Shown: positions 1-64,000 of the stretch, piece by piece
Layout of the letters: each line of letters opens with the position of its first letter
How positions within the stretch are numbered: position 1 is the first letter of the stretch
NCBI RefSeq assembly: GCF_018326425.1
Contig: NZ_AP024601.1
Span: 1,166,001-1,230,000, forward strand
Source: Polycladomyces abyssicola
GTDB taxonomy: Bacteria; Bacillota; Bacilli; Thermoactinomycetales; JIR-001
Length of the DNA: 64,000 nt
Reading direction: 5' to 3'
Notes under the pieces: model-generated
Seen by the model: the letters and a program-made list of their open reading frames with translations, nothing else
The model's database searches: none
Told to the model about the DNA's origin: nothing
Translations under genes and position numbers: made by a program

Positions 1-1
1 T

Positions 2-328
2 GAACAATTGGTGCAAATACAGTTGGAAGCCTACAACCACCATGATTTGGAGCTGTTTCTATCAGTATTCAGCCCATATGTTATGGTGTACGACCATCCC
101 TGTGAACCCATCATGTTTGGTATCGACGAGATGAGAGAACATTATACCAGGCTGTTTGAAGAAAATCCCAATATACATGCCGAGTTGATCCAACGGATTT
201 CCATGGGACCCTATGTGATCGACCATGAGCGGATCACCGGACGAAACGAAGGGGTATTGGAATTAATCGCCATTTACGAAGTGAGAGATAGATTGATTCA
301 ACAGGTGTGGTATGTACATCTATCATGA
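2..328 (+). CDS. SnoaL/NTF2-like domain protein, 5' end outside window
   Basis: The reading frame is open to the left edge (codons for E, Q precede the first TTG at position 8), so the N-terminus is missing. About 108 residues remain. They have the alternating helix and strand pattern of the NTF2/SnoaL fold: a helix around the AYNHHD motif, then VMVYDHP, then REHYTRLFEENPN and a final antiparallel pair ending IQQVWYV. Such proteins are small cone-shaped enzymes or binding domains (steroid isomerase, polyketide cyclase and many unknowns), so no substrate can be given. The gene converges on the VOC gene, with a hairpin between them. Confidence 0.6.
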   Translation, partial: EQLVQIQLEAYNHHDLELFLSVFSPYVMVYDHPCEPIMFGIDEMREHYTRLFEENPNIHAELIQRISMGPYVIDHERITGRNEGVLELIAIYEVRDRLIQQVWYVHLS

Positions 329-350
329 TAGACAAATATACGGGAGTTTA

Positions 351-393
351 GGATGTGTCGCGTAAATCTTCGAGAGATTTTCCGGACACACCC
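351..393. repeat. two-stem hairpin with GGRTGTGTC / GACACACCC ends
   Basis: The outer arms GGATGTGTC and GACACACCC pair (one G-T type mismatch) and enclose a second stem, AAATCT / AGATTT. It lies between two convergent genes and could terminate transcription. Its right end, GACACACCCTTA, matches the end of the dispersed repeat copies seen near 13.2, 14.4 and 37.0 kb, so it may be a minimal or deleted member of that family. Confidence 0.5.
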
Positions 394-459
394 TTAGGTC
401 ACGTGCCTGGAAATCCTGATTAACAATTCAGGGACAGGGTGAAAAGCACCCCTAGTGAA

Positions 460-978
460 TCAAACACGGTTCAGAGAAGCATAGGATTGCGCCATGGATC
501 GAGTGTACAGTTCTACTACATTTCCGTCCGGATCTTTGAAATAGAGCGCCCGGTATTTCGGTTCAAATTGCCGGATGGTAACGGGAATACGGAGCGTTTG
601 TAACTGTTCAAAGGTGCGGTCGAAATCTTTTTCCTCAATGTACAGGGCAAAATGCACATGTTTGCCGCCCTCGTCATACAACTCAGGAGACGGCCAGGAG
701 GTCACGGGTTGTTCCTTGATCCGGCGTTCCTCTGGTGTCCATTTCCGGGGAAGCCACAACCCCAACCGTGTGTTTCCCCCGACATAAAGCCAAGTTGTCC
801 AGACATACGGATGTTGGCGACTCACGAATTGCTCCGCCAGGAAACCGCTCGTACCGGGGTTCCACTTCCATTGATCCACGACGGGAAATCCGAGCACTTC
901 CGACCAGAAGTGTACGGCCCGATCCATGTCCGTCACTTCCAATACCAATTCCGACACGCCTTTTACGGGAAGTTTCAT
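460..978 (-). CDS. VOC (glyoxalase/bleomycin resistance) family protein
   Basis: The 172-residue product has the paired beta-alpha-beta-beta-beta modules of the vicinal oxygen chelate superfamily. The first starts with SELVLEVTDMDRAVHFW and the second with HVHFALYIEE, ending in the characteristic FKDPDGNVVELYT. His109 and the Glu of VVELY are the likely metal ligands. The start at MKLPVKG was chosen because GGAGGG lies eight bases upstream; an upstream in-frame start would add seven residues without a ribosome binding site. Members include dioxygenases, glyoxalases and drug-binding proteins; the specific reaction cannot be told from the sequence. It is monocistronic and divergent from the PBP4 gene. 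Confidence 0.8.
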   Translation of the reverse strand: MKLPVKGVSELVLEVTDMDRAVHFWSEVLGFPVVDQWKWNPGTSGFLAEQFVSRQHPYVWTTWLYVGGNTRLGLWLPRKWTPEERRIKEQPVTSWPSPELYDEGGKHVHFALYIEEKDFDRTFEQLQTLRIPVTIRQFEPKYRALYFKDPDGNVVELYTRSMAQSYASLNRV

Positions 979-1174
979 CGGCGATCCCTCCGACACCATG
1001 ATATTTCATGAGCAATGAAAGATTACCCACTTTTCATAATTCATAAACATCATTATTTCGAAAGTATTGCACATCAAAATTGCCTTCCCTCCTACGGCCT
1101 GTACGACAAATTTTGATAAAATTTTTGAGAATATTCAGTTAGAATGGAGATAGCCGTCAAAAGGAGGGGAGCGC

Positions 1175-4039
1175 ATGAAGCGTTGGGGCAAATGGCTAGC
1201 CGTGTGGTTAGCTGTTTTGCTGGTTGTTTCCGGCATCAGCCTGCCCGCTCGGGCGGAGACGCCGTCGGCGGATCAGCGGTTGGATGCGACGCTCAAACAC
1301 TACGTCGCTGAACTGCGAGAAAACCCTGAGACCAGGGGGATGCTGGTGGGTTACGAGGTGGTATCGCTTGACCGTAGCCGAACTTTGTCGGCACTGCGGG
1401 AGCACAACACGTTTGTGCCGGGATCAACGGTGAAACTGTTGTTGGCCGCGGCGGCAGTGGATCGTTGGTCTGCGGATACGAAGATCCCTACGGAGGTATG
1501 GCTGGACGGAACCCTCAGCTCCGGTGGGGTCTTCCGGGGGAATGTATGGCTCAAGGGATATGGCGACCCTTCATTGGACGAAAAGCAGTTGCGAAAGTTG
1601 GCGAAAGCGCTCGCAGACCAGGGCATCCGCAAGGTGGAAGGGAATATCGGTGTCGATGACCGGTATTTTGATCGGGTGCGGCTGGGAACCAGCTGGGTGT
1701 GGGATGACGAACCGTATCCGATCAGCGCGCAGATCGGGGCGTTATCGGTGGATCAAAATACGGTGCGCGTACAAGTGACACCGGGACGCCACACGGGACA
1801 AGCCCCCCGTGTGACGGTGACACCCGCACCGGAATATGTGCAGGTGATCAATCGGGCGCAGACGGTGGAGGGAGACCAACAGCAACTGACCATCACACGG
1901 ACTCGTGCCAAAAATGAGATCGTCATCACCGGTACGATCGGAGAGGACCATACCGGTGTCACAGTAAGAAGAACGGTGGAAGAACCGGATGTGTTCACCG
2001 GTTGGGTATTCAAGGAACAGCTGAACCGGGTGGGCATTCGCTTCTCTTCCTCCACCCGGGTGGTATCCGGGGAGTTACCCTCCTCCGCCAAATGCATATC
2101 ACAAACGCTATCCCCGACCGTGGATCGGTTGTTACAGCGGACGATCAAGACCGGCGACAATTTTTACGCGGAAATGTTGCTCAAGCGGTTGGGGGCGACG
2201 GAAAAGGGAGTCGGCAGTGCGGAAGCGGGGATCGAAGCGATTCAAACTTTCGCCGCACGTGTAGGAGTGGACATCGACTTCCGTCAAGTGGACGGGTCCG
2301 GTTTGTCCCGTCAGGATGTGGTAGCGCCCCATCACTTGATCCAGTTGTTAACAGCGATGGACAAGCATCCGGCGCGGGAGCGTTTCTGGTCATTTTTGCC
2401 CGTGGCCGGTGTGGACGGGACACTGAAAGACCGTATGACGGGAACCCCTGCGGAAAAGAACGTACGGGCCAAGACTGGCGGGGAATTTGGTCTGACTGGC
2501 ATCACCACGTCCCGTTCCGGGGAACGATTAGCCTTTGCCGTGTTGATCAGAGGTACGAAGGAAAAGGCGTTGTCCAAAGCGTTTCAAGACCGGATCGCGG
2601 TGGCGGCGACCACGTATCCGGATTTGCCCGATCCCGGGGAGCTGCCGCCGGAAGACGCTTATTTGTTGACGGAACGGTTGAACCCGCTGTTGGATGCTGA
2701 ACCCTACCGGGGAGTTGTCAGCGGTGTCATGGTGGAGTCGCTGGATCGTGGAGATGTGCTGTACGAGCGGAACGGCCCCGCCCTGTTGACGCCTGCCTCC
2801 AATGCCAAATTGTTTACTTCGGCCGCCGCGTTGGGGTTGTTGGGACCGGACGACCGTCTGCATACACGGCTGTTCCGAACCGGCCCGATTCAAAATGGTG
2901 TGCTTCATGGCGATCTGATCCTGCAAGGGGGAGGCGACCCCACCTTGGCCACGGAAGGTGCGCTCCGTGTGCAGGAAGGGCCCACGATTCACCAGATGGT
3001 GAACGATATCCAAGCTGCAGGGATCAAGCGGGTCACCGGAAGCGTGATTGTCGACACCACTGCGTTTACGGACGATGTTTACGGTCGCGGATGGTCTTGG
3101 GATGACGAGAACGAATACTACCAGCCGCAGATCACGGCCTTGTCCATCAACCGGGGAACGGTTCGGCTGGACTACTTGCCTGGCGGACAAGTGGGTGATC
3201 CGATCCGGCTCAGCTTGACACCACAGACGCGCTATGTCCGTGTGATCAACACCGCCGTCACCGGTCCCGCCGGATCGGAAAACACGCTCTCCATCTCCCG
3301 TGATCGGGGAACCAACACGATCCGGGTATCGGGTAGTTTGCCCCTGGATTTTCAGGGAGACTACACGCGTGTTCCCGTGGAAAATCCGCATTTGTATACG
3401 GGTGAACTGTTACGTGAGCAATTGGAAAATGCGGGAGTCGCTTTTAACCAGCCTAGTTCAGCACAGGCTGGAACGGTGCCACAGGAAGCGGAACTGATCC
3501 GCGATTACCCGTCTCCGCCGATGTCTGAGATCGTTCGCTATATGAACAAAAACAGCGACAACTTTTATGCCGAGATGTTGCTACGGGTACTCGGACTGCA
3601 AAAAGAGGGAGTGGGCACAGCACAGGCTGGCGTGGAAGCGGTCAATGATTATTTGCGGCAGTTGAATCTGAACTTTCAGGCGGATTTGGTTGACGGCTCC
3701 GGCTTGAGCAGGGAGGACCAATTGTCCGCAGAAGAGTTGGTGCAGCTGTTGTCAACCGTTTCCCGTTCTCCCGTCGCGGCTCCGTTTACCGATTCGCTTC
3801 CTGTAGCCGGTGTCGACGGCACGTTGCAGAGTAGAATGCGCAACACCGCAGCGGCCAACAACCTGAGGGCCAAAACGGGATCGCTGACCGACGTCAGCGC
3901 TTTGTCCGGGTATGTACACACCAAGGATGGAGAACGGCTGGTGTTTTCGATGATCATGAACGGATACACCGCCGGTTCGCTTCGCCAGTTGCAGGACCGA
4001 ATCGGCGTGATGCTGGCCGAATTCCAACGAGGGGAGTAA
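1175..4039 (+). CDS. double-length D-alanyl-D-alanine carboxypeptidase/endopeptidase (PBP4/S13 tandem duplication)
   Basis: This 954-residue exported protein has a signal peptide (about 1-27, cut after ARA) followed by two complete S13 (DacB/PBP4) domains, about 30-485 and 495-950. One such domain is the usual whole protein. The second copy keeps all three penicillin-binding motifs: SNAK (Ser542/Lys545), SDN (794-796) and KTG (900-902). The first copy keeps STVK (Ser84/Lys87) and KTG (433-435), but its middle motif reads GDN (327-329), losing the conserved serine. KTGS is also KTGG there, and the LSGY segment after it has drifted. S13 enzymes trim or cleave peptidoglycan cross-links outside the membrane. 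The next gene starts inside its stop codon (TAATG), suggesting coupled translation. Confidence 0.9.
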   Translation: MKRWGKWLAVWLAVLLVVSGISLPARAETPSADQRLDATLKHYVAELRENPETRGMLVGYEVVSLDRSRTLSALREHNTFVPGSTVKLLLAAAAVDRWSADTKIPTEVWLDGTLSSGGVFRGNVWLKGYGDPSLDEKQLRKLAKALADQGIRKVEGNIGVDDRYFDRVRLGTSWVWDDEPYPISAQIGALSVDQNTVRVQVTPGRHTGQAPRVTVTPAPEYVQVINRAQTVEGDQQQLTITRTRAKNEIVITGTIGEDHTGVTVRRTVEEPDVFTGWVFKEQLNRVGIRFSSSTRVVSGELPSSAKCISQTLSPTVDRLLQRTIKTGDNFYAEMLLKRLGATEKGVGSAEAGIEAIQTFAARVGVDIDFRQVDGSGLSRQDVVAPHHLIQLLTAMDKHPARERFWSFLPVAGVDGTLKDRMTGTPAEKNVRAKTGGEFGLTGITTSRSGERLAFAVLIRGTKEKALSKAFQDRIAVAATTYPDLPDPGELPPEDAYLLTERLNPLLDAEPYRGVVSGVMVESLDRGDVLYERNGPALLTPASNAKLFTSAAALGLLGPDDRLHTRLFRTGPIQNGVLHGDLILQGGGDPTLATEGALRVQEGPTIHQMVNDIQAAGIKRVTGSVIVDTTAFTDDVYGRGWSWDDENEYYQPQITALSINRGTVRLDYLPGGQVGDPIRLSLTPQTRYVRVINTAVTGPAGSENTLSISRDRGTNTIRVSGSLPLDFQGDYTRVPVENPHLYTGELLREQLENAGVAFNQPSSAQAGTVPQEAELIRDYPSPPMSEIVRYMNKNSDNFYAEMLLRVLGLQKEGVGTAQAGVEAVNDYLRQLNLNFQADLVDGSGLSREDQLSAEELVQLLSTVSRSPVAAPFTDSLPVAGVDGTLQSRMRNTAAANNLRAKTGSLTDVSALSGYVHTKDGERLVFSMIMNGYTAGSLRQLQDRIGVMLAEFQRGE

Positions 4040-5547
4040 TGGGGGAGATGCGCATGCGCAAATGGTTTGTCTGGCTGTCCCTGTTCGGTTGGCTGTGGGT
4101 GTCACTAGTTCCGCAACCGGCTCGGGCGGATGCACCGCCCAGGGAATTTCGGGCTTTTTGGGTGGACGCATTTCACGACGGGTTTAAAACGCCTGCACAA
4201 GTGGACAAGCTGATCGACGACGTGCAGAAGTCGCATGCGAACGCGGTTATCGTGCAGGTACGAAGGCGGGGGGATGCGTATTTCAACAAAGCGCTGGAAC
4301 CCCGCACCGAAGATCCTGCGTTGCAACCAGGATTTGACGCATTGGCCTACCTGATCGAAAAAGCGCACCAAGCCCGGCCGCGGATCGAAGTACATGCCTG
4401 GTTGGCCACTTTGCCGATCTGGAATTCGGCCACTCCGCCTAAGTCGCCCCAACATGTGTTTAACACACACGGCCCCTCGGCCCAAGGGCGGGACTACTGG
4501 CTGATGAACCGGGTCGACGGGGTGAACCGGGACGGTGCCAACTACATCCTGGATCCGGGACATCCGGACGCGTTGGATTACACCGTGGAACAATATCTCA
4601 ACGTCGTCCGCCAATACGACGTGGACGGCATTCATCTGGACCTGGTGCGATATATGGGTCCGGAGTGGGGTTACAATCCCGTCAGCGTGGAGCGCTTCCA
4701 ACAACAGACGGGAACCACCGGCCTGCCCGACCCGCAGGACGAACGGTGGAAAGCGTGGCGCCGGGAACAAGTCACCTTTCTGATGCGCAAAGTCTACCTG
4801 AAAGCGATCGCCATCCGTCCCGACATCAAAGTGTCGGCTGCGGTGATCGCCTGGGGAGCGGGACCCTCCACTCCTGAAGCATACCGGCAATCCGCCCCTT
4901 ACACGCAGGTGATGCAGGATTGGGACGGTTGGTTGCAAAAGGGGTTTATTGATATGGCCATTCCCATGAACTACGACCGGGAACACGTAGAATCGCAAAA
5001 ATTATGGTACGATCAATGGATCGAATGGGAAAAGGATCACCAGTATGGTCGGCAGATCGTGATCGGTCCGGGTGTGTACCTCAATGCCATATCCGGGTCA
5101 TTGGCGCAGATCAAACGGGCGCAAATGCCTTCAGCCAACGGCCATCGTGCTGCGGGCGTCAGCTTGTACAGCTATGCGGAAACCAACAAGGACACCATAC
5201 CCAACGACACATTCTACACGGCGCTGTCACAACCCAATTCGTACGGAGAACCGGTGTTTGCCGAACGGGCGGAAATTCCGGACATGCCGTGGAAATCCCG
5301 TCCCACCAAGGGGTATTTGATGGGAAAAGTGACGAATGCCAAGGGACAACCGGTAGATGGCGAGACAGTTAAGATCAAAGGGAGCGGATGGGATTGGTAT
5401 GAAAGCAAGACGGACGGGAGTGGATTTTTCGGCTTGTCCGACTTGTCTCCCGGTTATTATCTGGTGAAAGTGGACGGCGCGGTGCCCAAAGTGGTTCAAG
5501 TGAAAGCTGGACGGGTGGCGGAGACGGATTTGCAGATGAAAAAGTAA
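4039..5547 (+). CDS. GHL10/DUF187 glycosyl hydrolase-like exported protein with C-terminal carboxypeptidase-regulatory-like domain
   Basis: A signal peptide ends near residue 31 (ARA-D). Residues about 35-350 match the YngK-type GHL10 fold, a TIM barrel that starts REFRAFWVDAFHDGF. It carries the typical VDGIHLDLVRY strand and AIPMNYDRE near the barrel end. Residues about 428-498 form a small beta-sandwich resembling CarboxypepD_reg (GKVTNAKGQPVDGETV, then TDGSGFFGL). The family is linked to cell-wall glycan hydrolysis, but no substrate is established. The ATG at 4039 overlaps the preceding stop; an in-frame ATG at 4048 is an alternative. The pairing with a PBP4-like peptidase suggests a two-gene envelope-remodelling operon. 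Confidence 0.8.
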   Translation: MGEMRMRKWFVWLSLFGWLWVSLVPQPARADAPPREFRAFWVDAFHDGFKTPAQVDKLIDDVQKSHANAVIVQVRRRGDAYFNKALEPRTEDPALQPGFDALAYLIEKAHQARPRIEVHAWLATLPIWNSATPPKSPQHVFNTHGPSAQGRDYWLMNRVDGVNRDGANYILDPGHPDALDYTVEQYLNVVRQYDVDGIHLDLVRYMGPEWGYNPVSVERFQQQTGTTGLPDPQDERWKAWRREQVTFLMRKVYLKAIAIRPDIKVSAAVIAWGAGPSTPEAYRQSAPYTQVMQDWDGWLQKGFIDMAIPMNYDREHVESQKLWYDQWIEWEKDHQYGRQIVIGPGVYLNAISGSLAQIKRAQMPSANGHRAAGVSLYSYAETNKDTIPNDTFYTALSQPNSYGEPVFAERAEIPDMPWKSRPTKGYLMGKVTNAKGQPVDGETVKIKGSGWDWYESKTDGSGFFGLSDLSPGYYLVKVDGAVPKVVQVKAGRVAETDLQMKK

Positions 5548-5609
5548 TAGGTCTAAATAGCCCGAGTAGAAACGTTTGTCAGTTTACTGTGGGGTACGAC
5601 ACAAAGGTT

Positions 5610-5632
5610 AGCCCTCCAACCGGAGGGCTTTT
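5610..5632 (+). terminator. rho-independent terminator after the PBP4/GHL10 operon
   Basis: AGCCCTCC-aac-CGGAGGGCT followed by TTTT is a compact GC-rich hairpin with a T-run, about 60 bases after the GHL10 stop. The following 220 bases up to the DUF421 gene show no convincing gene. Confidence 0.85.
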
Positions 5633-5851
5633 CGCCCTGTGCATGAATCTTATTATGCTGATGGTAAGCATGTTGATCCCGCCTCCGTTTGTGGCACGGT
5701 ATTTGGGCCGATGGTCCATAGAATTCCCGCAACACAGGGCTTGGCCTCATCAGCCCTCAACGGATCGAGGGAGGATACTGGTCTGCTGAATCAACCTGCA
5801 CTGGATCGGTTTAATTCTAACCTCGTTTTGGAAAAAACGTATTGGAGGAAA

Positions 5852-6547
5852 ATGATGTCTGACCTTATAGAAACCATTTTAAGAACAATATTCTCTGTTT
5901 TCTTACTTATCGTAAGCACTCATATTATTGGGAGACAAGCTATCTCTCGTTTAACTTACTTACATTATATCGCGAATATCACTTTGGGATCGATTGCAGG
6001 GAATCTTGCCTTTGAATATAAACTCAATGCTCTAATTTTAGCAGCTTCTATTGTATTTATTTAGTGTCCTTTCCGTTCTGTTGTTATATCTCGCTTTAAA
6101 GAGCCGTACGATAAAAAGGTGGGTAATAGGAGAACCGGTTACCCTTATCGATAAAGGGAAAATTCTTGAAAAAAACCTAGCTAAAATTCATATGAGCTTG
6201 GAAGTATTAAGTCAAAGTTTAAGAAGAAAAGACATCTTTGATATCAATGAAGTAGAATGCGCGATACTGGAAACGGACGGGGAACTATCAGTTTTAAAAA
6301 AACAATGTATCTTCCAGTAACCCGTAAAGACTTATCGCTTCAAACATCTAATAGTTCATTTCCTGCAGAATTGATCGTAGACGGAGAAATTATTTCCGAA
6401 AATTTGACCCAAAGAAATTTGACGATGGAGTGGTTAGAAACAGAACTCAATAAGCGTAAATTGACACCAAAAGATATTAACTACATGGTATTGGTTTCAA
6501 ATAATCAACTGTATATTGACTTATATCAAGATCGTTTGAATCAATAA
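5852..6547 (+). pseudogene. DUF421 (YetF-like) membrane protein gene broken by two frameshifts
   Basis: Starting at ATGATG with GGAGG six bases upstream, three overlapping frames together spell one DUF421 protein. The first part has N-terminal membrane segments (HIIGRQAISRLTYLHYIANI) and stops at 6064. A second frame carries the middle (KRWVIGEPVTLIDKGKILEK) to 6320. The original frame then resumes with the cytoplasmic YetF C-terminal domain (AELIVDGEIISENL, then QLYIDLYQDRL). The first shift lies near 6050-6064; the second falls in a run of seven A near 6297-6303. The two shifts cancel, so either the gene is decaying or homopolymer read errors are present. The DNA is clearly AT-richer than the genes to the left. 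DUF421 proteins are spore or vegetative membrane proteins of uncertain role. Confidence 0.8.
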
Positions 6548-6600
6548 CTTCTATCAGGCTAACGCCTGGAAGCTCCTTGTCGGATTTTCACTATAATTGA

Positions 6601-6630
6601 AGCCCTCCGACCGGAGGGCTGACTCTTTTC
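6601..6630 (+). terminator. terminator-like hairpin after DUF421
   Basis: AGCCCTCCgaCCGGAGGGCT followed by GACTCTTTTC closely resembles the hairpin at 5610. It separates the plus-strand DUF421 gene from the convergent immunity array. Confidence 0.65.
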
Positions 6631-6685
6631 ATCTTCAATCGGATCCACGAGCTCGATGGGAGTTTTCCTCATCCCAAAACGTTCC

Positions 6686-7412
6686 CTACAACCTGCCTAA
6701 GGTGGCCCATTCGATCCAGTCAACGATCTCCTCTTTCTTTTTTGTTTCGATGGTGCGAGTTGGATGTTCCTTGTCACCGTCTTTGAATACTCGTAGGACG
6801 AACCGTCTCCATTGGGATCACCAGCCGGCTCCCACCCCAGGCGGAATTCATCATGGTCGTCATTTTCCAACCGCAACAAGTCTTCGGTCAGGCTCTTCCA
6901 CATCTCCGGCCGATCGGGAGGGAGCTCAAGGGGATCAGTTTCCGTAAAGGTGTTATGTCGAACCGTCCAGCCACTATAAATTTTGAGCGGCTGCAACCGA
7001 ATCGGCGGAACCAGCAGTTCAATCGAAAACTCACGATCACGAGTGGGGAGAATCCCTTGGCTGACACCCCATGTGATCTTTTCGATACCATCGAGTACTT
7101 CGTTCAAACTCCTCGTTTCGATGGAAAAGAGCTTTTTGAAGTCCTTGTGAGTAACCAGTTGAAGCTCAAATGCTCCGTTCGGATCCCCCTCCGGATACCA
7201 ACCCAGATCCAATATCATCATAACGGATATACAATTAGATCCTGCATAAAATCGAGCCATGCGTCTTCATCATCAGGAGAAACTTGTTGGGGATCCATAT
7301 CATTGGAAAGAGAGGTAAACTGAATTCGCCAACCGGCATGGATTTTTAAAGGTTGATGATCAAAGATCGGGTACGGCTTGGAGGGAATCCGCTGATATTT
7401 CAAGAAGCTCAT
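6686..7412 (-). pseudogene. two-repeat putative immunity protein, two frameshifts
   Basis: Read across three frames, the gene encodes two copies of a roughly 95-residue unit. Each has the order PLKIxxGW, DPxxxxPD, a Trp, DL, then LGWxPxGDPNG and a tail with (S/T)IET followed by a helix. Copy one begins in the frame from 7412 and must shift near 7225 to reach LDLGWYPEGDPNG. Copy two must shift near 6808 to continue as FVLRVFKDGDKEHP and end WIEWATLGRL at a TAG (6686-6688). The family is not one I can name. Its start overlaps by ATGA the end of a relic resembling a toxin tip, the layout expected of a cognate immunity gene. The frameshifts make it probably non-functional if they are real. Confidence 0.65.
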
Positions 7413-7639
7413 TTTTTCACCTCTTCAATTTTGTCGGTTTTTTCAAATAATCTATCTACTCTTTCTCTTGACATGGGATGCCAGTGATATCTAGCTTTAT
7501 CGTGACCGAGGGGTAATTCAGCACGAATCTAGGTAATAGGTTCACCTTGAATCCGACCCGTGTCATAGAAGAAATAAACCTTGCTATTACCAACCATGTT
7601 TGGATAATTGGCCCCGAGAGGGGCATTGTAAGATTCACC
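7409..7639 (-). pseudogene. remnant of a polymorphic-toxin C-terminal tip with in-frame stop
   Basis: The frame directly after the SUKH stop codon reads as protein: YNAPLGANYPNMVG, then KVYFFYDTGRIQGEPIT. A TAG (7529-7531) follows, then IRAELPLGHDKARYHWHPMS and a charged helical end. Its TGA overlaps the ATG of the downstream two-repeat gene as ATGA. Loss of the N-terminal part, an internal stop and the position directly before an immunity-like gene suggest a displaced toxin tip. No named toxin family was recognised, so the function is an inference from layout. Confidence 0.5.
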
Positions 7640-8095
7640 TCATTCATCATCTTCATATGGACTCAACCTTGAGAGAAAGTCGGTGAAAGAATCACAAATA
7701 TATTCAATGGCTTCAGGTTCTTCTTGAGGGTCTAATTCGTGGTCGTAAAATACGATCTTTAGATTTTCTCTTGACTCACGATAATCAAAACAATAGTAAT
7801 CACCAAATGGAGAATCAGCAAAAGCAATAATTTCTTTTGGGATACCATGTTCTTCCCGTAGGTCGTTGTTTACTTCAAGAATATTAATATACTTATCTTC
7901 ATCAAAACAGAAAAGCCAGCCAAAAACCAATTCTCCACCATCGTCTAGTTTTATTACATTATCCTCAGTTGTTCCGCCATGGTGATTACGGCTAAACTCT
8001 ATATAATCATCAGGAAAAGTGATACCTAATTGACGCTCGATTTCTTTTATTACCTCTACATCTACCGGTTGATGTGTATAACGCCATCTTGTCAT
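7640..8095 (-). CDS. SMI1/KNR4 (SUKH) family immunity protein
   Basis: The intact 151-residue protein has the SUKH hallmark pattern: helix EVIKEIERQLGITFPDDYIEFSRNHHGG, then strands ending ELVFGWLFCFDEDKY. IIAFADSPFGDYYCFDYRE and a C-terminal helix ESFxDFLSRL-like segment follow. SUKH proteins are immunity partners of nuclease-type polymorphic toxins; Bacillus YobK neutralises the LXG toxin YobL in this way. The ATG is preceded by AGGTGATG. About nine bases before the start lies the stop of a WHH-type HNH nuclease remnant, which fits the known SUKH/HNH pairing. It is the only immunity gene in the island with no frame disruption. Confidence 0.88.
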   Translation of the reverse strand: MTRWRYTHQPVDVEVIKEIERQLGITFPDDYIEFSRNHHGGTTEDNVIKLDDGGELVFGWLFCFDEDKYINILEVNNDLREEHGIPKEIIAFADSPFGDYYCFDYRESRENLKIVFYDHELDPQEEPEAIEYICDSFTDFLSRLSPYEDDE

Positions 8096-8101
8096 ATTTC
8101 A

Positions 8102-8294
8102 TCACCTACTTTTAATCAATTTCATACTTCGTTTTCTGGCTTTACATTCACCGCCCCAAATATCTTTTTCATCTGTATGAGTTAGTGGCTCTATGTATTT
8201 CAGCATGAACTAACTGCATTTTACCTGGTTCTTGATGATGATGCCATGTGAATTTGTTTGGCTGTTTCTCCATAGTGACACGAAGGTTTGCACT
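8102..8294 (-). pseudogene. remnant of an HNH/ENDO VII (WHH-type) toxin tip
   Basis: Upstream of the SUKH gene one frame reads VTMEKQPNKFTWHHHQEPG and then KMQLVHAEIHRAT, which is the diagnostic WHHH...MQLV...IH core of WHH-type HNH nucleases at the ends of LXG and other polymorphic toxins. A one-base shift then leads into THTDEKDIWGGECKARKR and a short basic tail, matching the usual HTGG...IWGGG ending. The tail stops about nine bases before the SUKH start. The 5' part of the toxin is absent: an in-frame TAA lies at 8295-8297. It is therefore an inactive displaced tip kept beside its immunity gene. Confidence 0.75.
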
Positions 8295-8331
8295 TTATTT
8301 ACAATTTGATTCGATTTGCAACTGTAAAACG

Positions 8332-8355
8332 AAAAAGCCGCGAAACTTCGCGGCT
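8332..8355 (-). terminator. minus-strand terminator downstream of DUF4241 gene
   Basis: On the minus strand AGCCGCGA-agtt-TCGCGGCT is followed directly by a T-run. It lies about 110 bases past the DUF4241 stop and just before the truncated WHH relic begins, so the cassettes are probably separate transcription units. Confidence 0.8.
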
Positions 8356-8463
8356 CATTACTGCTGCCTTGAGAGATTCGAAATCCTGACTTTCTGATTC
8401 GTCATTAGCAGAGAATCATACGCTCAAAATCTTCTTGGTGAACCACGCACAGTTCACGTTTGT

Positions 8464-9206
8464 TTAATCTTCTTCATACAAACCAAAATCCGTTACGAAA
8501 CAACAAATATCATTTTCATCATCATAACCCCAATAGGATGGATAATATCCGTCACCCAGCCCGCTTGAAAAGGTTATCATGTTACCTGACGGTTCTATTT
8601 GAATATCCGCCCAATCTCGGGTATCAGTATAATTTCTTTTCATTTCTTCCAAAATAAACTCATGAAAATGGGGATTTTCTTGAAATATTTTTTTATATCT
8701 TTGTGCGGTTTCATAGTCCATAAAACATCCTACACCGCTGTCAACCGTATAACCAAAAACTTCATCGTCTTCTAAAGTACTCGGATCTTGTCCTTTCTTT
8801 AAAGCCATTTCCCATCGCACAACTTTACTTTCTTTTATTTTAATCATCGCCGCTCCAATACGTTCGTCGTCATCATCCAGATAATGGACAATATTGATGA
8901 TTACCGGATATTCACCTGGAACAACTTTGTTGACAAACGGTTCGGTGCTTGGCGAAACGAAAGGATCACACGCAACAATTTGACCTGAGAACAGACTTAT
9001 TTTGCCCACTTCGAGTTTTTCGTCATTCCTTCTCCTAGGTAAGTATCAATTTTTACATTATCTTGAAAGAGGGTTGTAAAATCAGGAATTTTGATCCTCA
9101 TGACAATCCCCAATCCGTAGTTGTATCTAATTTGGTACCGTCTCGGAGGTTTATGTTTGACTGGCGCTTGGTCCACCTTTTTCAACCATTGCCATTGGCT
9201 ACTCAT
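8464..9206 (-). pseudogene. DUF4241 family putative immunity gene, one frameshift
   Basis: Two overlapping frames make one DUF4241 protein. The first (from ATG 9206) gives the N-terminus with IPDFTTLFQDNVKIDTYLGE and ends ...SKWAK. The second resumes KISLFSGQIVACDPFVSP and continues through the family's VPGEYPVIINIVHYLDDD, the central FGYTVDSGVGCFMD and a C-terminal GLGDGYYPSYWGYDDEND. The break is near 9000. The downstream frame could also start independently at a GTG at 9009, but that would delete the conserved N-terminus. DUF4241 proteins are commonly found in polymorphic-toxin immunity clusters, which fits this context. A short possible toxin tail (RGVQRIKGFHIDE) ends in a TAG overlapping the start, but it is too short to be sure. 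Confidence 0.75.
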
Positions 9207-9261
9207 CTATATGAAATCCTTTGATTCTCTGAACCCCTCTAAGAGATTCTCGCCGCTTCCT

Positions 9262-9283
9262 AAAAGCCCTCCGAACTGAGGGC
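9262..9283 (-). terminator. minus-strand terminator downstream of Imm1-like gene
   Basis: On the minus strand GCCCTCAGTTCGGAGGGC is followed by TTTTA. It sits about 55 bases past the corrected Imm1 stop and ahead of the DUF4241 gene. Confidence 0.8.
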
Positions 9284-9339
9284 ATACTTTATTTATCATG
9301 AACAATCATAGTATAGTTTCTATTTCTCTAAATCAAAGT

Positions 9340-9719
9340 TCAAACACAGTCCCAATGTAAATGTGGATTCAAGTTTCCTTCATTTTCATAAAAGTACTTA
9401 AAGGCAGCTACAACATCTTCTATCTTCACACACCAACGAGCCAATGAATATCGGGAGTTTGAATTGTAATTGTGTATTCCTTATCTTTTGGCTCTTCAGG
9501 ATTAATCAGACTGCAATTTTGGTCAGCAGATACATAACTGACCACATACCTTCTTTCCGCTTCGATTAGGTTTCCTCCTCCACACGTCATCATTGCTACG
9601 CCATTTATCTCAAATACAAAATTGTTGAATGATCTCCCGTCTAACTTTTCAATTGCATCGTTAATCTCTTCCCAAGTAGGATATTCTTCCTCCTCTAAGT
9701 CTGCGAAAAAATAACACAT
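9340..9719 (-). pseudogene. Imm1-family immunity gene with a late frameshift
   Basis: The first 97 residues match the Imm1 pattern: TWEEINDAIEKLDG, then FEINGVAMMTCGGGN, a strand RRYVVSYV and TIQTPDIHWL. That frame then stops (9426-9428). The next frame continues directly as CVKIEDVVAAFKYFYENEGN and ends HLHWDCV at 9340, which is the usual Imm1 C-terminal helix and Trp strand. The shift is near 9435. Imm1 proteins protect against several toxin types, notably deaminases and nucleases. AGGGG lies ahead of the ATG, overlapping the stop of a possible toxin tail. Confidence 0.7.
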
Positions 9720-9732
9720 TAGCTATTTCCCC

Positions 9733-9903
9733 TTATGGTTTTGAAGTATTTCCTGTAAATGAATTATATACATTATCGTATTTGGGTCTCGGGTATTGAA
9801 CATGCTTCATCACGCCATGAACGTTACATTTCCTCAAATTGATAGAAGGGATTTTTTGCAAAAAAACGAATGAACCTATGACCCGCACATAAACCTCATA
9901 GAA
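9733..9903 (-). pseudogene. possible toxin-tip remnant upstream of Imm1-like gene
   Basis: A minus-strand frame with no initiation signal reads EVYVRVIGSFVFLQKIPSI, LRKCNVHGVMKHVQYPRP and NVYNSFTGNTSKP, then stops (9733-9735) 13 bases before the Imm1 start. Its other end runs into the divergent dNTPase start region, so any toxin body is lost. I recognise no family. The call rests on its position and on the analogous relics before the other immunity genes. Confidence 0.35.
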
Positions 9904-9924
9904 ATGGACAAAGGGGGATTGGGG

Positions 9925-11220
9925 ATGTGGCTGTCTGATGCTCCCAATCGTTTGTACGGTTCAACGGATTGGGAACGGAGGTTTTCCCAACCGAAGCGCT
10001 CCGCTCGAGAACCGCGGGACGAGTTTGAAAGGGATTACGGTCGGATCGTACACAGTGCGGCCTTTCGGCGAATGCAATCCAAAACGCAGGTGATCGGGAC
10101 CGGGGTGAGCGATTTTCCCCGCACCCGGTTGACGCATTCGATGGAAGTGGCGCAGATCGCCCGTGGGATCGCCATCGCGCTCAACCAACACTCCCCCTTG
10201 TTGCAGCCGGACCGGAAGATTGACACCTCGCTGATTGAAGCGGCAGCACTGGCTCACGACTTGGGTCATCCCCCGTTTGGCCATCAGGGAGAGCGTGCGT
10301 TGGATGCCTGCATGCGGGAACACGGTGGTTTCGAAAGCAACGCTCATACATTTCGCCTCCTGACCCGGCTGGAAGGGAAGCCGCCGGAGGGGTTGAACGT
10401 GACCCGGGCGCTGCTGTTGTCCATTTTGAAATATCCCATTGTATACGATGATGCCTGCAATCCGCAGGCAACCTCCTTCCCGCCAAAAGCGGGCCTGTTT
10501 GTGGAAGATCGGGAGGCGTTCGAGTGGGTTCTGCGTCCGTTCAACGATGACGATCTCGCTCACTTCCTGCAAACGGAGCGTTCCGATAAGGATCGCCATG
10601 TACGAACGGTCAATCGGACGCTGGAATGCTCCATCATCGAAATCGCCGATGACATCGCCTATGCCACGCACGATTTGGAGGATGCGCTCAATTTGCGAAT
10701 GGTGGACGTGGAGCCGATCCGCCAACTGATCGAACGGGATCAATTGCATGAAGTCTACCCGGGATTGAAAAAAGCGGTGGATGTTCTGCGTGATCTCCGT
10801 CCCAGAGAAGATGATTTCAAATCGAAGTTGAAGCATATGTTTGCCTACTTGATCGATGCGTTCGTCCGCAACGTCCAACTGCGGCAGGTACCGGACGTCA
10901 CATCCGATCGCTTGCGATGGACCGCTGATCTGCCCGACGAATTACGGAGATTGTGTGCCGACCTCAAAACGCTCGTCAAAAACGAAGTGATTGAATCCGA
11001 CACCGTGCAGACGGTGGAATGGAAAGGACAATACATCGTTCGTAAACTGTTTGAGGCATTTTTGCAGGAGCCCAAACTGCTGCCCAAAAAGGACCGCCAA
11101 CTGGCCGAAGAAGGGAATAGGGAACGCGTCGTTTGTGATCACATCGCGGGTATGACCGATTCCTACGCGTGGAAGACCTATGCCAAATTGTATGGGATCA
11201 GTCAGCGCTTTTTTGACTGA
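9925..11220 (+). CDS. HD-domain deoxyguanosinetriphosphate triphosphohydrolase-like protein
   Basis: This 431-residue protein has the dGTPase layout: the N-terminal motif FERDYGRIVHSAAFRRMQSKTQV, His71 of TRLTHSMEVAQIAR, then the metal-binding HDLGHPPFGH (111-120). Further catalytic acidic residues follow in IIEIADDIAYATHDLEDA. The family cleaves dNTPs to nucleoside and tripolyphosphate, trimming dNTP pools; some members also restrict phage. ATG 9925 was chosen over ATG 9904 because GGGGG lies just upstream of it. It borders the toxin/immunity island but reads as a conserved chromosomal gene with host-like composition. A terminator follows immediately. Confidence 0.85.
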   Translation: MWLSDAPNRLYGSTDWERRFSQPKRSAREPRDEFERDYGRIVHSAAFRRMQSKTQVIGTGVSDFPRTRLTHSMEVAQIARGIAIALNQHSPLLQPDRKIDTSLIEAAALAHDLGHPPFGHQGERALDACMREHGGFESNAHTFRLLTRLEGKPPEGLNVTRALLLSILKYPIVYDDACNPQATSFPPKAGLFVEDREAFEWVLRPFNDDDLAHFLQTERSDKDRHVRTVNRTLECSIIEIADDIAYATHDLEDALNLRMVDVEPIRQLIERDQLHEVYPGLKKAVDVLRDLRPREDDFKSKLKHMFAYLIDAFVRNVQLRQVPDVTSDRLRWTADLPDELRRLCADLKTLVKNEVIESDTVQTVEWKGQYIVRKLFEAFLQEPKLLPKKDRQLAEEGNRERVVCDHIAGMTDSYAWKTYAKLYGISQRFFD

Positions 11221-11222
11221 AT

Positions 11223-11244
11223 GGCCCCTCGTCGGGGCTTTTGT
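11223..11244 (+). terminator. terminator after the dNTPase gene
   Basis: GCCCC-tcgt-CGGGGC followed by TTTTGTTTT lies three bases after the stop codon. Confidence 0.85.
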
Positions 11245-11307
11245 TTTGCGGATCGCGTTTGATTGGAAGGATATAAATGATGGCATGAGTGTCGGAGGTG
11301 AAATGCA

Positions 11308-11805
11308 TTGTACCAGCGTTTTGCATTGATCTTGACGGTTGGTCTGTTGACGGCAGCCGTTGGTGTTTGGACGGTGACACAGTGGCAGGGAAAAACGGTG
11401 AACGGCGATACCTGGATTTTGCAGGGCACGTTGAGATTCTTGGACTTGGAAGGCGGTTGCTGGGTGCTGGAGGATGACACAGGGAAACGATTTCAGCTGG
11501 TAGGATTGCCCCCTTCGCTGTTGCAAAACGGTGTTCGTTTGCGACTGGAAGTGAAAAAAGCGGAGCGCATGATGGGGAAATGTCAGACAGGGGAATTTGT
11601 CCGTGTGTTGCGCGTGCTTCAGGTTCAGCGTCCCAAAACTCAACTGTCACGGACAAAAATCGACGGCGAAATCTCCCTCATTTCACCCGTGGGAGAAGTG
11701 GGGAGAATGTGGTACAATCGTCTTAAATCACTTTTCGATCCGGCAAAAGCCGTTCATGAATACCATATCGACAGAATCTGGAGGATGGCAAGAAAAAACA
11801 GATAG
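11308..11805 (+). CDS. membrane-anchored hypothetical protein with OB-like domain
   Basis: The TTG start has GGAGGTG about eight bases upstream. The 165-residue product begins with one hydrophobic segment (about 4-22, LILTVGLLTAAVGVWTV), which could be an uncleaved anchor or a signal peptide. It is followed by a beta-rich stretch (LQGTLRFLDLEGGCWVL, DDTGKRFQLVGLP, GVRLRLEVKKAE, VLRVLQV). This resembles the small OB-type domains that read as EGGCW...G..Y.L in Gram-positive secreted proteins. A charged, partly helical tail follows. There is no catalytic motif and no function can be assigned. Confidence 0.6.
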   Translation: MYQRFALILTVGLLTAAVGVWTVTQWQGKTVNGDTWILQGTLRFLDLEGGCWVLEDDTGKRFQLVGLPPSLLQNGVRLRLEVKKAERMMGKCQTGEFVRVLRVLQVQRPKTQLSRTKIDGEISLISPVGEVGRMWYNRLKSLFDPAKAVHEYHIDRIWRMARKNR

Positions 11806-11910
11806 AATCCAAAAATATCTGAAAAATGTTCGGGTATCAGACAAATTCCCTGGATCACTGAAAATGACAGCAAAGCTTGTCGGATTCTTGATTGTGGGGG
11901 GGAGGAGAAA

Positions 11911-12273
11911 ATGGATACCCAGCGGGAGACCCGGCCGCAGGAATTGAGAGACATTTTACCCTTTATCGACAGAAGTGTGCGGGAGCTACGCCGGTTTGAG
12001 CCAGGACAGGATCCCGCACCGATCCGGTTGTTGCTGGAGAGGGTCCAGCAAGTGCAGGAAACCCTGCACCGACGGAATTTAACCAAACGCTACCCCCAGT
12101 TGCACGAAGTGGTTTGCTTCCTTTACTTATGTTGCTTCAGCGTCGTTCAACTTGGCGGTGAGTCGTTTCACACTTACCGGGAGGAAGTGAAATTGCGCTA
12201 CAAGGGATTGCTGCGGAGCCTCTACTTTTTCCGTCGCCCGCGCGTCACGAAGAAATGTATGAACCAATACTGA
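11911..12273 (+). CDS. hypothetical protein, unknown family
   Basis: The ATG is preceded by a very strong GGGGGGAGGAG site. The 120 residues are mostly predicted helix and rich in Arg, Glu and Gln (ELRDILPFIDRSVRELRRF, then LLLERVQQVQETLHRRN). A hydrophobic stretch follows (VVCFLYLCCFSVVQLGG) and a basic C-terminus. The middle could be one membrane segment or a buried helix. No family is recognised. The good ribosome binding site and uniform codon use support a real gene; a weak hairpin (CCAC...GTGG followed by TTTTTG) ends the unit near 12305. Confidence 0.55.
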   Translation: MDTQRETRPQELRDILPFIDRSVRELRRFEPGQDPAPIRLLLERVQQVQETLHRRNLTKRYPQLHEVVCFLYLCCFSVVQLGGESFHTYREEVKLRYKGLLRSLYFFRRPRVTKKCMNQY

Positions 12274-12334
12274 ACATCCACCATGGTCAATGGCCGTGGT
12301 TTTTGTTTGAATGGAGAAAAAGGGGGAACAAAGG

Positions 12335-13147
12335 ATGCGCATTTCATTGGTACAAATGGATATCGCGTGGGGAGACCCGAAAATAAATCGGCAACGGGCG
12401 GAAGATTGGATTCGTCGGGCGGCGGAACGGGAGCAGGCAGACGTGGTCGTACTGCCAGAGATGTGGAACACGGGTTATGCGTTGGACCGTTTGGAAGATT
12501 GTGCTGATCAGGGCGAGCTGGTGGAATGGATGGCATCGACCGCAGCGCGATACCGCGTTCATTTGGTGGGAGGATCCATCGCCGAAAAAAAAGCGAACCA
12601 TTTTTGGAACACCGCTTATATTTTCGACCGGGATGGCAAACAAGTGGCCCGGTATTCCAAAGTGCATTTGTTCCGGTTGATGGATGAGGAAAAATATTTG
12701 CATGCGGGGGATCAACGGGTTTCATTCTCCCTTGAATCACATCGGGCGGGCGTGATGATTTGCTATGACATTCGTTTTCCCGAGTTGGCACGCTCCCTGG
12801 CGTTGGACGGAGCGGAGATCTTGTTCGTTCCTGCCGAGTGGCCGCTTCCGCGCCTGACACATTGGCGGCTGTTGAACCAGGCGCGTGCCGTGGAGAACCA
12901 GTTGTACCTCGTAGCGTGCAACCGGGTGGGCGTCGGTGGTCGGGATGTGTTCGGCGGGCACTCCATGGTGGTCGATCCCTGGGGAGAAATCCTGGTGGAA
13001 GGCGGCGAAGAGGAAGAGTTGCTGACGGTGGAGATTGATCTCGCTGAAGTGGCGCGCATCCGGAGAAAGATTCCGGTGTTTGAAGATCGTATGCCAGACG
13101 TGTACCGGAGCTTGGGGAGAGATCGGGACGGTAATAAAGAATCCTGA
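12335..13147 (+). CDS. carbon-nitrogen hydrolase, omega-amidase-like
   Basis: This 270-residue nitrilase-superfamily enzyme has the Glu-Lys-Cys triad in context: VVLPEMWNTGY (Glu42), ARYSKVHLF (Lys109) and VMICYDIRFPE (Cys143). The branch with EMWNTGY and CYDIRFPE includes omega-amidases (YafV, MtnU, NIT2), which deaminate alpha-ketoglutaramate or alpha-ketosuccinamate left by glutamine or asparagine transaminases. ATG 12335 follows an AAAGG site; an ATG 24 bases upstream has none. No methionine-salvage genes lie beside it, so the precise physiological substrate is not shown. Confidence 0.8.
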   Translation: MRISLVQMDIAWGDPKINRQRAEDWIRRAAEREQADVVVLPEMWNTGYALDRLEDCADQGELVEWMASTAARYRVHLVGGSIAEKKANHFWNTAYIFDRDGKQVARYSKVHLFRLMDEEKYLHAGDQRVSFSLESHRAGVMICYDIRFPELARSLALDGAEILFVPAEWPLPRLTHWRLLNQARAVENQLYLVACNRVGVGGRDVFGGHSMVVDPWGEILVEGGEEEELLTVEIDLAEVARIRRKIPVFEDRMPDVYRSLGRDRDGNKES

Positions 13148-13184
13148 CCGACCCATGTCGGGACAAGCGGTATGGGTATCCGGG

Positions 13185-13270
13185 TAGGGCGTGTCTGGTT
13201 ATTCCGGAAGGGGACAATGTTTACTCAGGAGAGCGACTGACCAATCCCTGACGAGAGAAGACCCGGAAGT
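13185..13270 (+). repeat. dispersed repeat, left-end copy
   Basis: AGGGCGTGTCTGGTTATTCC starts the copy. A recognisable AGGAGAGCGAC and CCTGACGAGAGAAGACCC follow. These match the copy at 36994 (GGGCGTGTCTAGTAATTCCG ... GGTGAGCGAC ... CGAACGAGCGAAGAACC) at most positions, then similarity fades. The 306-base gap holding it has no gene other than the tcyA promoter. Confidence 0.55.
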
Positions 13271-13363
13271 GCAGGAATGGAATCGCGCCAGACAACGCTA
13301 CTTTCAGGCCGGTGAAGAGGGATCTTTCGGCGTTTGACCAGATGGATCGTGGCTATCCTATTA

Positions 13364-13392
13364 TTGACAGAACGGGGTTCATTCTGTATGAT
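13364..13392 (+). promoter_or_regulatory. sigma-A promoter of the tcy-like operon
   Basis: TTGACA, a 17-base spacer and TATGAT form a near-consensus vegetative promoter about 60 bases ahead of the substrate-binding protein start. No T-box, S-box or clear operator was recognised in the short leader. Confidence 0.75.
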
Positions 13393-13453
13393 GATCGTGT
13401 CCTTAACCGTAAATACCTACCTGTCAACTAGGTTTTGAGGGAGCGATCGGAAA

Positions 13454-14254
13454 ATGAAACGTTGGAGCTTGATCCTGATCACGGTATTATCGATGATCTT
13501 GCTTGCCGCGTGCGGCCAAGTGAAGATCGTCGATCAATCTTCAAGCACGGATCATCTGTTGGATCAAATCAAAAAGCGGGGCACGATCCGCTTTGGAACC
13601 GAAGGAACCTACAAACCTTTCAGCTATCATGATGAAAAAACGAAACAACTGGTCGGTTTTGATATCGACGTGGCCAAGGAAGTGGCCAAACGCTTGGGGG
13701 TAAAGGCACAGTTCGTGGAAGGTCCCTGGGACACGTTGCTCAGCAGTCTCAGTGTGGGTCGCTTCGACTCGGTGGCCAACCAGGTCGGGGTCAAGCCGGA
13801 GCGGATGAAAAAATTCGACTTCTCCAAGCCGTACACCGTGTCCTATGCAGTGTTGGTGGTGCACAAGGATAACAAGGACATTCACGGACTGGCAGATATT
13901 AAAGGAAAGCGTGCCGGTCAAACTCCGACCAGCAACTACGGACAGATGGCCCAAAAAGCGGGTGCCAATCTCGTATCTTATGAAGATATGATGACCGCGA
14001 TGCGGGATGTGGCCGCCAAGCGGGTGGATGTGAGCATCAACGACCGACTGGCCGTGGCTGAAATGATGAAGACGGTCAAGCTGCCGGTCAAAGTGATTCC
14101 GATCCCGGCTGAGAAAGGGATTTCCGCTTTCCCGGTGCCGAAGGGGAATAAAGACCTGGTGGCGGCGATCAACCGCGCATTGGACGATATGCGTAAGGAC
14201 GGAACGTTGGCGAAGATATCGGAGAAATGGTTTGGTCAGGACATCACGAAGTGA
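13454..14254 (+). CDS. tcyA: amino-acid (cystine-type) ABC transporter substrate-binding lipoprotein
   Basis: The product has a lipoprotein signal with lipobox LAAC (Cys20) and about 245 residues of the family 3 solute-binding fold. It begins RGTIRFGTEGTYKPFSYHD, followed by GFDIDVAKEVAKRLGV and the ligand-site SLSVGRFDSVANQV. The C-terminus is ALDDMRKDGTLAKISEKWFG. The overall pattern closely follows FliY/TcyA cystine receptors. It would be tethered on the outer membrane face and deliver substrate to the permease and ATPase encoded next. A hairpin directly after the stop probably reduces downstream expression, giving more receptor than permease. Specificity for cystine rather than another polar amino acid is inferred. 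Confidence 0.8.
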   Translation: MKRWSLILITVLSMILLAACGQVKIVDQSSSTDHLLDQIKKRGTIRFGTEGTYKPFSYHDEKTKQLVGFDIDVAKEVAKRLGVKAQFVEGPWDTLLSSLSVGRFDSVANQVGVKPERMKKFDFSKPYTVSYAVLVVHKDNKDIHGLADIKGKRAGQTPTSNYGQMAQKAGANLVSYEDMMTAMRDVAAKRVDVSINDRLAVAEMMKTVKLPVKVIPIPAEKGISAFPVPKGNKDLVAAINRALDDMRKDGTLAKISEKWFGQDITK

Positions 14255-14260
14255 GGAAGG

Positions 14261-14291
14261 GGCGGCTCATTGATCGGAGCCGCTTTCTCCT
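14261..14291 (+). terminator. intra-operon hairpin between tcyA and tcyB
   Basis: GCGGCTC-attgatcg-GAGCCGC followed by TTTCTCC lies seven bases after the receptor stop. It probably attenuates rather than fully stops transcription, since the permease and ATPase have no obvious promoter of their own in the remnant-filled gap. Confidence 0.7.
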
Positions 14292-14317
14292 TTGAACGGA
14301 CACCTATGGGGTATCTG

Positions 14318-14455
14318 GTGAATACTGCCCACATGGCTTTCCCGGCTCGCTCCATCTGCGTCCTCCAAGGAAGCAGATCATGGCCGTTTCATCCCGGTGA
14401 GCAAAGGACGCGGGGAAAGTACGCTTTGCTCAGAATGACCAGGACACACCCTTAA
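14318..14455 (-). repeat. dispersed repeat copy inside the tcy operon
   Basis: Read on the minus strand it starts AAGGGTGTGTCCTGGTCATT and contains GAGCAAAGCGTACTTTCCCC. It then has CATGATCTGCTTCCTTGGAG and GGACGCAGATGGAGCGAGCC. The last block matches the 36994 copy closely (CATGATCTGCTTCCTTGCAG ... CACAGGTGGAACGGGTCGGG), and the middle block matches the 43583 copy. It lies between the receptor and permease genes, so it was inserted or kept without destroying either. Confidence 0.7.
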
Positions 14456-14492
14456 TATTGTCAGATGAAGCAACCGGAAAGGTGGGACAACC

Positions 14493-15185
14493 GTGAGCGG
14501 ATGGTGGGAACACATCCACTGGGAAAACATCTTTGATGTCCAATCGGCGATTGAATCGACACCGTTTGTATTGAAAGGGATCACATACACCATTTCGATC
14601 AGTTTCGTCACCATGGCGATTGGATTGGTCTTGGGACTCATCACCGCAATGGCCCGCATGTCGGACAATGCTCTGCTCAGATGGCCTGCCCGTGCCTACA
14701 TCTCGGTGATCCGAGGCACACCGCTGTTGGTACAGCTGCTCATTTTGTATGTCGGTTTGCCGGTGATCGGGATTTCCCTCACTGCGATCGCCGCCGGGGT
14801 GATTGGCTTATCACTCAACGTGGGAGGATATTCGGCGGAAACGATTCGCGGCGCCATTCTCTCGATTCCCAAAGGGCAATGGGAGGCGGCGCAATCGCTC
14901 AATATGACGTATTGGCAAACAATGCGGCGCATCATCATCCCGCAGGCAACGCGCGTAGCCTTGCCGTCGCTGGCCAATACATTTCTCAGTTTGGTTAAAG
15001 ACACGTCGCTTTTATCCGTCGTCACCGTGCCGGAGATGATGTATCAGGCGAAAATCGTCGGCGGCCAGACCTATGATTACATGACCGCCTATATTCTGGT
15101 GGCTATCATTTATTGGATCATTTGTACGGTACTCAACGTGTTGCAGGATTGGCTCGAAAAACGGTACAGCCGTTTTGCGGCGTGA
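14493..15185 (+). CDS. tcyB: amino-acid ABC transporter permease (cystine-type)
   Basis: The 230-residue inner-membrane protein starts at GTG behind GGTGGGAC. It has about five membrane helices and the HisM/GltK-type permease pattern: [20 protein letters not shown], then [22 protein letters not shown]. The EAA loop reads [21 protein letters not shown], where it docks on the ATPase. It is separated from the ATPase gene by only 14 bases. It forms the channel of the predicted cystine or polar amino-acid importer with the neighbouring receptor and ATPase. Confidence 0.85.
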
Positions 15186-15199
15186 GAGGAGGGGCGAAC

Positions 15200-15952
15200 A
15201 TGATTCGCATTCGTGGTTTGCGAAAAAGATTCGGAGAAACAGAAGTGCTGCGTGGAATCGATCTGGATGTGAATGAAGGAGAAGTCGTCTGCGTGATCGG
15301 CCCGAGCGGATCGGGAAAATCAACGTTGCTCCGGTGCATCAATCTGTTGGAAACACCCACCGCCGGAACGCTCGCAGTCGCCGGTACGGAACTGTCGTTC
15401 GGACAGGGAAAAGTGAAGGAAAAGGATGTTCGCACCCTGCGCAGCAAAACGGGGATGGTTTTTCAAAGCTTCAACCTGTTTCCTCACAAAACAGTGCTGG
15501 AAAATGTGATCGAAGGCCCGGTTGTGGTAAAAAAAGCGGACAAACGCGCTGCCACCGAGAAAGCGGAAGAGCTGCTGAAAAAAGTGGGGTTGTTGGAGAA
15601 ACGGGACGAATACCCGACGCGTCTCTCCGGTGGACAACAGCAACGGGTGGCGATTGCCAGAGCGTTGGCGATGGAACCGGAAGTGCTGTTGTTCGATGAG
15701 CCCACCTCCGCCCTCGATCCCGAACTGGTGGGCGAAGTGCTGAAAACGATGAAGGAACTGGCCCAGGAAAATCAGACGATGGTCATCGTCACCCACGAGA
15801 TGAATTTCGCCAAGAACGTGGCCGACCGGGTGCTGTTCATGGACGCCGGCCAAATCGTGGAGCAAGGTACGCCGCAGGAGCTGTTCACCGAACCGAAAGA
15901 GGAACGGACCCGGCAGTTTCTGGCCAAAATGTTGGCGGACCCGACGGCGTGA
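15200..15952 (+). CDS. tcyC: amino-acid ABC transporter ATP-binding protein
   Basis: The 250-residue ATPase has Walker A GPSGSGKS (34-41), the Q-loop in [17 protein letters not shown], signature [15 protein letters not shown], Walker [14 protein letters not shown] and the switch His in [11 protein letters not shown]. This is the polar amino-acid uptake (GlnQ/TcyC) type. The start at [12 protein letters not shown] follows GAGGAGGGG; an earlier in-frame ATG inside tcyB lacks a site. A terminator ends the operon just after. Confidence 0.88.
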
Positions 15953-15972
15953 TGATGTTTGCCCAGTGCTTT

Positions 15973-15998
15973 AGCCCTGTCAACGCGACAGGGCTTTC
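15973..15998 (+). terminator. terminator after tcyC
   Basis: AGCCCTGTC-aacgc-GACAGGGCT followed by TTCTTC lies between the convergent tcyC and yqhG genes. Confidence 0.85.
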
Positions 15999-15999
15999 T

Positions 16000-16821
16000 T
16001 CATGAATTACCCGTTCCCCCGTCCAGATAAAACAACCCCGCATTCACCACCGACACTTCCACGCGCGGGTGGTACTGCCACACCGCCTCGCCAATTCGTT
16101 GTTTCTTTTCCGCCCGGGTTTCGTCACTGAGGCGCAGATGATCCGGGTAGTAGAGGTCCAGCTGGTTCAGTTCCTGTTCCAGTTGTTCGTAGGCTTCATA
16201 GGCCCAGGTGCGATCCTGTTCTTCGATGTGCTTTTGCAGGTTGAATTCCAGTTCACCCACGCCTTCGGCGATACCTAGTTGCGGTTGGATGATGTGCCGA
16301 TTGGCGGGTAGTTTGGACGACCATTGTTTGTGTTGGAGACGATCGTAAAATGAGGTCACCACTTCTCCGCTGTGCAGATTGATGCCCAGGTCGACGATCT
16401 CGTCCTTCTTCCGGTCGCAGACATAGGAAACGAGAAAGTTGACGCCCAACCACGGTACATACGGCCGGGAGAGCAACGGATGCGGGGCGGTGGTGGATGG
16501 TGATTCGAACAGCCGAACGAAACGCCCCCGTTTTTGAGCGGATTCCAACAGCAGGGCGAAGCGGGGCGAACCGAAGTTCATCAGTTCACCGCTCAAGTCT
16601 GGCGGAGCCGCTTCCGGGTCGAAGATCAGCGTGAGGATGGCAGGATTGGCGGGTAGGCCCATCCGCTCCACGTACATCCAGTAAAACGGGCGGTTCATGA
16701 TGTCCTTGTCCGCCTCTACCGTCAGTTGCACCTGCAGATGAGCCGGACTTTTTTCGATGATGCTGCATTTTTGGGACAAAAAGTAGCGTTCAGTGAAGTT
16801 GCGCACTTGTTGTGGATTCAT
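16000..16821 (-). CDS. yqhG: YqhG family protein
   Basis: The 273-residue protein starts MNPQQVRNFTERYF and matches Bacillus YqhG in content and neighbourhood: next to the SNF2 helicase yqhH and near gcvT. Visible features are PFYWMYVERMG, the mid-protein NFLVSYVCDRKKDEIVDLGINLHSGE and an acidic/aromatic helix WAYEAYEQLEQELNQLDLYYP. The function is unknown in the family; the constant link with YqhH suggests the two act together. Its start lies inside the helicase gene (32-base overlap). Confidence 0.85.
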   Translation of the reverse strand: MNPQQVRNFTERYFLSQKCSIIEKSPAHLQVQLTVEADKDIMNRPFYWMYVERMGLPANPAILTLIFDPEAAPPDLSGELMNFGSPRFALLLESAQKRGRFVRLFESPSTTAPHPLLSRPYVPWLGVNFLVSYVCDRKKDEIVDLGINLHSGEVVTSFYDRLQHKQWSSKLPANRHIIQPQLGIAEGVGELEFNLQKHIEEQDRTWAYEAYEQLEQELNQLDLYYPDHLRLSDETRAEKKQRIGEAVWQYHPRVEVSVVNAGLFYLDGGTGNS

Positions 16822-18526
16822 GGTCTGAATCCTCCTGTTGCCGTAGTGTCCGGTCACCGGAGCGGATGCGGGCTTGATGGATGCTGTCCCCGATTTGGCC
16901 GAACCGTTCACGGATTTCTCGGTCGTCTTTCGCTTCTATCACGATTTGCATCAGGTTTTGTTCCATCGAGTCCTTTATGTCCAACCGCTCCAGGATCGTT
17001 TCCAGATCACCGATCACCGACTGGAACATGTCGATTTTCTCATGCAACAGCCAGATAATATGCTCTTCAATCGTATCTTCTGTCGCGAAATTGTAGATGT
17101 GCACATCGTGGGTTTGCCCCAGCCGGTGAACGCGCCCGATCCGTTGTTCGACGCGCATCGGGTTCCACGGCATGTCATAGTTGATGATGTGATGGCAGAA
17201 CTGCAGGTTGATGCCTTCACCGCCCGCTTCGGTGGCCACCATCACCTGAGCACGTTTTTGAAACAGTTCCATCATCCAGTCTTTTTTGTTGCGCTGAAAT
17301 CCACCTCGGTACGGGATGGCGGAAATCCCTTTCTCAGCCAGGGCACGCATGATCATCTCCTGGGTGGCGCGATATTCGGTGAAAATGATCCATTTTTCTT
17401 CGCTGTTCGATAGCATTTCCACCACTTTTTTCACCTTGGATTGTTCCTTGACGGTGCGGAGCAGGTCGATCAGTTGCTGCACTTCGGGCGAAATGGTTTC
17501 CCGACCTTTCTCTCCCTGCTGAAACAGCTTGAACAGCGTGAGAAACACGGCATCCCGACTGCTGCACACTTCCCGCTGCAACACGAGCAGGGAGAGCAGG
17601 GTCTTCATATTTCCGCGGCCTTCCCGGTAACGGTCGCGTACAAAACGGGTAACCCCTTCGTACAAAGCCCGCTCCTCCGGTGATAGCCGGATGGGAACGG
17701 TGTAGACGTGACGCCGGGTGAAAGACAGATTGCTGTCGCTCCGTTTGTTGCGGATCATCACACGATGGATCTCCTCGCGTAGTTGTTCCGGGTTTTTCGC
17801 TTTGCGTTTGCCCGCCATGTGTTCGGTTTGAAACGTGGATTGACGGCCGAGGTGCCCCGGTTTGAGCAGCGTAACCAAGTTGTACAACTCATCCAACTGG
17901 TTTTGCACCGGAGTGGCCGTGAGCAACAGGCAGTATTTCTTTTGCAGCTCGTTGATGAACTGCCAGTTTTTCGTCCGTCGGTTTTTCAGTTTGTGCGCTT
18001 CGTCGACGATCAGCATGTCGTAGCGATGGGACATTACGATACTCCGGTGCGGATCGCGTTTGGCGGTATCGATGGAGGCGACCAGGATATCGTATTTTTC
18101 CCACATCCACTCTTTCTTTTGCGCCATCGCCGGAATTTGAAATTTCTGGTTCAACTCCCGCGTCCACTGAAGGACCAGAGAGGACGGTACCAGGATGAGG
18201 ACTTTTTTGACCAATCCGCGCAACAGATACTCTTTGAGGATCAAGCCGGCTTCGATCGTTTTCCCCAAGCCGACTTCGTCGGCCAAAATGGCCCGTCCCC
18301 GCATTTCGCCGATTACGCGGCGGGCCGTTTCAATCTGATGGGGAAGCGGTTCAAACCCGTGCAGGTGCTGCAGGCATTGCAATGCGTCAAAATGAGGAAC
18401 GATTTGCGCCTGGGTGGCTTCCATAGCCAACCGGAACTGGTCCCATGTGCTCCAATCGGCGTCTTTCTCGATATGCTGTATCAATTCGACCAACCACTTG
18501 CGATCCATGCGAATGGGTAACGACAC
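16790..18526 (-). CDS. yqhH: SNF2/Rad54-family DEAD-like helicase (YqhH)
   Basis: The 578-residue SNF2 ATPase shows motif I LADEVGLGKTIEAGLIL, motif II IVDEAHKLKN, motif III LLLTATPVQNQ, motif V ATEAGGEGINLQFC and motif VI QRIGRVHRLGQ. These are the full set for a double RecA translocase. Family members move along duplex DNA or strip proteins from it; the bacterial RapA type recycles RNA polymerase. GTG 18526 is preferred because GAGGAGG lies eight bases before it; a TTG 27 bases upstream is less likely. It faces away from gcvT across the panD-like genes, as in an expanded version of the Bacillus locus. Confidence 0.9.
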   Translation of the reverse strand: MSLPIRMDRKWLVELIQHIEKDADWSTWDQFRLAMEATQAQIVPHFDALQCLQHLHGFEPLPHQIETARRVIGEMRGRAILADEVGLGKTIEAGLILKEYLLRGLVKKVLILVPSSLVLQWTRELNQKFQIPAMAQKKEWMWEKYDILVASIDTAKRDPHRSIVMSHRYDMLIVDEAHKLKNRRTKNWQFINELQKKYCLLLTATPVQNQLDELYNLVTLLKPGHLGRQSTFQTEHMAGKRKAKNPEQLREEIHRVMIRNKRSDSNLSFTRRHVYTVPIRLSPEERALYEGVTRFVRDRYREGRGNMKTLLSLLVLQREVCSSRDAVFLTLFKLFQQGEKGRETISPEVQQLIDLLRTVKEQSKVKKVVEMLSNSEEKWIIFTEYRATQEMIMRALAEKGISAIPYRGGFQRNKKDWMMELFQKRAQVMVATEAGGEGINLQFCHHIINYDMPWNPMRVEQRIGRVHRLGQTHDVHIYNFATEDTIEEHIIWLLHEKIDMFQSVIGDLETILERLDIKDSMEQNLMQIVIEAKDDREIRERFGQIGDSIHQARIRSGDRTLRQQEDSDHESTTSAQLH

Positions 18527-18810
18527 CGCGATATCCTCCTCGTCCGCTTCCAAGTGTTTTCCAGATTTTAGTATGAGCGTATGAGGAAAAAAGTATGTAG
18601 CAATGGTTCCCCTTCATGACATCGATGGAAGTTTGTGTGTATCCAGAAGTGAGTGCGGGGGATGTCTTCCGAACGATGGCTTGGGATACTAGAATGGAGG
18701 AGGGAGGCGCCATTCGAGGAATAGTGGTCATCAGCTCATAAGAGTGACCATTTTCCGGCGAGCTTTTGAGCGGTGATGGGAAAATGGTTCACCCTTGTGT
18801 CGCTCCCATA

Positions 18811-19644
18811 TCAATGCGTTCCGTCACCCGAATCGGAAGAGTCGAACACGATATCCTGCAACCATTGCGGAATACCGACGCGTCGGGCGTAGCGGAGGCG
18901 AATCTCGTCATATTTTTTGGTGTCGGGCAATTGAGCGAACAATTCGTGGCTGGGTCCACCCCAGGCATCATTGGTATTAACCTCCAACAGCCACCATTGC
19001 CCGTCCACGTCCACTCCCAGATCCAGTCCCACTTCCTCAAACTGATCAACCGTATCCAGTGACCGGCACACCCAATCGGCGATCTCTCGCCAGGATGGTT
19101 GGGTGTCTTCCTCAATTCCCAATGCCTGTAACACCCGTTCCGTCGGGATCACCTCGCCTCCGGAGATCGCCACATTGGAAACGATGCCTCCACTCCCGGC
19201 CACGCGCACCAAATCGCCGGCGTATACCCAACGGTTGTCGGTATCGCGTTGGAGGTGGACTCGGATGTCAAACGGGCGGTTCTGGTAGGTGCGGAGCGGG
19301 GCGGCCTGTTGGGCGATAAAGATGTCGGATTTCGGGTGGGAGGAGGAGAAGATCGGCCAGAAACGGAGCCAATCGGGGAACACGAGCCGTTCTCCCGTTT
19401 CTTGTCGGGTCCAGTGAATCTTGTTCGCTAGCTGTTCCAGCAGACTGATCCGACTGCCGCCGAAGCCGGCGACGGGTTTGATGTAGACCCGCTCGTATCG
19501 ATGGAGTAAACTACGCAGGGAAGTCTCTTCCAGCAATTGAGTTTCCGGCAGATGGCAGGGGGCGTTCCGTTGTTCCGACAGCAACAGGTGCATGCCCCAT
19601 TTGTTGAGAAAACGACGTTCTGGTTCCCATCCTACCGGTTTCAT
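18811..19644 (-). CDS. YheC/YheD-like ATP-grasp protein (short form)
   Basis: The 277-residue protein keeps the ATP-grasp core of the YheC/D endospore-coat-associated family. It has NKWGMHLLLSEQ, the nucleotide-binding strand YIKPVAGFGGSRIS, RPFDIRVHLQRD and DLVRVAGSGGIVSN. The metal-binding end is EVGLDLGVDVDGQWWLLEVN. Family proteins are usually 350-450 residues, so the N-terminal domain is missing here. ATP-grasp enzymes join a carboxylate to an amine with ATP; the substrate is unknown. It overlaps the upstream panD-like gene by four bases (ATGA), so the two are co-translated. No downstream gene follows; about 280 bases to yqhH hold no evident feature. Confidence 0.8.
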   Translation of the reverse strand: MKPVGWEPERRFLNKWGMHLLLSEQRNAPCHLPETQLLEETSLRSLLHRYERVYIKPVAGFGGSRISLLEQLANKIHWTRQETGERLVFPDWLRFWPIFSSSHPKSDIFIAQQAAPLRTYQNRPFDIRVHLQRDTDNRWVYAGDLVRVAGSGGIVSNVAISGGEVIPTERVLQALGIEEDTQPSWREIADWVCRSLDTVDQFEEVGLDLGVDVDGQWWLLEVNTNDAWGGPSHELFAQLPDTKKYDEIRLRYARRVGIPQWLQDIVFDSSDSGDGTH

Positions 19645-20045
19645 TTCCCTTCTCCCCCACGGATGTGATGGGCGGATTGCCGAGTGTAGGTTTTGACATC
19701 CACCAGATGGTTTTGTTCATCCACCAAAACTGTGCGGTGTTGAAACCGTTCCAAATCTGATTCGGTGAAGAAGCCTACACTGAGGATGATGACGAGGTCT
19801 CCCACTCGGAACAAATGGGCGGGCGGACCATTGACGCAGATCTCTCCGCTTCCATAGGGAGCTGGGATGGTGTAGGTCTGCCACGTCTGGGCGGAGCGGA
19901 GACCGTTGATCTGCACCATTTCAAACGGGCGGATTGAAGCGGCTTCCATCAATTGTTCATCAATGCTGATGCTCCCGACATAGTCGAGGTTGGCCTCCGT
20001 CACCCTTGCTCGGTGAATTTTTCCTTTGCACGTCATATGCAGCAT
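19641..20045 (-). CDS. panD: aspartate 1-decarboxylase (PanD)-like protein with altered active site
   Basis: The 134-residue protein follows PanD closely. It has Lys9, Tyr22, the self-cleavage pair Gly24-Ser25 in YVGSISID that makes the pyruvoyl group, Thr57-Tyr58, and GSGEICVNGPPAHL with GDLVIILS after it. PanD makes beta-alanine for pantothenate. The position equivalent to the substrate-carboxylate arginine (Arg54 in E. coli and B. subtilis) is threonine here (QTWQTY), although an Arg lies at 50. The NGAAA loop is NGPPA. No panB or panC is adjacent; it is instead coupled to an ATP-grasp gene. It could be the cell's PanD or a paralogue with another substrate. Confidence 0.8.
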   Translation of the reverse strand: MLHMTCKGKIHRARVTEANLDYVGSISIDEQLMEAASIRPFEMVQINGLRSAQTWQTYTIPAPYGSGEICVNGPPAHLFRVGDLVIILSVGFFTESDLERFQHRTVLVDEQNHLVDVKTYTRQSAHHIRGGEGK

Positions 20046-20387
20046 AAATCATCCGTCCTTTTGTGTCGATGGGATAATGTATGATGAAATAGAGAAAAGG
20101 TTTAGAAAATAGGCTGGAAAACCCGTTCCGCATTTTCAGCAGTTTCAAATCGTTTCGCCATTAGGATAAGAAATGTGTATAATGGAACATGGGATACGTG
20201 ATGGAAACGATTATGAGCCGAATTTTCTTGTGAAAAGTGTCGATTTTGTTCGGGATTTATGGCACAATGAGAAGGAGAAATGCTGTTTACAGGGCAGATC
20301 AGCCCTGATAAGGGAACGTTTTCCCGATTGAAAGCAGATAAGCTGTTCCCACCCCCATCGTTCGACAAATGGATATGGCCAAGCGGT

Positions 20388-20580
20388 TGAAGGCGGGAGG
20401 AGAGACCACGTAAAGGCGTGGCGCCGAAGGAGCAAACCCATCACACCGGGTGAATCTCTCAGGCAAAAGGAGGCCCGCTGGACGCGACTCTGGAGAGCGC
20501 TCACTCCCAAGTGAGCCACCCAAGGGGCAGTCCCGCTCCCCATGCGGGATGAACTCTCAGGTTTCCGGACAGAGTGGAAC
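20388..20580 (+). ncRNA. tandem glycine riboswitch
   Basis: Two glycine aptamers lie back to back. The first has GGAGGAGAGACC, the GCGCCGAAGGAGCAA bulge and GAATCTCTCAGGCAAAAGGA. The second has GGAGAGCGC, GCCACCCAAGGGGCAG and GAACTCTCAGGTTTCCGGAC with AGAGTGG closing it. The CGAAGGAGCAA and CTCTCAGG(C/T)AAA-type motifs are diagnostic. In Bacillus the same tandem element switches on the glycine cleavage operon when glycine is plentiful. It ends about 90 bases before gcvT. A TATAAT at 20178 is one candidate promoter but lacks a good -35. Confidence 0.95.
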
Positions 20581-20668
20581 GCACAGATACAGGCGATCCC
20601 TCTGTCTTTTTGTTTGGAAAGTTGGAATATGTGGCAAACTGTGGTAGAAAAGTGCGGAGGTGGAGAGG

Positions 20669-21763
20669 TTGTCGGAATTGAAACGTACCCCTTTATATGA
20701 CGTGTACAAAGAGGAAGCGAAGCTGGTTCCCTTCGCCGGGTGGGAGATGCCGGTACAGTTTACGGGTATCAAGGCGGAGCATGAAGCAGTACGGACGCGT
20801 GCGGGGTTGTTCGATGTATCCCATATGGGGGAAGTGGAGATCAGCGGTCCGGATGCATTGGCGTTGGTGCAGAAGCTGACGACCAACGATGCCTCCAAAC
20901 TGCAGGTGGGACAGGCGCAATACTCGTTGATGTGCTACCCGGACGGCGGCACTGTGGATGATCTGCTCGTGTACAGGGGAGAAGACTCATTCCTGTTGGT
21001 CATTAACGCTGCCAATATCGAAAAGGATCTGGAATGGATTGAGAAGCACGCCCAAGGTGAAGTCACGGTGCGGGACATTTCCCGGGAAACGGCCCAGTTG
21101 GCGCTGCAGGGACCGCTCGCCGAGAAGATCCTGCAAAAGCTGACCCGAACCGATCTCTCCTCGATCGGATTTTTCCGTTTCAAGCATGATGTCGATCTCG
21201 ACGGGGTGATCGCGCTCGTGTCCCGTTCGGGGTACACCGGAGAAGACGGTTTCGAAATCTACGTGAGTCCGGACGATGCGCCCACTCTGTGGAACAAAAT
21301 CCTGGAAGCGGGTGCGGAAGAAGGCGTGGTACCTTGCGGATTGGGTGCCCGTGACACGCTGCGTCTGGAGGCACGTCTCCCGCTGTACGGACATGAGTTG
21401 TCTGCCAGCATCTCCCCGTTGGAAGCCGGACTGGGATTCGCCGTGAAGCTGGATAAAGGCGATTTCATCGGACGGGATGCTCTGCTCAAACAAAAAGAAG
21501 AGGGCGTACCTCGTAAATTGGTCGGTCTGGAGATGATCGGACGGGGAATCGCCCGAGCGCATTATCCGGTGTATGTGGGTGAAGAGGAAGTGGGTGAAGT
21601 CACTTCCGGCACGCAATCTCCCACGTTGGGTAAGAACGTGGCGCTCGCTTTGATCAAATCCCAGCACGCAGAGACGGGGAACCGCGTGCATGTGGATGTG
21701 CGAGGCAAACGGGTGGAAGCCGAAATCGTGCCCACACCCTTTTACAAACGACCGAAAAAATAA
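20669..21763 (+). CDS. gcvT: glycine cleavage system T protein (aminomethyltransferase)
   Basis: The 364-residue enzyme matches GcvT throughout: [60 protein letters not shown] and [18 protein letters not shown]. It takes the aminomethyl group from lipoyl-GcvH and passes the carbon to tetrahydrofolate, releasing ammonia, in the cytosol. TTG 20669 is chosen because GGAGG ends eight bases upstream; a GTG at 20660 would overlap that site. It is the first gene behind the glycine riboswitch, with gcvPA 27 bases later. Confidence 0.95.
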
Positions 21764-21790
21764 GCAGATGACAACAGGGGGATGGAGTGG

Positions 21791-23140
21791 ATGAAGTTTC
21801 GTTACTTGCCGATGACCGAACAAGATCGCCGGGAGATGATGGCGACACTCGGCATCGATTCGGTGGAGGAGCTTTTCGCGGATATTCCCGAGTCCGTCCG
21901 TTTCCGTGGGCGGCTCAACATTCCCGAGGCGATGCCGGAACCCGATTTGGTGCGGCACATGAACCGCCTGGCTGGGAAAAACGCTTCGTTTGACCAGTAT
22001 GTTTGCTTCCTGGGGGCGGGAGCGTATGAGCATCACATTCCCAGTGTGGTGAATCACGTGATCTCCCGTTCGGAATTTTACACCGCGTACACCCCGTACC
22101 AGCCGGAGATCAGCCAGGGGGAACTTCAGGCCATTTTCGAATTTCAGACGATGATCTGTGAGTTGACCGGGATGGAAGTGGCCAACTCATCGATGTATGA
22201 CGGACCGACTGCATTGGCGGAGGCGGCGGGTGTGGCGATGGCGACCACGCGCAAACGGAAGGTGGTGGTCTCCCGTGCCGTCCATCCGGAAGCGCGCGCC
22301 ATTTTGTCCACCTACGCCAAAGGAGTCGGGCTGACGGTGGTGGAAGCCCCCTGCACCTACGGCGTGACCGATCCCGCCCGGCTGGAGGAGCTGGTGGATG
22401 CCGACACAGCCGCCGTCATTGTGCAAACGCCCAACTTTTTCGGTAACCTGGAAGATCTGGGTGCCATCGAGCCGATTGCCCACCGGCACAAAGGCATGCT
22501 GGTCGTCAGCGCCAATCCGATCGCGCTTGGCGTGCTGAAACCACCGGGGGCATACGGGGCGGACATCGTCGTCGGCGATGCACAACCGATGGGGATCGCT
22601 GTGCAGTTTGGCGGTCCGCATTGCGGTTATTTCGCGACGACCAAAGCGCTCATGCGCCGCATCCCGGGCCGGATTGTGGGGCAAACCGTGGATGAAGAGG
22701 GCAAACGCGGTTTCGTGCTCACCCTGCAGGCGCGGGAACAGCATATCCGCCGGGAAAAAGCCACCTCCAACATTTGTTCCAACCAGGCGCTCAATGCATT
22801 GGCCGCCGCCGTCTATATGTCGGCGATGGGCAAACAGGGCATCCAGGAAGTAGCGCGGTTGAACGTACGAAAAGCGCATTATGCCCGGCAGCGTCTCGCT
22901 CAGATTCCGGGGGTGGAGCCGCTGTTCGATCACCCGTTCTTCAACGAATTTGCACTGAAATTGCGGGAACCTGTCGGGGAAGTGAACCGGCGGCTTCTGG
23001 AGGAAGGCATCATCGGCGGTTACGATTTGGGTCGCGATTATGCCGAATTTGCGGGTGCGATGCTGTTGGCGGTGACAGAAATGCGGACCAAAGAGGAGAT
23101 TGACCGGTTGGCCGAGGTAATGGAGGGGATCGTGCGATGA
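21791..23140 (+). CDS. gcvPA: glycine dehydrogenase (decarboxylating) subunit 1
   Basis: The 449-residue protein begins [20 protein letters not shown] and carries [45 protein letters not shown] and [16 protein letters not shown], as in Bacillus GcvPA. It is the N-terminal half of the split P protein and partners GcvPB to decarboxylate glycine with PLP. An ATG nine bases earlier abuts the ribosome binding site, so ATG 21791 is preferred. Its stop overlaps the gcvPB start (ATGA). Confidence 0.95.
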
Positions 23141-24609
23141 ACAAGGAAAAGGCGCTGATTTTCGAGATGAGCCAACCCGGGAGGGTGGCGTACAGCCTGC
23201 CGGAATCCGATGTGCCGGAAATCCCGTTGGAAGAGGCGATTCCGGAAGAAATGCTCCGTGAAACTCCGGCCGAATTGCCGGAGGTGTCCGAGCTGGATTT
23301 GATCCGACACTACACCGAGTTGTCCCGTCGCAACTACGGGGTGGACAATGGATTTTATCCGCTCGGTTCCTGCACGATGAAATACAACCCCAAAGTAAAT
23401 GAAGATATGGCCCGTCTGCCCGGTTTTGCCAAGATCCATCCGTACCAGCCGGAGGAGACGGTGCAGGGTGCATTGCAGTTGCTGTATGAACTGCAACGGG
23501 ATCTGGCCGAGATTACGGGCATGGATCAGGTGACGCTCCAGTCCGCGGCAGGAGCCCAAGGTGAATGGACCGGCCTGATGATGATTCGGGCCTACCATGA
23601 AAGCCGCGGTGAATCACAGCGGAACAAAGTGATCGTGCCTGACTCCGCGCACGGCACCAACCCGGCCAGCGCAACGGTTGCCGGATTTGAAACGATCACC
23701 GTGAAATCCAACGAAAAAGGACATGTAGACGTGGAAGCCCTCAAACAAGTGGTGGGGGAAGACACAGCAGCACTGATGCTGACCAACCCCAACACGCTGG
23801 GATTGTTTGAGGAGCAGATCCGGGAGATCGCCGACATCGTCCACGAAGCAGGGGGCCTCCTCTACTACGACGGGGCCAACGCCAACGCCATCCTCGGCAT
23901 CGCACGTCCGGGGGATATGGGCTTTGACGTGGTGCACCTCAACCTGCACAAAACATTCACCACCCCGCATGGCGGCGGCGGTCCGGGGGCGGGGCCGGTC
24001 GGCGTGAAAAAAGAGCTGATTCCGTTTCTGCCGACACCGATTGTGGAAAAAGGGGAAAACGGCTACTACCTGAAAGAGGACCTGCCCAACTCCATCGGTC
24101 GGGTCAAAGGGTTCCACGGCAACTTCGGCATCCTGGTGCGCGCCTACACGTACATTCGTACAATGGGGCCGGACGGATTGCGCCAGGTATCCGAAAACGC
24201 AGTACTGAATGCCAACTACGTGATGCGCCGTCTGGAGCCGTACTATGACCTGCCGTATCCGCAACACTGCAAGCACGAGTTCGTGCTTTCGGGCAAACGG
24301 CAGAAAAAACTGGGTGTGCGCACGTTGGATATCGCCAAACGGTTGTTGGACTACGGTTTCCATCCGCCGACCATCTACTTCCCGCTCATCGTGGACGAAT
24401 GTCTCATGATCGAGCCGACGGAAACGGAAAGCAAGGAAACGCTGGACCGTTTCATCGAGGCGATGATCCAAATCGCGCAGGAAGTAGAAAACCATCCGGA
24501 AGTGGTGCAGGAAGCGCCGCACAACACGATTGTCAAGCGCCTGGACGAGGTGACCGCGGCGCGCAAACCGATCCTGCGCTGGCAAAAATCGCAGGAAGTG
24601 AAAGCATAA
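23137..24609 (+). CDS. gcvPB: glycine dehydrogenase (decarboxylating) subunit 2
   Basis: The 490-residue PLP subunit has the cofactor lysine Lys272 in [18 protein letters not shown], preceded by [20 protein letters not shown]. It also has [13 protein letters not shown] and [10 protein letters not shown] typical of the P protein C-terminal half. With GcvPA it passes the aminomethyl group to lipoylated GcvH, which is not encoded here. It is the last gene of the riboswitch-controlled operon; a terminator follows within 75 bases. Confidence 0.95.
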
Positions 24610-24651
24610 AAAACCGGGAAAAGCGGGTACAAAACCTGATCGGATGAAAAC

Positions 24652-24684
24652 GCACGCCTCCTTCATGAGGGGGCGTGCATTGTT
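24652..24684 (+). terminator. terminator after the gcv operon
   Basis: GCACGCC-tcc-ttca-tgagg-GGCGTGC followed by ATTGTTTC forms a strong stem about 45 bases after gcvPB. Confidence 0.8.
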
Positions 24685-24750
24685 TCGTGGGCAGAGAGAT
24701 GTTGTTTCCACCTACGGCAATCAGTTGTTTCCTCTATAGCAGAAGGTCAT

Positions 24751-24774
24751 TCCCCCAACACGGGGGATTTTTTG
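24751..24774 (+). terminator. second hairpin with T-run upstream of the HTH gene
   Basis: TCCCCC-aaca-CGGGGGA followed by TTTTTTG. It stands 40 bases before the HTH regulator start and may be a second-stage terminator for gcv read-through. Confidence 0.75.
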
Positions 24775-24814
24775 TATCATGATAGAGAGATTTTAATAGA
24801 GAAAGGGTTCAGCG

Positions 24815-25243
24815 ATGAGCAAACTGAAAGAAGCGAGAACGTCAGCAGGATTGACACAAAAAGCATTGGCGGAGAAATCGGGACTCAGTGTAAATGTTAT
24901 CCGCTCACTGGAACAGGGAAAAAAAGAGTGGACCCGGGAATTAGCCGAGCAATTGGCTCCTCATCTGGGCGTGTCGGTCGAGGCGCTGATACGGTCGGGG
25001 AAAAAAGCGGACTCCGCCACATCTAAGAAAAAACAAACGAAACCATCCTCTGCTCAGACCACACCCAAGAAACGAACGAGAAAGAAAAGCAAGCGAGAGA
25101 CAGCCTCCTCTCTGATTCGAATGGCCAAGGAACTGGTCACGATGGTGGATGATGCATCGATCCCGGAGCCGTATCATCATGAGGTGTTGAAAATGGCGTA
25201 CCGATTGAGCAACATCGGAACGGAGATGCAGGGGAAAGAGTGA
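24815..25243 (+). CDS. XRE/HTH_3-family DNA-binding regulator
   Basis: The 142-residue protein has a helix-turn-helix in residues about 3-57 (KLKEARTSAGLTQKALAEKS, LSVNVIRSLEQGKKEWT). A strongly basic, Ser/Thr/Lys-rich linker (about 63-96, with KKRTRKKSKRE) and a helical C-terminus (SSLIRMAKELVTMVDDAS) follow. It probably binds DNA as a dimer. No ligand domain or toxin partner is adjacent, so its regulon is unknown. The ATG has AGAAAGG upstream. Confidence 0.75.
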   Translation: MSKLKEARTSAGLTQKALAEKSGLSVNVIRSLEQGKKEWTRELAEQLAPHLGVSVEALIRSGKKADSATSKKKQTKPSSAQTTPKKRTRKKSKRETASSLIRMAKELVTMVDDASIPEPYHHEVLKMAYRLSNIGTEMQGKE

Positions 25244-25294
25244 ACACGATCGGACGAGATTTCCGAAAAGTGGGATGCATTGATTAGTATTGGC

Positions 25295-25313
25295 GGCCGG
25301 GGTTTCCCCGGCC
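25295..25313. terminator. perfect GC hairpin after the HTH gene
   Basis: GGCCGGGG-TTT-CCCCGGCC is a perfect eight-pair stem about 50 bases after the regulator stop. No T-run follows on either strand, so terminator function is uncertain. Confidence 0.4.
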
Positions 25314-25426
25314 ACAGGTTCGATCGTGGATGAAAATGAATCGTTACTCTGCCATCTAACCAATTTATCGGATTCAAGCATCCGTGTCTCAAGAGTCGAT
25401 CGAGTAAAGCTTTCATAGATAAATAT

Positions 25427-25461
25427 GGCGCTGACCTCCTGTTTCCGGAAGAATCAGCGCC
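25427..25461 (-). terminator. stem-loop downstream of ywdK
   Basis: GGCGCTGA and TCAGCGCC pair around a 19-base loop, about 15 bases past the ywdK stop on the minus strand. It is followed by an AT-rich but not pure-T tail. Confidence 0.5.
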
Positions 25462-25476
25462 AACCTGATCTACCCT

Positions 25477-25851
25477 TCATCCCATCTGTTTCCACGCGGC
25501 GAGAAACACGCACACCCACCCGGCCAAGAAGGCGACACCGCCGATCGGCGTGATGGCACCCAGCTTGGTCACATTGGTGAGCACCATGGCGTAAAGACTG
25601 CCGGAAAAGAGCACAATCCCCACCAGGATCAGCCAGCCTGCTGTGGTGATCAGTCCGCTGCCGCCGAAGCGATCCGCCAATAAGCCAATGGCGATGAGTG
25701 CCAACCCGTGTACGATGTGATAGTGCGCACCGGTTCGCCAAATCTCCATCATCCGTTCCGAGACCTTACCTTCGAGACCGTGTGCGCCGAATGCACCCAA
25801 CGCGATGCTCAAAAACATGTTCAAACTGCCTAACAACAGAAACAGACGCAT
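25477..25851 (-). CDS. ywdK: DUF423 family membrane protein (YwdK-like)
   Basis: The 124-residue protein has four predicted membrane helices: LFLLLGSLNMFLSIALGAFG, YHIVHGLALIAIGLLADRFG, GWLILVGIVLFSGSLYAMVL and IGGVAFLAGWVCVFLAAW. It also has the DUF423 signature GAFGAHGL and FSGSLYAMVLT. The function is unknown in the family. It stands alone with its own start and a downstream stem-loop. Confidence 0.85.
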   Translation of the reverse strand: MRLFLLLGSLNMFLSIALGAFGAHGLEGKVSERMMEIWRTGAHYHIVHGLALIAIGLLADRFGGSGLITTAGWLILVGIVLFSGSLYAMVLTNVTKLGAITPIGGVAFLAGWVCVFLAAWKQMG

Positions 25852-25951
25852 ATATGACCGCTCCTATCTTCTGTTTAAGATGTTTCTGGTCGACGTTGTC
25901 ACCTCTTGGACTCACCAGAGAAGACTTATATCCGTCTACCGTTGTCCTCCC

Positions 25952-26365
25952 TCATGTTACCACCCGTAATTCCTCCATAAACCGTTTTCGTGTGACAGTC
26001 AGCGGAAAAGTTCCAGCCTTCCGTCCGTTTATGTACAAGATGGAGTAATATTCGCCTTCCTTCTCCAACGGCAGGTTTTCGAAACGCAAGTGATGTTGAA
26101 ACACACCATTTTTGGCACCCGGTATCTTCTCGGTGAGTCCTTCTGCAGTCGCCAACGGGGAAACGAGGTGAGGTGCATAGAAGTGAACAGCGATCAGATT
26201 GTCCCGTGTCAGATCGATGTTCTGTAATTCAAACCCGATGGCGAGGGTCTGCCAATGGGGGAAACGTTTGCAATACAGTCGATTCAAAGGCTGCCAAACA
26301 GCGATGTCCCCACTTGGTTGGGGGAGAAATCCCCAGGCGTACTGAAACCAAGTCACGGTTGCCAC
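25952..26365 (-). CDS. hypothetical protein, probable beta-sandwich
   Basis: The 137 residues alternate short strands (IAVHFYAPHLVSP, KNGVFQHHLRFENLPL, GEYYSILYINGRKAGTFPLT) and lack a signal peptide or membrane segment. The end has the pattern of a small-molecule or protein-binding beta-sandwich with a G.Y...L.ING turn. It is Trp- and aromatic-rich at the N-terminus (MATVTWFQYAWGF). I recognise no named family with confidence. AGGAAGGATG lies upstream of the start. Confidence 0.55.
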   Translation of the reverse strand: MATVTWFQYAWGFLPQPSGDIAVWQPLNRLYCKRFPHWQTLAIGFELQNIDLTRDNLIAVHFYAPHLVSPLATAEGLTEKIPGAKNGVFQHHLRFENLPLEKEGEYYSILYINGRKAGTFPLTVTRKRFMEELRVVT

Positions 26366-26560
26366 GTGTTGTCATCCTTCCTTTTCGATTGTCCCAACAT
26401 TTATTATATCGTTGCGAGCGAGAAAACTCCTAGAAGTCATTTTAAAATTCGCTGAAATGATTGATTATGAAGTACGGCCATTTTCAAGCTACCGATCGAG
26501 AACAGGATATGCTGAACTCACTCTTTTCCGGTTTGCGTGACGTACATCACCGCGTCACAA

Positions 26561-26604
26561 AAAAAGTAACCCGCCAGGCCTGCAAACCACGCGGGTTACT
26601 TTTT
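26561..26604. terminator. bidirectional terminator before the anti-sigma operon end
   Basis: AAAAAGTAACCCGC and GCGGGTTACTTTTT are perfect 14-base arms around a 16-base loop, giving a T-run on both strands. It ends the minus-strand sigma/anti-sigma operon. Confidence 0.9.
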
Positions 26605-26650
26605 ACTTAATCTGTGTGGGAACCACGCCTCGTCTGCGTGCATCTGACCC

Positions 26651-28246
26651 CTATTTCGAAAAATGAAAGGGAACTTCCCAATCAACCGGGTAATAATGGT
26701 CGATCGCATCCATAACAAGGGTAAGCTGTTTGGGAGCGTCTACAATATCATCAATGACCAGCGTATAATGATAAACGCCATTTTTATTCTCTGCACTACC
26801 ATAGAAGTTGTGTACTTTCCCTTTGTCGTCGACAAAGTGCCAATCCATTGAGCCCAGATAATTGTTAACCGGCTTTAACTCTACATTTACAGCAAGATTG
26901 TGGTTGTGTGAACCTTTTGAAGGCTCATGCCCCGCGTAAGTGATGGTGATCAAATTTCCTTTGTAGTTAAACGATACAGGCTGTTGCGAGACAGTTTGTG
27001 GGTTAAATGTGATGTGGGCATCTGTAGCTTCTTTTTTCACAATTCCTTTTAATCGGAAGAGGTATCCTTTCTTCAGTGGATGAGGATTGTACAGATCCTT
27101 CTTGGAAATCTCTCCAACGCCAATTTTCTGTACGGCACTGTTAAGGTGATTTTCCTCTCTCTTGCCGGGTAGGTCATCATGGGTAAGGTAAGCAAGGCTT
27201 TTTCCTTGAGTATCCGTAATTTCATAATACATTTTCGGTGAATAATCACGTTGTGGGAATTGTTTTGCGATTCGTTGAAGCTGTTTCTTTTCTTGTTCAT
27301 TTTGCTTTAACGAGTATTGTATAGACATCGCGCTTGGTGAGTATAAAAAGTCATCCAACTGGACATCTACACCATGAAAAGTCCGCGTTTGATTAATGTG
27401 AGCGACTCTGGTAGAGGATATACCTTTGTCTAGCTGTAGCGGTATAGACACATTCCAGCTCCCTTTGATTATTTTTTCATGATGCAGATTGAATTGGCGC
27501 AATACATTCGCCGATATCCGTAGTGTTGCTTTGTTTGGCAGGGGCTCCGTGGGAATAAGGGTAAGGCGATGTTGGTTGGAATTCCCAGTATTGTCATGGC
27601 CATACGCCAGAACTTTCCCATTTTCGTCCACCAGAGATGCAATGGGAGAATGGTTATCATTGTCCAATACATAGAGAACCAATTTTCCATTTGCGTCTCT
27701 GATTTGGAAATCAACCGTAATGCGGGAAGGGTCGGCAATCACTTCTTGCAATTCGACCGTATACCCCGAACTGGTTATTTTTTTGTTAAGAGGGGCACTA
27801 AACCCGTTTTTTGCGGCTAGCTTCAATCCGCCATCATGGGAATCGAACCGATCGATCAGAAAAATGCTCTTCTTGACAAAGTTTGCAAACGCAGGTGACA
27901 CTGCCGTCCAGATCCCAAGGAATATCGCTAAAATCGCTACGGTGGAACCGATCACCAGCGCCATTCTTCTGCGCCGAGCCCTTTTTTTCTTTATAGGTAT
28001 GACCGGTTCGTTTTCCTGCTCAGGTAGCAGTTCCCGAATCTGGACCATGATCTGCTCGGTGAAAGAGTCGGGCAACACGGGTTCGCTTAACCATTCTTCC
28101 ACCACTTGTTTTTCTTTTTTTAGCTTAGCTAAATGAGTTTGGCATGCCGAACAGGACTGAAGGTGTTGTTCCAAATCCGGGACTTCTTTCTTCTCTAAAG
28201 ACCCGTCCCACCACTGCTCAAGAAGACTTTGTTTTGAACAAATCAT
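26651..28246 (-). CDS. zf-HC2 / DUF4179 transmembrane anti-sigma factor
   Basis: The 531-residue protein starts with an anti-sigma zinc finger (Cys3, then HLQSCSAC giving His28, Cys32, Cys35). A basic stretch and one membrane helix (about 92-114, ALVIGSTVAILAIFLGIWTA) follow. The long extracytoplasmic part begins with the DUF4179 module (RFDSHDGGLKLAAKNGF, SGYTVELQEVIADPSRITVDF). The zinc-binding domain should hold the ECF sigma factor until the outer domain senses an envelope signal. ATG 28246 follows AAGGTGG and overlaps the 3' end of the sigma gene by about 29 bases, as usual for such pairs. An upstream GTG (28258) is an alternative start. Confidence 0.88.
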   Translation of the reverse strand: MICSKQSLLEQWWDGSLEKKEVPDLEQHLQSCSACQTHLAKLKKEKQVVEEWLSEPVLPDSFTEQIMVQIRELLPEQENEPVIPIKKKRARRRRMALVIGSTVAILAIFLGIWTAVSPAFANFVKKSIFLIDRFDSHDGGLKLAAKNGFSAPLNKKITSSGYTVELQEVIADPSRITVDFQIRDANGKLVLYVLDNDNHSPIASLVDENGKVLAYGHDNTGNSNQHRLTLIPTEPLPNKATLRISANVLRQFNLHHEKIIKGSWNVSIPLQLDKGISSTRVAHINQTRTFHGVDVQLDDFLYSPSAMSIQYSLKQNEQEKKQLQRIAKQFPQRDYSPKMYYEITDTQGKSLAYLTHDDLPGKREENHLNSAVQKIGVGEISKKDLYNPHPLKKGYLFRLKGIVKKEATDAHITFNPQTVSQQPVSFNYKGNLITITYAGHEPSKGSHNHNLAVNVELKPVNNYLGSMDWHFVDDKGKVHNFYGSAENKNGVYHYTLVIDDIVDAPKQLTLVMDAIDHYYPVDWEVPFHFSK

Positions 28247-28801
28247 AAACTTTTCCACCTTCCTGTTGAACTAGGCCTGCCAGATGTTTCTGCAATTGTT
28301 TTCGTGCACGATGCAAGTGGTTTTGTACCGTGGTCATGGGTAACTGCAAAATCTCTCCTATTCCTTATAACTCAACTCATCCATATACCGGAGCATGATC
28401 ACCATACGATAGTGTTCCGGCAGTTGGTCTAAAGCTTGTTGCAATTCTTTTTTTCTTTCGCGACTGACCACCATCTCTTCGGGACTGTCCGTCGTATTTG
28501 TTGCCGGAATTTCTTCAATCGTTTCCCTCGTGTAGGCTTTCTTTTTTTGTAGTTGCGTGTTGCATGTGTTTACCGCGATTTTATAAATCCATGCGGAAAA
28601 GGGCTTATCCTGGCGATAACTTTGTAAATAGCGGTAAGCGCGAATAAATACTTCTTGTGTCCAGTCTTGGGCGTCATGCTTATTCCGGCATATGCGATAT
28701 ATGAATGCGTAGATGCGCTGTTTATATCGGTCGATGATGAAGGCAAAAGCTTCTTTGTTTCCTTGTAGCACCTCTTGCACCCACTGCGATTCATCACGCA
28801 A
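28218..28801 (-). pseudogene. ECF-type RNA polymerase sigma factor, frameshifted in region 4
   Basis: The frame from TTG 28801 (GGGGAGGA seven bases upstream) encodes sigma region 2 (EAFAFIIDRYKQRIYAFIYR, DAQDWTQEVFIRAYR) and most of region 4 (LDQLPEHYRMVIMLRY). It then stops in DELSYKE at TAG near 28360. One base over, the missing helix-turn-helix continues perfectly as IGEILQLPMTTVQNHLHRAR with KQLQKHLAGL and ends at TGA 28218. A single lost A in GAAATAGG would explain it. The break removes the -35 recognition helix, so the product should be inactive unless the shift is a read error. It is followed by its own intact anti-sigma gene. Confidence 0.8.
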
Positions 28802-28942
28802 CTCAGTTCCTCCCCTCTTGTTGTTTCTATCCAATATTACCTTCGCCTTTTTCATTTTCATTCGCTCCGGTATGCCCGGATGAAACATTCCTGCACGAGG
28901 TCCCGGTCCTCCTCTTAGTGATGAACCATTTTGAGAAGCATG

Positions 28943-28969
28943 GACACTTCACCTTCAGATCCGGTTTCA
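28943..28969 (-). promoter_or_regulatory. candidate ECF-sigma autoregulatory promoter
   Basis: On the minus strand TGAAAC, a 17-base spacer and TGTC resemble the TGAAAC-N16/17-CGTC type used by Bacillus ECF sigma factors. It is placed about 140 bases upstream of the sigma gene start. The -35 half is the diagnostic part; the -10 is one base off. The rest of the 330-base gap shows nothing else clear. Confidence 0.4.
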
Positions 28970-29134
28970 TTCCTATATACGGAATACAGGATCAGAAATT
29001 TCACGGGAGACATTTTTTCACACAAAAATGGAACAAGGTCGCACGCCCGAGTTTCCAACAAGATGACATTGACAAAACCAATATATAATACGTAAAATTC
29101 AAACTAGTCGAGGAGGGAAAGGAGCGGTTCATCG

Positions 29135-30763
29135 GTGAAAGGAACGATGATGCAGTATCCCCTGACGTTGCCCCATCTGTTGGAAAGGGCCGGACGTTAC
29201 TTCGGTTCGGTTGAGATCGTCACCAGAATGCCGGATAAAAGCTTGCACCGTTACACCTACGCCGACTTTACCCGCAGGGCCCGATCGCTGGCACAGGCGC
29301 TCCGGCGGGCGGGGTTGAAAAAAGGGGATCGCGTAGGCACGTTGATGTGGAACCATTATGCCCATCTGGAGGCGTATTTCGGCATTCCCGTTTCCGGCGG
29401 GGTATTGCATACGGTCAATCTTCGTTTGCATCCGAATGAAATCGCTTACGTGATCAACCACGGCGGGGATCGCTTCCTGATAGTGGACGATGTGTTGCTC
29501 CCGTTGTTGGAGAAAGTGACTGATCGCATCCGGGTGGAGCGCGTGATCGTCGTGCCGCTGACAGGTCAACCGGTGCCGTCCGGTTATGAGGATTATGAGC
29601 AGTTCATCCGGGAACCGGCCGACGATTTCACCTACCCTAAGCTGGATGAGAACGATGCGTTGGGCATGTGCTACACATCCGGCACGACGGGACGACCCAA
29701 AGGGGTGGTGTATTCACATCGGGCTGTGGTGCTGCATTCGTTCGCATCGGCGATGGCGGATACATTGGGGGTTTCCGGGCGTGATGCAGTGTTGCCGGTG
29801 GTGCCCATGTTTCACGCCAACGCCTGGGGCCTGCCGTTTACCATGACCATGGTGGGCGCCAAGCAGGTGTACCCTGGACCGCATCTTGACCCTGTCAGTC
29901 TGCTCGATCTGATGCAGGAGGAACAAGTGACGTTCTCCGCCGGGGTACCCACGATCTGGTTCGGTATTTACCGGGAATTGGAGAAACGGCCGGGGCATTG
30001 GCGTCTTCACCCCAAACTGCGGACGGTGGTGGGCGGGGCGGCCGCTCCGGAAGCGTTGTTGCGGGGGATGGACCGCCACGGCATCCAGGTGGTGCATGCG
30101 TGGGGCATGACGGAAACGACACCCCTCGGCACGGTGTCGGTGTTGAAGCCGCACTTGGCCAACCTGACGGAAGATGAGCAATACGCCTACCGTACCAAAC
30201 AGGGCATCCCCGTGCCGTTTGTGGACGTACGGGTGGTCAACGAGCAGGGAGAGGTACCGCCCGACGGTGTTACGATGGGTGAGCTGCAAGTGAGAGGGCC
30301 GTGGATTGCTGGGGCGTATCACGATAAGCCAAATATTCGCGATTCGTTCACGGAAGACGGTTGGTTCCGAACCGGCGACGTGGCGACGATTGATGAAGAA
30401 GGGTACGTCAAAATCACCGACCGAACCAAGGACCTCATCAAATCGGGCGGAGAATGGATCAGCTCCGTCGATTTGGAAAACGCGATCATGGCGCATCCCG
30501 CCGTGGAGGAAGCTGCTGTTATCGGAATCGCGCATCCCAAATGGCAGGAACGTCCACTGGCGGTGGTGGTGAAAAAAGAGGGGGCGACATTGACGCTGGA
30601 GGAATTGCATGCGTTTCTGACACCGAAATTCGCCAAATGGTGGTTACCGGACGATGTCGTTTTCGTGGCGGAAATCCCGCGTACGTCGGCGGGTAAATTC
30701 CTCAAATCCCAGTTGCGTGAACAATTTCGCGAGCACTTTATGACCAAGGGGGTAAACACTTGA
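29135..30763 (+). CDS. AMP-binding medium/long-chain fatty-acid CoA ligase
   Basis: The 542-residue adenylate-forming enzyme has the P-loop YTSGTTGRPKG (180-190) and the mid motif VPMFHANAWGLPF. The A5 region is HAWGMTETTPLGT, the hinge is GWFRTGDVATIDEEGYVKITDRTKDLIKSGGEW, and the catalytic lysine is in RTSAGKFLKSQLRE. The pattern is that of the AlkK/LcfA-like group that activates medium to long chain fatty acids. GTG 29135 has AAAGGAG about ten bases upstream; ATG codons at 29147 and 29150 are alternatives. Its stop overlaps the start of the acyl-CoA dehydrogenase (TTGA), so activation and first oxidation are co-translated. Confidence 0.88.
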   Translation: MKGTMMQYPLTLPHLLERAGRYFGSVEIVTRMPDKSLHRYTYADFTRRARSLAQALRRAGLKKGDRVGTLMWNHYAHLEAYFGIPVSGGVLHTVNLRLHPNEIAYVINHGGDRFLIVDDVLLPLLEKVTDRIRVERVIVVPLTGQPVPSGYEDYEQFIREPADDFTYPKLDENDALGMCYTSGTTGRPKGVVYSHRAVVLHSFASAMADTLGVSGRDAVLPVVPMFHANAWGLPFTMTMVGAKQVYPGPHLDPVSLLDLMQEEQVTFSAGVPTIWFGIYRELEKRPGHWRLHPKLRTVVGGAAAPEALLRGMDRHGIQVVHAWGMTETTPLGTVSVLKPHLANLTEDEQYAYRTKQGIPVPFVDVRVVNEQGEVPPDGVTMGELQVRGPWIAGAYHDKPNIRDSFTEDGWFRTGDVATIDEEGYVKITDRTKDLIKSGGEWISSVDLENAIMAHPAVEEAAVIGIAHPKWQERPLAVVVKKEGATLTLEELHAFLTPKFAKWWLPDDVVFVAEIPRTSAGKFLKSQLREQFREHFMTKGVNT

Positions 30764-32496
30764 TCAACTACAGCCGATACGAAGACGGGACTGAACTCAA
30801 TTGGTACGAGAGCGACCCAACCATGCGGTATTATGCACACCGGTATCTCCCTCATCTGATGGAGTGGGGCGAGTCGCGCTTGGTGGAGTTAGGTGCGTAT
30901 ACGGCAGGACCGATGGAACGGCGCGCCCGTCATACCGATCGTGACGGCGCTCCTCGACTGATACGCTATGATCGACAAGGACGCGAAATCAACGAAGTGT
31001 GGTACAACGAAGGATATCTGGCAACGGTGGGTGACTGTTTCGAGTTCGGCGTGGTGGGGTTACGGTACAGAGACGACGTGCCCCACAAAGTCCCGTTTTT
31101 CTACACCCAGCTGATGCACATCCTGATGTCTGAGGCGGAGACCGGTTTCACGTGTCCGGTCACGCTGACGATGGCGGTGGCATTTGTATTGGAGAAGTTT
31201 GGGACGGACGAGCAAAAGCGCCGGTATCTGTCACGCCTGGCCAGCATGGATCGGCGTACACTGGAACAAGGGGCCACGTTTTTGACGGAAATTCAGGGTG
31301 GCTCCGACGTGGGCGCGACGCAAACCCGCGCGGTGGCCTGCGGCGATCACTATGAGTTGACGGGAGAGAAATGGTTTGCCAGCAACTGTGACGCAGGTGT
31401 AGCTATCACATTGGCCAGGGTGAACGACCGGCCGGGCACCGCGGGTTTGGGACTGTTTCTGCTCCCGCGTTACTTGGAAAATGGTGAACAAAACCGGATC
31501 TCCATCCGCCGGCTCAAGGACAAGCTGGGTGTACGGGCAGTGGCCAGTGGAGAATTGATTTTGGATCGGGCGGTCGGCTATCTGATCGGTGAGCCGGATC
31601 AGGGGTTCAAATATATGGCGGAAGCATTGAACATCTCCCGTATGTGCACAGCGACGGGCGCGCTCGCTATCTCTCGCCGCGCCTTTTTGGAGGCAGCCGT
31701 ATATACGTCCAAACGAGAAGCATTCGGCCGGACGATCATCGATTATCCGATGGTGCGGGAAACCTTGCTGAACATCATCGCGGACATCGAGGCGGCATGG
31801 GCGATGGTAGCCCGCATGATACAACTTTTCGACGACTGCCACACCTACGGGAAAGGAGATGCGGAAAAACGCACATTGCTTCGACTGCTGTTGTCGATGA
31901 GCAAGTACCGTTGCAGCGAACAAGCGGTTCTTCATGCCAAACAAGCACTGGAGTTGCACGGGGGGAACGGGTATATCGAGGAGTATGTCACTCCCCGTCT
32001 GTTGCGGGATGCACAAGTGAACACGGTTTGGGAAGGGACGTCCAACATCATGGGCCTGGAAGTGTTGAAAACGCTGGGCAAAGAGGCGGGGGAAAGAACC
32101 GGTGAGAGCGTAATCTTGCGGGAGATTCGGGAAACATTGGACACGGTCGTTTTGCCGGAACTGGCCGAAGCCGTCGCCTGTGTGAAGGAGCAGACGGACA
32201 ATGTGAAAACGGATATGGCGGTGCTTCTCGAAGCCCCTCCCATGGTTCAAAATGCTCACGCCCGCCGTTTCATGGATAAACTGACCGATCTGTATTGTGC
32301 GGCCCGTCTGTTGGAGGAGGCGCAGTACGCCAAGAAGGAAACCGGGTCAGAACGGCTCGTCCACATCGCCCATTACTGGATCAATCGGACCTACCGCCCT
32401 TACATGTACGATATTCGCGGACAGGAAATCCCCAGCATTGACTTGTTTGATATCGCGGTACGGTATGCGGAGCAGGCCCATGCGGATCAGCGATGA
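30760..32496 (+). CDS. acyl-CoA dehydrogenase, AidB-like
   Basis: The 578-residue protein begins at TTG within the previous stop. It has the ACAD flavin core: FLTEIQGGSDVGATQTRA, GEKWFASNCDAGVAI, KLGVRAVASGELILD, TSKREAFGRTIIDYPMVRE, HGGNGYIEEYVTPRLLRDAQ and TVWEGTSNIMGLEVL. The long N-terminal helical arm and C-terminal extension match the AidB/isovaleryl-type subgroup rather than short-chain BCAD. Electrons would pass to an ETF, possibly the FixAB type encoded at 44.7 kb, though that link is only inference. A hairpin terminator follows. Confidence 0.85.
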   Translation: MINYSRYEDGTELNWYESDPTMRYYAHRYLPHLMEWGESRLVELGAYTAGPMERRARHTDRDGAPRLIRYDRQGREINEVWYNEGYLATVGDCFEFGVVGLRYRDDVPHKVPFFYTQLMHILMSEAETGFTCPVTLTMAVAFVLEKFGTDEQKRRYLSRLASMDRRTLEQGATFLTEIQGGSDVGATQTRAVACGDHYELTGEKWFASNCDAGVAITLARVNDRPGTAGLGLFLLPRYLENGEQNRISIRRLKDKLGVRAVASGELILDRAVGYLIGEPDQGFKYMAEALNISRMCTATGALAISRRAFLEAAVYTSKREAFGRTIIDYPMVRETLLNIIADIEAAWAMVARMIQLFDDCHTYGKGDAEKRTLLRLLLSMSKYRCSEQAVLHAKQALELHGGNGYIEEYVTPRLLRDAQVNTVWEGTSNIMGLEVLKTLGKEAGERTGESVILREIRETLDTVVLPELAEAVACVKEQTDNVKTDMAVLLEAPPMVQNAHARRFMDKLTDLYCAARLLEEAQYAKKETGSERLVHIAHYWINRTYRPYMYDIRGQEIPSIDLFDIAVRYAEQAHADQR

Positions 32497-32520
32497 ACTG
32501 CTAGCCTCTCACGGCGGATC

Positions 32521-32557
32521 AACCCCGGCGGCCAAGAAAAGTCGCTGGGGTTGTTTT
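32521..32557 (+). terminator. terminator after the acyl-CoA ligase/dehydrogenase pair
   Basis: AACCCCGGCG and CGCTGGGGTT pair (one G-T) around a 12-base loop and are followed by GTTTTG. Confidence 0.7.
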
Positions 32558-32608
32558 GTGATTTTCGATTACCGATCAGATGGATACAATGTGTATGACT
32601 CATCCATA

Positions 32609-33655
32609 TCAATCATCCACCCGCAAAATCCGGTCTGTTCCCTTCAATGACGGTATATTGGCGACACCGATCCCGAACATGGCGATGCGCAATTCCGTTT
32701 CGATCCGTTGTAACTGTTGGGAGATCGCCTCGGGTGTAGATTCGGTCGCTGCACGCAAAAGGGAGCGTCCGAATCCGGCCAAGTCGGCACCCAATGCGAT
32801 TGCTTTGGCCACTTCCACACCATTGGACAATCCGCCGCTGGCGATCAGGTAACCGGCGGGGACTTGTTGCCGTGCCTCCCGGATGCAGTCGGCGGTGGGC
32901 AGACCCCAATCGGCGAATGCTTCCGCAGCGGCTGTTAGGATTGGATCGCGGGACCGGTGTTTTTCGACCAAAATCCACGAAGTCCCGCCGGCACCTGCCA
33001 CATCGACGAATTGAACCCCCACATCGAAAAGTCGTTTGGCCAAACCGCCGTGAATCCCCATCCCCACTTCCTTGACACCGACCGGCACTTCCAGCGTATG
33101 GCAAAGCTTTTCGATTTTGCTCAGAAGGTGGGCGAATCGGGTGTTTCCCTCCGGCTGAAATACTTCCTGCATGGCGTTTAGATGTAAAACCAATGCATCA
33201 GCTTCGGTCAGTTCGATGATGCTGCGGCAATCATCCACATCATAGCCGTATTGGAGCTGAACCGCACCCAGATTGGCGAGCAGCGGGATGTGTGGCGCGT
33301 ATTTTCGGATTCGAAAGGTATAGGCCGTCTCCGGATGTTCGATCGCCGCCCGTACGGAGCCCAGACCCATCGCCCAACCGTGTTCTTCGGCGGCTTGGGC
33401 GAGGTTTTTGTTGATCTGAAACGCTTCATTCGTCCCGCCGGTCATGCTGCTGATCAACAGCGGGGCTTTCATCGGTTTGCCCAAAAAAGAGGTGGAGAGG
33501 GAGATATCCGCAAAGTTGATCTCGGGCAAGGCTTCATGGCGGAAACGATATCGCTCCAGACCTGTGGTAATGCCCTGGCCGGTTACCTTTCGATGTAGGA
33601 CGATCTCGATGTGTTCCGCTTTTCGTTTTTTGGTCGGTTCTTGGTTCTGAGACAT
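32609..33655 (-). CDS. fni: type 2 isopentenyl-diphosphate delta-isomerase
   Basis: The 348-residue flavoenzyme shows the Fni signatures: KRKAEHIEIVLHRKV at the start, PLLISSMTGGTNEAFQINKN, AMGLGSVRAAIEHPETAYTF, VLHLNAMQEVFQPEGNTRF, VKEVGMGIHGGLAKRLFDVG and LIASGGLSNGVEVAKAIALGA. It interconverts IPP and DMAPP with reduced FMN and Mg2+, supplying both isoprenoid precursors. It is transcribed alone, convergent with the acyl-CoA dehydrogenase. The 405 bases between it and the DinB gene contain no gene I can support. Confidence 0.95.
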   Translation of the reverse strand: MSQNQEPTKKRKAEHIEIVLHRKVTGQGITTGLERYRFRHEALPEINFADISLSTSFLGKPMKAPLLISSMTGGTNEAFQINKNLAQAAEEHGWAMGLGSVRAAIEHPETAYTFRIRKYAPHIPLLANLGAVQLQYGYDVDDCRSIIELTEADALVLHLNAMQEVFQPEGNTRFAHLLSKIEKLCHTLEVPVGVKEVGMGIHGGLAKRLFDVGVQFVDVAGAGGTSWILVEKHRSRDPILTAAAEAFADWGLPTADCIREARQQVPAGYLIASGGLSNGVEVAKAIALGADLAGFGRSLLRAATESTPEAISQQLQRIETELRIAMFGIGVANIPSLKGTDRILRVDD

Positions 33656-34060
33656 GCGCCGAATCCTTTCACAATGACAGACTTATGATCGATTATACCC
33701 TATTTTGGTTGGGCGTCTCCAATGCTTAGGGTTTGGCTATGTACCCTGGTAGTCCAATACTGAAAGGGAACCTATATCGTTATTGATGGTAGCCGGAAGC
33801 GGTTGTCTTCTTCGTTTAATTATGGAGTGTGAACCAGACGGGGAATTGCTAATTTGCTATGAGAAACGAGGTAGATCCTAATATTAAAGGTGACTTTAAG
33901 GTTCCTTCTTAACATCAATCTCTCTCCTGGGATGGTTCCGATTATATAAATAAATTTCATGTCCCCCGTTCCGATACTATCTTGTCCGTGACCCTGCTCC
34001 CCATGATGTCTATTTTGATGTACAATTATGTATAATACGACTTTGTTAGGTGGGATGATA

Positions 34061-34516
34061 ATGAGTCATGATTTGGTCATGCAATTTGAAATGACCCGAG
34101 GACGTTTGCAACAGTTTTTAAACTCAACCTCCAAAGCCATAGCTGATCAAATGCCGAAAGGGTTTAACAATACGATTCGCTGGAATGTAGGTCATATCTT
34201 GACGATCGCGGACGCATTTTTTGGTTTGAAAATGCTCCCTGCGGACTATAAGGATTTATTCTGGAAGGGAACGAAACCTGCGGATTGGACCGGAGAAGTC
34301 CCCTCATTGGAAACGTTAGCTTCTCAGTTGCAGAAACAAACATCACAAATCAAAGAAACATTTGCCGAACGGTTAAATGAGAAGTTGGCGAAACCGATTC
34401 ATCTCAACGGTTATCAAATTGAAACAATCGGTTCAGTGTTTAGTTTCAATAATATGCATGAAGCTGTACATCTGGGTTATATGAATGCATTAAAGCGTGC
34501 TATTGAAGGGCAATAA
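34061..34516 (+). CDS. DinB/YfiT-like family protein
   Basis: The 151-residue protein is a four-helix bundle of the DinB_2 type, with the metal His pattern WNVGHILTIADAFF near residue 46, and NMHEAVHLGYMNALKRA near the end supplying the second His pair. Such proteins include thiol S-transferases such as BstA, and many of unknown activity. ATG 34061 follows AGGTGGGATG; an upstream in-frame ATG (34028) overlaps a TATAAT promoter-like element at 34032, so it was rejected. Confidence 0.8.
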   Translation: MSHDLVMQFEMTRGRLQQFLNSTSKAIADQMPKGFNNTIRWNVGHILTIADAFFGLKMLPADYKDLFWKGTKPADWTGEVPSLETLASQLQKQTSQIKETFAERLNEKLAKPIHLNGYQIETIGSVFSFNNMHEAVHLGYMNALKRAIEGQ

Positions 34517-34539
34517 GAATAAAGAATAGTATAAATACA

Positions 34540-34568
34540 AAGGGTGCCTGTTACAGGCGACCCTTTTT
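34540..34568 (+). terminator. terminator after the DinB gene
   Basis: AAGGGTGCCTG-tta-CAGGCGACCC followed by TTTTT, 23 bases after the stop. Confidence 0.85.
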
Positions 34569-34733
34569 AAATAGGAACACATTTGGTAGAAATTGCTAAC
34601 CCAGCTAAAACCCAATGAGGAAATCGGATGTGTCCTGAGTCTTTCTCGACGTTAGCTTCGTCTCGGTGAAAGTTACAAAAAAAAGCCAATCTATCAAAAA
34701 ACTGAAATTTAACAAAAGAGAAAGGATGAAATT

Positions 34734-35714
34734 ATGCATCACAAACTGCCTCCACACATCGCAGACCAATTAGTTTTACCTGTCATTGCTGCCCCGATGT
34801 TTCTTGTTTCGAGCCCAGATATGGTGATCGAAAGTTGTAAAGCGGGGATTATCGGCTCCTTTCCGTTGTTGAATGCGCGTACGGTCGATATCTTGGATGA
34901 CTGGATGAAACGTATTACCGAAGAACTGAAGAGTATATGGAAGGAACATCCAAACCGCCGCGTTGCCCCTTGGGCGGTGAATTTGATCGTACACCGTACA
35001 AATAAACGGTATGAGGACGATTTCAATCTTATCAAAAAATACCAGCCGCCGATTGTGATTACATCGCTTGGAGACCCCACACCTGTGGTTAACGTCGTGC
35101 ATGAGTATGGCGGACTTGTCTTTTCAGATGTCAGTACACTTTACCACGCGAAGAAAGCGGCCCGGACCGGAGTCGATGGATTGGTTCTTGTTTGTTCCGG
35201 GGCAGGGGGGCATGCTGGAACGATTAACCCCTTTGCTTTTGTCGGAGAAGTTCGGGAATTTTGGGACGGAATTACTATCTTGGCCGGAAGTTTATCCAGT
35301 GGGCGGGATATTCTCGCCGCTAAGACTCTAGGGGTGGATTTGGCTTATTTGGGAACCCGTTTTATCCCCGCTTCCGAGAGTTTTGCGAGTGAAGACTACA
35401 AAAGGATGCTGATCGAATCAACGCTCGACGATTTAATTTATACGGATGCCTTCAGTGGAGTGAATGCCAACTACCTCAAGCCGAGTATTCGAAGAGCCGG
35501 TCTTGACCCGGATCGCCTCCAGAAGAAAGAAGCCGTCGATTTCTCGGATTTGAATCAGACCGATGCAAAAGCATGGAGGGATATCTGGTCTGCAGGGCAA
35601 GGTGTAGGGCAGATCAAGCGGGTACAACCCGTTGCTGAAATCGTGGCAGATCTCCGGCGAGAGTACGAGGAAGCCCTCGGAAATTTCCGTCGTGCATCTC
35701 TTGAGCTTTTCTGA
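34734..35714 (+). CDS. nitronate monooxygenase (2-nitropropane dioxygenase) family protein
   Basis: The 326-residue TIM-barrel flavoenzyme starts LVLPVIAAPMFLVSSPDMVI, then IIGSFPLLNARTVD and PIVITSLGDPTPVVN. The FMN phosphate loop is DGLVLVCSGAGGHAG, and AAKTLGVDLAYLGTRFIPASES follows, as in class I nitronate monooxygenases. The family oxidises alkyl nitronates such as propionate 3-nitronate; some homologues are enoyl reductases, so the exact reaction is open. AAGGATG lies at the start. It has its own gap on both sides and appears monocistronic; the 332 bases downstream before the reductase hold no gene I can support. Confidence 0.85.
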   Translation: MHHKLPPHIADQLVLPVIAAPMFLVSSPDMVIESCKAGIIGSFPLLNARTVDILDDWMKRITEELKSIWKEHPNRRVAPWAVNLIVHRTNKRYEDDFNLIKKYQPPIVITSLGDPTPVVNVVHEYGGLVFSDVSTLYHAKKAARTGVDGLVLVCSGAGGHAGTINPFAFVGEVREFWDGITILAGSLSSGRDILAAKTLGVDLAYLGTRFIPASESFASEDYKRMLIESTLDDLIYTDAFSGVNANYLKPSIRRAGLDPDRLQKKEAVDFSDLNQTDAKAWRDIWSAGQGVGQIKRVQPVAEIVADLRREYEEALGNFRRASLELF

Positions 35715-36046
35715 TCCTATCCGCTCAATCATGCATATTCACTGATCGGTGGACAAGAACTGCTCTTCTTCGCAGCAGAATGATGATGAGGGCGGGAAAT
35801 CGTTTGAAAGCAAAATGTCTGTCGAGGAAAAAACCGTAAATTCGATACGCTGGTGGTCATATCGTTCGAATTGATGTTATAGTTGGAAAGGTCGTGTAAT
35901 TCGTTGGGTCCCATTTTAAAGCTCGAAAATGAAATATTTTATCCGATTGGTTTGCGCAAAGGGATAAGAGAGTTGCGGGATGGTGTGGTCCATTTCATCG
36001 AGAGAGAAAACCAAATCATACAACCGTGCTGAAAGGAGAGAAAACC

Positions 36047-36820
36047 ATGACCGTTGAAAACCGAGTGGTCATTGTCACGGGTGGCAGCAGCGGGATCGGG
36101 AAGGGCATTGCTCGTGTTTTGTGTGAAAAGGGGTACCGGGTGGCAATCACCGGCCGAGATGCGGAGAAATTGGAGCGCGCCCGGTCGGAAATCGAAAAAA
36201 GCGAGGGGCAAGTGCTGACGATCCCGATGGATGTGCGCAACGTGGAGCAAGTGGGGGAGATGATCCGCCGGACCAAAGAGACATTCGGCCAAATCGACAG
36301 TTTGGTCAACAACGCGGCAGGCAACTTTTTGGTCAAGGCAGAGGAATTGTCGCTGAACGGTTGGAAAGCGGTGATCGATATCGTCTTGAACGGGACGTGG
36401 TACTGCACACAAGCGTTGGCCAAAGAGTGGATCGCCGACGGTACCCGCGGCTCCATCGTCAATATCGTAGCCACTTATGCGTGGACCGGTGCGGCGGGGG
36501 TGGTCCATTCCGCGGCAGCCAAAGCGGGGGTATTGGCCATGAGCCGGTCGCTCGCGGTGGAGTGGGGCAGCCGTTATGGGATCCGCGTTAATTGCGTGGC
36601 ACCGGGACCGATTGAAAACACAGGCGGAACGGAGAAGCTGATCGCTTCTGAGCAAGCTTACCGCCACTTGCTCCAAACCATCCCGGCCAAACGGCTCGGC
36701 CGACCCGAAGAAGTGGGGAATCTGGTGGCGTTTTTGCTTTCGCCCGAAGCGGAATACATCAACGGTGATTGTGTGACGATTGATGCCGGGTTGTGGATGA
36801 CTGGCTCCCGGTTGATGTGA
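36047..36820 (+). CDS. fadH: 2,4-dienoyl-CoA reductase-like SDR
   Basis: The 257-residue short-chain reductase has the nucleotide loop VTGGSSGIGKGIA, the NNAAGN motif (LVNNAAGNFLVKAEELS) and a SDR core ending VNCVAPGPIENTGG. The family-typical LGRPEEVGNLVAFLLS and YINGDCVTIDAG close it. It most resembles Bacillus FadH (YkuF), which removes double bonds during unsaturated fatty-acid oxidation. The usual catalytic Tyr-x3-Lys reads HSAAAKAG here, with His where Tyr is typical; the dienoyl-reductase branch also departs from the classical triad. ATG 36047 follows AAAGGAGAG. Confidence 0.78.
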   Translation: MTVENRVVIVTGGSSGIGKGIARVLCEKGYRVAITGRDAEKLERARSEIEKSEGQVLTIPMDVRNVEQVGEMIRRTKETFGQIDSLVNNAAGNFLVKAEELSLNGWKAVIDIVLNGTWYCTQALAKEWIADGTRGSIVNIVATYAWTGAAGVVHSAAAKAGVLAMSRSLAVEWGSRYGIRVNCVAPGPIENTGGTEKLIASEQAYRHLLQTIPAKRLGRPEEVGNLVAFLLSPEAEYINGDCVTIDAGLWMTGSRLM

Positions 36821-36993
36821 GGAAAGCTTTGTCCGGAACGATAAGAGCAAAATTCGTCTTCCCTAGAGCGATTTCAGGGTGTGTTTGAGACCAAGAAAAG
36901 GGAGTGATTCTCTGTCCTCGGGAAACCTTTCCCCGACTCGTACATGGTTAAGTTACTCGCTGGGGAAAAGTTTCCCTCAACTTTGCCATTTGC

Positions 36994-37200
36994 TAAGGGC
37001 GTGTCTAGTAATTCCGTGATGGAGTAATGTTCCAGGTGAGCGACAAGACCTAACCCCCGAACGAGCGAAGAACCTTGATCGCGAGAATCGAATCGTGGGT
37101 AATTCCGTCCTGTGTTCTCGGTTCGGAGTGGCCATGATCTGCTTCCTTGCAGGGCACAGGTGGAACGGGTCGGGAAAACAATGCGGACAATCGTGATCAG
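36994..37200 (+). repeat. dispersed repeat, longest copy
   Basis: It starts AAGGGCGTGTCTAGTAATTC and contains a GAACGAGCGAAGAACC block. It ends with CATGATCTGCTTCCTTGCAG and CACAGGTGGAACGGGTCGGG. The left end matches the 13185 copy and the right end matches the 14318 and 43583 copies. A second GGGTGTGTTTGAGACC near 36877 may be part of a neighbouring degenerate copy. It occupies most of a 548-base gap with no supported gene. A long minus-strand frame across it is not convincing as a protein. Confidence 0.65.
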
Positions 37201-37368
37201 CCATCCCCTAGCCGTAAAGGTTGAAGCGGAAACGGGAGACGGCTGTTCACACAAGTTTTGTTCACAATATTATGAACATTTTCGGTTCACTTTTGATATT
37301 AAATGATGTGATAGCCGGTGTGATCTAGTCCAAACTATACAGAAACAAAACTCTAACAGGGACATCAA

Positions 37369-38769
37369 ATGAAGAAAAAACATCGGCGGCAAAGAAAACT
37401 GATCGGAATTCTCCTCGCTTTGGTGGTAGTGGCTTCTGCCATCATCTATCGCCCGGTCCTGTTGGATTGGTGGATGGCTTTTCAACCGGTTCGCTATTCT
37501 CCGCTGAAGCTGGGGGATCGGATCTTGATCGCGGCACCGCATCCCGACGACGAAACGATCGCGACTGGAGGTGTGATCCAGCGGTCACTCCGACAAGGGA
37601 AACGGGTCATTGTGGTGTGGATGACCACCGGTGACGGCTATCGGTTGGCGGTAGAACGGGATTTCGGCATTCTCCGACCATTGCCGGTCAACTATCGGGA
37701 ATTGGGCTTGCTTCGACATCGGGAGACATTGCGGGCCGGACACCGGTTGGGGTTGAAAAATGGGGAAATGCTTTTTTTGGGGTTTCCTGACGGGGGAACT
37801 CGTGCCTTGTGGAGCGATCACTGGGACTTCACACGTCCCTACCACGCTCTGAACGGCTCAGCCAAAGTGCCGTATTCATTTGCATATGCACCCGGTGTTC
37901 CTTATTGTGGCGAACAGGCCGTGCGGGAATGGGTGGAACTGATTCGCCGATACCATCCTACGGATGTGTTTTATCCAGATCCCAACGATAACCATCCCGA
38001 TCACTGGGGAACGGGTGCCTTTGTTCAGTATGTCTTGGCACAATTGCGCATGCCGGTGAAAGAGTGGACGTATCTAGTGCATCGTGGAGATTATCCGCAA
38101 CCATGGTTGTACGATCCTTATCTAAAGCTGCACCCGCCATATCTGTTTCACAATGAAGGGACGAAATGGGTGGAAGAACAGGTCGACCAAAGGGAGGAGA
38201 TCCAGAAAAACGCAGCCCTGCATCAGTATGCTTCTCAGGAGAAAGTGCTGGGATGGTTTTTAGAGTCGTTTATAAGGAAAAACGAGGTGTTCGGACAATA
38301 TCCAAAGCCATACATCCAGATGATCCGTGGAGGGATCGGCGGGGGAAAATGGCTTTTTCGTGACCCGGAAAACGGTGTGTGGCACCGCTGGTTGCATCCG
38401 GACGGGGATATCGAGCAAGTCGGCATGGTGGACGACACAAGAAAGCTGTGGTTCGGTCTGAAAACAGCCGGTCCCATTTCACAGCGCATGGGCTATTCGA
38501 TCCATGCCCGGTTGTTTGCTGCTAATGGTGTCAGGCGGTTGGATTGGACCGTCTCAGAAGGCCGCTTGCATGCGGAGCGTTGGGCAGCCAACAGCCTGTC
38601 ATTGCCGAAGGGAACCCTTGTGCGGATTCACGGTAACCAAATGTGGGTGGGAGTACCCCGGTTCCTGTTTCGTGGTGTGGATAAAATCTTCCTTTCCGCC
38701 GATAGTGTAGAGGGTGGCCGCAAGATCGATCGAACTGGCTGGAGGATGGCGCGGTATCGCGGTAGATGA
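37369..38769 (+). CDS. membrane-anchored PIG-L family deacetylase
   Basis: The 466-residue protein has a short basic N-terminus and one membrane helix (about 11-27). A PIG-L/LmbE domain follows with the zinc motif AAPHPDDET (His58, Asp60-Asp61) and the third ligand region YPDPNDNHPDHWGTG. The C-terminal third (from about 340) is an additional beta-rich domain I cannot name. Family members remove N-acetyl groups from GlcNAc-containing glycans or thiols such as BshB. The anchor points to an extracytoplasmic wall or glycolipid substrate. It lies just ahead of two other exported enzymes on the same strand. Confidence 0.8.
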   Translation: MKKKHRRQRKLIGILLALVVVASAIIYRPVLLDWWMAFQPVRYSPLKLGDRILIAAPHPDDETIATGGVIQRSLRQGKRVIVVWMTTGDGYRLAVERDFGILRPLPVNYRELGLLRHRETLRAGHRLGLKNGEMLFLGFPDGGTRALWSDHWDFTRPYHALNGSAKVPYSFAYAPGVPYCGEQAVREWVELIRRYHPTDVFYPDPNDNHPDHWGTGAFVQYVLAQLRMPVKEWTYLVHRGDYPQPWLYDPYLKLHPPYLFHNEGTKWVEEQVDQREEIQKNAALHQYASQEKVLGWFLESFIRKNEVFGQYPKPYIQMIRGGIGGGKWLFRDPENGVWHRWLHPDGDIEQVGMVDDTRKLWFGLKTAGPISQRMGYSIHARLFAANGVRRLDWTVSEGRLHAERWAANSLSLPKGTLVRIHGNQMWVGVPRFLFRGVDKIFLSADSVEGGRKIDRTGWRMARYRGR

Positions 38770-38850
38770 GCAGTTTTTTGGCCGCGCCCCTTTCAATCGT
38801 TTCGGAATTATTTTACAATTTAAGAGAAACTGAAGAAAGGGGGGCGGCGA

Positions 38851-39690
38851 CTGAAACGTATCGGGTTGTTGATCATGTTTCTGGGCGGGATGGTCATGGC
38901 GTCACCGACGGCGGCGGGGGCTAAAGCGGAACCCTCCCGACCGCTTCATGTCGTCACGTACAATATCCAGCACGGAGCCAATCACCACGGACAGCTGGAT
39001 TTGGAAACCATTGCGAAAAACTTGGAGTACAGCGGGGCGGACGTGATCACCCTGCAGGAGGTGGACAGGCACTGGTCGGAACGGAGCCTGTTTGTGGATG
39101 AGGCGGCCTGGCTGGGGGAACGGCTGGGGATGCAGGTGAGGTTTGCACCCATTTACTCGCTCGATCCTCTTCACGAAGGGGAACCGCGGCGAGAGTTCGG
39201 GTTGGCCATTTTGAGTCGCTATCCAATCGTCTCCTTTGAAAACCACGAATTGTCCCGCATCAGCTCGCAGGAACCGGACAAAGGGGTGCAAAAGCTGCCC
39301 GGCTTTCCGGAAGCGGTCATCAATGTCCGCGGTGTGAAGGTGCATGTCTTTTCCACTCATTTGTCCTGGTTGAACCCAGACGTACGCATGTTGGAAACGG
39401 AAGAGATGCTGGAGATCATTCACCGGAGAGAAGGTCCCATCATTCTGACTGGGGATATGAATGCAGAGCCAGGGTCCCCGGAGATGAAACGATTGAGCGG
39501 GGAGATGACGGATGCCTTTTCGGTGAGGGGAGAAGGCAATGGTTGGACGTATCCCGTACCCGAGCCGGTAAAGCGGATTGATGATGTGTTTGTGTCGCCT
39601 GATGTGCGGGTGGAAACCTGTGAGGTATTGCCGGTGGAGGGTTCGGATCATTATCCCGTGTCGGCCCGTCTGTTCGTCGAAAAAAAGTGA
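38851..39690 (+). CDS. secreted endonuclease/exonuclease/phosphatase family protein
   Basis: The product has a signal peptide and an EEP fold with VVTYNIQHGANHHG, VITLQEVDRHW, FGLAILSRYPIVSFEN, VFSTHLSWLNP, ILTGDMNAEPGS and the final EGSDHYPVSARL. These are the six standard catalytic and metal motifs. Targets in the family range from nucleic acids to phospholipids and sugar phosphates. No ATG/GTG/TTG start has a ribosome binding site, but GGGGGG sits six bases before a CTG at 38851. That start gives a proper signal peptide with a basic LKR end, so it is proposed; TTG 38866 is the fallback. Confidence 0.8.
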   Translation: MKRIGLLIMFLGGMVMASPTAAGAKAEPSRPLHVVTYNIQHGANHHGQLDLETIAKNLEYSGADVITLQEVDRHWSERSLFVDEAAWLGERLGMQVRFAPIYSLDPLHEGEPRREFGLAILSRYPIVSFENHELSRISSQEPDKGVQKLPGFPEAVINVRGVKVHVFSTHLSWLNPDVRMLETEEMLEIIHRREGPIILTGDMNAEPGSPEMKRLSGEMTDAFSVRGEGNGWTYPVPEPVKRIDDVFVSPDVRVETCEVLPVEGSDHYPVSARLFVEKK

Positions 39691-39706
39691 ACGAGGGGGA
39701 AAGGGA

Positions 39707-41518
39707 GTGGGCATTCGGCGTTCCGTGGCATTGTGGATGATCGGGAGTTTGGTGTTGTCGTTGTTTTCGTTCCCTGTGTTTGCGGCACAATCAGATCGGA
39801 CATCGGACCCCGTATCGTTGTTGAAACAAATGAGCCTGGAAGAAAAAGTGGGCCAGATGATGATGGTGGGGTTTTACGGAAGTGAGCCCAATGCGGACAT
39901 CACACGGCTGATTCGGGAAGCCCATGCGGGCGGCGTGATTTTGTTCGCCTACAGCCAAAACGTGGTTAACCCAGTGCAAACGGCCCACTTGACCAATGGC
40001 TTGCAGTCGTTGGCGCAGGAAACGCGCCTGGGCGTGCCTCTTCTGATCTCCACCGACCAGGAGGGCGGCGTTGTGGCTAGATTGACGACCGGCGCCACTG
40101 AATGGGCCGGCAATATGGCACTGGGTGCGACGCGGAAAGCGGCTTATGCCTACCAAGCGGCCAAAATGACCGGAGAAGAACTGCGTGCCGTCGGAATCAA
40201 CATGAACCTGGCCCCTGATTTGGACGTCAATGTCAACCCGGCCAACCCCGTCATCGGGGTGCGCTCCTACGGGGAGAACCCCCAACTGGTGGCCGATATG
40301 GGTGCGGCGGCGATTCACGGATATCAGGAGAACGTGATCGCGACCGGGAAACACTTTCCCGGCCACGGGGACACCAATGTCGATTCCCATTTGGGATTAC
40401 CGGTGATCAACAAGAGCCGGGAAGAATTGGAGAAAGTGGAGCTGGTACCGTTCAAACGGGCGATTGCCGAAGGAATCGATGCCATCATGACGGCGCACAT
40501 CCACGTCCCAGCATTGGATAACACGCCCGATCTGCCCGCTACTTTGTCCCGTCCCATCCTGACCGGCTTGTTGCGACAGGAGCTGGGCTATCGAGGGCTC
40601 ATCATCACCGATTCGATGACGATGGCGGGTGTCGCCAACTATTTCGGCGGGGTGCCCAAAGCGGCGGTGAAAGCGGTACAGGCCGGAGCGGACATCATCT
40701 TGCTCACGCCGGCGTTGAAGACGGACGAGCAGATCGAGGTGTACCAAGCGGTACTGGAGGCCGCCAGAAAAGGGGAGATTCCCGTAGAGCAAATCGATCA
40801 ATCGGTATTGCGCATCCTGAAGGTCAAAGCGAAATACGGATTGTTTGAACATCGTTTCGTCGATCCGGCTGATATCCCTGATCATGTCGCAACGGAGCAA
40901 CACCAGCGAACCTCGATGAAAATTGCCCGGTCTTCGATCACGCTGGTCAAAAACGAAAACAATCTATTGCCGCTTCACTTAAAACCGGATCAGAAACTGG
41001 GGATCATCAGCCAGTTTTCCCTGATCGACCGTGTTCGTTCGTATCACGCTGCGACGACGGAAATCTACCACAGCCAAGTCAATCCTTCCGATGCGGATAT
41101 CCAGGCAGCGGTGGAAATGGCCAAAACGCAGGATGTACTGCTGGTCGGGACCTACAATGCGACTGCGAACCCGCAACAGGTGAAATTGGTGAAAGCGCTC
41201 CAGCAATTACACAAGCCAATGGTCGTAATCGCCTTCCGCAATCCGTACGACATCGAGGCGTTCCCGGATGTGCCCGCCTATCTCACCGCATACGGATTCC
41301 GCTCCGTTTCGCTCCAGGCGGCGGTGGAAACGGTGTTCGGGGATAACCAACCGAAAGGGCGGTTGCCTATCACCATTCCGGGTTTGTACCCCTATGGCCA
41401 CGGATTGCGTTACGATTGGAACGATACGGATGCGACATCCGACCAACTCTCTACAAGCCAGATGGATGCCAACGGATCGAAGGAAGACCGACTGCAAGAG
41501 CTGGACAGCTCAAAATAA
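39707..41518 (+). CDS. nagZ: glycoside hydrolase family 3 beta-N-acetylglucosaminidase (NagZ-like)
   Basis: The 603-residue exported enzyme has a signal peptide (about 1-27, ending VFAA), no lipobox, and the GH3 barrel. KHFPGHGD starts at Lys215. The NagZ-type Asp226/His228 dyad lies in VDSHLGLP, and the nucleophile Asp302 lies in IITDSMTMAGV. The second, Bacillus-type C-terminal domain follows from about 400. Such enzymes release GlcNAc from muropeptides outside the cell, feeding recycling. GTG 39707 follows GAGGGGG. It lies 16 bases after the EEP gene and is probably co-transcribed with it. Confidence 0.9.
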   Translation: MGIRRSVALWMIGSLVLSLFSFPVFAAQSDRTSDPVSLLKQMSLEEKVGQMMMVGFYGSEPNADITRLIREAHAGGVILFAYSQNVVNPVQTAHLTNGLQSLAQETRLGVPLLISTDQEGGVVARLTTGATEWAGNMALGATRKAAYAYQAAKMTGEELRAVGINMNLAPDLDVNVNPANPVIGVRSYGENPQLVADMGAAAIHGYQENVIATGKHFPGHGDTNVDSHLGLPVINKSREELEKVELVPFKRAIAEGIDAIMTAHIHVPALDNTPDLPATLSRPILTGLLRQELGYRGLIITDSMTMAGVANYFGGVPKAAVKAVQAGADIILLTPALKTDEQIEVYQAVLEAARKGEIPVEQIDQSVLRILKVKAKYGLFEHRFVDPADIPDHVATEQHQRTSMKIARSSITLVKNENNLLPLHLKPDQKLGIISQFSLIDRVRSYHAATTEIYHSQVNPSDADIQAAVEMAKTQDVLLVGTYNATANPQQVKLVKALQQLHKPMVVIAFRNPYDIEAFPDVPAYLTAYGFRSVSLQAAVETVFGDNQPKGRLPITIPGLYPYGHGLRYDWNDTDATSDQLSTSQMDANGSKEDRLQELDSSK

Positions 41519-41525
41519 ATGGAAC

Positions 41526-41557
41526 AGGCCGACCATGCTAGTGGTCGGCCTTTGTTT
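41526..41557 (+). terminator. terminator after nagZ
   Basis: AGGCCGACCA-tgctag-TGGTCGGCCT followed by TTGTTTG, between convergent nagZ and the symporter gene. Confidence 0.88.
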
Positions 41558-41637
41558 GCGCACTCGGCTCTCGAAGGATATGAAGCGTAGGCGAGAGGTA
41601 AGACACGCTTTTTGCAGTGAAAGTGTGTAGACGCCCC

Positions 41638-43143
41638 CTATTCTGCACCGATCCCCGTCTGGGATCGCACATACAGTTCGGTAAACTTCCGCTCCGCTTC
41701 CGGTTCGCGGGATAAGAGTGTGCCCAATATAGCGCCAAGCATGCCTAGCGGAACGGAGAGGATCGCCGGATTTTTCAGCGGGAACAAGGCTTGATCGGGT
41801 TCCATCAGGTTGGGACTGACCAATACGAGCAGGATGGAACTGATCAACCCGGTGAGGATCCCGGAGACGGCTCCCGCAGTATTGAAACGTTTCCAAAAAA
41901 GGCTGAACACGATGACGGGCAGGTTGGCACTGGCGGCCACGGCAAATGCCAACGCCACTAAAAAGGCGACGTTTTGTTCTTTGGCGAGCAGTGCCAAGAT
42001 GATCGATACCACCCCCACGATGATGGAAGCCCATTTCGCGACGCGTATTTGCTCCCGTTCCGTCACTTGCCCACCGCGCAACACATTGGAGTAGAAATCG
42101 TGGGCAAACGCTCCGGCGGCCGAGATCACCAACCCGGCTACGACAGCCAGAATGGTAGCAAAAGCCACGGCGGAGATGAACGCGAGGAAGAAGTTACCGC
42201 CGAGCGCATCCGCCAGCAGAGGAGCAGCCATGTTTCCGGCCTTGTCTGCGGCCTTGATCTTTTCCTGGCCGACCAGCAGTGCCGCACCGAATCCGAGGAA
42301 GGTTGTCATGATATAGAAAGAACCAATGATGACCATCGCCCATGCGACGGAAGTACGGGCTTCTTTGGCGTTGGGAACAGTATAGAAGCGGATCAGAATG
42401 TGGGGCAGTCCCGCTGTTCCGGCGAGCAGGGCCAATCCGAGCGAAATGTTATCCAGCGGGTTTTTGTACAGTTTGCCTGGCTCCAAAAACGATTGCCCGT
42501 ATTGGGCCGATACTTGATTGAACATCTCCACGATGCTGAAGCCGAAATGGCTGAGCACCAGCAGGCTGAGCAAAATGGTTCCGGTCATGAGGAGCACAGC
42601 TTTGACGATCTGCACCCAGGTCGTGGCCAGCATCCCGCCGAATGCGACGTACAGGATCATCAACACGCCGATGAGGATGATGGCGACCTCGTATTGCAGC
42701 CCCAGCAACAGTTTGATAATCCCACCCGCACCGACCAATTGGGCGATCATATAAAAGGTGGAAATGGAGATTGTTGAAAGTGCCGCTGCGGATCGAACCG
42801 GTTTTGCTTTCAACCGGTACGCCAGCATGTCCGCCAAGGTGTAGCGCCCGGTGTTACGCAACGGTTCGGCCACGACGATCAGCACGACGAGATAAGCCAC
42901 GAGCCAACCGACCGAGTACAGAAATCCATCAAATCCGTTCAAAGCGATCAACCCGGCAATCCCCAAAAACGAGGCGGCACTCATATAGTCACCGGAGATC
43001 GCGATACCGTTTTGCCAACCGGAGATGGAGCGGCCGGCCGCGTAAAAGTCGGTGGTGGTTTGCGTTCGTTTCGAAGCCCAATACGTGATGCCCAGCGTCA
43101 ACAGCACAATCACGGCGAATAAGGTGAACGCCACGGTATTCAT
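41638..43143 (-). CDS. sodium:solute symporter (acetate/monocarboxylate ActP-like)
   Basis: The 501-residue protein has about 13 membrane helices and SSS signatures: [65 protein letters not shown] and the Na+-site [16 protein letters not shown]. It matches ActP/YwcA cation-acetate symporters. It starts inside the stop of the DUF485 gene (ATGA), the usual YjcH-ActP pair. The C-terminal tail [20 protein letters not shown] is repeated as a relic near 63.6 kb, so a second copy once existed or was partly duplicated. Confidence 0.88.
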
Positions 43144-43460
43144 GAGGCTTTCTCCTTCCGTTTGCAGATGATTTCCTCGATCAGGCGATCCATGCGGTTG
43201 GCGTGACGAATATAGAGAAACGCCAACACCCATGCCATGAAAAACTGTGACAGGGCAAACAGATAAGCACCGTTCATCGAGCCGAAAACCGGCGTGTTGA
43301 GAAAGCGGAAATAACCGGTCAGTACGGGAAGGGCGAAATAGTAGAGAGAGAAAAATGCGACGGACCATATCATAAAGCGTCTTTTACGTTTCATCAACGT
43401 GCGAAACTCGGGTGAACGGGCGATTTGTTCCCAATCGGTGTTGTGTGATCCGGTTTTCAT
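43140..43460 (-). CDS. DUF485 family membrane protein
   Basis: The 106-residue protein has two membrane helices ([20 protein letters not shown] and [20 protein letters not shown]) between basic ends. It also has the DUF485 features [15 protein letters not shown] and [11 protein letters not shown]. It always accompanies ActP-type symporters and is thought to assist them. Start 43460 follows AGGAGGG. Confidence 0.88.
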
Positions 43461-43514
43461 ACGGGACCCTCCTTTAGTAAGAAGCTCTTATTCATAAATA
43501 TTCCGCGTAGTTAC

Positions 43515-43544
43515 TATATATCAAATATTCTTGAAATAAATCAA
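43515..43544 (-). promoter_or_regulatory. candidate sigma-A promoter for DUF485-symporter operon
   Basis: On the minus strand TTGATT, 18 bases and TATATA, about 55 bases ahead of the DUF485 start. The surrounding AT-rich stretch fits a promoter, but both boxes are imperfect. Confidence 0.45.
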
Positions 43545-43582
43545 GGAGAAAAACTCGTAAACACATGAAGAAAACCGTCTCT

Positions 43583-43735
43583 TGACGAGCGAGAAATTGA
43601 ACAAAGATAATGAGCAGAAAACATTTGCATACAACTTCCTTTTGAGCGAAGTGTACTTTGCCCATTTCCCGCGCCCTCCGACCGGCCTTGGTTTGCTTCT
43701 TTGAGGGCGCAGGTGGAGCAAATCCGGACAATGAT
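43583..43735 (+). repeat. dispersed repeat, diverged copy
   Basis: Blocks TGACGAGCGAGAAATTG, TTGAGCGAAGTGTACTTTGC, CCCGCGCC and TTTGCTTCTTTGAGG with GGCGCAGGTGGAG match blocks of the copies at 14318 and 36994 in the same order. It fills most of the 365-base gap between the symporter operon and the LysE gene. Confidence 0.55.
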
Positions 43736-43825
43736 GCACTGGATATTGATTAGATACACCCTGAACAAAGAACTGTCTTTTTGGTTATTGCAAGTGTGAC
43801 AGATCAGTGCCTTGTTCTCGTACGG

Positions 43826-44464
43826 TCACATCCATCGTGCGACAACCAACCACAAGATTCGTACTGAGAAAAAGATGAGGACGGCTCCCAACAACCGATC
43901 GGACCAATGACGATACCGATGATACACCTTGCGGAAGCGGGGAGAGGAGATAATTACAGCAAGCAAGATAAACCATCCGCCTACCGCTACAATGTTTTCC
44001 AATCCGTATATCCAGTAGTACCATTGTGGATCTCCCGGCTGTAAAAACTGAGAGAATATCCCCAAAAAATAGAGTGCCGCTTTTGGGTTGAGTGCATTGC
44101 ATAAAAAGCCGTCCCGAAATCCTTGCCACCCGCTTTTGGATTCGGTATCTTCTCCGTTTCCCTTTGCTGTTTCCGTTTCCGTTTCAGTGGCGGGGCGGGA
44201 ACGGATCGCCTGCGTTCCCAACCATGCCAGGTAAATCGCCCCTGCCAATTGAATCACGGTGAAAACGGCGAGCGATTGCTTCAAGATCAGTGCATATCCA
44301 CCGACGGTGTAAGCGATATGTATGGTCAGAGCCGCAGCGATGCCGAATGCTGTGGCAATCCCGATTCGAGTACCGTAGCTCAAACTGTTGCGCGTTACGA
44401 CGGCGAAGTCCGGTCCGGGTGAAATTGCGCCCAGCAAACCGATGAGAAAGACTTGAAGAAACAT
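43826..44464 (-). CDS. LysE/RhtB family exporter
   Basis: The 212-residue protein has six predicted helices and the family N-terminal motif GAISPGPDFAVVTRNSLSYG, then GYALILKQSLAVF, AGAIYLAWLGTQAIRS and FLCNALNPKAALYFLGIF. Between helices three and four it carries an unusual hydrophilic linker with a TETETET run, about 18 residues. LysE-type proteins export amino acids or their analogues; the substrate is not deducible. It is monocistronic. Confidence 0.85.
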   Translation of the reverse strand: MFLQVFLIGLLGAISPGPDFAVVTRNSLSYGTRIGIATAFGIAAALTIHIAYTVGGYALILKQSLAVFTVIQLAGAIYLAWLGTQAIRSRPATETETETAKGNGEDTESKSGWQGFRDGFLCNALNPKAALYFLGIFSQFLQPGDPQWYYWIYGLENIVAVGGWFILLAVIISSPRFRKVYHRYRHWSDRLLGAVLIFFSVRILWLVVARWM

Positions 44465-44747
44465 CTCTCACACTCCCATCATTTATCGCGGTCAATTTAT
44501 ATTATAAAGCGCGAGTGGGCTTTCTTTTTTTTGAATCATGGCAGGAAATTCGGATAATTATGCAGAAGATTATTAATGTAAAATAATTGTCATAATTCGT
44601 TGTTTTGTGACGTTGTGTCCCCAATTGAGAAAGGGGTCACGAATGGAAACGTGGTTTCGCACATAGGTTGGTAGCAAGGCGGTTTCTTCCAAGGGCTACT
44701 TATTTTATGCTTTGTTACAAGTTTCACAAAAGGAGAGGAGGCGAAAC

Positions 44748-45605
44748 ATGCTGCACATCGTCTGTTGTGTGAAGCAAGTACCGGACAGCAGGGAGATCCG
44801 GATCGATCCCAAGACCAACACACTGATCCGGCAGGGCGTTCCGGCTATCGCCAATTTTTACGACATGCACGGGCTGGAAGAGGCACTGCGAATCAAGGAC
44901 CAATATGGAGCCCGCATCACCGTAGTCTGTATGGGGCCACCGCCGGCGGAGAAAACACTGAAACAATGCATTTCCCTCGGAGCCGACGAGGCTGTGTTGG
45001 TGACGGACCGCCGGTTTGCCGGGGCGGATACGCTGGCCACCTCCTACGTATTGGCCAAAGCGATTCAAAAGATCGGAGAAGAGTGGGGTCCCGTCGATCT
45101 GGTGTTTTGCGGAAAACAAACGTTGGATGGCGACACCGGGCAAGTGGGACCGGGAATTGCCTGCCGTCTCGATTTGGAGCAGTTGACGTACGTGGAAAAA
45201 GTAGTGGGCATCGATCTGGAGAAACGAACCATCACGGTTCACCGTCACCTGGAAGACGGTGTGGAAGTGGTGGAAACCCGTTTACCGGCGCTGTTGACGG
45301 CGCTCAAAGAGTTGAACAAGGTGCGCAGGGCGAGCATGCCGGGTATGCTCAGAGCAGCACGGTTCAAGCCGGTGATCTGGACGGTGGATGATTTTCCGGA
45401 CATGGACAAAAAGCAAATCGGGTTGAAAGGCTCCCCGACGATCGTTGCCAAGACATGGGTGCCGGAACAAAAGCCCGTCAACGGGGAAGTCGTAAAAGAT
45501 CAATCACCGCAGGAAGCGGCCGCATTCCTGGCTGATCGGCTGTGGTCGACGGATTTGCCCGATAAATTGGGATGGAACCAGCAGTCGGAGGAGGTGTCGG
45601 CATGA
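44748..45605 (+). CDS. fixA: electron transfer flavoprotein beta subunit, FixA type
   Basis: The 285-residue protein has MLHIVCCVKQVPDSREIRID, YDMHGLEEALRIKD, SLGADEAVLVTDRRFAGADT, DLVFCGKQTLDGDTGQVGPG and LPALLTALKELNKVRRAS. This is the bifurcating-type EtfB/FixA with the extended C-terminus. ATG 44748 follows GGAGAGGAGG. It starts a compact fixABCX operon with four-base ATGA overlaps at fixA-fixB and fixC-fixX. FixAB receives electrons from a dehydrogenase or NADH and passes them to FixC and FixX. Confidence 0.92.
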   Translation: MLHIVCCVKQVPDSREIRIDPKTNTLIRQGVPAIANFYDMHGLEEALRIKDQYGARITVVCMGPPPAEKTLKQCISLGADEAVLVTDRRFAGADTLATSYVLAKAIQKIGEEWGPVDLVFCGKQTLDGDTGQVGPGIACRLDLEQLTYVEKVVGIDLEKRTITVHRHLEDGVEVVETRLPALLTALKELNKVRRASMPGMLRAARFKPVIWTVDDFPDMDKKQIGLKGSPTIVAKTWVPEQKPVNGEVVKDQSPQEAAAFLADRLWSTDLPDKLGWNQQSEEVSA

Positions 45606-46690
45606 CGGTAAAGAAAAAAGCGGCGCAACCGAACGACATGCCGGACTGGTCCGAATACCGTGGGGTCTTGGTGGTTGTGGAGCAGCGGGACGGCGTAGCC
45701 AAAAGCGTGTCGTGGCAACTGTTGGGCATCGGCCGGAAGCTGGCGGAGAAGCTGGAGGTGGAAACCATCGCACTGGTGATGGGCCACGGGGTGGGCCATC
45801 TGGCAGAAGAGGCGATCCAACGGGGAGCCGACAAGGTTTACATCTGTGACGATCCTGTGCTGTCCGTCTACCGAACCCGCCCTTACAGCCGCGTCTGCCT
45901 GCAATTGATCCGGGACATCAAGCCGGAGATTGTGCTGATGGGTGCCACCTACACCGGCCGCGACCTGGCCGGAGCGATCGCCACCCATTTACCGACGGGA
46001 CTAACGGCGGACACCACCCAGCTGGACGTGGAACCCCATCCCAGCCGGTTGTTGCTGGCCAGCCGCCCCGCTTTCTCGGAGAAGATGGTGGCCACCATTT
46101 TGTGCAAGCAGTACCGACCGCAGATGGCGACTGCACGGGCGGGCGTGTTTGAGGCCCTGCCGCGCGATCCGTCCCGCAAGGGAGAAATCATTCCGATTAC
46201 CTGCGAGATGAAGGAGGAGGAGATCGCGGCACGGGTGCTGGACTTCATCCAGGATGAAAAGCGGGTCAATCTGGAAGACGCCGACGTGATCGTCGCGGGC
46301 GGCCGCGGATTGGGCGGTCCTGGACCGTTCCGCTTGCTGAAGGAACTGGCCGACGCATTGGGCGGCGTGGTGGGTGCATCCAGGGCAGCTGTGGATGCCG
46401 GCTGGATCGGTCATGAGCATCAGGTGGGTCAGACCGGACACACGGTGCGGCCCAAATTGTACATCGCCGTAGGCATTTCTGGTGCGGTACAACACTTGGT
46501 GGGAATGCAGAATGCCGACGTGATCGTGGCCATCAACAAGGATCCGGACGCACCCATTTTTAAGGTAGCCCACTTCGGGGTCGTGGGGGATCTGTTTCAG
46601 ATCGTCCCCGCTTTGACAGAGGAAGTGAAAAAACGGAGAGGACTTCCTTTTTTGAAAACGGAAAATAATGACCCGGTCGCGGCGCGTTAA
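45602..46690 (+). CDS. fixB: electron transfer flavoprotein alpha subunit, FixB type
   Basis: The 362-residue subunit has the FAD-binding C-terminal domain with VAGGRGLGGPGPFRLLKELAD, VGASRAAVDAGWIGHEHQVG, YIAVGISGAVQHLVGM and AINKDPDAPIFKVAHFGVVG. An N-terminal extension (about 1-20, Lys/Ala-rich) precedes the domain I part. It overlaps fixA by ATGA. Confidence 0.92.
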   Translation: MTVKKKAAQPNDMPDWSEYRGVLVVVEQRDGVAKSVSWQLLGIGRKLAEKLEVETIALVMGHGVGHLAEEAIQRGADKVYICDDPVLSVYRTRPYSRVCLQLIRDIKPEIVLMGATYTGRDLAGAIATHLPTGLTADTTQLDVEPHPSRLLLASRPAFSEKMVATILCKQYRPQMATARAGVFEALPRDPSRKGEIIPITCEMKEEEIAARVLDFIQDEKRVNLEDADVIVAGGRGLGGPGPFRLLKELADALGGVVGASRAAVDAGWIGHEHQVGQTGHTVRPKLYIAVGISGAVQHLVGMQNADVIVAINKDPDAPIFKVAHFGVVGDLFQIVPALTEEVKKRRGLPFLKTENNDPVAAR

Positions 46691-46709
46691 CATGAGGAGG
46701 GAGAGAGTA

Positions 46710-48017
46710 ATGGCCAACGAAAAATTTGACGCTATCGTCGTGGGCGCGGGTCCGGCGGGAAGTGCGGCGGCTTACACCATGGCCAAAGCGGGATTATCCG
46801 TGGTTCTGCTTGAACGGGGGGAATTCCCGGGAGCGAAAAACTTGTTCGGCGGGGTGCTTTACCGCAAACAACTGGAGGACGTGTTGCCCGATCAGTGGCA
46901 CAAAGCGCCAGTGGAGCGTCATATCGTCGAACAGCGGATCTGGCTGATGGGAAAGGACTCGGCGGTTACGTTCAGCCACCGAAACGAAGCCTACAAGGAA
47001 CCTTACAACTGCTGGACTGCCCTTCGTGTGAAGTTTGACCAGTGGTTCGCCTCTCAGGCGGAAGCGGCAGGGGCCCTGCCCATTTACGAGACGGTGGCCA
47101 CAGAGCTGATCACCGAGGGAGATCGCGTGGTCGGGGTGCGTACCGACCGGGAGGACGGAGATCTCTACGCGGACGTGGTGGTGATCGCCGATGGCGTCAA
47201 TTCGCTGCTGGGTAAACAGTTGGGCATCCACAAAGAATGGCAACCGGACGAAGTCTCATTGGCGGTGAAAGAGATCATCGCCTTGCCCAAAGAGAAGATC
47301 CAGGATCGCTTTAATTTGGAAGGTGATGAAGGCGTCACCATCGAGTTCATGGGCGAAACGTCGCTGGGGATGGCCGGGATGGGCTTCCTGTACACCAACA
47401 AGGATACGCTGTCGCTCGGAATCGGTGTGATGGTGAACCATCTCAAAAAGAAGAAGATCAAGCCGTACGAACTGCTGGACCATGTGAAAAAGCATCCCAT
47501 GATCCGACGGCTGGTCGAAGGTGGGGAAACCAAGGAGTATTCGGGACATCTGATCCCCGAGGGCGGATGGAATTCCGTTCCGCCGCTCAGCGGAAACGGT
47601 TGGTGCATCACCGGAGATGCTGCCCAGCTCGTTAACTTTGTACATCGGGAAGGGTCCAACTTGGCCATGACATCTGGCCGTATGGCGGGAGAAGCGGTGA
47701 TCGAGGCCAAAAAAAGAGGCGACTTTTCGCGGGAGACACTTCGTCTGTACGATCAGAAGGTGGCCGAGTCTTTTATCCGCAAAGATTTGGTCAAATACAA
47801 AGGCATGCATCAGATATTGAAGGAAGAGGACCCCGAGTTGTTGTTCACCCGCCTGCCGCAGGCGGTGAACCGGGCGGCGTACGAAATGTTTCTCGTCGAC
47901 GGCGTTCCCAAAGGCGAAAAGCAGAAAAAAGCCATACAATATCTTAAACAGGCAGCCGGGGGAACCTGGAATCTGCTCAAAGTGGGCATGAAGGGATGGA
48001 GGGCGATGAACGGATGA
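46710..48017 (+). CDS. fixC: ETF:quinone oxidoreductase-like flavoprotein FixC
   Basis: The 435-residue FAD enzyme has the N-terminal Rossmann motif VVGAGPAGSAAAYTMAKAG, FPGAKNLFGGVLYRKQL, DGVNSLLGKQLGIH and GDAAQLVNFVHREGSNLA. The features match FixC, which with FixX delivers electrons to quinone at the membrane. GGAGGGAGAG precedes the ATG. It overlaps fixX by four bases. Confidence 0.92.
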   Translation: MANEKFDAIVVGAGPAGSAAAYTMAKAGLSVVLLERGEFPGAKNLFGGVLYRKQLEDVLPDQWHKAPVERHIVEQRIWLMGKDSAVTFSHRNEAYKEPYNCWTALRVKFDQWFASQAEAAGALPIYETVATELITEGDRVVGVRTDREDGDLYADVVVIADGVNSLLGKQLGIHKEWQPDEVSLAVKEIIALPKEKIQDRFNLEGDEGVTIEFMGETSLGMAGMGFLYTNKDTLSLGIGVMVNHLKKKKIKPYELLDHVKKHPMIRRLVEGGETKEYSGHLIPEGGWNSVPPLSGNGWCITGDAAQLVNFVHREGSNLAMTSGRMAGEAVIEAKKRGDFSRETLRLYDQKVAESFIRKDLVKYKGMHQILKEEDPELLFTRLPQAVNRAAYEMFLVDGVPKGEKQKKAIQYLKQAAGGTWNLLKVGMKGWRAMNG

Positions 48018-48292
48018 GCAGCAGCATTGCGGAGAAGTTGTTTACCATCCGGTACAAAGTGGATGACCAGTCCCATTTGATCATCAAGGATCAGCAGGTT
48101 TGTCTGACATGTGAGACAAAGGAATGCACCCATTTTTGTCCGGCGGACGTCTATGACTGGACGGGAGAGATAACCACCGTCGCGTTTGAGAATTGCATCG
48201 AGTGCGGCACGTGCCGTATCGGGTGCCCCTACTATAATATCCATTGGGTGTATCCAAAAGGCGGGTACGGTATTACGTACAAATATGGTTGA
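48014..48292 (+). CDS. fixX: ferredoxin-like protein FixX
   Basis: The 92-residue protein has two cysteine clusters, CLTCETKECTHFCP and CIECGTCRIGCPYYNIHW. The second holds a CxxCxxxC-type 4Fe-4S site, and the tail is YPKGGYGITYKYG as in FixX. It is the iron-sulphur partner of FixC in the FixCX quinone oxidoreductase. No nif genes are visible in this window, so the complex here probably serves acyl-CoA, carnitine-type or redox-balancing electron flow. Confidence 0.92.
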   Translation: MSSSIAEKLFTIRYKVDDQSHLIIKDQQVCLTCETKECTHFCPADVYDWTGEITTVAFENCIECGTCRIGCPYYNIHWVYPKGGYGITYKYG

Positions 48293-48308
48293 GATCACAT
48301 CAGCTGAT

Positions 48309-48338
48309 CCGGTTTCCGTCAGGAAGCCGGTTTTATTA
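48309..48338 (+). terminator. terminator after fixABCX
   Basis: CCGGTTTCC-gtca-GGAAGCCGG followed by TTTTATTATT, 16 bases past the fixX stop. Confidence 0.88.
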
Positions 48339-48345
48339 TTGATAA

Positions 48346-48386
48346 AGCGCTTTCATCCCCGATTGAAATAGGGAGATGAAAGCGCT
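48346..48386. repeat. perfect 12-bp stem-loop, one of a similar pair flanking the SDR gene
   Basis: AGCGCTTTCATC and GATGAAAGCGCT enclose 17 bases. The arms resemble catabolite-responsive elements (TGAAAGCG). The core CGATTGAAATAGG is similar to the core of the hairpin at 49770, on the other side of the SDR gene. Confidence 0.6.
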
Positions 48387-48430
48387 GCAGCAAATGGTCG
48401 GAATGCCAAAGCAATAGCATGAGCGGGCTT

Positions 48431-49624
48431 TTATAAAGATCGTGCATGTTGCTTGGCGGATGCTCTTCCAGTGTTCCAGTGATGTCCTTGGTAGCCTGGC
48501 TGTTGGCCACCTACGTTCATTCTATTTTTCTGATCCACAAGTATCATTTTATCTGGGTCATGCCGGTGCTGTTTGTAGAATTCCACCGCTACCTTGATGT
48601 AATCCGAGAAATCCGGACATACCACGCCGGATCCCTCCAGATCATTTAAGGCATGTGTGCAGTCATATTCTGCTTTTAAGTTTAGATAATCAATGGTCTC
48701 TTTTTCCACCATGACCCATCTGCGAAACGCGGGTATGGAAAGCAATCCGTTCACAAGTGCCAAGGGAAGCGTGAATGATGGTTTTTTACCAATCAATACT
48801 TCGCATATCATCCGATACGCGTCCTTCGCGCGGTACGGGCGTGGGTCGGTCAAATGATATACTTTGTCTTCGCCCTTTGGATAATGTGCCAAATAACAAG
48901 TCGCATCGACAACATAATCTACGGGGACCAGATTGATCAGAGCTGTACCCTTCCCGATATAAGGGATCGGCCATTTGGCGAACTTGTCCAAAAACCGCAT
49001 GATGAAGTAGGGTCCATCGAATTTGACGGTTTCACCAGTTTTGGAATCCCCCATCACAATGCCTGGCCGAATGATTGTGGTAGGAACTTTATTTCGGATT
49101 TTTTGCACCAGCACCTCTGCCTCAAATTTCGTTGACTCATAGAAGTTTTTGAAGGATTGTCCGCAATCCAATTCCGTTTCCAAAATTCTTCCGGATCGGG
49201 TCCCCGAAACGTATGCGGTACTAAAATATACGTATCGCTGTAGTTTGGCTAATTGTAACACCCATTGGTTCACATTGTCTGTTCCAACGACATTCACCTG
49301 ATAAGCGACATCTTTTGGAACAGCCAAGTCGTAAATCGCGGCGAGGTGAAATACATGAGTAACGTTGCCCCGGAGTCTCTGCAACGTAGATTCATTCATC
49401 CCCAGATTTTTCAATGTGATATCACCAGGGACGACAGTAAATTTGCCTACCGCTCCGAAATTGTTTTCTAAGAGGTGGATTTCTGTTTTCGCCTTGTTCA
49501 ATTGACTGGGATGTACTAACAACTCAAATCGGGAACCTGGGTATTGACAAAGCAATTTCCTGATCATTTTCGTTGCGATAAAACCCGGGAATCCTGTGAT
49601 GAAATACGTTTTTTGATTCAACAA
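48431..49624 (-). CDS. extended SDR / thioester-reductase-like (NAD_binding_4) protein
   Basis: The 397-residue protein opens with YFITGFPGFIATKMIRKLL, a GxxGFxA nucleotide loop. It has VTHVFHLAAIYDL, FSTAYVSGTRSG, the active-site tyrosine in NFYESTKFEAEVLV, PTTIIRPGIVMGDSKTG and LINLVPVDYVVDAT. This is the pattern of fatty acyl-CoA reductase or carboxylic-acid reductase R-domains rather than sugar epimerases. It probably reduces an acyl thioester with NADPH, but the substrate is not deducible. The TTG start has GGGAGG upstream. Codon and base composition are AT-richer than fixABCX next door, and hairpins of similar sequence flank it, hinting at acquisition as a unit. Confidence 0.75.
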   Translation of the reverse strand: MLNQKTYFITGFPGFIATKMIRKLLCQYPGSRFELLVHPSQLNKAKTEIHLLENNFGAVGKFTVVPGDITLKNLGMNESTLQRLRGNVTHVFHLAAIYDLAVPKDVAYQVNVVGTDNVNQWVLQLAKLQRYVYFSTAYVSGTRSGRILETELDCGQSFKNFYESTKFEAEVLVQKIRNKVPTTIIRPGIVMGDSKTGETVKFDGPYFIMRFLDKFAKWPIPYIGKGTALINLVPVDYVVDATCYLAHYPKGEDKVYHLTDPRPYRAKDAYRMICEVLIGKKPSFTLPLALVNGLLSIPAFRRWVMVEKETIDYLNLKAEYDCTHALNDLEGSGVVCPDFSDYIKVAVEFYKQHRHDPDKMILVDQKNRMNVGGQQPGYQGHHWNTGRASAKQHARSL

Positions 49625-49769
49625 TTTTCCCTCCCAAAGATTTTCTTGAGCGGATACGGTGCTTGATTTTTATATTTAATATGAGTTTTCATTTTTCATA
49701 CTCTACAAACAATTGTAACAAAATTCCGTCATAATTGCGAGAGGGGGCCCACTCTCTCCTCCAACGCTT

Positions 49770-49805
49770 GTTTTCATCTTCGCGTTGGGATGGGTAGATG
49801 AAAAC
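49770..49805. repeat. perfect 10-bp stem-loop, second of the pair
   Basis: GTTTTCATCT and AGATGAAAAC enclose 16 bases with the core CGCGTTGGGATGGG. It resembles the hairpin at 48346 in arms and loop. The right arm with GCTTCAG is also one base off a CcpA-type cre site. The rest of the 410-base gap shows nothing else firm. Confidence 0.55.
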
Positions 49806-50034
49806 GCTTCAGTCAGCGCCTGCTTATTTGTGGTCTCAAACGAATGACAATGGTTTTGCTTTACGGAAGATTCGTATTGTATGCTAAAATTGGAGAGGTG
49901 CAAGTGTTTCAAATATATCAGTTGCACCTACAACCGACGGCGGAGCCGGCGAGTACGGTTATGATTCCATTCAATTTATGGAAAAAGAGAAAGAATTAGA
50001 GAAGTGTCAACCTGTTTCATCGGAGGGATGACAG

Positions 50035-51435
50035 ATGATGGATCCTCATCGGAGGCAAACAACTAAAGAATGGGACTTTGAAGCGGTGATCGGGAAACTG
50101 TTCGACGAACTGATCATCACCGATGAACGGGGACGCATTCTCACGGTCAACGGCGACTTTGAGAAAATGTATGGTCAGCCGTCCCATCAATTGGTTGGAA
50201 AAACGGTGGCGGAATTGGAAAAACAACGGGTGTTTTATCCGTCCGTCACATTGCGCGTACTGGAAACGAGAGAAAAACAGACTGCTGTGCAACAAACGAA
50301 AAGCGGGCGCCGGATGCTGGTCACGGGCCTACCGGTGTTTGACAATAACGGGCAGTTGCGATGGGTGATATGTTTGTCGCGGGATATCACCGAGCCGGTC
50401 CGATTGCGTGAATATTTGACTGTCCTGGAAAAAGAGGTCGACCGTTTGCAGGCGGAACTGGAGGTTCTGCGGCGCGACCGTATGACGAATGAACCAATCG
50501 TCGCGGCGAGCAAAGCGATGCAACAGGTACTGGCGACGGCGAGAAAAGCAGCCAAAGTGGATGTGAACGTCCTGTTATTGGGCGAGTCCGGTGTCGGCAA
50601 AACGGCATTGGCGCGTTGGATTCACCAGCACAGTGCCCGGGCCGAAGGTCCGTTGATTGAGGTGAATTGCGGCGCGATCCCGGAGGCACTGTTAGAATCG
50701 GAGTTATTCGGATACGAGGCGGGTGCGTTTACTGGCGCACAACGGAAAGGAAAGCCGGGATTTGCGGAATTGGCGGACGGCGGAACGCTGTTTTTCGATG
50801 AGATCGCCGAATTGTCACCCGCCTCCCAAGTGAAGGTGTTGAAACTGATTCAAGAAAAGCGATTTTATCGGGTGGGCGGAACAGAAGCGCGGACTTCCAA
50901 CTTTCGTCTGATCGCCGCAACCAATCAGGATTTGGAAAAACTCGTCAAAGAGGGGAGATTCCGACAGGATTTGTATTATCGTCTCAACGTAGTTCCGATC
51001 GTCATTCCGCCGCTTCGGGAGCGCAAAGAAGATATCGTCGTGTTAATCCGTTCGTTGATGGAGACGATTTGTCGCAAATACGGTGTTCACAAAACGGTGG
51101 ACCCGCAAGTGGTGGATTGGCTGACACAACTTTCGTGGAAGGGGAATGTTCGGGAACTGGAAAACCTGTTGGAACGTTTGGTGGTGACGACGGAATCCAC
51201 AGTGATCCGCATGGATGATATGCCGGAGCCTTACAGGCAAACGGGAACGCTCCCCGCTTTGCGATGGGAAAAAGGGCGAACGCTGAATGTCATCCTGAAT
51301 GAGGTGGAACGAGAAGTCTTACTGTCGGTGGCCAAAAAAGGGCGAACCACAGCACAAATCGCTTCATTGCTGGGCGTCAGTCAACCGACTGTCGTGCGCA
51401 AATTGAAAAAACACGGCATTCGTCTGCATGGCTGA
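50035..51435 (+). CDS. PAS-domain sigma-54 dependent transcriptional activator
   Basis: The 466-residue regulator has an N-terminal PAS sensor (about 17-120, ELIITDERGRILTVNGDFEK) and a coiled linker (about 125-150). The AAA+ domain has Walker A GESGVGKT (183-190), the sigma-54 contact loop GAFTGA (230-235), Walker B TLFFDE (252-257) and the arginine-finger region FRQDLYYRLNVVPI. A Fis-type helix-turn-helix ends it (TTAQIASLLGVSQPTVVRKL). It binds upstream sites and uses ATP to open sigma-54 promoters in response to a PAS ligand. The first gene downstream has a consensus -24/-12 promoter, so it is the likely target. Bacillus GabR and RocR types regulate amino-acid use in this way. Confidence 0.9.
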   Translation: MMDPHRRQTTKEWDFEAVIGKLFDELIITDERGRILTVNGDFEKMYGQPSHQLVGKTVAELEKQRVFYPSVTLRVLETREKQTAVQQTKSGRRMLVTGLPVFDNNGQLRWVICLSRDITEPVRLREYLTVLEKEVDRLQAELEVLRRDRMTNEPIVAASKAMQQVLATARKAAKVDVNVLLLGESGVGKTALARWIHQHSARAEGPLIEVNCGAIPEALLESELFGYEAGAFTGAQRKGKPGFAELADGGTLFFDEIAELSPASQVKVLKLIQEKRFYRVGGTEARTSNFRLIAATNQDLEKLVKEGRFRQDLYYRLNVVPIVIPPLRERKEDIVVLIRSLMETICRKYGVHKTVDPQVVDWLTQLSWKGNVRELENLLERLVVTTESTVIRMDDMPEPYRQTGTLPALRWEKGRTLNVILNEVEREVLLSVAKKGRTTAQIASLLGVSQPTVVRKLKKHGIRLHG

Positions 51436-51521
51436 TTCATTTTTGCATCGTAATTCAAATCCGGATCGACCCAACCGGAGCAGAATGACTGATCAGCAGC
51501 AAAATATACGGTCGTCTCATA

Positions 51522-51538
51522 TTGGCACGAAGATTGCT
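51522..51538 (+). promoter_or_regulatory. sigma-54 (-24/-12) promoter
   Basis: TTGGCAC-GAAGA-TTGCT matches the sigma-54 consensus at every position, with exactly ten bases between the invariant GG and GC. It lies 47 bases ahead of the aminotransferase start and 87 bases after the sigma-54 activator gene. The upstream 80 bases, with the CCGGATCGACCCAACCGG inverted repeat, could hold the activator site. Confidence 0.9.
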
Positions 51539-51584
51539 GGTATTCGGAAGTGAAGAATCGCGATTCAAAAGGAGGCGGCCGTAG

Positions 51585-52955
51585 ATGAACGAATCAACCA
51601 TGACGACCCCATCGGCAAAAGAGTGGTGGGAAAAGGATCGACAACTGATCTGGCACCAGATGGCACGGTATCAGCCCGATGCGCACCCGCTGGTGGTGAC
51701 GCGGGCTGAAGGTGCGTGGGTGACTGATGTGGAAGGGCGAAAGTATTTGGACGGGATGGCGGGATTGTGGTGTGTCAATGCCGGATACGGCAGGCAAGAG
51801 CTGGCGCGGGCAGCATACGAACAATTAATCGAAATGCCGTATTACCCTCTCACACAAAGCCATCTGCCCGCGATCCGGTTGGGCGAGAAGTTGCGGAAGT
51901 GGTTGGGTGACGATTATTTGTTTTTCTTTTCCAACAGCGGTTCGGAAGCTAACGAGACTGCTTTCAAAATCGCTCGTCAATACCATCGTCAAAATGGCGA
52001 GCCCGACCGTTACAAGTTCCTCTCCCGCTACCGCGCCTATCATGGAAACACGCTGGGGGCGATGTCGGCGACGGGACAAGCCCAGCGCAAATACCGGTAT
52101 GAACCCTTGGTTCCAGGGTTTCTACAGGTTCCGCCTCCGGACTGTTACCACTGTCCTTTTGGAAAAGCACCGGATTCCTGCTCCAGGGAGTGCGCGGAAA
52201 TATTTGACTATACGATGAATTGGGAAATCGATCGAACTGTGGCCGGTGTGATTATGGAGCCGATCATCACGGGTGGCGGTATCCTCATTCCTCCTGACGA
52301 TTATTTGAAACGGGTAAGGGAGATTTGCGACTGGCACGGTGCGTTGTTGATCATCGATGAAGTGATTTGCGGGTTTGGCCGAACAGGCAAGCCATTTGGA
52401 TTTATGCACTACGGCATCCAACCGGACATCGTCACGATGGCCAAAGGGATCACCAGCGGGTATCTCCCCTTGGCCGTAACCGCGGTACGCAGAGAATTGT
52501 TTGAAGCGTTCAAAGGGACGGAGGAATATGATCATTTCCGTCACGTCAACACCTTCGGCGGTAATCCGGCCGCATGTGCATTGGCGGTTGAGAACCTGAA
52601 CATTCTTGAAAAGGAAAAGTTGGTAGAACGATCTGCAACATTGGGTGAACAAATCCTGGCATCGTTGTCCGATGTAGAGGATCTGCCGCATGTGGGTCAG
52701 ATTCGGGGCAAGGGTCTGTTGATCGGAATCGAGCTGGTGGAGGATAAGGAAACCCGTCAACCGGCCAACCCGGATCGGGTCAATGCGGTGGTCGCCACAT
52801 GTAAGGAACTGGGCGTGTTGGTCGGCAAGAATGGGGACACGGTGGCCGGATTCAACAATGTGATTGCCATCTCCCCACCGTTGTCCCTGACGGATGAAGA
52901 TACGGCTCTCCTTGTCAAAAAGGTGAAACAGGCGTTGCGGGAGCACGCGAGTTGA
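51585..52955 (+). CDS. class III omega-aminotransferase (beta-alanine/GABA/taurine:pyruvate type)
   Basis: The 456-residue PLP enzyme has the cofactor lysine Lys287 in TMAKGITSGYLPLA, Asp258 in LLIIDEVICGFGRTG, FFSNSGSEANETAFK for phosphate binding and the N-terminal GMAGLWCVNAGYGR. That last motif marks the omega-amino acid:pyruvate branch rather than ornithine or GABA:2-oxoglutarate enzymes. A four-cysteine insert (Cys187, Cys190, Cys199, Cys203) is typical of the same branch. It should move an amino group from beta-alanine, GABA, taurine or a diamine to pyruvate, giving an aldehyde acid. A strong AGGAGG precedes the start. It is under the sigma-54 promoter and overlaps the permease gene region. 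Confidence 0.88.
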   Translation: MNESTMTTPSAKEWWEKDRQLIWHQMARYQPDAHPLVVTRAEGAWVTDVEGRKYLDGMAGLWCVNAGYGRQELARAAYEQLIEMPYYPLTQSHLPAIRLGEKLRKWLGDDYLFFFSNSGSEANETAFKIARQYHRQNGEPDRYKFLSRYRAYHGNTLGAMSATGQAQRKYRYEPLVPGFLQVPPPDCYHCPFGKAPDSCSRECAEIFDYTMNWEIDRTVAGVIMEPIITGGGILIPPDDYLKRVREICDWHGALLIIDEVICGFGRTGKPFGFMHYGIQPDIVTMAKGITSGYLPLAVTAVRRELFEAFKGTEEYDHFRHVNTFGGNPAACALAVENLNILEKEKLVERSATLGEQILASLSDVEDLPHVGQIRGKGLLIGIELVEDKETRQPANPDRVNAVVATCKELGVLVGKNGDTVAGFNNVIAISPPLSLTDEDTALLVKKVKQALREHAS

Positions 52956-52981
52956 AAAGCCGACAGAGGGGAGGAATGACG

Positions 52982-54367
52982 GTGAAGGAACAAGGACAAC
53001 TGCAGAAAAGCCTGAAAATGCGCCATATGCGCATGATTTCGATCGGGGGCGTAATCGGTGCCGGGTTGTTCGTCGGCAGTGGTGCTGTTATCCACGCGAC
53101 CGGGCCGGCGGCCGTGATCTCGTATCTGCTGGCAGGTGTATTGATCGTCCTGATCATGCGCATGTTGGGTGAGATGGCGGCGGCACATCCCTCTATCGGC
53201 TCGTTCGCCGAATATGGACGGCTGGCGTTGGGCGGCTGGGCCGGTTTTTCGATCGGATGGCTGTATTGGTATTTCTGGGTCATCGTCGTGGCGGTGGAAG
53301 CGACCGCGGGTGCAGGCATCCTGCAATACTGGCTGCCCGGTGTGCCGTTATGGGTGTTGAGTTTGGGATTGATGGTGCTATTGACACTGACCAATGTCAT
53401 TTCCGTCCGCTCGTACGGGGAATTTGAATATTGGTTTGCCTCGATCAAGGTGGGTGCCATCGTCGTCTTTATGATCTTAGGCGGTTTGTATGTCCTGGGA
53501 TTGTGGCCGGGTGCGTCGATGGATTTCTCCAATCTCTACGCTCACGGCGGGTTCGCCCCTCACGGGTATAGCTCCATCCTCCAGGGGATCGTGATTGTCA
53601 TCTTTTCGTTTGTCGGATCGGAGATCGTCACCATCGCCGCTGCCGAATCATCCGAACCTGAAAAGGCAGTAGCCAAGGCGACCAACTCCGTGATCTGGCG
53701 CGTGCTGGTGTTCTACATCGGGTCGATCCTGTTGGTGGTCACGATGTTGCCCTGGAATGCCGCCAGCGTACTGAAAAGCCCCTATGTCAGCGCGTTGACG
53801 GCACTCGATATCCCTGCCGCTGATCAGATCATGAACGTCATCGTGTTGACGGCGGTTCTCTCCTGCCTCAACTCCGGTTTGTACACCTCGTCGCGGATGT
53901 TGTACGCATTAGCGAAAAAGGGGGATGCTCCCCGATGGTTCATGCATCTCAACGGCCGGGGCGTTCCCATTCGCGCCATTTTGCTGGGAACGGTGATTGG
54001 CTATCTGTCCGTCGTCATGTCGTATGTGTCACCGGACCAAGTTTTCCTGTTCCTCGTCAACTCGTCAGGTGTCGTTGCATTGTTCATCTACCTGCTGATT
54101 GCGGTCTCCCAGCTTCGCATGCGCGACCGGCTGGAGCGGGAACGGCCGGAGAGGTTACAGGTTCGGATGTGGGGCTACCCCGTATTAACCTATCTGACCA
54201 TCGCCGGTATGTTGGCGGTGATCGGGTCCATGGCGTGGATTCCCTCGATGCGGTCCCAGTTGTGGGCCAGTCTGCTCAGTTGGTTGGTGGTATTGGTAGC
54301 CTATGCGCTGCGCTACCGGTGGGGTGTGAGTCAATCGGATAACACATCGCAAACGGAAAGGGCTTAA
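52982..54367 (+). CDS. gabP: GabP-like amino-acid permease
   Basis: The roughly 461-residue APC permease has 12 membrane helices and follows Bacillus GabP: LKMRHMRMISIGGVIGAGLF, VGSGAVIHATGPAAVISY, RMLGEMAAAHPSIGSFAEYG, IGWLYWYFWVIVVAVEA, FSFVGSEIVTIAAAESSEP and LSCLNSGLYTSSRMLYALA. It probably imports GABA, beta-alanine or a related omega-amino acid for the aminotransferase it is paired with. GTG 52982 follows GGAGG at seven bases; ATG 52976 and TTG 52952 (overlapping the previous stop) are alternatives. Confidence 0.85.
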   Translation: MKEQGQLQKSLKMRHMRMISIGGVIGAGLFVGSGAVIHATGPAAVISYLLAGVLIVLIMRMLGEMAAAHPSIGSFAEYGRLALGGWAGFSIGWLYWYFWVIVVAVEATAGAGILQYWLPGVPLWVLSLGLMVLLTLTNVISVRSYGEFEYWFASIKVGAIVVFMILGGLYVLGLWPGASMDFSNLYAHGGFAPHGYSSILQGIVIVIFSFVGSEIVTIAAAESSEPEKAVAKATNSVIWRVLVFYIGSILLVVTMLPWNAASVLKSPYVSALTALDIPAADQIMNVIVLTAVLSCLNSGLYTSSRMLYALAKKGDAPRWFMHLNGRGVPIRAILLGTVIGYLSVVMSYVSPDQVFLFLVNSSGVVALFIYLLIAVSQLRMRDRLERERPERLQVRMWGYPVLTYLTIAGMLAVIGSMAWIPSMRSQLWASLLSWLVVLVAYALRYRWGVSQSDNTSQTERA

Positions 54368-54406
54368 AGGCGACCCATGGGGCAAGGCCCCATGGGTCGC
54401 CTTTAA
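54364..54406 (+). terminator. very strong 20-bp terminator hairpin after gabP
   Basis: TTAAAGGCGACCCATGGGGC and its exact complement enclose only AAG. The stem contains the gabP stop codon, so termination and the end of translation are linked. The T-run is just the TTTAA within the stem. Confidence 0.85.
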
Positions 54407-54557
54407 ACACAGTGGAATTGGACGGGAACTCGGTCCCCACGGTTTAGCTCTTTACAGAACCTAAACACACCAATATAAATATGCAGCTTCAACCAATTGA
54501 ATGGTATTCTCCGAGCCGCAAGGTAAATTAAAACCACAACAAAAGGGAGGATGCTCT

Positions 54558-55922
54558 ATGTCCGATATTACAAAAGGCTTTGGTCACGATAGTGTTCGAC
54601 CGGTTCCGATGAACCAGCGAAGTATGGGCCTATTCTCTACGTTTTCTTTGTGGGTCGGTGCCAATGTAGTGGTGACGACCGTTTTCACAGGCATGTTTTT
54701 TGTGCCTGATCTGAAATATTTAACAGCTATTGCGGTTATCCTTTTTGGTTCGCTTGTTGGAGCTGTTCCATTAATTCTCATGGGTAACATAGGAACCAGA
54801 ACCGGCCTTCCAACCATGGTTTTAACGAAAGGCGCTTTTGGCGAAAGAGGAGCGGTGTTACCGTCAGCTGTAAATACAATTATTTTGATCGGATGGACAT
54901 GGATTCAGGCCTATATGGCAGGCTTAAGCCTGGATCATGCTGTGACCTATTTAACAGGATACAGCAATATTAATCTTTTTACGATTCTTACAGAAATGGC
55001 TGTTGTTGCGATTACGATCTATGGTCATCGGGGGATTGAAGCAACGGAAAACATTGTTGCCACTTTAATGATCGTATTATCAGTGATAGTCTTCGGTTAT
55101 ATGTTTGTCACCTATGATATTGGAAACCTCATTCATATGGAGGCTAAGAAAAATCCAGCCATTACGGTGATGGTAGCATTTGATATAGTGGTTGCCACAG
55201 CTTTTTCCTGGATGCCTACCGTTTGTGATTTTAATCGGAATTGTATTTCTGAAAAAACGGGAATGATCGGAACTTATCTCGGATATAATCTTGCCTCTTT
55301 GATTGCCATGGGATTGGGAGCCACTGTGTCCGGTTTCTCTATCATGGGAAACATGAAGCAAACTTATGATCCTGTCGATTTGATTGGCCAGAATAATCCG
55401 ATTTTAGGTTTAGTCGCGGCCATTGTAATATTCTTATCTGTATTATCGACGAACGTAATGGCTCTCTATAGTGCAACCATGTCCTACTTGTCTATTTTCT
55501 CTAGACATCGTTTCTGGGTGCCTACACTCGTAATGGGGATCATTAGCATCGTGGGTGCGCTGCTTAAAAACTGGTTATTGGAGCATTTCCAAAGCTTTTT
55601 GCTAATGATTGGTACGCTCTTTATTCCTGTAATCGCTGTTGTTTTGGTTGACTACTACATTTTAAAACACAAACATTATGATGTGAATGAGATTATAACA
55701 GGACAAAATAAAACATACTGGTATTGGAAGGGTGTGAATCTAAGGGCCTATCTGGCATATGTGATTGGTGCGGTCTTTGCTTACTATTTCTCGTATATTC
55801 AAACATTGCCGACAGGTGCTACCATACTGACGTTTCTCCTCACCTCTTTCATTTACTGGGCTTTAATGAAATTAGGTAAAAGCACTTCTTTATCTTATGA
55901 CTATGAAAGCAGGGCAGTTTAG
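54558..55922 (+). CDS. NCS1-family (cytosine/uracil/hydantoin/allantoin type) permease
   Basis: The 454-residue protein has about 12 membrane segments and the NCS1 pattern: FSTFSLWVGANVVVTTVFTG at helix 1, LVGAVPLILMGNIGTRTGLP, FGERGAVLPSAVNTIILIGW, ATAFSWMPTVCDFNRN and a C-terminal YYILKHKHYDVNEI. CodB, PucI and Mhp1-type members import cytosine, allantoin or hydantoins with Na+ or H+. AAGGGAGGATG precedes the ATG at 54558. DNA composition is clearly AT-richer than the genes before it and after 57.6 kb. It heads an operon with a C-N hydrolase and a cyclase, so the substrate is probably a small cyclic amide or imide. Confidence 0.82.
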   Translation: MSDITKGFGHDSVRPVPMNQRSMGLFSTFSLWVGANVVVTTVFTGMFFVPDLKYLTAIAVILFGSLVGAVPLILMGNIGTRTGLPTMVLTKGAFGERGAVLPSAVNTIILIGWTWIQAYMAGLSLDHAVTYLTGYSNINLFTILTEMAVVAITIYGHRGIEATENIVATLMIVLSVIVFGYMFVTYDIGNLIHMEAKKNPAITVMVAFDIVVATAFSWMPTVCDFNRNCISEKTGMIGTYLGYNLASLIAMGLGATVSGFSIMGNMKQTYDPVDLIGQNNPILGLVAAIVIFLSVLSTNVMALYSATMSYLSIFSRHRFWVPTLVMGIISIVGALLKNWLLEHFQSFLLMIGTLFIPVIAVVLVDYYILKHKHYDVNEIITGQNKTYWYWKGVNLRAYLAYVIGAVFAYYFSYIQTLPTGATILTFLLTSFIYWALMKLGKSTSLSYDYESRAV

Positions 55923-55923
55923 A

Positions 55924-56772
55924 ATGACAGAAAAGAAGTATCAAATAGGCATCGTTCAAGCAAGGTTTGCGAATGGAGAAATAAAGAGAAACTTAGAAAA
56001 GATGAAGGAAATAGTTGAAAAATGCAAAGAAAGATCTCCAAAAGTTAAACTGATGCTATTCCCGGAATTAGCAGCAACAGGATATTTTCTATCATCTGCA
56101 ATTCGGCAATATGCCGAGACTCCAAATGGCTGGATTGCCCGGTACCTGTCGGAAGTAGCAAGAAAAAATAAGATGTATATTTCCTACGGGTATGTGGAAT
56201 CAGGCAGTAAAGGTGAGATTTTTAATTCCCTGAGGTTCATTGATAATCATGGTAAATGGATTGCTAACTATCGCAAAATTCATATTACAGAGTTGGAAAG
56301 GGGGATCTTCTCCCCTGGAAGTGAGATTGTATCCACAAAAACGGAATTGGGGCATATCGGATTCATGATATGTTGGGACCTTGCTTTCCCGGAATTGGCC
56401 CGTATGTTAGCGGTTAGAGGGGCAGACCTGATTTTAAATCCAAGTGCATGGGAAAAGCCGTATGATGCCCCTTTTTTGCGTTTTGCAATGGCGAGAGCGA
56501 TTGACAATACTGTTTATGTAGCTGCTTGTAATCATGTAGGTCAGTCTAACGATCTTATATTCTTTGGCAGATCAGGTCTATATGGTCCGGATGGTACTGC
56601 TGTTGTTTTAGCGGCGGAAGATGATGAGAAAGTAATCGTAGGTGAAGTTGATTTAGCGTATCGGAAAAAAGTGCAGTCAAACTTTTATACGATGCTAAAG
56701 GAAAGACGCAAAGATTTGTATGCACTGAAAGGGGAGGAATCATCACATGTTCAAAGCGGAAAAGATTGTTGA
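55924..56772 (+). CDS. carbon-nitrogen (nitrilase-superfamily) hydrolase
   Basis: The 282-residue enzyme has the triad Glu in LMLFPELAATGYF, Lys in YRKIHITELERG and Cys in FMICWDLAFPELARM, with NPSAWEKPYD and VAACNHVG. The AIRQYAETPNG and GSEIVSTKT segments place it near amidase or N-carbamoyl amidohydrolase branches rather than true nitrilases. It starts one base after the permease stop (ATG 55924, weak AGGGCAG site). It overlaps the cyclase by 26 bases. It would deamidate or decarbamoylate a ring-opened product. Confidence 0.82.
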   Translation: MTEKKYQIGIVQARFANGEIKRNLEKMKEIVEKCKERSPKVKLMLFPELAATGYFLSSAIRQYAETPNGWIARYLSEVARKNKMYISYGYVESGSKGEIFNSLRFIDNHGKWIANYRKIHITELERGIFSPGSEIVSTKTELGHIGFMICWDLAFPELARMLAVRGADLILNPSAWEKPYDAPFLRFAMARAIDNTVYVAACNHVGQSNDLIFFGRSGLYGPDGTAVVLAAEDDEKVIVGEVDLAYRKKVQSNFYTMLKERRKDLYALKGEESSHVQSGKDC

Positions 56773-57406
56773 CTTATCAATTCCCCTAACTAATGACACT
56801 CCAATTTATCCAGGTGATCCTCAACCGAACATCAGGGTTGCTGCCACAATTGAAAACGAAGGATACAATGTTCACTATGTCCATATCGGATCGCACACAG
56901 GGACACATGTTGATGCTCCTTACCATATTTGTCCCAATGGTAAGAAAATTGATCAATCAGACTTACATCTCTTTATTGGAACAGGTGTTGTGATCCCTGT
57001 GCTTGGAAAAGGGGAACAGGAAGCAATTGTACTAGATGATGTTGAGGCTTATTTGGACCAGCTCTCGCCCGGTAAAATTGTATTATTTTATACAGGATGG
57101 TCACAATACGCAGGAGAAGAGAAGTATTTCCGCCATCCTTATGTTCACGTAGATGTCATTCAAGAAATGATCAAAAGAGGCATTCGTACTTTTTTTATTG
57201 ATGCCATAAATATTGATTTGACCGGGGGTACATCGTTCCCGGTCCATGATGCGATCGCCGCGGTAAATGGAATCATAGGAGAAAATCTAACCAATTTTGG
57301 AGCGATTGATTTTCCGGATCCACTGGTATGTGCTTTTCCCTTGCCAATTGCAGGATCAGATGGATCACCTGTCAGAGCCGTAGCTATTAAGGTTCATAAA
57401 GAATAG
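56747..57406 (+). CDS. cyclase family protein (kynurenine formamidase/cyclic amide hydrolase type)
   Basis: The 219-residue protein has the metal-binding core HTGTHVDAPYHICPNG, DLSIPLTNDTPIYPGDP at the start, and FFIDAINIDLTGGTSFPVHD with a second His. This is the KynB/isatin-hydrolase-like fold that opens amide bonds, often in rings, with a divalent metal. GGGGAGG lies upstream. As the third gene of the NCS1 operon it may open an imported ring, whose product goes to the C-N hydrolase. Kynurenine genes are not nearby. Confidence 0.8.
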   Translation: MFKAEKIVDLSIPLTNDTPIYPGDPQPNIRVAATIENEGYNVHYVHIGSHTGTHVDAPYHICPNGKKIDQSDLHLFIGTGVVIPVLGKGEQEAIVLDDVEAYLDQLSPGKIVLFYTGWSQYAGEEKYFRHPYVHVDVIQEMIKRGIRTFFIDAINIDLTGGTSFPVHDAIAAVNGIIGENLTNFGAIDFPDPLVCAFPLPIAGSDGSPVRAVAIKVHKE

Positions 57407-57422
57407 GTTTATTTTTGCTATA

Positions 57423-57451
57423 GATAGATGTGTATGCGTCTATCGTTTTAT
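57423..57451 (+). terminator. terminator after the NCS1 operon
   Basis: GATAGATG-tgtatg-CGTCTATC (one G-T pair) followed by GTTTTATT, 17 bases after the cyclase stop. Confidence 0.7.
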
Positions 57452-57542
57452 TATCATATAAATATGAAACGCTTTCATGTATGAAAAAATCCCGTGATAG
57501 AATAGATTCCCCTGTTTCATATTTTAAATGGAAAAATGGAAA

Positions 57543-57589
57543 AGTCATATACAAACCCAGCGGAAAAACCGCTGGGTTTGTATATGACT
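57543..57589. repeat. perfect 21-bp inverted repeat between convergent operons
   Basis: Two exact 21-base arms (57543-57563 and 57569-57589; core CAAACCCAGCGG / CCGCTGGGTTTG) enclose AAAAA. It lies at the boundary of the AT-rich NCS1 operon and the GC-richer gab operon. It may act as a terminator barrier or mark a recombination junction; no T-run follows on either strand. Confidence 0.8.
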
Positions 57590-57590
57590 C

Positions 57591-57617
57591 GACTGCCGGC
57601 CAAATCCCGGCAGTCTT
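57591..57617. terminator. second hairpin at the gabT 3' end
   Basis: GACTGCCGG-ccaaatc-CCGGCAGTC followed by TTTTATT on the plus strand. It abuts the gabT stop codon and could end plus-strand read-through from the NCS1 operon. Confidence 0.75.
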
Positions 57618-58976
57618 TTATTCCCCAAGCACCTCATCCACCACTTCTTCAATCACGTCCAACCCTTCCTCTAGCTGCTCATCGGTGATCACCAGCGGAG
57701 AGAGGACACGGATTACATTGCTGTAAAGGCCTGCCCCCATCAGGATGACGCCCCGCCGATTGCACTGCGCAAGGATCTTTCCGGCCAGCTCTTTATCGGG
57801 AGTTTTATCCGGACCTTTGACCAGCTCCATGGCGCACATGGCGCCGAGGCCACGGACGTCACCGATCTGTGGGTGCTTCTCCTGTAGCTTGTGGAAACGG
57901 GCTAGCACTTTCTCACCGATGATCTGTGCCCGCTCCGGCAGCTTCTCCTCCTCCATCATCTCGATCACCTTCAGGGCGGCGATGCACCCTAAGGGGCTTC
58001 CTCCGTAGGTGCCGCCGATCTCTCCAACATCCGGGGCATCCATGATCTCCGCCCGCCCCGTCACCGCGCTGATGGGAAGCCCTGCGGCGATGGACTTGGA
58101 CAGGGTGATCAAATCTGGAACAACGTCAAAGTGCTCCATGGCGAACATTTTTCCGGTACGGCCAAAGCCGGTCTGCACTTCGTCGGCGATGAAGAGGATC
58201 CCGTGCTTTTGACAGATCTCATAAACGCCTTGGACAAAGGCTTTGGAGGGGACAACAAACCCGCCTTCCCCCTGCACCGGCTCCATGATGATAGCAGCCA
58301 CATCCTCTGCCGGCACTTCGCTCAAGAAGAAATTCTTAATCCGATTGAGGAGTTCCCTGTCCAGCTCCTCCGGGGACATTCCTCTCGGAGCCCGGTAGTA
58401 GTAGGGATAAGGTAGCTTATACACATCCGGAGCAAAGGGGCCAAACCCGAATTTATAGGGTTTTACCTTGCTGGTCAGGGACATGGCCAACAGGGTCCGT
58501 CCGTGAAAGCCCCGCTCAAAAGAGAGGATCGCCCGCCGCCCGGTGTACTTGCGGGCGATCTTCACCGCGTTTTCCACCGCCTCGGCGCCGCTGTTGAGGA
58601 AGAAGGTCTTCTTTGCGTGGGCCCCGGGGGTGATCTGGTTCAGCTTCTCCGCAAGGGCCACATAGGGCTCATACATCATCACGTGGAAGCAGGGGTGGAT
58701 ATACCGGTTCAACTGCTGCTTCAACGCCTCTACCACCTTGGGCGGACAGTGGCCGGCGTTCAGACTGCCGATAGCTCCGGCGAAATCGATGAAGGTATTG
58801 CCATCCACATCGGTCAACAGCGCCCCTTCCCCCTTGGCGGCAAAGGTGGGTACGGTGTTAAAGGGACCCCGGGGAACGTTTTGCTCCTTTTTCTCCAACA
58901 GGGCTTTTGCCTTCGGTCCGGGGATCTCCGTGCGGAGATCGATAAATTGGTAAGAAGTCTTCGCCAAGTTCGACAC
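57618..58976 (-). CDS. gabT: 4-aminobutyrate aminotransferase
   Basis: The 452-residue class III PLP transaminase has GAIGSLNAGHCPPKVVEAL, FFLNSGAEAVENAVKIARKY, SFERGFHGRTLLAMSL, Asp265 in FIADEVQTGFGRTG and Lys294 in LSKSIAAGLPISAV. This is the GabT pattern (GABA or 5-aminovalerate to 2-oxoglutarate). It yields succinate semialdehyde for GabD, encoded 18 bases upstream. It is the last gene of a six-gene operon that begins with pxpB. Confidence 0.9.
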   Translation of the reverse strand: MSNLAKTSYQFIDLRTEIPGPKAKALLEKKEQNVPRGPFNTVPTFAAKGEGALLTDVDGNTFIDFAGAIGSLNAGHCPPKVVEALKQQLNRYIHPCFHVMMYEPYVALAEKLNQITPGAHAKKTFFLNSGAEAVENAVKIARKYTGRRAILSFERGFHGRTLLAMSLTSKVKPYKFGFGPFAPDVYKLPYPYYYRAPRGMSPEELDRELLNRIKNFFLSEVPAEDVAAIIMEPVQGEGGFVVPSKAFVQGVYEICQKHGILFIADEVQTGFGRTGKMFAMEHFDVVPDLITLSKSIAAGLPISAVTGRAEIMDAPDVGEIGGTYGGSPLGCIAALKVIEMMEEEKLPERAQIIGEKVLARFHKLQEKHPQIGDVRGLGAMCAMELVKGPDKTPDKELAGKILAQCNRRGVILMGAGLYSNVIRVLSPLVITDEQLEEGLDVIEEVVDEVLGE

Positions 58977-58994
58977 CCCTCTTAAACAAAATCC

Positions 58995-60440
58995 TCAATC
59001 CAGTTTCACTGATACATATTTGGTCTCCAGAAACTCCTCGATCCCGTAACGGCCACCTTCCCTGCCCAGTCCGCTCTCCTTGAACCCGCCGAAGGGGGCT
59101 TGGGCGGTGGAGGGGATACCGTCATTTATCCCGACGATGCCGTACTCCAGCTTCTCAGATACCCGGATGGCCCGGGAAAGATCTTTGGTGTACAGGTAGG
59201 CAGCCAAACCGTATTCGGTGGCGTTAGCCTTTTCCACCGCCTCCTCTTCCGTTTCAAAGGCTTGGATGGGGGCCACCGGGCCAAAGGTTTCCTCCTGTTC
59301 CACCAGCATATCGGCGGTGGTGCCTAAGAGCACCGTCGGCTCGTAGAAATGGCCTCCCTCCGCACCCGGGCCCGTGAAACGCTTCCCGCCGGTAATTAGG
59401 CGTGCTCCCTTCTCCAAGGCATCCTCCACATGGCGCTCCACTTTTTTCAAGGCATACTCATCGATGAGGGGACCGATGTTGACTCCTTCCTGCAAACCAT
59501 TTCCCACCTTCAGCTGCTGCACCTGACGGGCCATCTCCTTGGCAAATTGTTCCTGGATGCTCCAGTGCACATAAATCCGGTTGGTGCAGACACAGGTTTG
59601 CCCGGCATTGCGGAATTTGCTGGCGATTACTTCCCGGACCGCCGCCGTCAGATCGGCGTCGTCAAAGACGATAAAGGGAGCGTGGCCGCCCAGCTCCAGG
59701 CTAACCCTTTTCACCGTATCTGAGGCCTTTTTCATCAGGATCTTGCCTACTTCCGTGGAGCCGGTGAAGGTGAGCTTCCGCACCCGGGTATCCTCTAGCA
59801 GTACATCTCCAATCATCCGTGGATTCTTTCCCGTCACCAGGTTGAAGACACCTTCAGGTAATCCCGCTTCCGCGAAGATCTCCGCCAGCCTGCAGGCCGT
59901 CAGCGGCGTCTGTCCCGCCGGCTTGACCACAGCGGTACATCCCGCCGCCAGGGCGGGGGCCACTTTGCGGGTGATCATCGCCGCCGGGAAGTTCCAGGGG
60001 GTGATCGCTGCCACCACTCCGACCGGCTGCTTCAACACCCAAATCCGCTTGTTGGGGGCAGAGGCGGGAATGGTGTCACCGTAGATCCTTTTCCCCTCTT
60101 CGGCATACCACAGTACGAAGTCCGCCGCATACCGTACCTCTCCGAGGGCTTCCGGCAGGGGCTTACCCTGCTCCATAGTCATGCAACGTGCCAGTTCCTC
60201 CTCGTTTTCCCGCATCAGCTGGTACGCCTTGTGCAAAATATCCCCCCGCTCCCTGGCGGTGAGAGCAGCCCAACCCGGATACGCCCGGTAGGCAGCGTCG
60301 ATAGCCTTTTTCACATCGTTGGCCGTGGCATCCGCTGCTGTCCCCACCACTTCACCCGTGGCGGGGTTGGTCACCTCGTAGGAAGCGCTGTTTTCCGACT
60401 TCACCCATTTTCCATCAATAAACAACTGATACTGCTTCAA
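58995..60440 (-). CDS. gabD: NAD(P)-dependent succinate-semialdehyde dehydrogenase
   Basis: The 481-residue aldehyde dehydrogenase has ITPWNFPAAMITRKVAPALA, FTGSTEVGKILMKKA, catalytic Glu249 in LELGGHAPF and Cys283 in FRNAGQTCVCTNRIYVH. The typical SSADH end is APFGGFKESGLGREGGRYGI. The TCVC pair (Cys283, Cys285) is a redox-sensitive feature of GabD. It should oxidise succinate semialdehyde, or glutarate semialdehyde, to the diacid. It starts four bases after the biotin carrier stop. Confidence 0.9.
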   Translation of the reverse strand: MKQYQLFIDGKWVKSENSASYEVTNPATGEVVGTAADATANDVKKAIDAAYRAYPGWAALTARERGDILHKAYQLMRENEEELARCMTMEQGKPLPEALGEVRYAADFVLWYAEEGKRIYGDTIPASAPNKRIWVLKQPVGVVAAITPWNFPAAMITRKVAPALAAGCTAVVKPAGQTPLTACRLAEIFAEAGLPEGVFNLVTGKNPRMIGDVLLEDTRVRKLTFTGSTEVGKILMKKASDTVKRVSLELGGHAPFIVFDDADLTAAVREVIASKFRNAGQTCVCTNRIYVHWSIQEQFAKEMARQVQQLKVGNGLQEGVNIGPLIDEYALKKVERHVEDALEKGARLITGGKRFTGPGAEGGHFYEPTVLLGTTADMLVEQEETFGPVAPIQAFETEEEAVEKANATEYGLAAYLYTKDLSRAIRVSEKLEYGIVGINDGIPSTAQAPFGGFKESGLGREGGRYGIEEFLETKYVSVKLD

Positions 60441-60444
60441 TGTG

Positions 60445-60699
60445 TTATTCCTCTCCTTTCAATTCGGCCACCGTTTGTCCGGCGTCGATGATCGATGCAT
60501 CTTCCACCAGAAAGCGGAGCACCACCCCAGATTCTTCAGCCGTGATCTCATAGAAATTTTTCATCACTTCCACCAGTCCGATGACATCGCCTTCTTGTAC
60601 ACTCTGCCCCTCTTCTACAAATGGGGGCTCATCAGGGGACGGACGGCGGTAAAAGACGCCCGGCAGGGGAGAGGTGATCGCTTTGGCTTGTTGAGACAT
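60445..60699 (-). CDS. small biotin/lipoyl carrier protein (BCCP-like)
   Basis: The 84-residue protein is a single biotinyl domain: ITSPLPGVFYRRPSPDEPPF, EEGQSVQEGDVIGLVE, biotin lysine Lys47 in EVMKNF, and FLVEDASIIDAGQTVAEL. The MKN in place of MKM is within the range of small BCCP-like proteins found in 5-oxoprolinase (PxpABC) clusters. No biotin carboxylase gene (accC) is in the operon or the window, so its carboxylating partner would have to be encoded elsewhere. GGGAGGAG precedes the ATG. Confidence 0.85.
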   Translation of the reverse strand: MSQQAKAITSPLPGVFYRRPSPDEPPFVEEGQSVQEGDVIGLVEVMKNFYEITAEESGVVLRFLVEDASIIDAGQTVAELKGEE

Positions 60700-60728
60700 A
60701 CTTTTCTCCTCCCATCTGGTTGATTCAT

Positions 60729-61499
60729 CTACCTACGATCCTGGAAGGACACGATGGAAACCCCGTGCTCTCGTAAATACGCTGCGATGGTCTCCGCCAG
60801 CCGAACGGCTCCTGGGGTGTCTCCGTGTACGCAAACGGTATCGACGGCTACCTGAATGTCTTTTCCATCCAACGTCGCCACTTTTCCCTCAGTCACGGCC
60901 CGGTAAACCCGGCGGGCCACTGCTTCGGGGTCAAGCTCCTTCTCCATCGAGCGGGTAAAGACGATCTTCCCATCGGCGGCGTACTCCCGGTCGGCATAAA
61001 ATTCTGCCGCCACCGGCTGCCCCATCTCCTTGGCCAGACGGTAAGTGACGGAGGCCTCCATGCAGTACAGGATCAGCCCAGGGTCCGTCTTTTGGATTGC
61101 TTCGATGATGGCCCGGCTCAGCTCCTCGCTCTCAGCAGCCATCATGTAAAGGGCGCCGTGGGGTTTGACGTGTTGCACCTCCATCCCGTAAAAGCGGGCA
61201 AATTCCCTTAACGCTCCCAGTTGGTAGATAAGATCGTCCTGGATTTCTTTCGGAGATGCGTGGATGTAGCGCCGGCCGAAACCTACTAAATCAGGGAAGC
61301 CACAGTGAATACCCACAGCCACCCCGTGGGCTGTGGCCATCTCCACCGTCCTGCGCATCACGTGGGGATCTCCGGCGTGAAAGCCCCCGGCGATGTTGGC
61401 AGAGGAGATGGTTTTAATCATCTCCTCATCCATGCCCATCTTCCAGGAGCCGAAGCTTTCCCCCATGTCACAGTTGAGATCGATCTTCATTTGCTTCAC
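60729..61499 (-). CDS. pxpA: LamB/YcsF family 5-oxoprolinase subunit A (PxpA)
   Basis: The 256-residue protein matches PxpA/Ycs[91 protein letters not shown] and [16 protein letters not shown]. In the PxpABC complex it acts with PxpBC to hydrolyse 5-oxoproline to glutamate with ATP; related sets act on caprolactam or other lactams. It starts in the pxpC stop (ATGA). Confidence 0.92.
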
Positions 61500-62473
61500 C
61501 TCGTAATGATCCGTTCTTTGACCTCGGCGATCCTCTTTTGCTCCTCGCGTCTCGCGGCGAGGGATTCCTCCCTGGTGACGGGGACAAAGCGGGCTTTTTC
61601 ATTAGTTTTCATCTGCCCCACCTTGGCCAAATCGGCGCTGATCACCGTAGCGATGGTGGCATAGCCGCCGCCGGTCACTGCATCGTTCAACAGGGCGATA
61701 GGTTCTACCCCGTCGGGAACCTGGATGGAGCCAATGGGATACCCCAAATCCACCACATTGGAGGGGTTGCTGCCGGCGCCGAAAGGCTGTTCCCTGGGGA
61801 CAAAGTGTAGGCGTGTCCCTTTAAAGCGGTAGCCCACCCGATTGGCCTCGGGGGTGACCGTCCATTCCGTCTCCAAAAAGGTGCGCTTGCTCTCCTCCGT
61901 CAAGCGGTAGCTGCACAGTCCCATCATCACCCGGATCTCGGAGAAGGTGGAAAAGGAGGGCCAGTACTCCTGAGGCACCCGGATCCCCGGCTCCGCTCGC
62001 CGTACTTGCTGGCCACCGATCTTGAGCACGTCCCCGGCCTTGAGGGGCCGGCCTTCATATCCTCCAATGCCGCATAAGGTGTAGGTGGAGCGGGAGCCCA
62101 GCTTCATCGGCACATCGATCCCACCGGCCACAGCAAGGTAGGCCCTAGCCCCCCCTTTTACGATACCGAAGGACAACACATCCCCTGCCTTCACCGCAAC
62201 CGCCTCCCACGTAGGGATCGGCTCTCCATTGATCTTCGGCGGAATCTCCGCACCGGTGACGCTGATGAGGGTATCCTCACCAAACTCCAGCTCCGGTCCC
62301 ATATAGGTGATTTCCAGGGAAGCGGCGTTCTCATCGTTTCCCACCAATAAGTTGCCCACTGTATAGGCAAAGGGGTCCATTGCTCCGGAAGGGGGCAAGC
62401 CAATATGGTAGTAACCGATACGACCCCGGTCTTGTATGGTAGTCTGTAATCCCGGCTTACGTACTTTGATCAC
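61496..62473 (-). CDS. pxpC: 5-oxoprolinase subunit C-like (PxpC/KipA, AHS2 domain)
   Basis: The 325-residue protein follows the biotin-dependent carboxyltransferase-like AHS2 family: [80 protein letters not shown] and [20 protein letters not shown]. With PxpB it forms the ATP-using half of the lactamase. It is overlapped by four bases at both ends (pxpB before, pxpA after), a sign of tight translational coupling and stoichiometric complex assembly. Confidence 0.92.
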
Positions 62474-63354
62474 CGATACAACCTCCCCAACACTTTTTCC
62501 GAAAACGCCCTGGGGCGGTGGATCACCTCATCGGGAGTGAAAGAGATCCGGCTGGTGTGGTAGGTGAAGGTCCCCTCCTCCACCTGTCGGCGAATTGCGT
62601 TGTATTCATCCATATCGATTCTGCGGAAGCGGAAAATATCGCCGGGTCTTGGAAACACCATCGACTCTTTAAAGTCCGGGAGCCGTTGGTCCTTGTCAAA
62701 AATCGGCGCTGGTGCGATACCGAAGAGCTGATATCCTCCGGCCCCTTGAACCGGATAGATACAGGCGAAGGCACCTCCCCAGCCGAAGGCCCTCTCTGGC
62801 GTGTAGGTCCGCGGCCGGACATACTTGGGCACCTCGATCTGCTCCTCCCGGGGAACCATCTGAAAGCACCATGGCAACCCCGGAACAAAGCCAATCATGG
62901 ACACCCAAAAGGGGGATTGTGTTTGGGCGTGGATAAAATCCTCCTTGCTTTGAAACCCATTGATTCGCGCCGCATACTCTAAGTCAGTGGAGTTCGGATC
63001 CTGGTGGCGGTCACGAAAGCGCATCAAAGCCTCATGGGTCCAGGGATCCTCGTACAGGATGGGCACATCGACGATCCGGGACTCCAGCTCCACCTCGGAG
63101 AGATCGGATACGGATGCATCGATCTTTTTCAGTTCCGAGATGATCTCGTCGGCATCGACTATATCCGGATCAAAGCGGATCATGTAGGATGCGTTGGCGG
63201 GGCAGATGTCCAAAATCCCCGTCCAATTCTTCTCCCGCAATTTTTCCGTGATCGCCATCGCCCGGAAGTTAACTTCCAAGCTCATTTCTTGGTCCAGTTC
63301 AACAAAGATGAACTCGTCTCCCCCGTAATCGTAACGGGCTTCCTGCTTATCCAT
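62470..63354 (-). CDS. pxpB: 5-oxoprolinase subunit B-like (PxpB/KipI, AHS1 domain)
   Basis: The 294-residue protein has GDEFIFVELDQEMSLEVNFR, AITEKLREKNWTGILDICPA, the AHS1 end FVPGLPWCFQMVPRE, PRTYTPERAFGWGGAFACIY and PVQGAGGYQLFGIAP, and FPRPGDIFRFR. It is the first gene of the pxpBCA-biotin carrier-gabD-gabT operon. The N-terminus and length are about 60 residues longer than short KipI forms, since the C-terminal tail after FRFRRID is extended. GGTGGGTGGG and an ATG at 63354 give the start. Confidence 0.9.
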   Translation of the reverse strand: MDKQEARYDYGGDEFIFVELDQEMSLEVNFRAMAITEKLREKNWTGILDICPANASYMIRFDPDIVDADEIISELKKIDASVSDLSEVELESRIVDVPILYEDPWTHEALMRFRDRHQDPNSTDLEYAARINGFQSKEDFIHAQTQSPFWVSMIGFVPGLPWCFQMVPREEQIEVPKYVRPRTYTPERAFGWGGAFACIYPVQGAGGYQLFGIAPAPIFDKDQRLPDFKESMVFPRPGDIFRFRRIDMDEYNAIRRQVEEGTFTYHTSRISFTPDEVIHRPRAFSEKVLGRLYR

Positions 63355-63417
63355 CGGCTACCCACCCACCTCCACCGATAAATTTTGAATCATCCAACGA
63401 TATCACATACAAAATCC

Positions 63418-63434
63418 CACAAAAAGCATGCCAA
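63418..63434 (-). promoter_or_regulatory. possible sigma-54 promoter for the pxp-gab operon
   Basis: On the minus strand TTGGCAT-GCTTT-TTGTG has the -24 GG and ten-base spacing of sigma-54 promoters, but GT replaces the invariant GC at -12. It lies about 65 bases before pxpB. A PAS sigma-54 activator is encoded 12 kb away and Bacillus gab operons can be sigma-54 dependent, so it deserves testing rather than trust. Confidence 0.35.
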
Positions 63435-63537
63435 TCTCAAACAGCACGTAAACAGAGGGGACAGCCTCTCAGTTTTTATTTTAAAAATGCATAATATCGA
63501 GTCTAATGGATGGCCGGCTGCTGTATTTAAAGCGGTC

Positions 63538-63618
63538 TTATTCTGCCCCCGATTCCAGTTGGGATCGTACGTAAAGCTCGGTGAAATTCCTCTCGACTTC
63601 CGTTTCACGAGAGAGTAG
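63538..63618 (-). pseudogene. relic of an ActP-like symporter C-terminus
   Basis: The minus strand encodes [20 protein letters not shown], then LESGAE and a stop. This matches the final 26 residues of the symporter at 41638 ([20 protein letters not shown], then TGIGAE) at 20 of 26 positions, with the same stop position. Nothing before the tail is symporter-like. It is thus a 3' fragment left from a second symporter gene or a partial duplication. Confidence 0.85.
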
Positions 63619-63647
63619 TTTTGAAGGATGAAACGTCTTATTAGCCA

Positions 63648-64000
63648 TTACGCCCCGATTACGATTCCGTCTTCTTCTCTCCAAGTAACCCATACTCGTT
63701 CTCCCGATTGAAAGATTTGTTTTCCTTGGCTCGGAGTCATAACCACAATCCGATCTCCTTTTGCCAGCTGTACAATCGTTCGTATAAAAGATCCAACAAA
63801 GATTGTTTCTTCTACAACACCTGGCAATGAATAAGACAAATCCGGTGTTTCTTTCACTAATTGAACCCGCTCCGGTCTTATCGACAAATACATCGAGTCC
63901 GACACATTCTGGTTAATTCCAAGTTTGCCTCCGACTTTAAATCCATAAAAATCTAACACAAGGCTATTTTCCTTCATATCAGTTATCTTAACTTCTAATA
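63648..64000 (-). CDS. ABC transporter ATP-binding protein, C-terminal part (TOBE domain), 5' end outside window
   Basis: The frame is open to the right edge and encodes about 117 residues. They include MYLSIRPERVQLVKETPD, PGVVEETIFVGSFIRTIVQL and VVMTPSQGKQIFQSGERVWV, which form the TOBE_2 domain of PotA/FbpC-type ATPases for polyamine, iron or opine-type uptake. The ATPase core lies beyond the window. It is on the same strand as pxpB, but 290 bases with a symporter relic separate them, so a shared transcript is not shown. Confidence 0.8.
   Translation of the reverse strand, partial: LEVKITDMKENSLVLDFYGFKVGGKLGINQNVSDSMYLSIRPERVQLVKETPDLSYSLPGVVEETIFVGSFIRTIVQLAKGDRIVVMTPSQGKQIFQSGERVWVTWREEDGIVIGA

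Follow-up and report, generated by a model that had tools for sequence, protein, structure and literature searches.

The substrate specificity of aspartate 1-decarboxylase (PanD) is reported to be set by Arg54, and Ala74-Ala75 are listed as strictly conserved (PMC3314653). According to modelling, Arg54 binds the aspartate beta-carboxylate, and it is reported to be tied to the aspartate specificity of PanD (PMC10743139). The YheC/YheD family consists of ATP-grasp proteins; in B. subtilis the yheC/yheD genes belong to the sigma-E/SpoIIID regulon (PMC517825). B. subtilis YheD, a protein of the spore coat, surrounds the spore and is without known function (PMC7911427). The open literature held nothing relevant on YheC with ATP-grasp or on PanD with taurine or cysteate; an earlier description in subscription papers is possible. 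The divergent second PanD described here is repeatedly paired with a ligase of this family in many spore formers, which suggests an undescribed tailoring step during spore formation.

The panD2-ligase gene pair

The window is the whole 64,000-nucleotide stretch of Polycladomyces abyssicola DNA that was analysed (NCBI RefSeq assembly GCF_018326425.1, contig NZ_AP024601.1, positions 1,166,001 to 1,230,000). The pair consists of the following features:

19641..20045, minus strand: panD2, 134 aa, paralogous pyruvoyl-dependent decarboxylase of the PanD fold (predicted from sequence)
18811..19644, minus strand: short YheC/D-type ATP-grasp ligase, 277 aa, start inside the panD2 stop codon
19641..19644, minus strand: ATGA stop/start overlap, minus-strand reading GGGAAATGAAACCG

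The four-base overlap of a PanD-like and an ATP-grasp gene, first noticed in a sequence-only reading of this DNA, is confirmed: both reading frames lie on the minus strand as listed and share ATGA. This overlap is likely to couple the translation of panD2 and the ligase gene. Loci L014, L015, L022, L072 and L110 have an identical four-base overlap of the two genes. The window pair is flanked by the yqhG and SNF2-helicase gene pair on one side and by gcvT with its glycine riboswitch on the other. The riboswitch aptamer (RF00504, 63.6 bits, window 20387-20484, plus strand) precedes gcvT, a short way upstream of the panD2 pair, which is divergently oriented.

Conserved and altered residues of PanD2

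The window protein scores 127.8 bits against Pfam Asp_decarbox PF02261 (cut-off 25) and barely reaches the NCBIfam panD equivalog TIGR00223 (106.2 bits, cut-off 106), so its earlier description as a PanD-like enzyme holds, only just in the case of the second model. We use the name PanD2 for PanD copies with W55 and N72-G73-P74-P75 (NGPP). In our alignment canonical PanD has L, F, M or I at position 55 and an N-G-A-A motif, with one canonical row reading N-G-P-A. The 99 PanD2 rows form one clade in a 142-sequence PanD tree (SH-aLRT 99, separating branch 0.74). W55 and NGPP constitute a diagnostic signature that allows genomes to be re-annotated; the current NCBIfam label for PanD2 is panD.

The G24-S25 cleavage site and residues K9, H11, Y22, T57, Y58, N72, G73 and N112 are kept in the window PanD2 and the aligned PanD2 rows, and G24-S25, K9, Y22, T57, Y58 and N72 are invariant across these rows. 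Since the cleavage-site and catalytic residues are retained, self-processing and decarboxylation are expected. The AlphaFold model of the window PanD2 is an ordinary PanD barrel. One could also imagine that the pair merely reflects clustering of co-expressed spore-coat genes, PanD2 being a structural or regulatory double-psi barrel for the ligase and not an amine maker. Such a role would agree with the loss of R54 in a fifth of the PanD2 rows and with the coat location and unassigned function of YheD (PMC7911427), but the invariant residues would be needless for a non-enzyme, and we consider it unlikely.

In the window PanD2, R54 is changed to T, L55 to W and A74A75 to PP. Pro-Pro occupies positions 74-75 in every PanD2 row. 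R54 is kept in 43/43 canonical and 80/99 PanD2 rows; the other 19 PanD2 rows have T (the window, its genus and Thermoactinomyces daqus) or L, S or I (15 rows). Parsimony puts the loss of R54 at about five changes, two of them forced by supported branches. Because Arg54 is lost and Pro-Pro replaces Ala74-Ala75, the substrate of the window PanD2 may be other than aspartate. With the catalytic residues kept but R54 of the window protein replaced by threonine, beta-alanine is a plausible product of the R54-bearing PanD2 (most of the clade) and a doubtful one of the window PanD2.

PanD2 might nevertheless be an ordinary second aspartate decarboxylase, with the ligase using its beta-alanine to form a beta-alanyl amide, in the window too. 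The prevalence of R54, the PanC-bearing genomes with PanD2 as the sole PanD (Salinicoccus, Lacicoccus, Lentibacillus and Brevibacillus massiliensis) and the pairing of a canonical-type PanD with a YheCD ligase in two genomes (G002 and G017) are all compatible with this. The substitutions at position 54 and the P-P found in all PanD2 rows at a site reported as strictly conserved in PanD (PMC3314653) argue against it, which leaves it a possible explanation, though not one we favour.

Distribution of PanD2 and relation to CoA synthesis

PanD2-like places numbered 285 in a scan covering 84,980 species genomes; the locus counts use the best 80 of the 285. Among the best 80 are loci of Paenibacillus, Brevibacillus, Aneurinibacillus, Thermoactinomyces, Tumebacillus, Virgibacillus, Thalassobacillus, Salinicoccus and other genera. 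About 20 of 120 related genomes carry a window-type PanD, nearly always besides a canonical copy. Most genomes with PanD2 carry a separate, canonical panD as well, located in the panBC operon wherever the surroundings were read. The window genome itself has three panD copies: a canonical one at L046 within the panBC operon, panD2 in the window, and a frameshifted third one.

PanD2 is the only PanD in four genomes that lack PanC and, judging by this gene content, does not serve pantothenate there. It is also the only PanD in Brevibacillus massiliensis, two Salinicoccus, Lacicoccus and Lentibacillus, where PanC is present and panBC lacks panD; in these five genomes PanD2 may make beta-alanine for CoA. 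The panBC genes without panD of Salinicoccus and Lacicoccus are found at loci L090, L091, L123 and L178-L180. If PanD2 served CoA (pantothenate) only, the proximity of the ligase would be incidental, and the panBC-bearing genomes with PanD2 as the sole PanD could be explained in this way. However, since four PanD2-only genomes lack PanC and most genomes with PanD2 have a canonical panD, PanD2 does not appear to be merely a CoA gene. The recurrence of ligase pairing across genera and ligase clades also weighs against a purely CoA-related function, which we regard as improbable.

PanD2 has no neighbouring ligase in 35 of the best 80 loci, which belong to halophilic Bacillaceae and to Staphylococcaceae (Salinicoccus, Lacicoccus). 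Salinicoccus and Lacicoccus are not known to sporulate. As solo PanD2 occurs in these non-sporulating genera, the PanD2 clade as a whole is not spore-specific.

Pairing of PanD2 with YheCD ligases

The sequence-only reading had proposed a survey of genomes for conserved adjacency of the two genes, and the adjacency is indeed conserved. Among the best 80 of the 285 PanD2 loci, a YheCD ligase lies no more than 6 kb away in 45; in 35 it is directly downstream on the same strand. A ligase lies within 1.5 kb in 11/20 sampled PanD2 loci versus 0/30 canonical panD loci (Fisher p 4.5e-6, the genomes not being independent). The pairing is far above chance and recurs across many genomes and genera, which rules out that it is unique to the window genome.

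In the ligase tree, PanD2-paired ligases fall into a 39-row clade and a 19-row clade that includes the window ligase, with a few elsewhere. The canonical-type third PanD of G002 and G017 is paired with ligases of yet another YheCD clade. Pairing of PanD-type decarboxylases with YheCD ligases thus recurs across at least two separated ligase clades, which points to a functional link. Alternatively, the recurrence could stem from one ancestral two-ligase locus with later loss, and some Paenibacillus loci still hold two ligases.

The canonical-type third panD, with another YheCD ligase next to it, is intact in G002 and G017 and present as frameshifted remains in the window genome (G000) and G009. 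These copies are located as follows:

L043 (G000:C1 1495925-1496259), minus strand: third canonical-type panD
L047 9304-9690: third canonical-type panD
L049 8210-8596: third canonical-type panD
L057 about 7600-8000: third canonical-type panD

The third panD copy of G023 has an internal stop. In Thermoactinomyces daqus (L016 600-1505 / L063) a frameshift splits the ligase frame, leaving two ORFs that overlap; the gene is either a pseudogene there or affected by a sequencing error.

The YheC/D-type ATP-grasp ligase

The window ligase matches ATPgrasp_YheCD PF14398 with 169.2 bits (cut-off 26.8) over profile positions 7-237 of 255. The long YheC/D proteins of the window genome have roughly 355-494 aa, and there are many short ones of about 250-300 aa. 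With 277 aa and a match starting at residue 10, the window ligase lacks the N-terminal part of the long proteins, in agreement with the sequence-only reading. Residues K56, R128, D208, E221 and N223 are invariant or more than 90% conserved among 30 relatives. About 20 YheCD-family ATP-grasp genes are present in the 3.2 Mb window genome, many of them short and clustered and some broken, representing a lineage expansion.

YheCD ligases beside makers of small amino compounds

Amine ligation is supported mainly by an argument from gene order: short YheCD ligases recur next to predicted enzymes for small amino compounds. Short ligases of the window genome adjoin genes for PEP mutase, phosphonopyruvate decarboxylase and 2-aminoethylphosphonate (AEP) transaminase. 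In three genera (L216, L224, L230) the ligase gene directly precedes that for PEP mutase, and the genes for phosphonopyruvate decarboxylase and AEP transaminase come next. The AEP-gene order of the window genome, ligase included, recurs in G022 and G035, with a related arrangement in G094. Altogether, YheCD ligases lie beside the AEP pathway in six genera of Bacilli: L044 4619-11030 (minus strand), L216, L219, L220, L224, L225 and L230.

A PRK08197-type threonine-synthase-like gene is present, in various gene orders, in 34 of the best 80 PanD2 loci. In the order to which the window genome belongs, exactly six genomes carry this gene (59-62% identity); each of them also has PanD2, and in four of the six the gene is located beside a second YheCD ligase. 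This association would fit a scheme in which the threonine-synthase-like neighbour supplies an acidic amino acid that is sulfonated or unusual in some other way, PanD2 decarboxylates it (e.g., cysteate to taurine) and the ligase attaches the resulting amine. Brevibacillus loci carry instead a dehydrogenase gene; L-sulfolactate dehydrogenase is its top-scoring NCBIfam model, but the score of 320 bits is under the cut-off of 500. The threonine-synthase-like gene was rejected as a cysteate synthase, scoring 85 bits (cut-off 325) versus 467 bits for threonine synthase models, and the genus of the window lacks it, having just a paralog of 41-42% identity. We therefore consider the cysteate-to-taurine scheme very unlikely. 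The malate/sulfolactate-dehydrogenase-family gene lies just upstream of panD2 on the same strand in nine Brevibacillus loci (L103, L106, L111, L116-L118, L124, L125 and L142); the same nine loci have a duplicated PBP4-type D-Ala-D-Ala carboxypeptidase gene, also just upstream and on the same strand.

A KamA-family radical SAM aminomutase-like gene was found beside short YheCD genes at L044 11804-12907, L045 9231-10340 and L057 4797-5918. As a general rule this neighbourhood was rejected: it occurs in 3/25 loci read (the window genome, G002 and G009), and the KamA-family gene itself is common without neighbouring YheCD ligases. At L043 15848-17692 (minus strand), an Fe(II)/2-oxoglutarate oxygenase of the TauD family (GntD/VioC-like) is separated by 3 bases from a short YheCD ligase and is perhaps another building-block enzyme. 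An ATP-grasp protein like the L-aspartate-L-methionine ligase LdmS (303 bits, cut-off 475) is encoded within a run of short YheCD genes at L045 6681-7871 (minus strand).

A candidate sigma-K-like promoter at ligase-linked loci

We searched for matches to the sigma-K consensus, which we take to be AC-N15-17-CATANNNTA. The window has a full match upstream of panD2:

20075..20101, minus strand: candidate sigma-K-type promoter AC-N16-CATACATTA, -10 at 20075-20083, -35 AC at 20100-20101

The match is also conserved in the genus's two remaining species (L014, L015). The full pattern precedes 7/42 ligase-linked panD2 genes, against 0.3 expected and a maximum of 3 across 100 shuffles, and CATANNNTA by itself precedes 14/42 (2.0 expected). 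The corresponding counts are 1/57 and 6/57 for solo PanD2 and 0/44 and 2/44 for canonical panD. The difference between linked and solo loci has a p of about 0.01, related genomes not being independent. Enrichment of the sigma-K-like promoter is thus confined to ligase-linked loci and is seen in a minority of these. No sigma-E promoter (-35 plus -10) was found in the linked, solo or canonical group.

On this promoter pattern, expression of the pair in the mother cell is likely. The spore association suggested in the sequence-only reading is partly upheld: the motif enrichment favours it for linked loci, and the solo PanD2 of non-sporulating genera speaks against extending it to PanD2 in general.

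Proposed role of the cassette

We propose, with confidence that is about evenly balanced, that the pair is a mother-cell cassette in which PanD2 would make a small amine and the ligase would attach this amine through an amide bond, probably to a carboxylate of a protein or peptide. PanD2 would cleave itself to form the pyruvoyl cofactor and decarboxylate an amino acid to the amine. The YheC/D-type ligase would activate a carboxylate with ATP, most likely that of a protein or peptide, and join the PanD2-made amine to it. In spore formers the cassette would probably be expressed late in sporulation in the mother cell and would probably tailor a spore-coat component. R54-bearing PanD2 probably makes beta-alanine or an acidic analogue close to it, and the amine of the window subgroup (T54, W55) probably derives from a different amino acid. 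We infer both activities, their substrates, the timing and the spore location; the observations behind this proposal are the PanD2 clade, its conserved residues, the recurrent pairing and the motif enrichment.

Joint synthesis of a beta-alanyl amide, as envisaged in the sequence-only reading, is in keeping with the conserved cassette and the retained active-site residues of the ligase; beta-alanine itself is doubtful for the window, its PanD2 lacking Arg54 and having PP for Ala74-Ala75. More speculatively, and with rather low confidence, a PanD-fold decarboxylase of non-aspartate specificity may supply a dedicated amine for attachment to carboxylates of spore-coat proteins by a short YheC/D ligase. 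This would be an undescribed spore-specific protein amidation and one of several cassettes of spore-forming Bacilli that combine an amine source (PanD2, canonical-type PanD, threonine-synthase-like, 2-aminoethylphosphonate) with a YheCD ligase. If the proposed role is true, PanD2 is a branch of PanD that has departed from pantothenate synthesis.

Comparison with known systems

The model of the window ligase (mean pLDDT 87) has TTLL6, TTLL11, TTL, ArgX, LysX and RimK as its closest structures (Z 13.9-16.1). Tubulin tyrosine ligase (TTL), the TTLL glutamylases, the LysW ligases (ArgX/LysX) and RimK form ATP-dependent amide bonds that join an amino acid to the carboxylate of a protein or carrier protein. 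They differ from the window ligase in sequence, with 12-20% identity and no sequence-level match; a phmmer search of the ligase against PDB sequences gave a chance match only. The model favours a carboxylate of a protein or peptide as the acceptor, although a shared fold is no proof of the substrate.

The window PanD2 shares with aspartate 1-decarboxylase the fold (rmsd of the model 1.3-1.5 A to E. coli and M. tuberculosis PanD) and G24-S25, K9, H11, Y22, T57, Y58, N72 and G73. It differs in T54, W55 and P-P at 74-75, in its location outside panBC and in being paired with a ligase.

With the spore-coat ATP-grasp proteins YheC/YheD (PF14398) the window ligase shares the ATP-grasp domain (169 bits) and the conserved catalytic positions; in contrast to them it is short, lacks the N-terminal part and is encoded in an operon with a decarboxylase. 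YheC/YheD are widespread in spore formers, and recurrent partnership with predicted amine makers offers a concrete substrate hypothesis for the ligase family.
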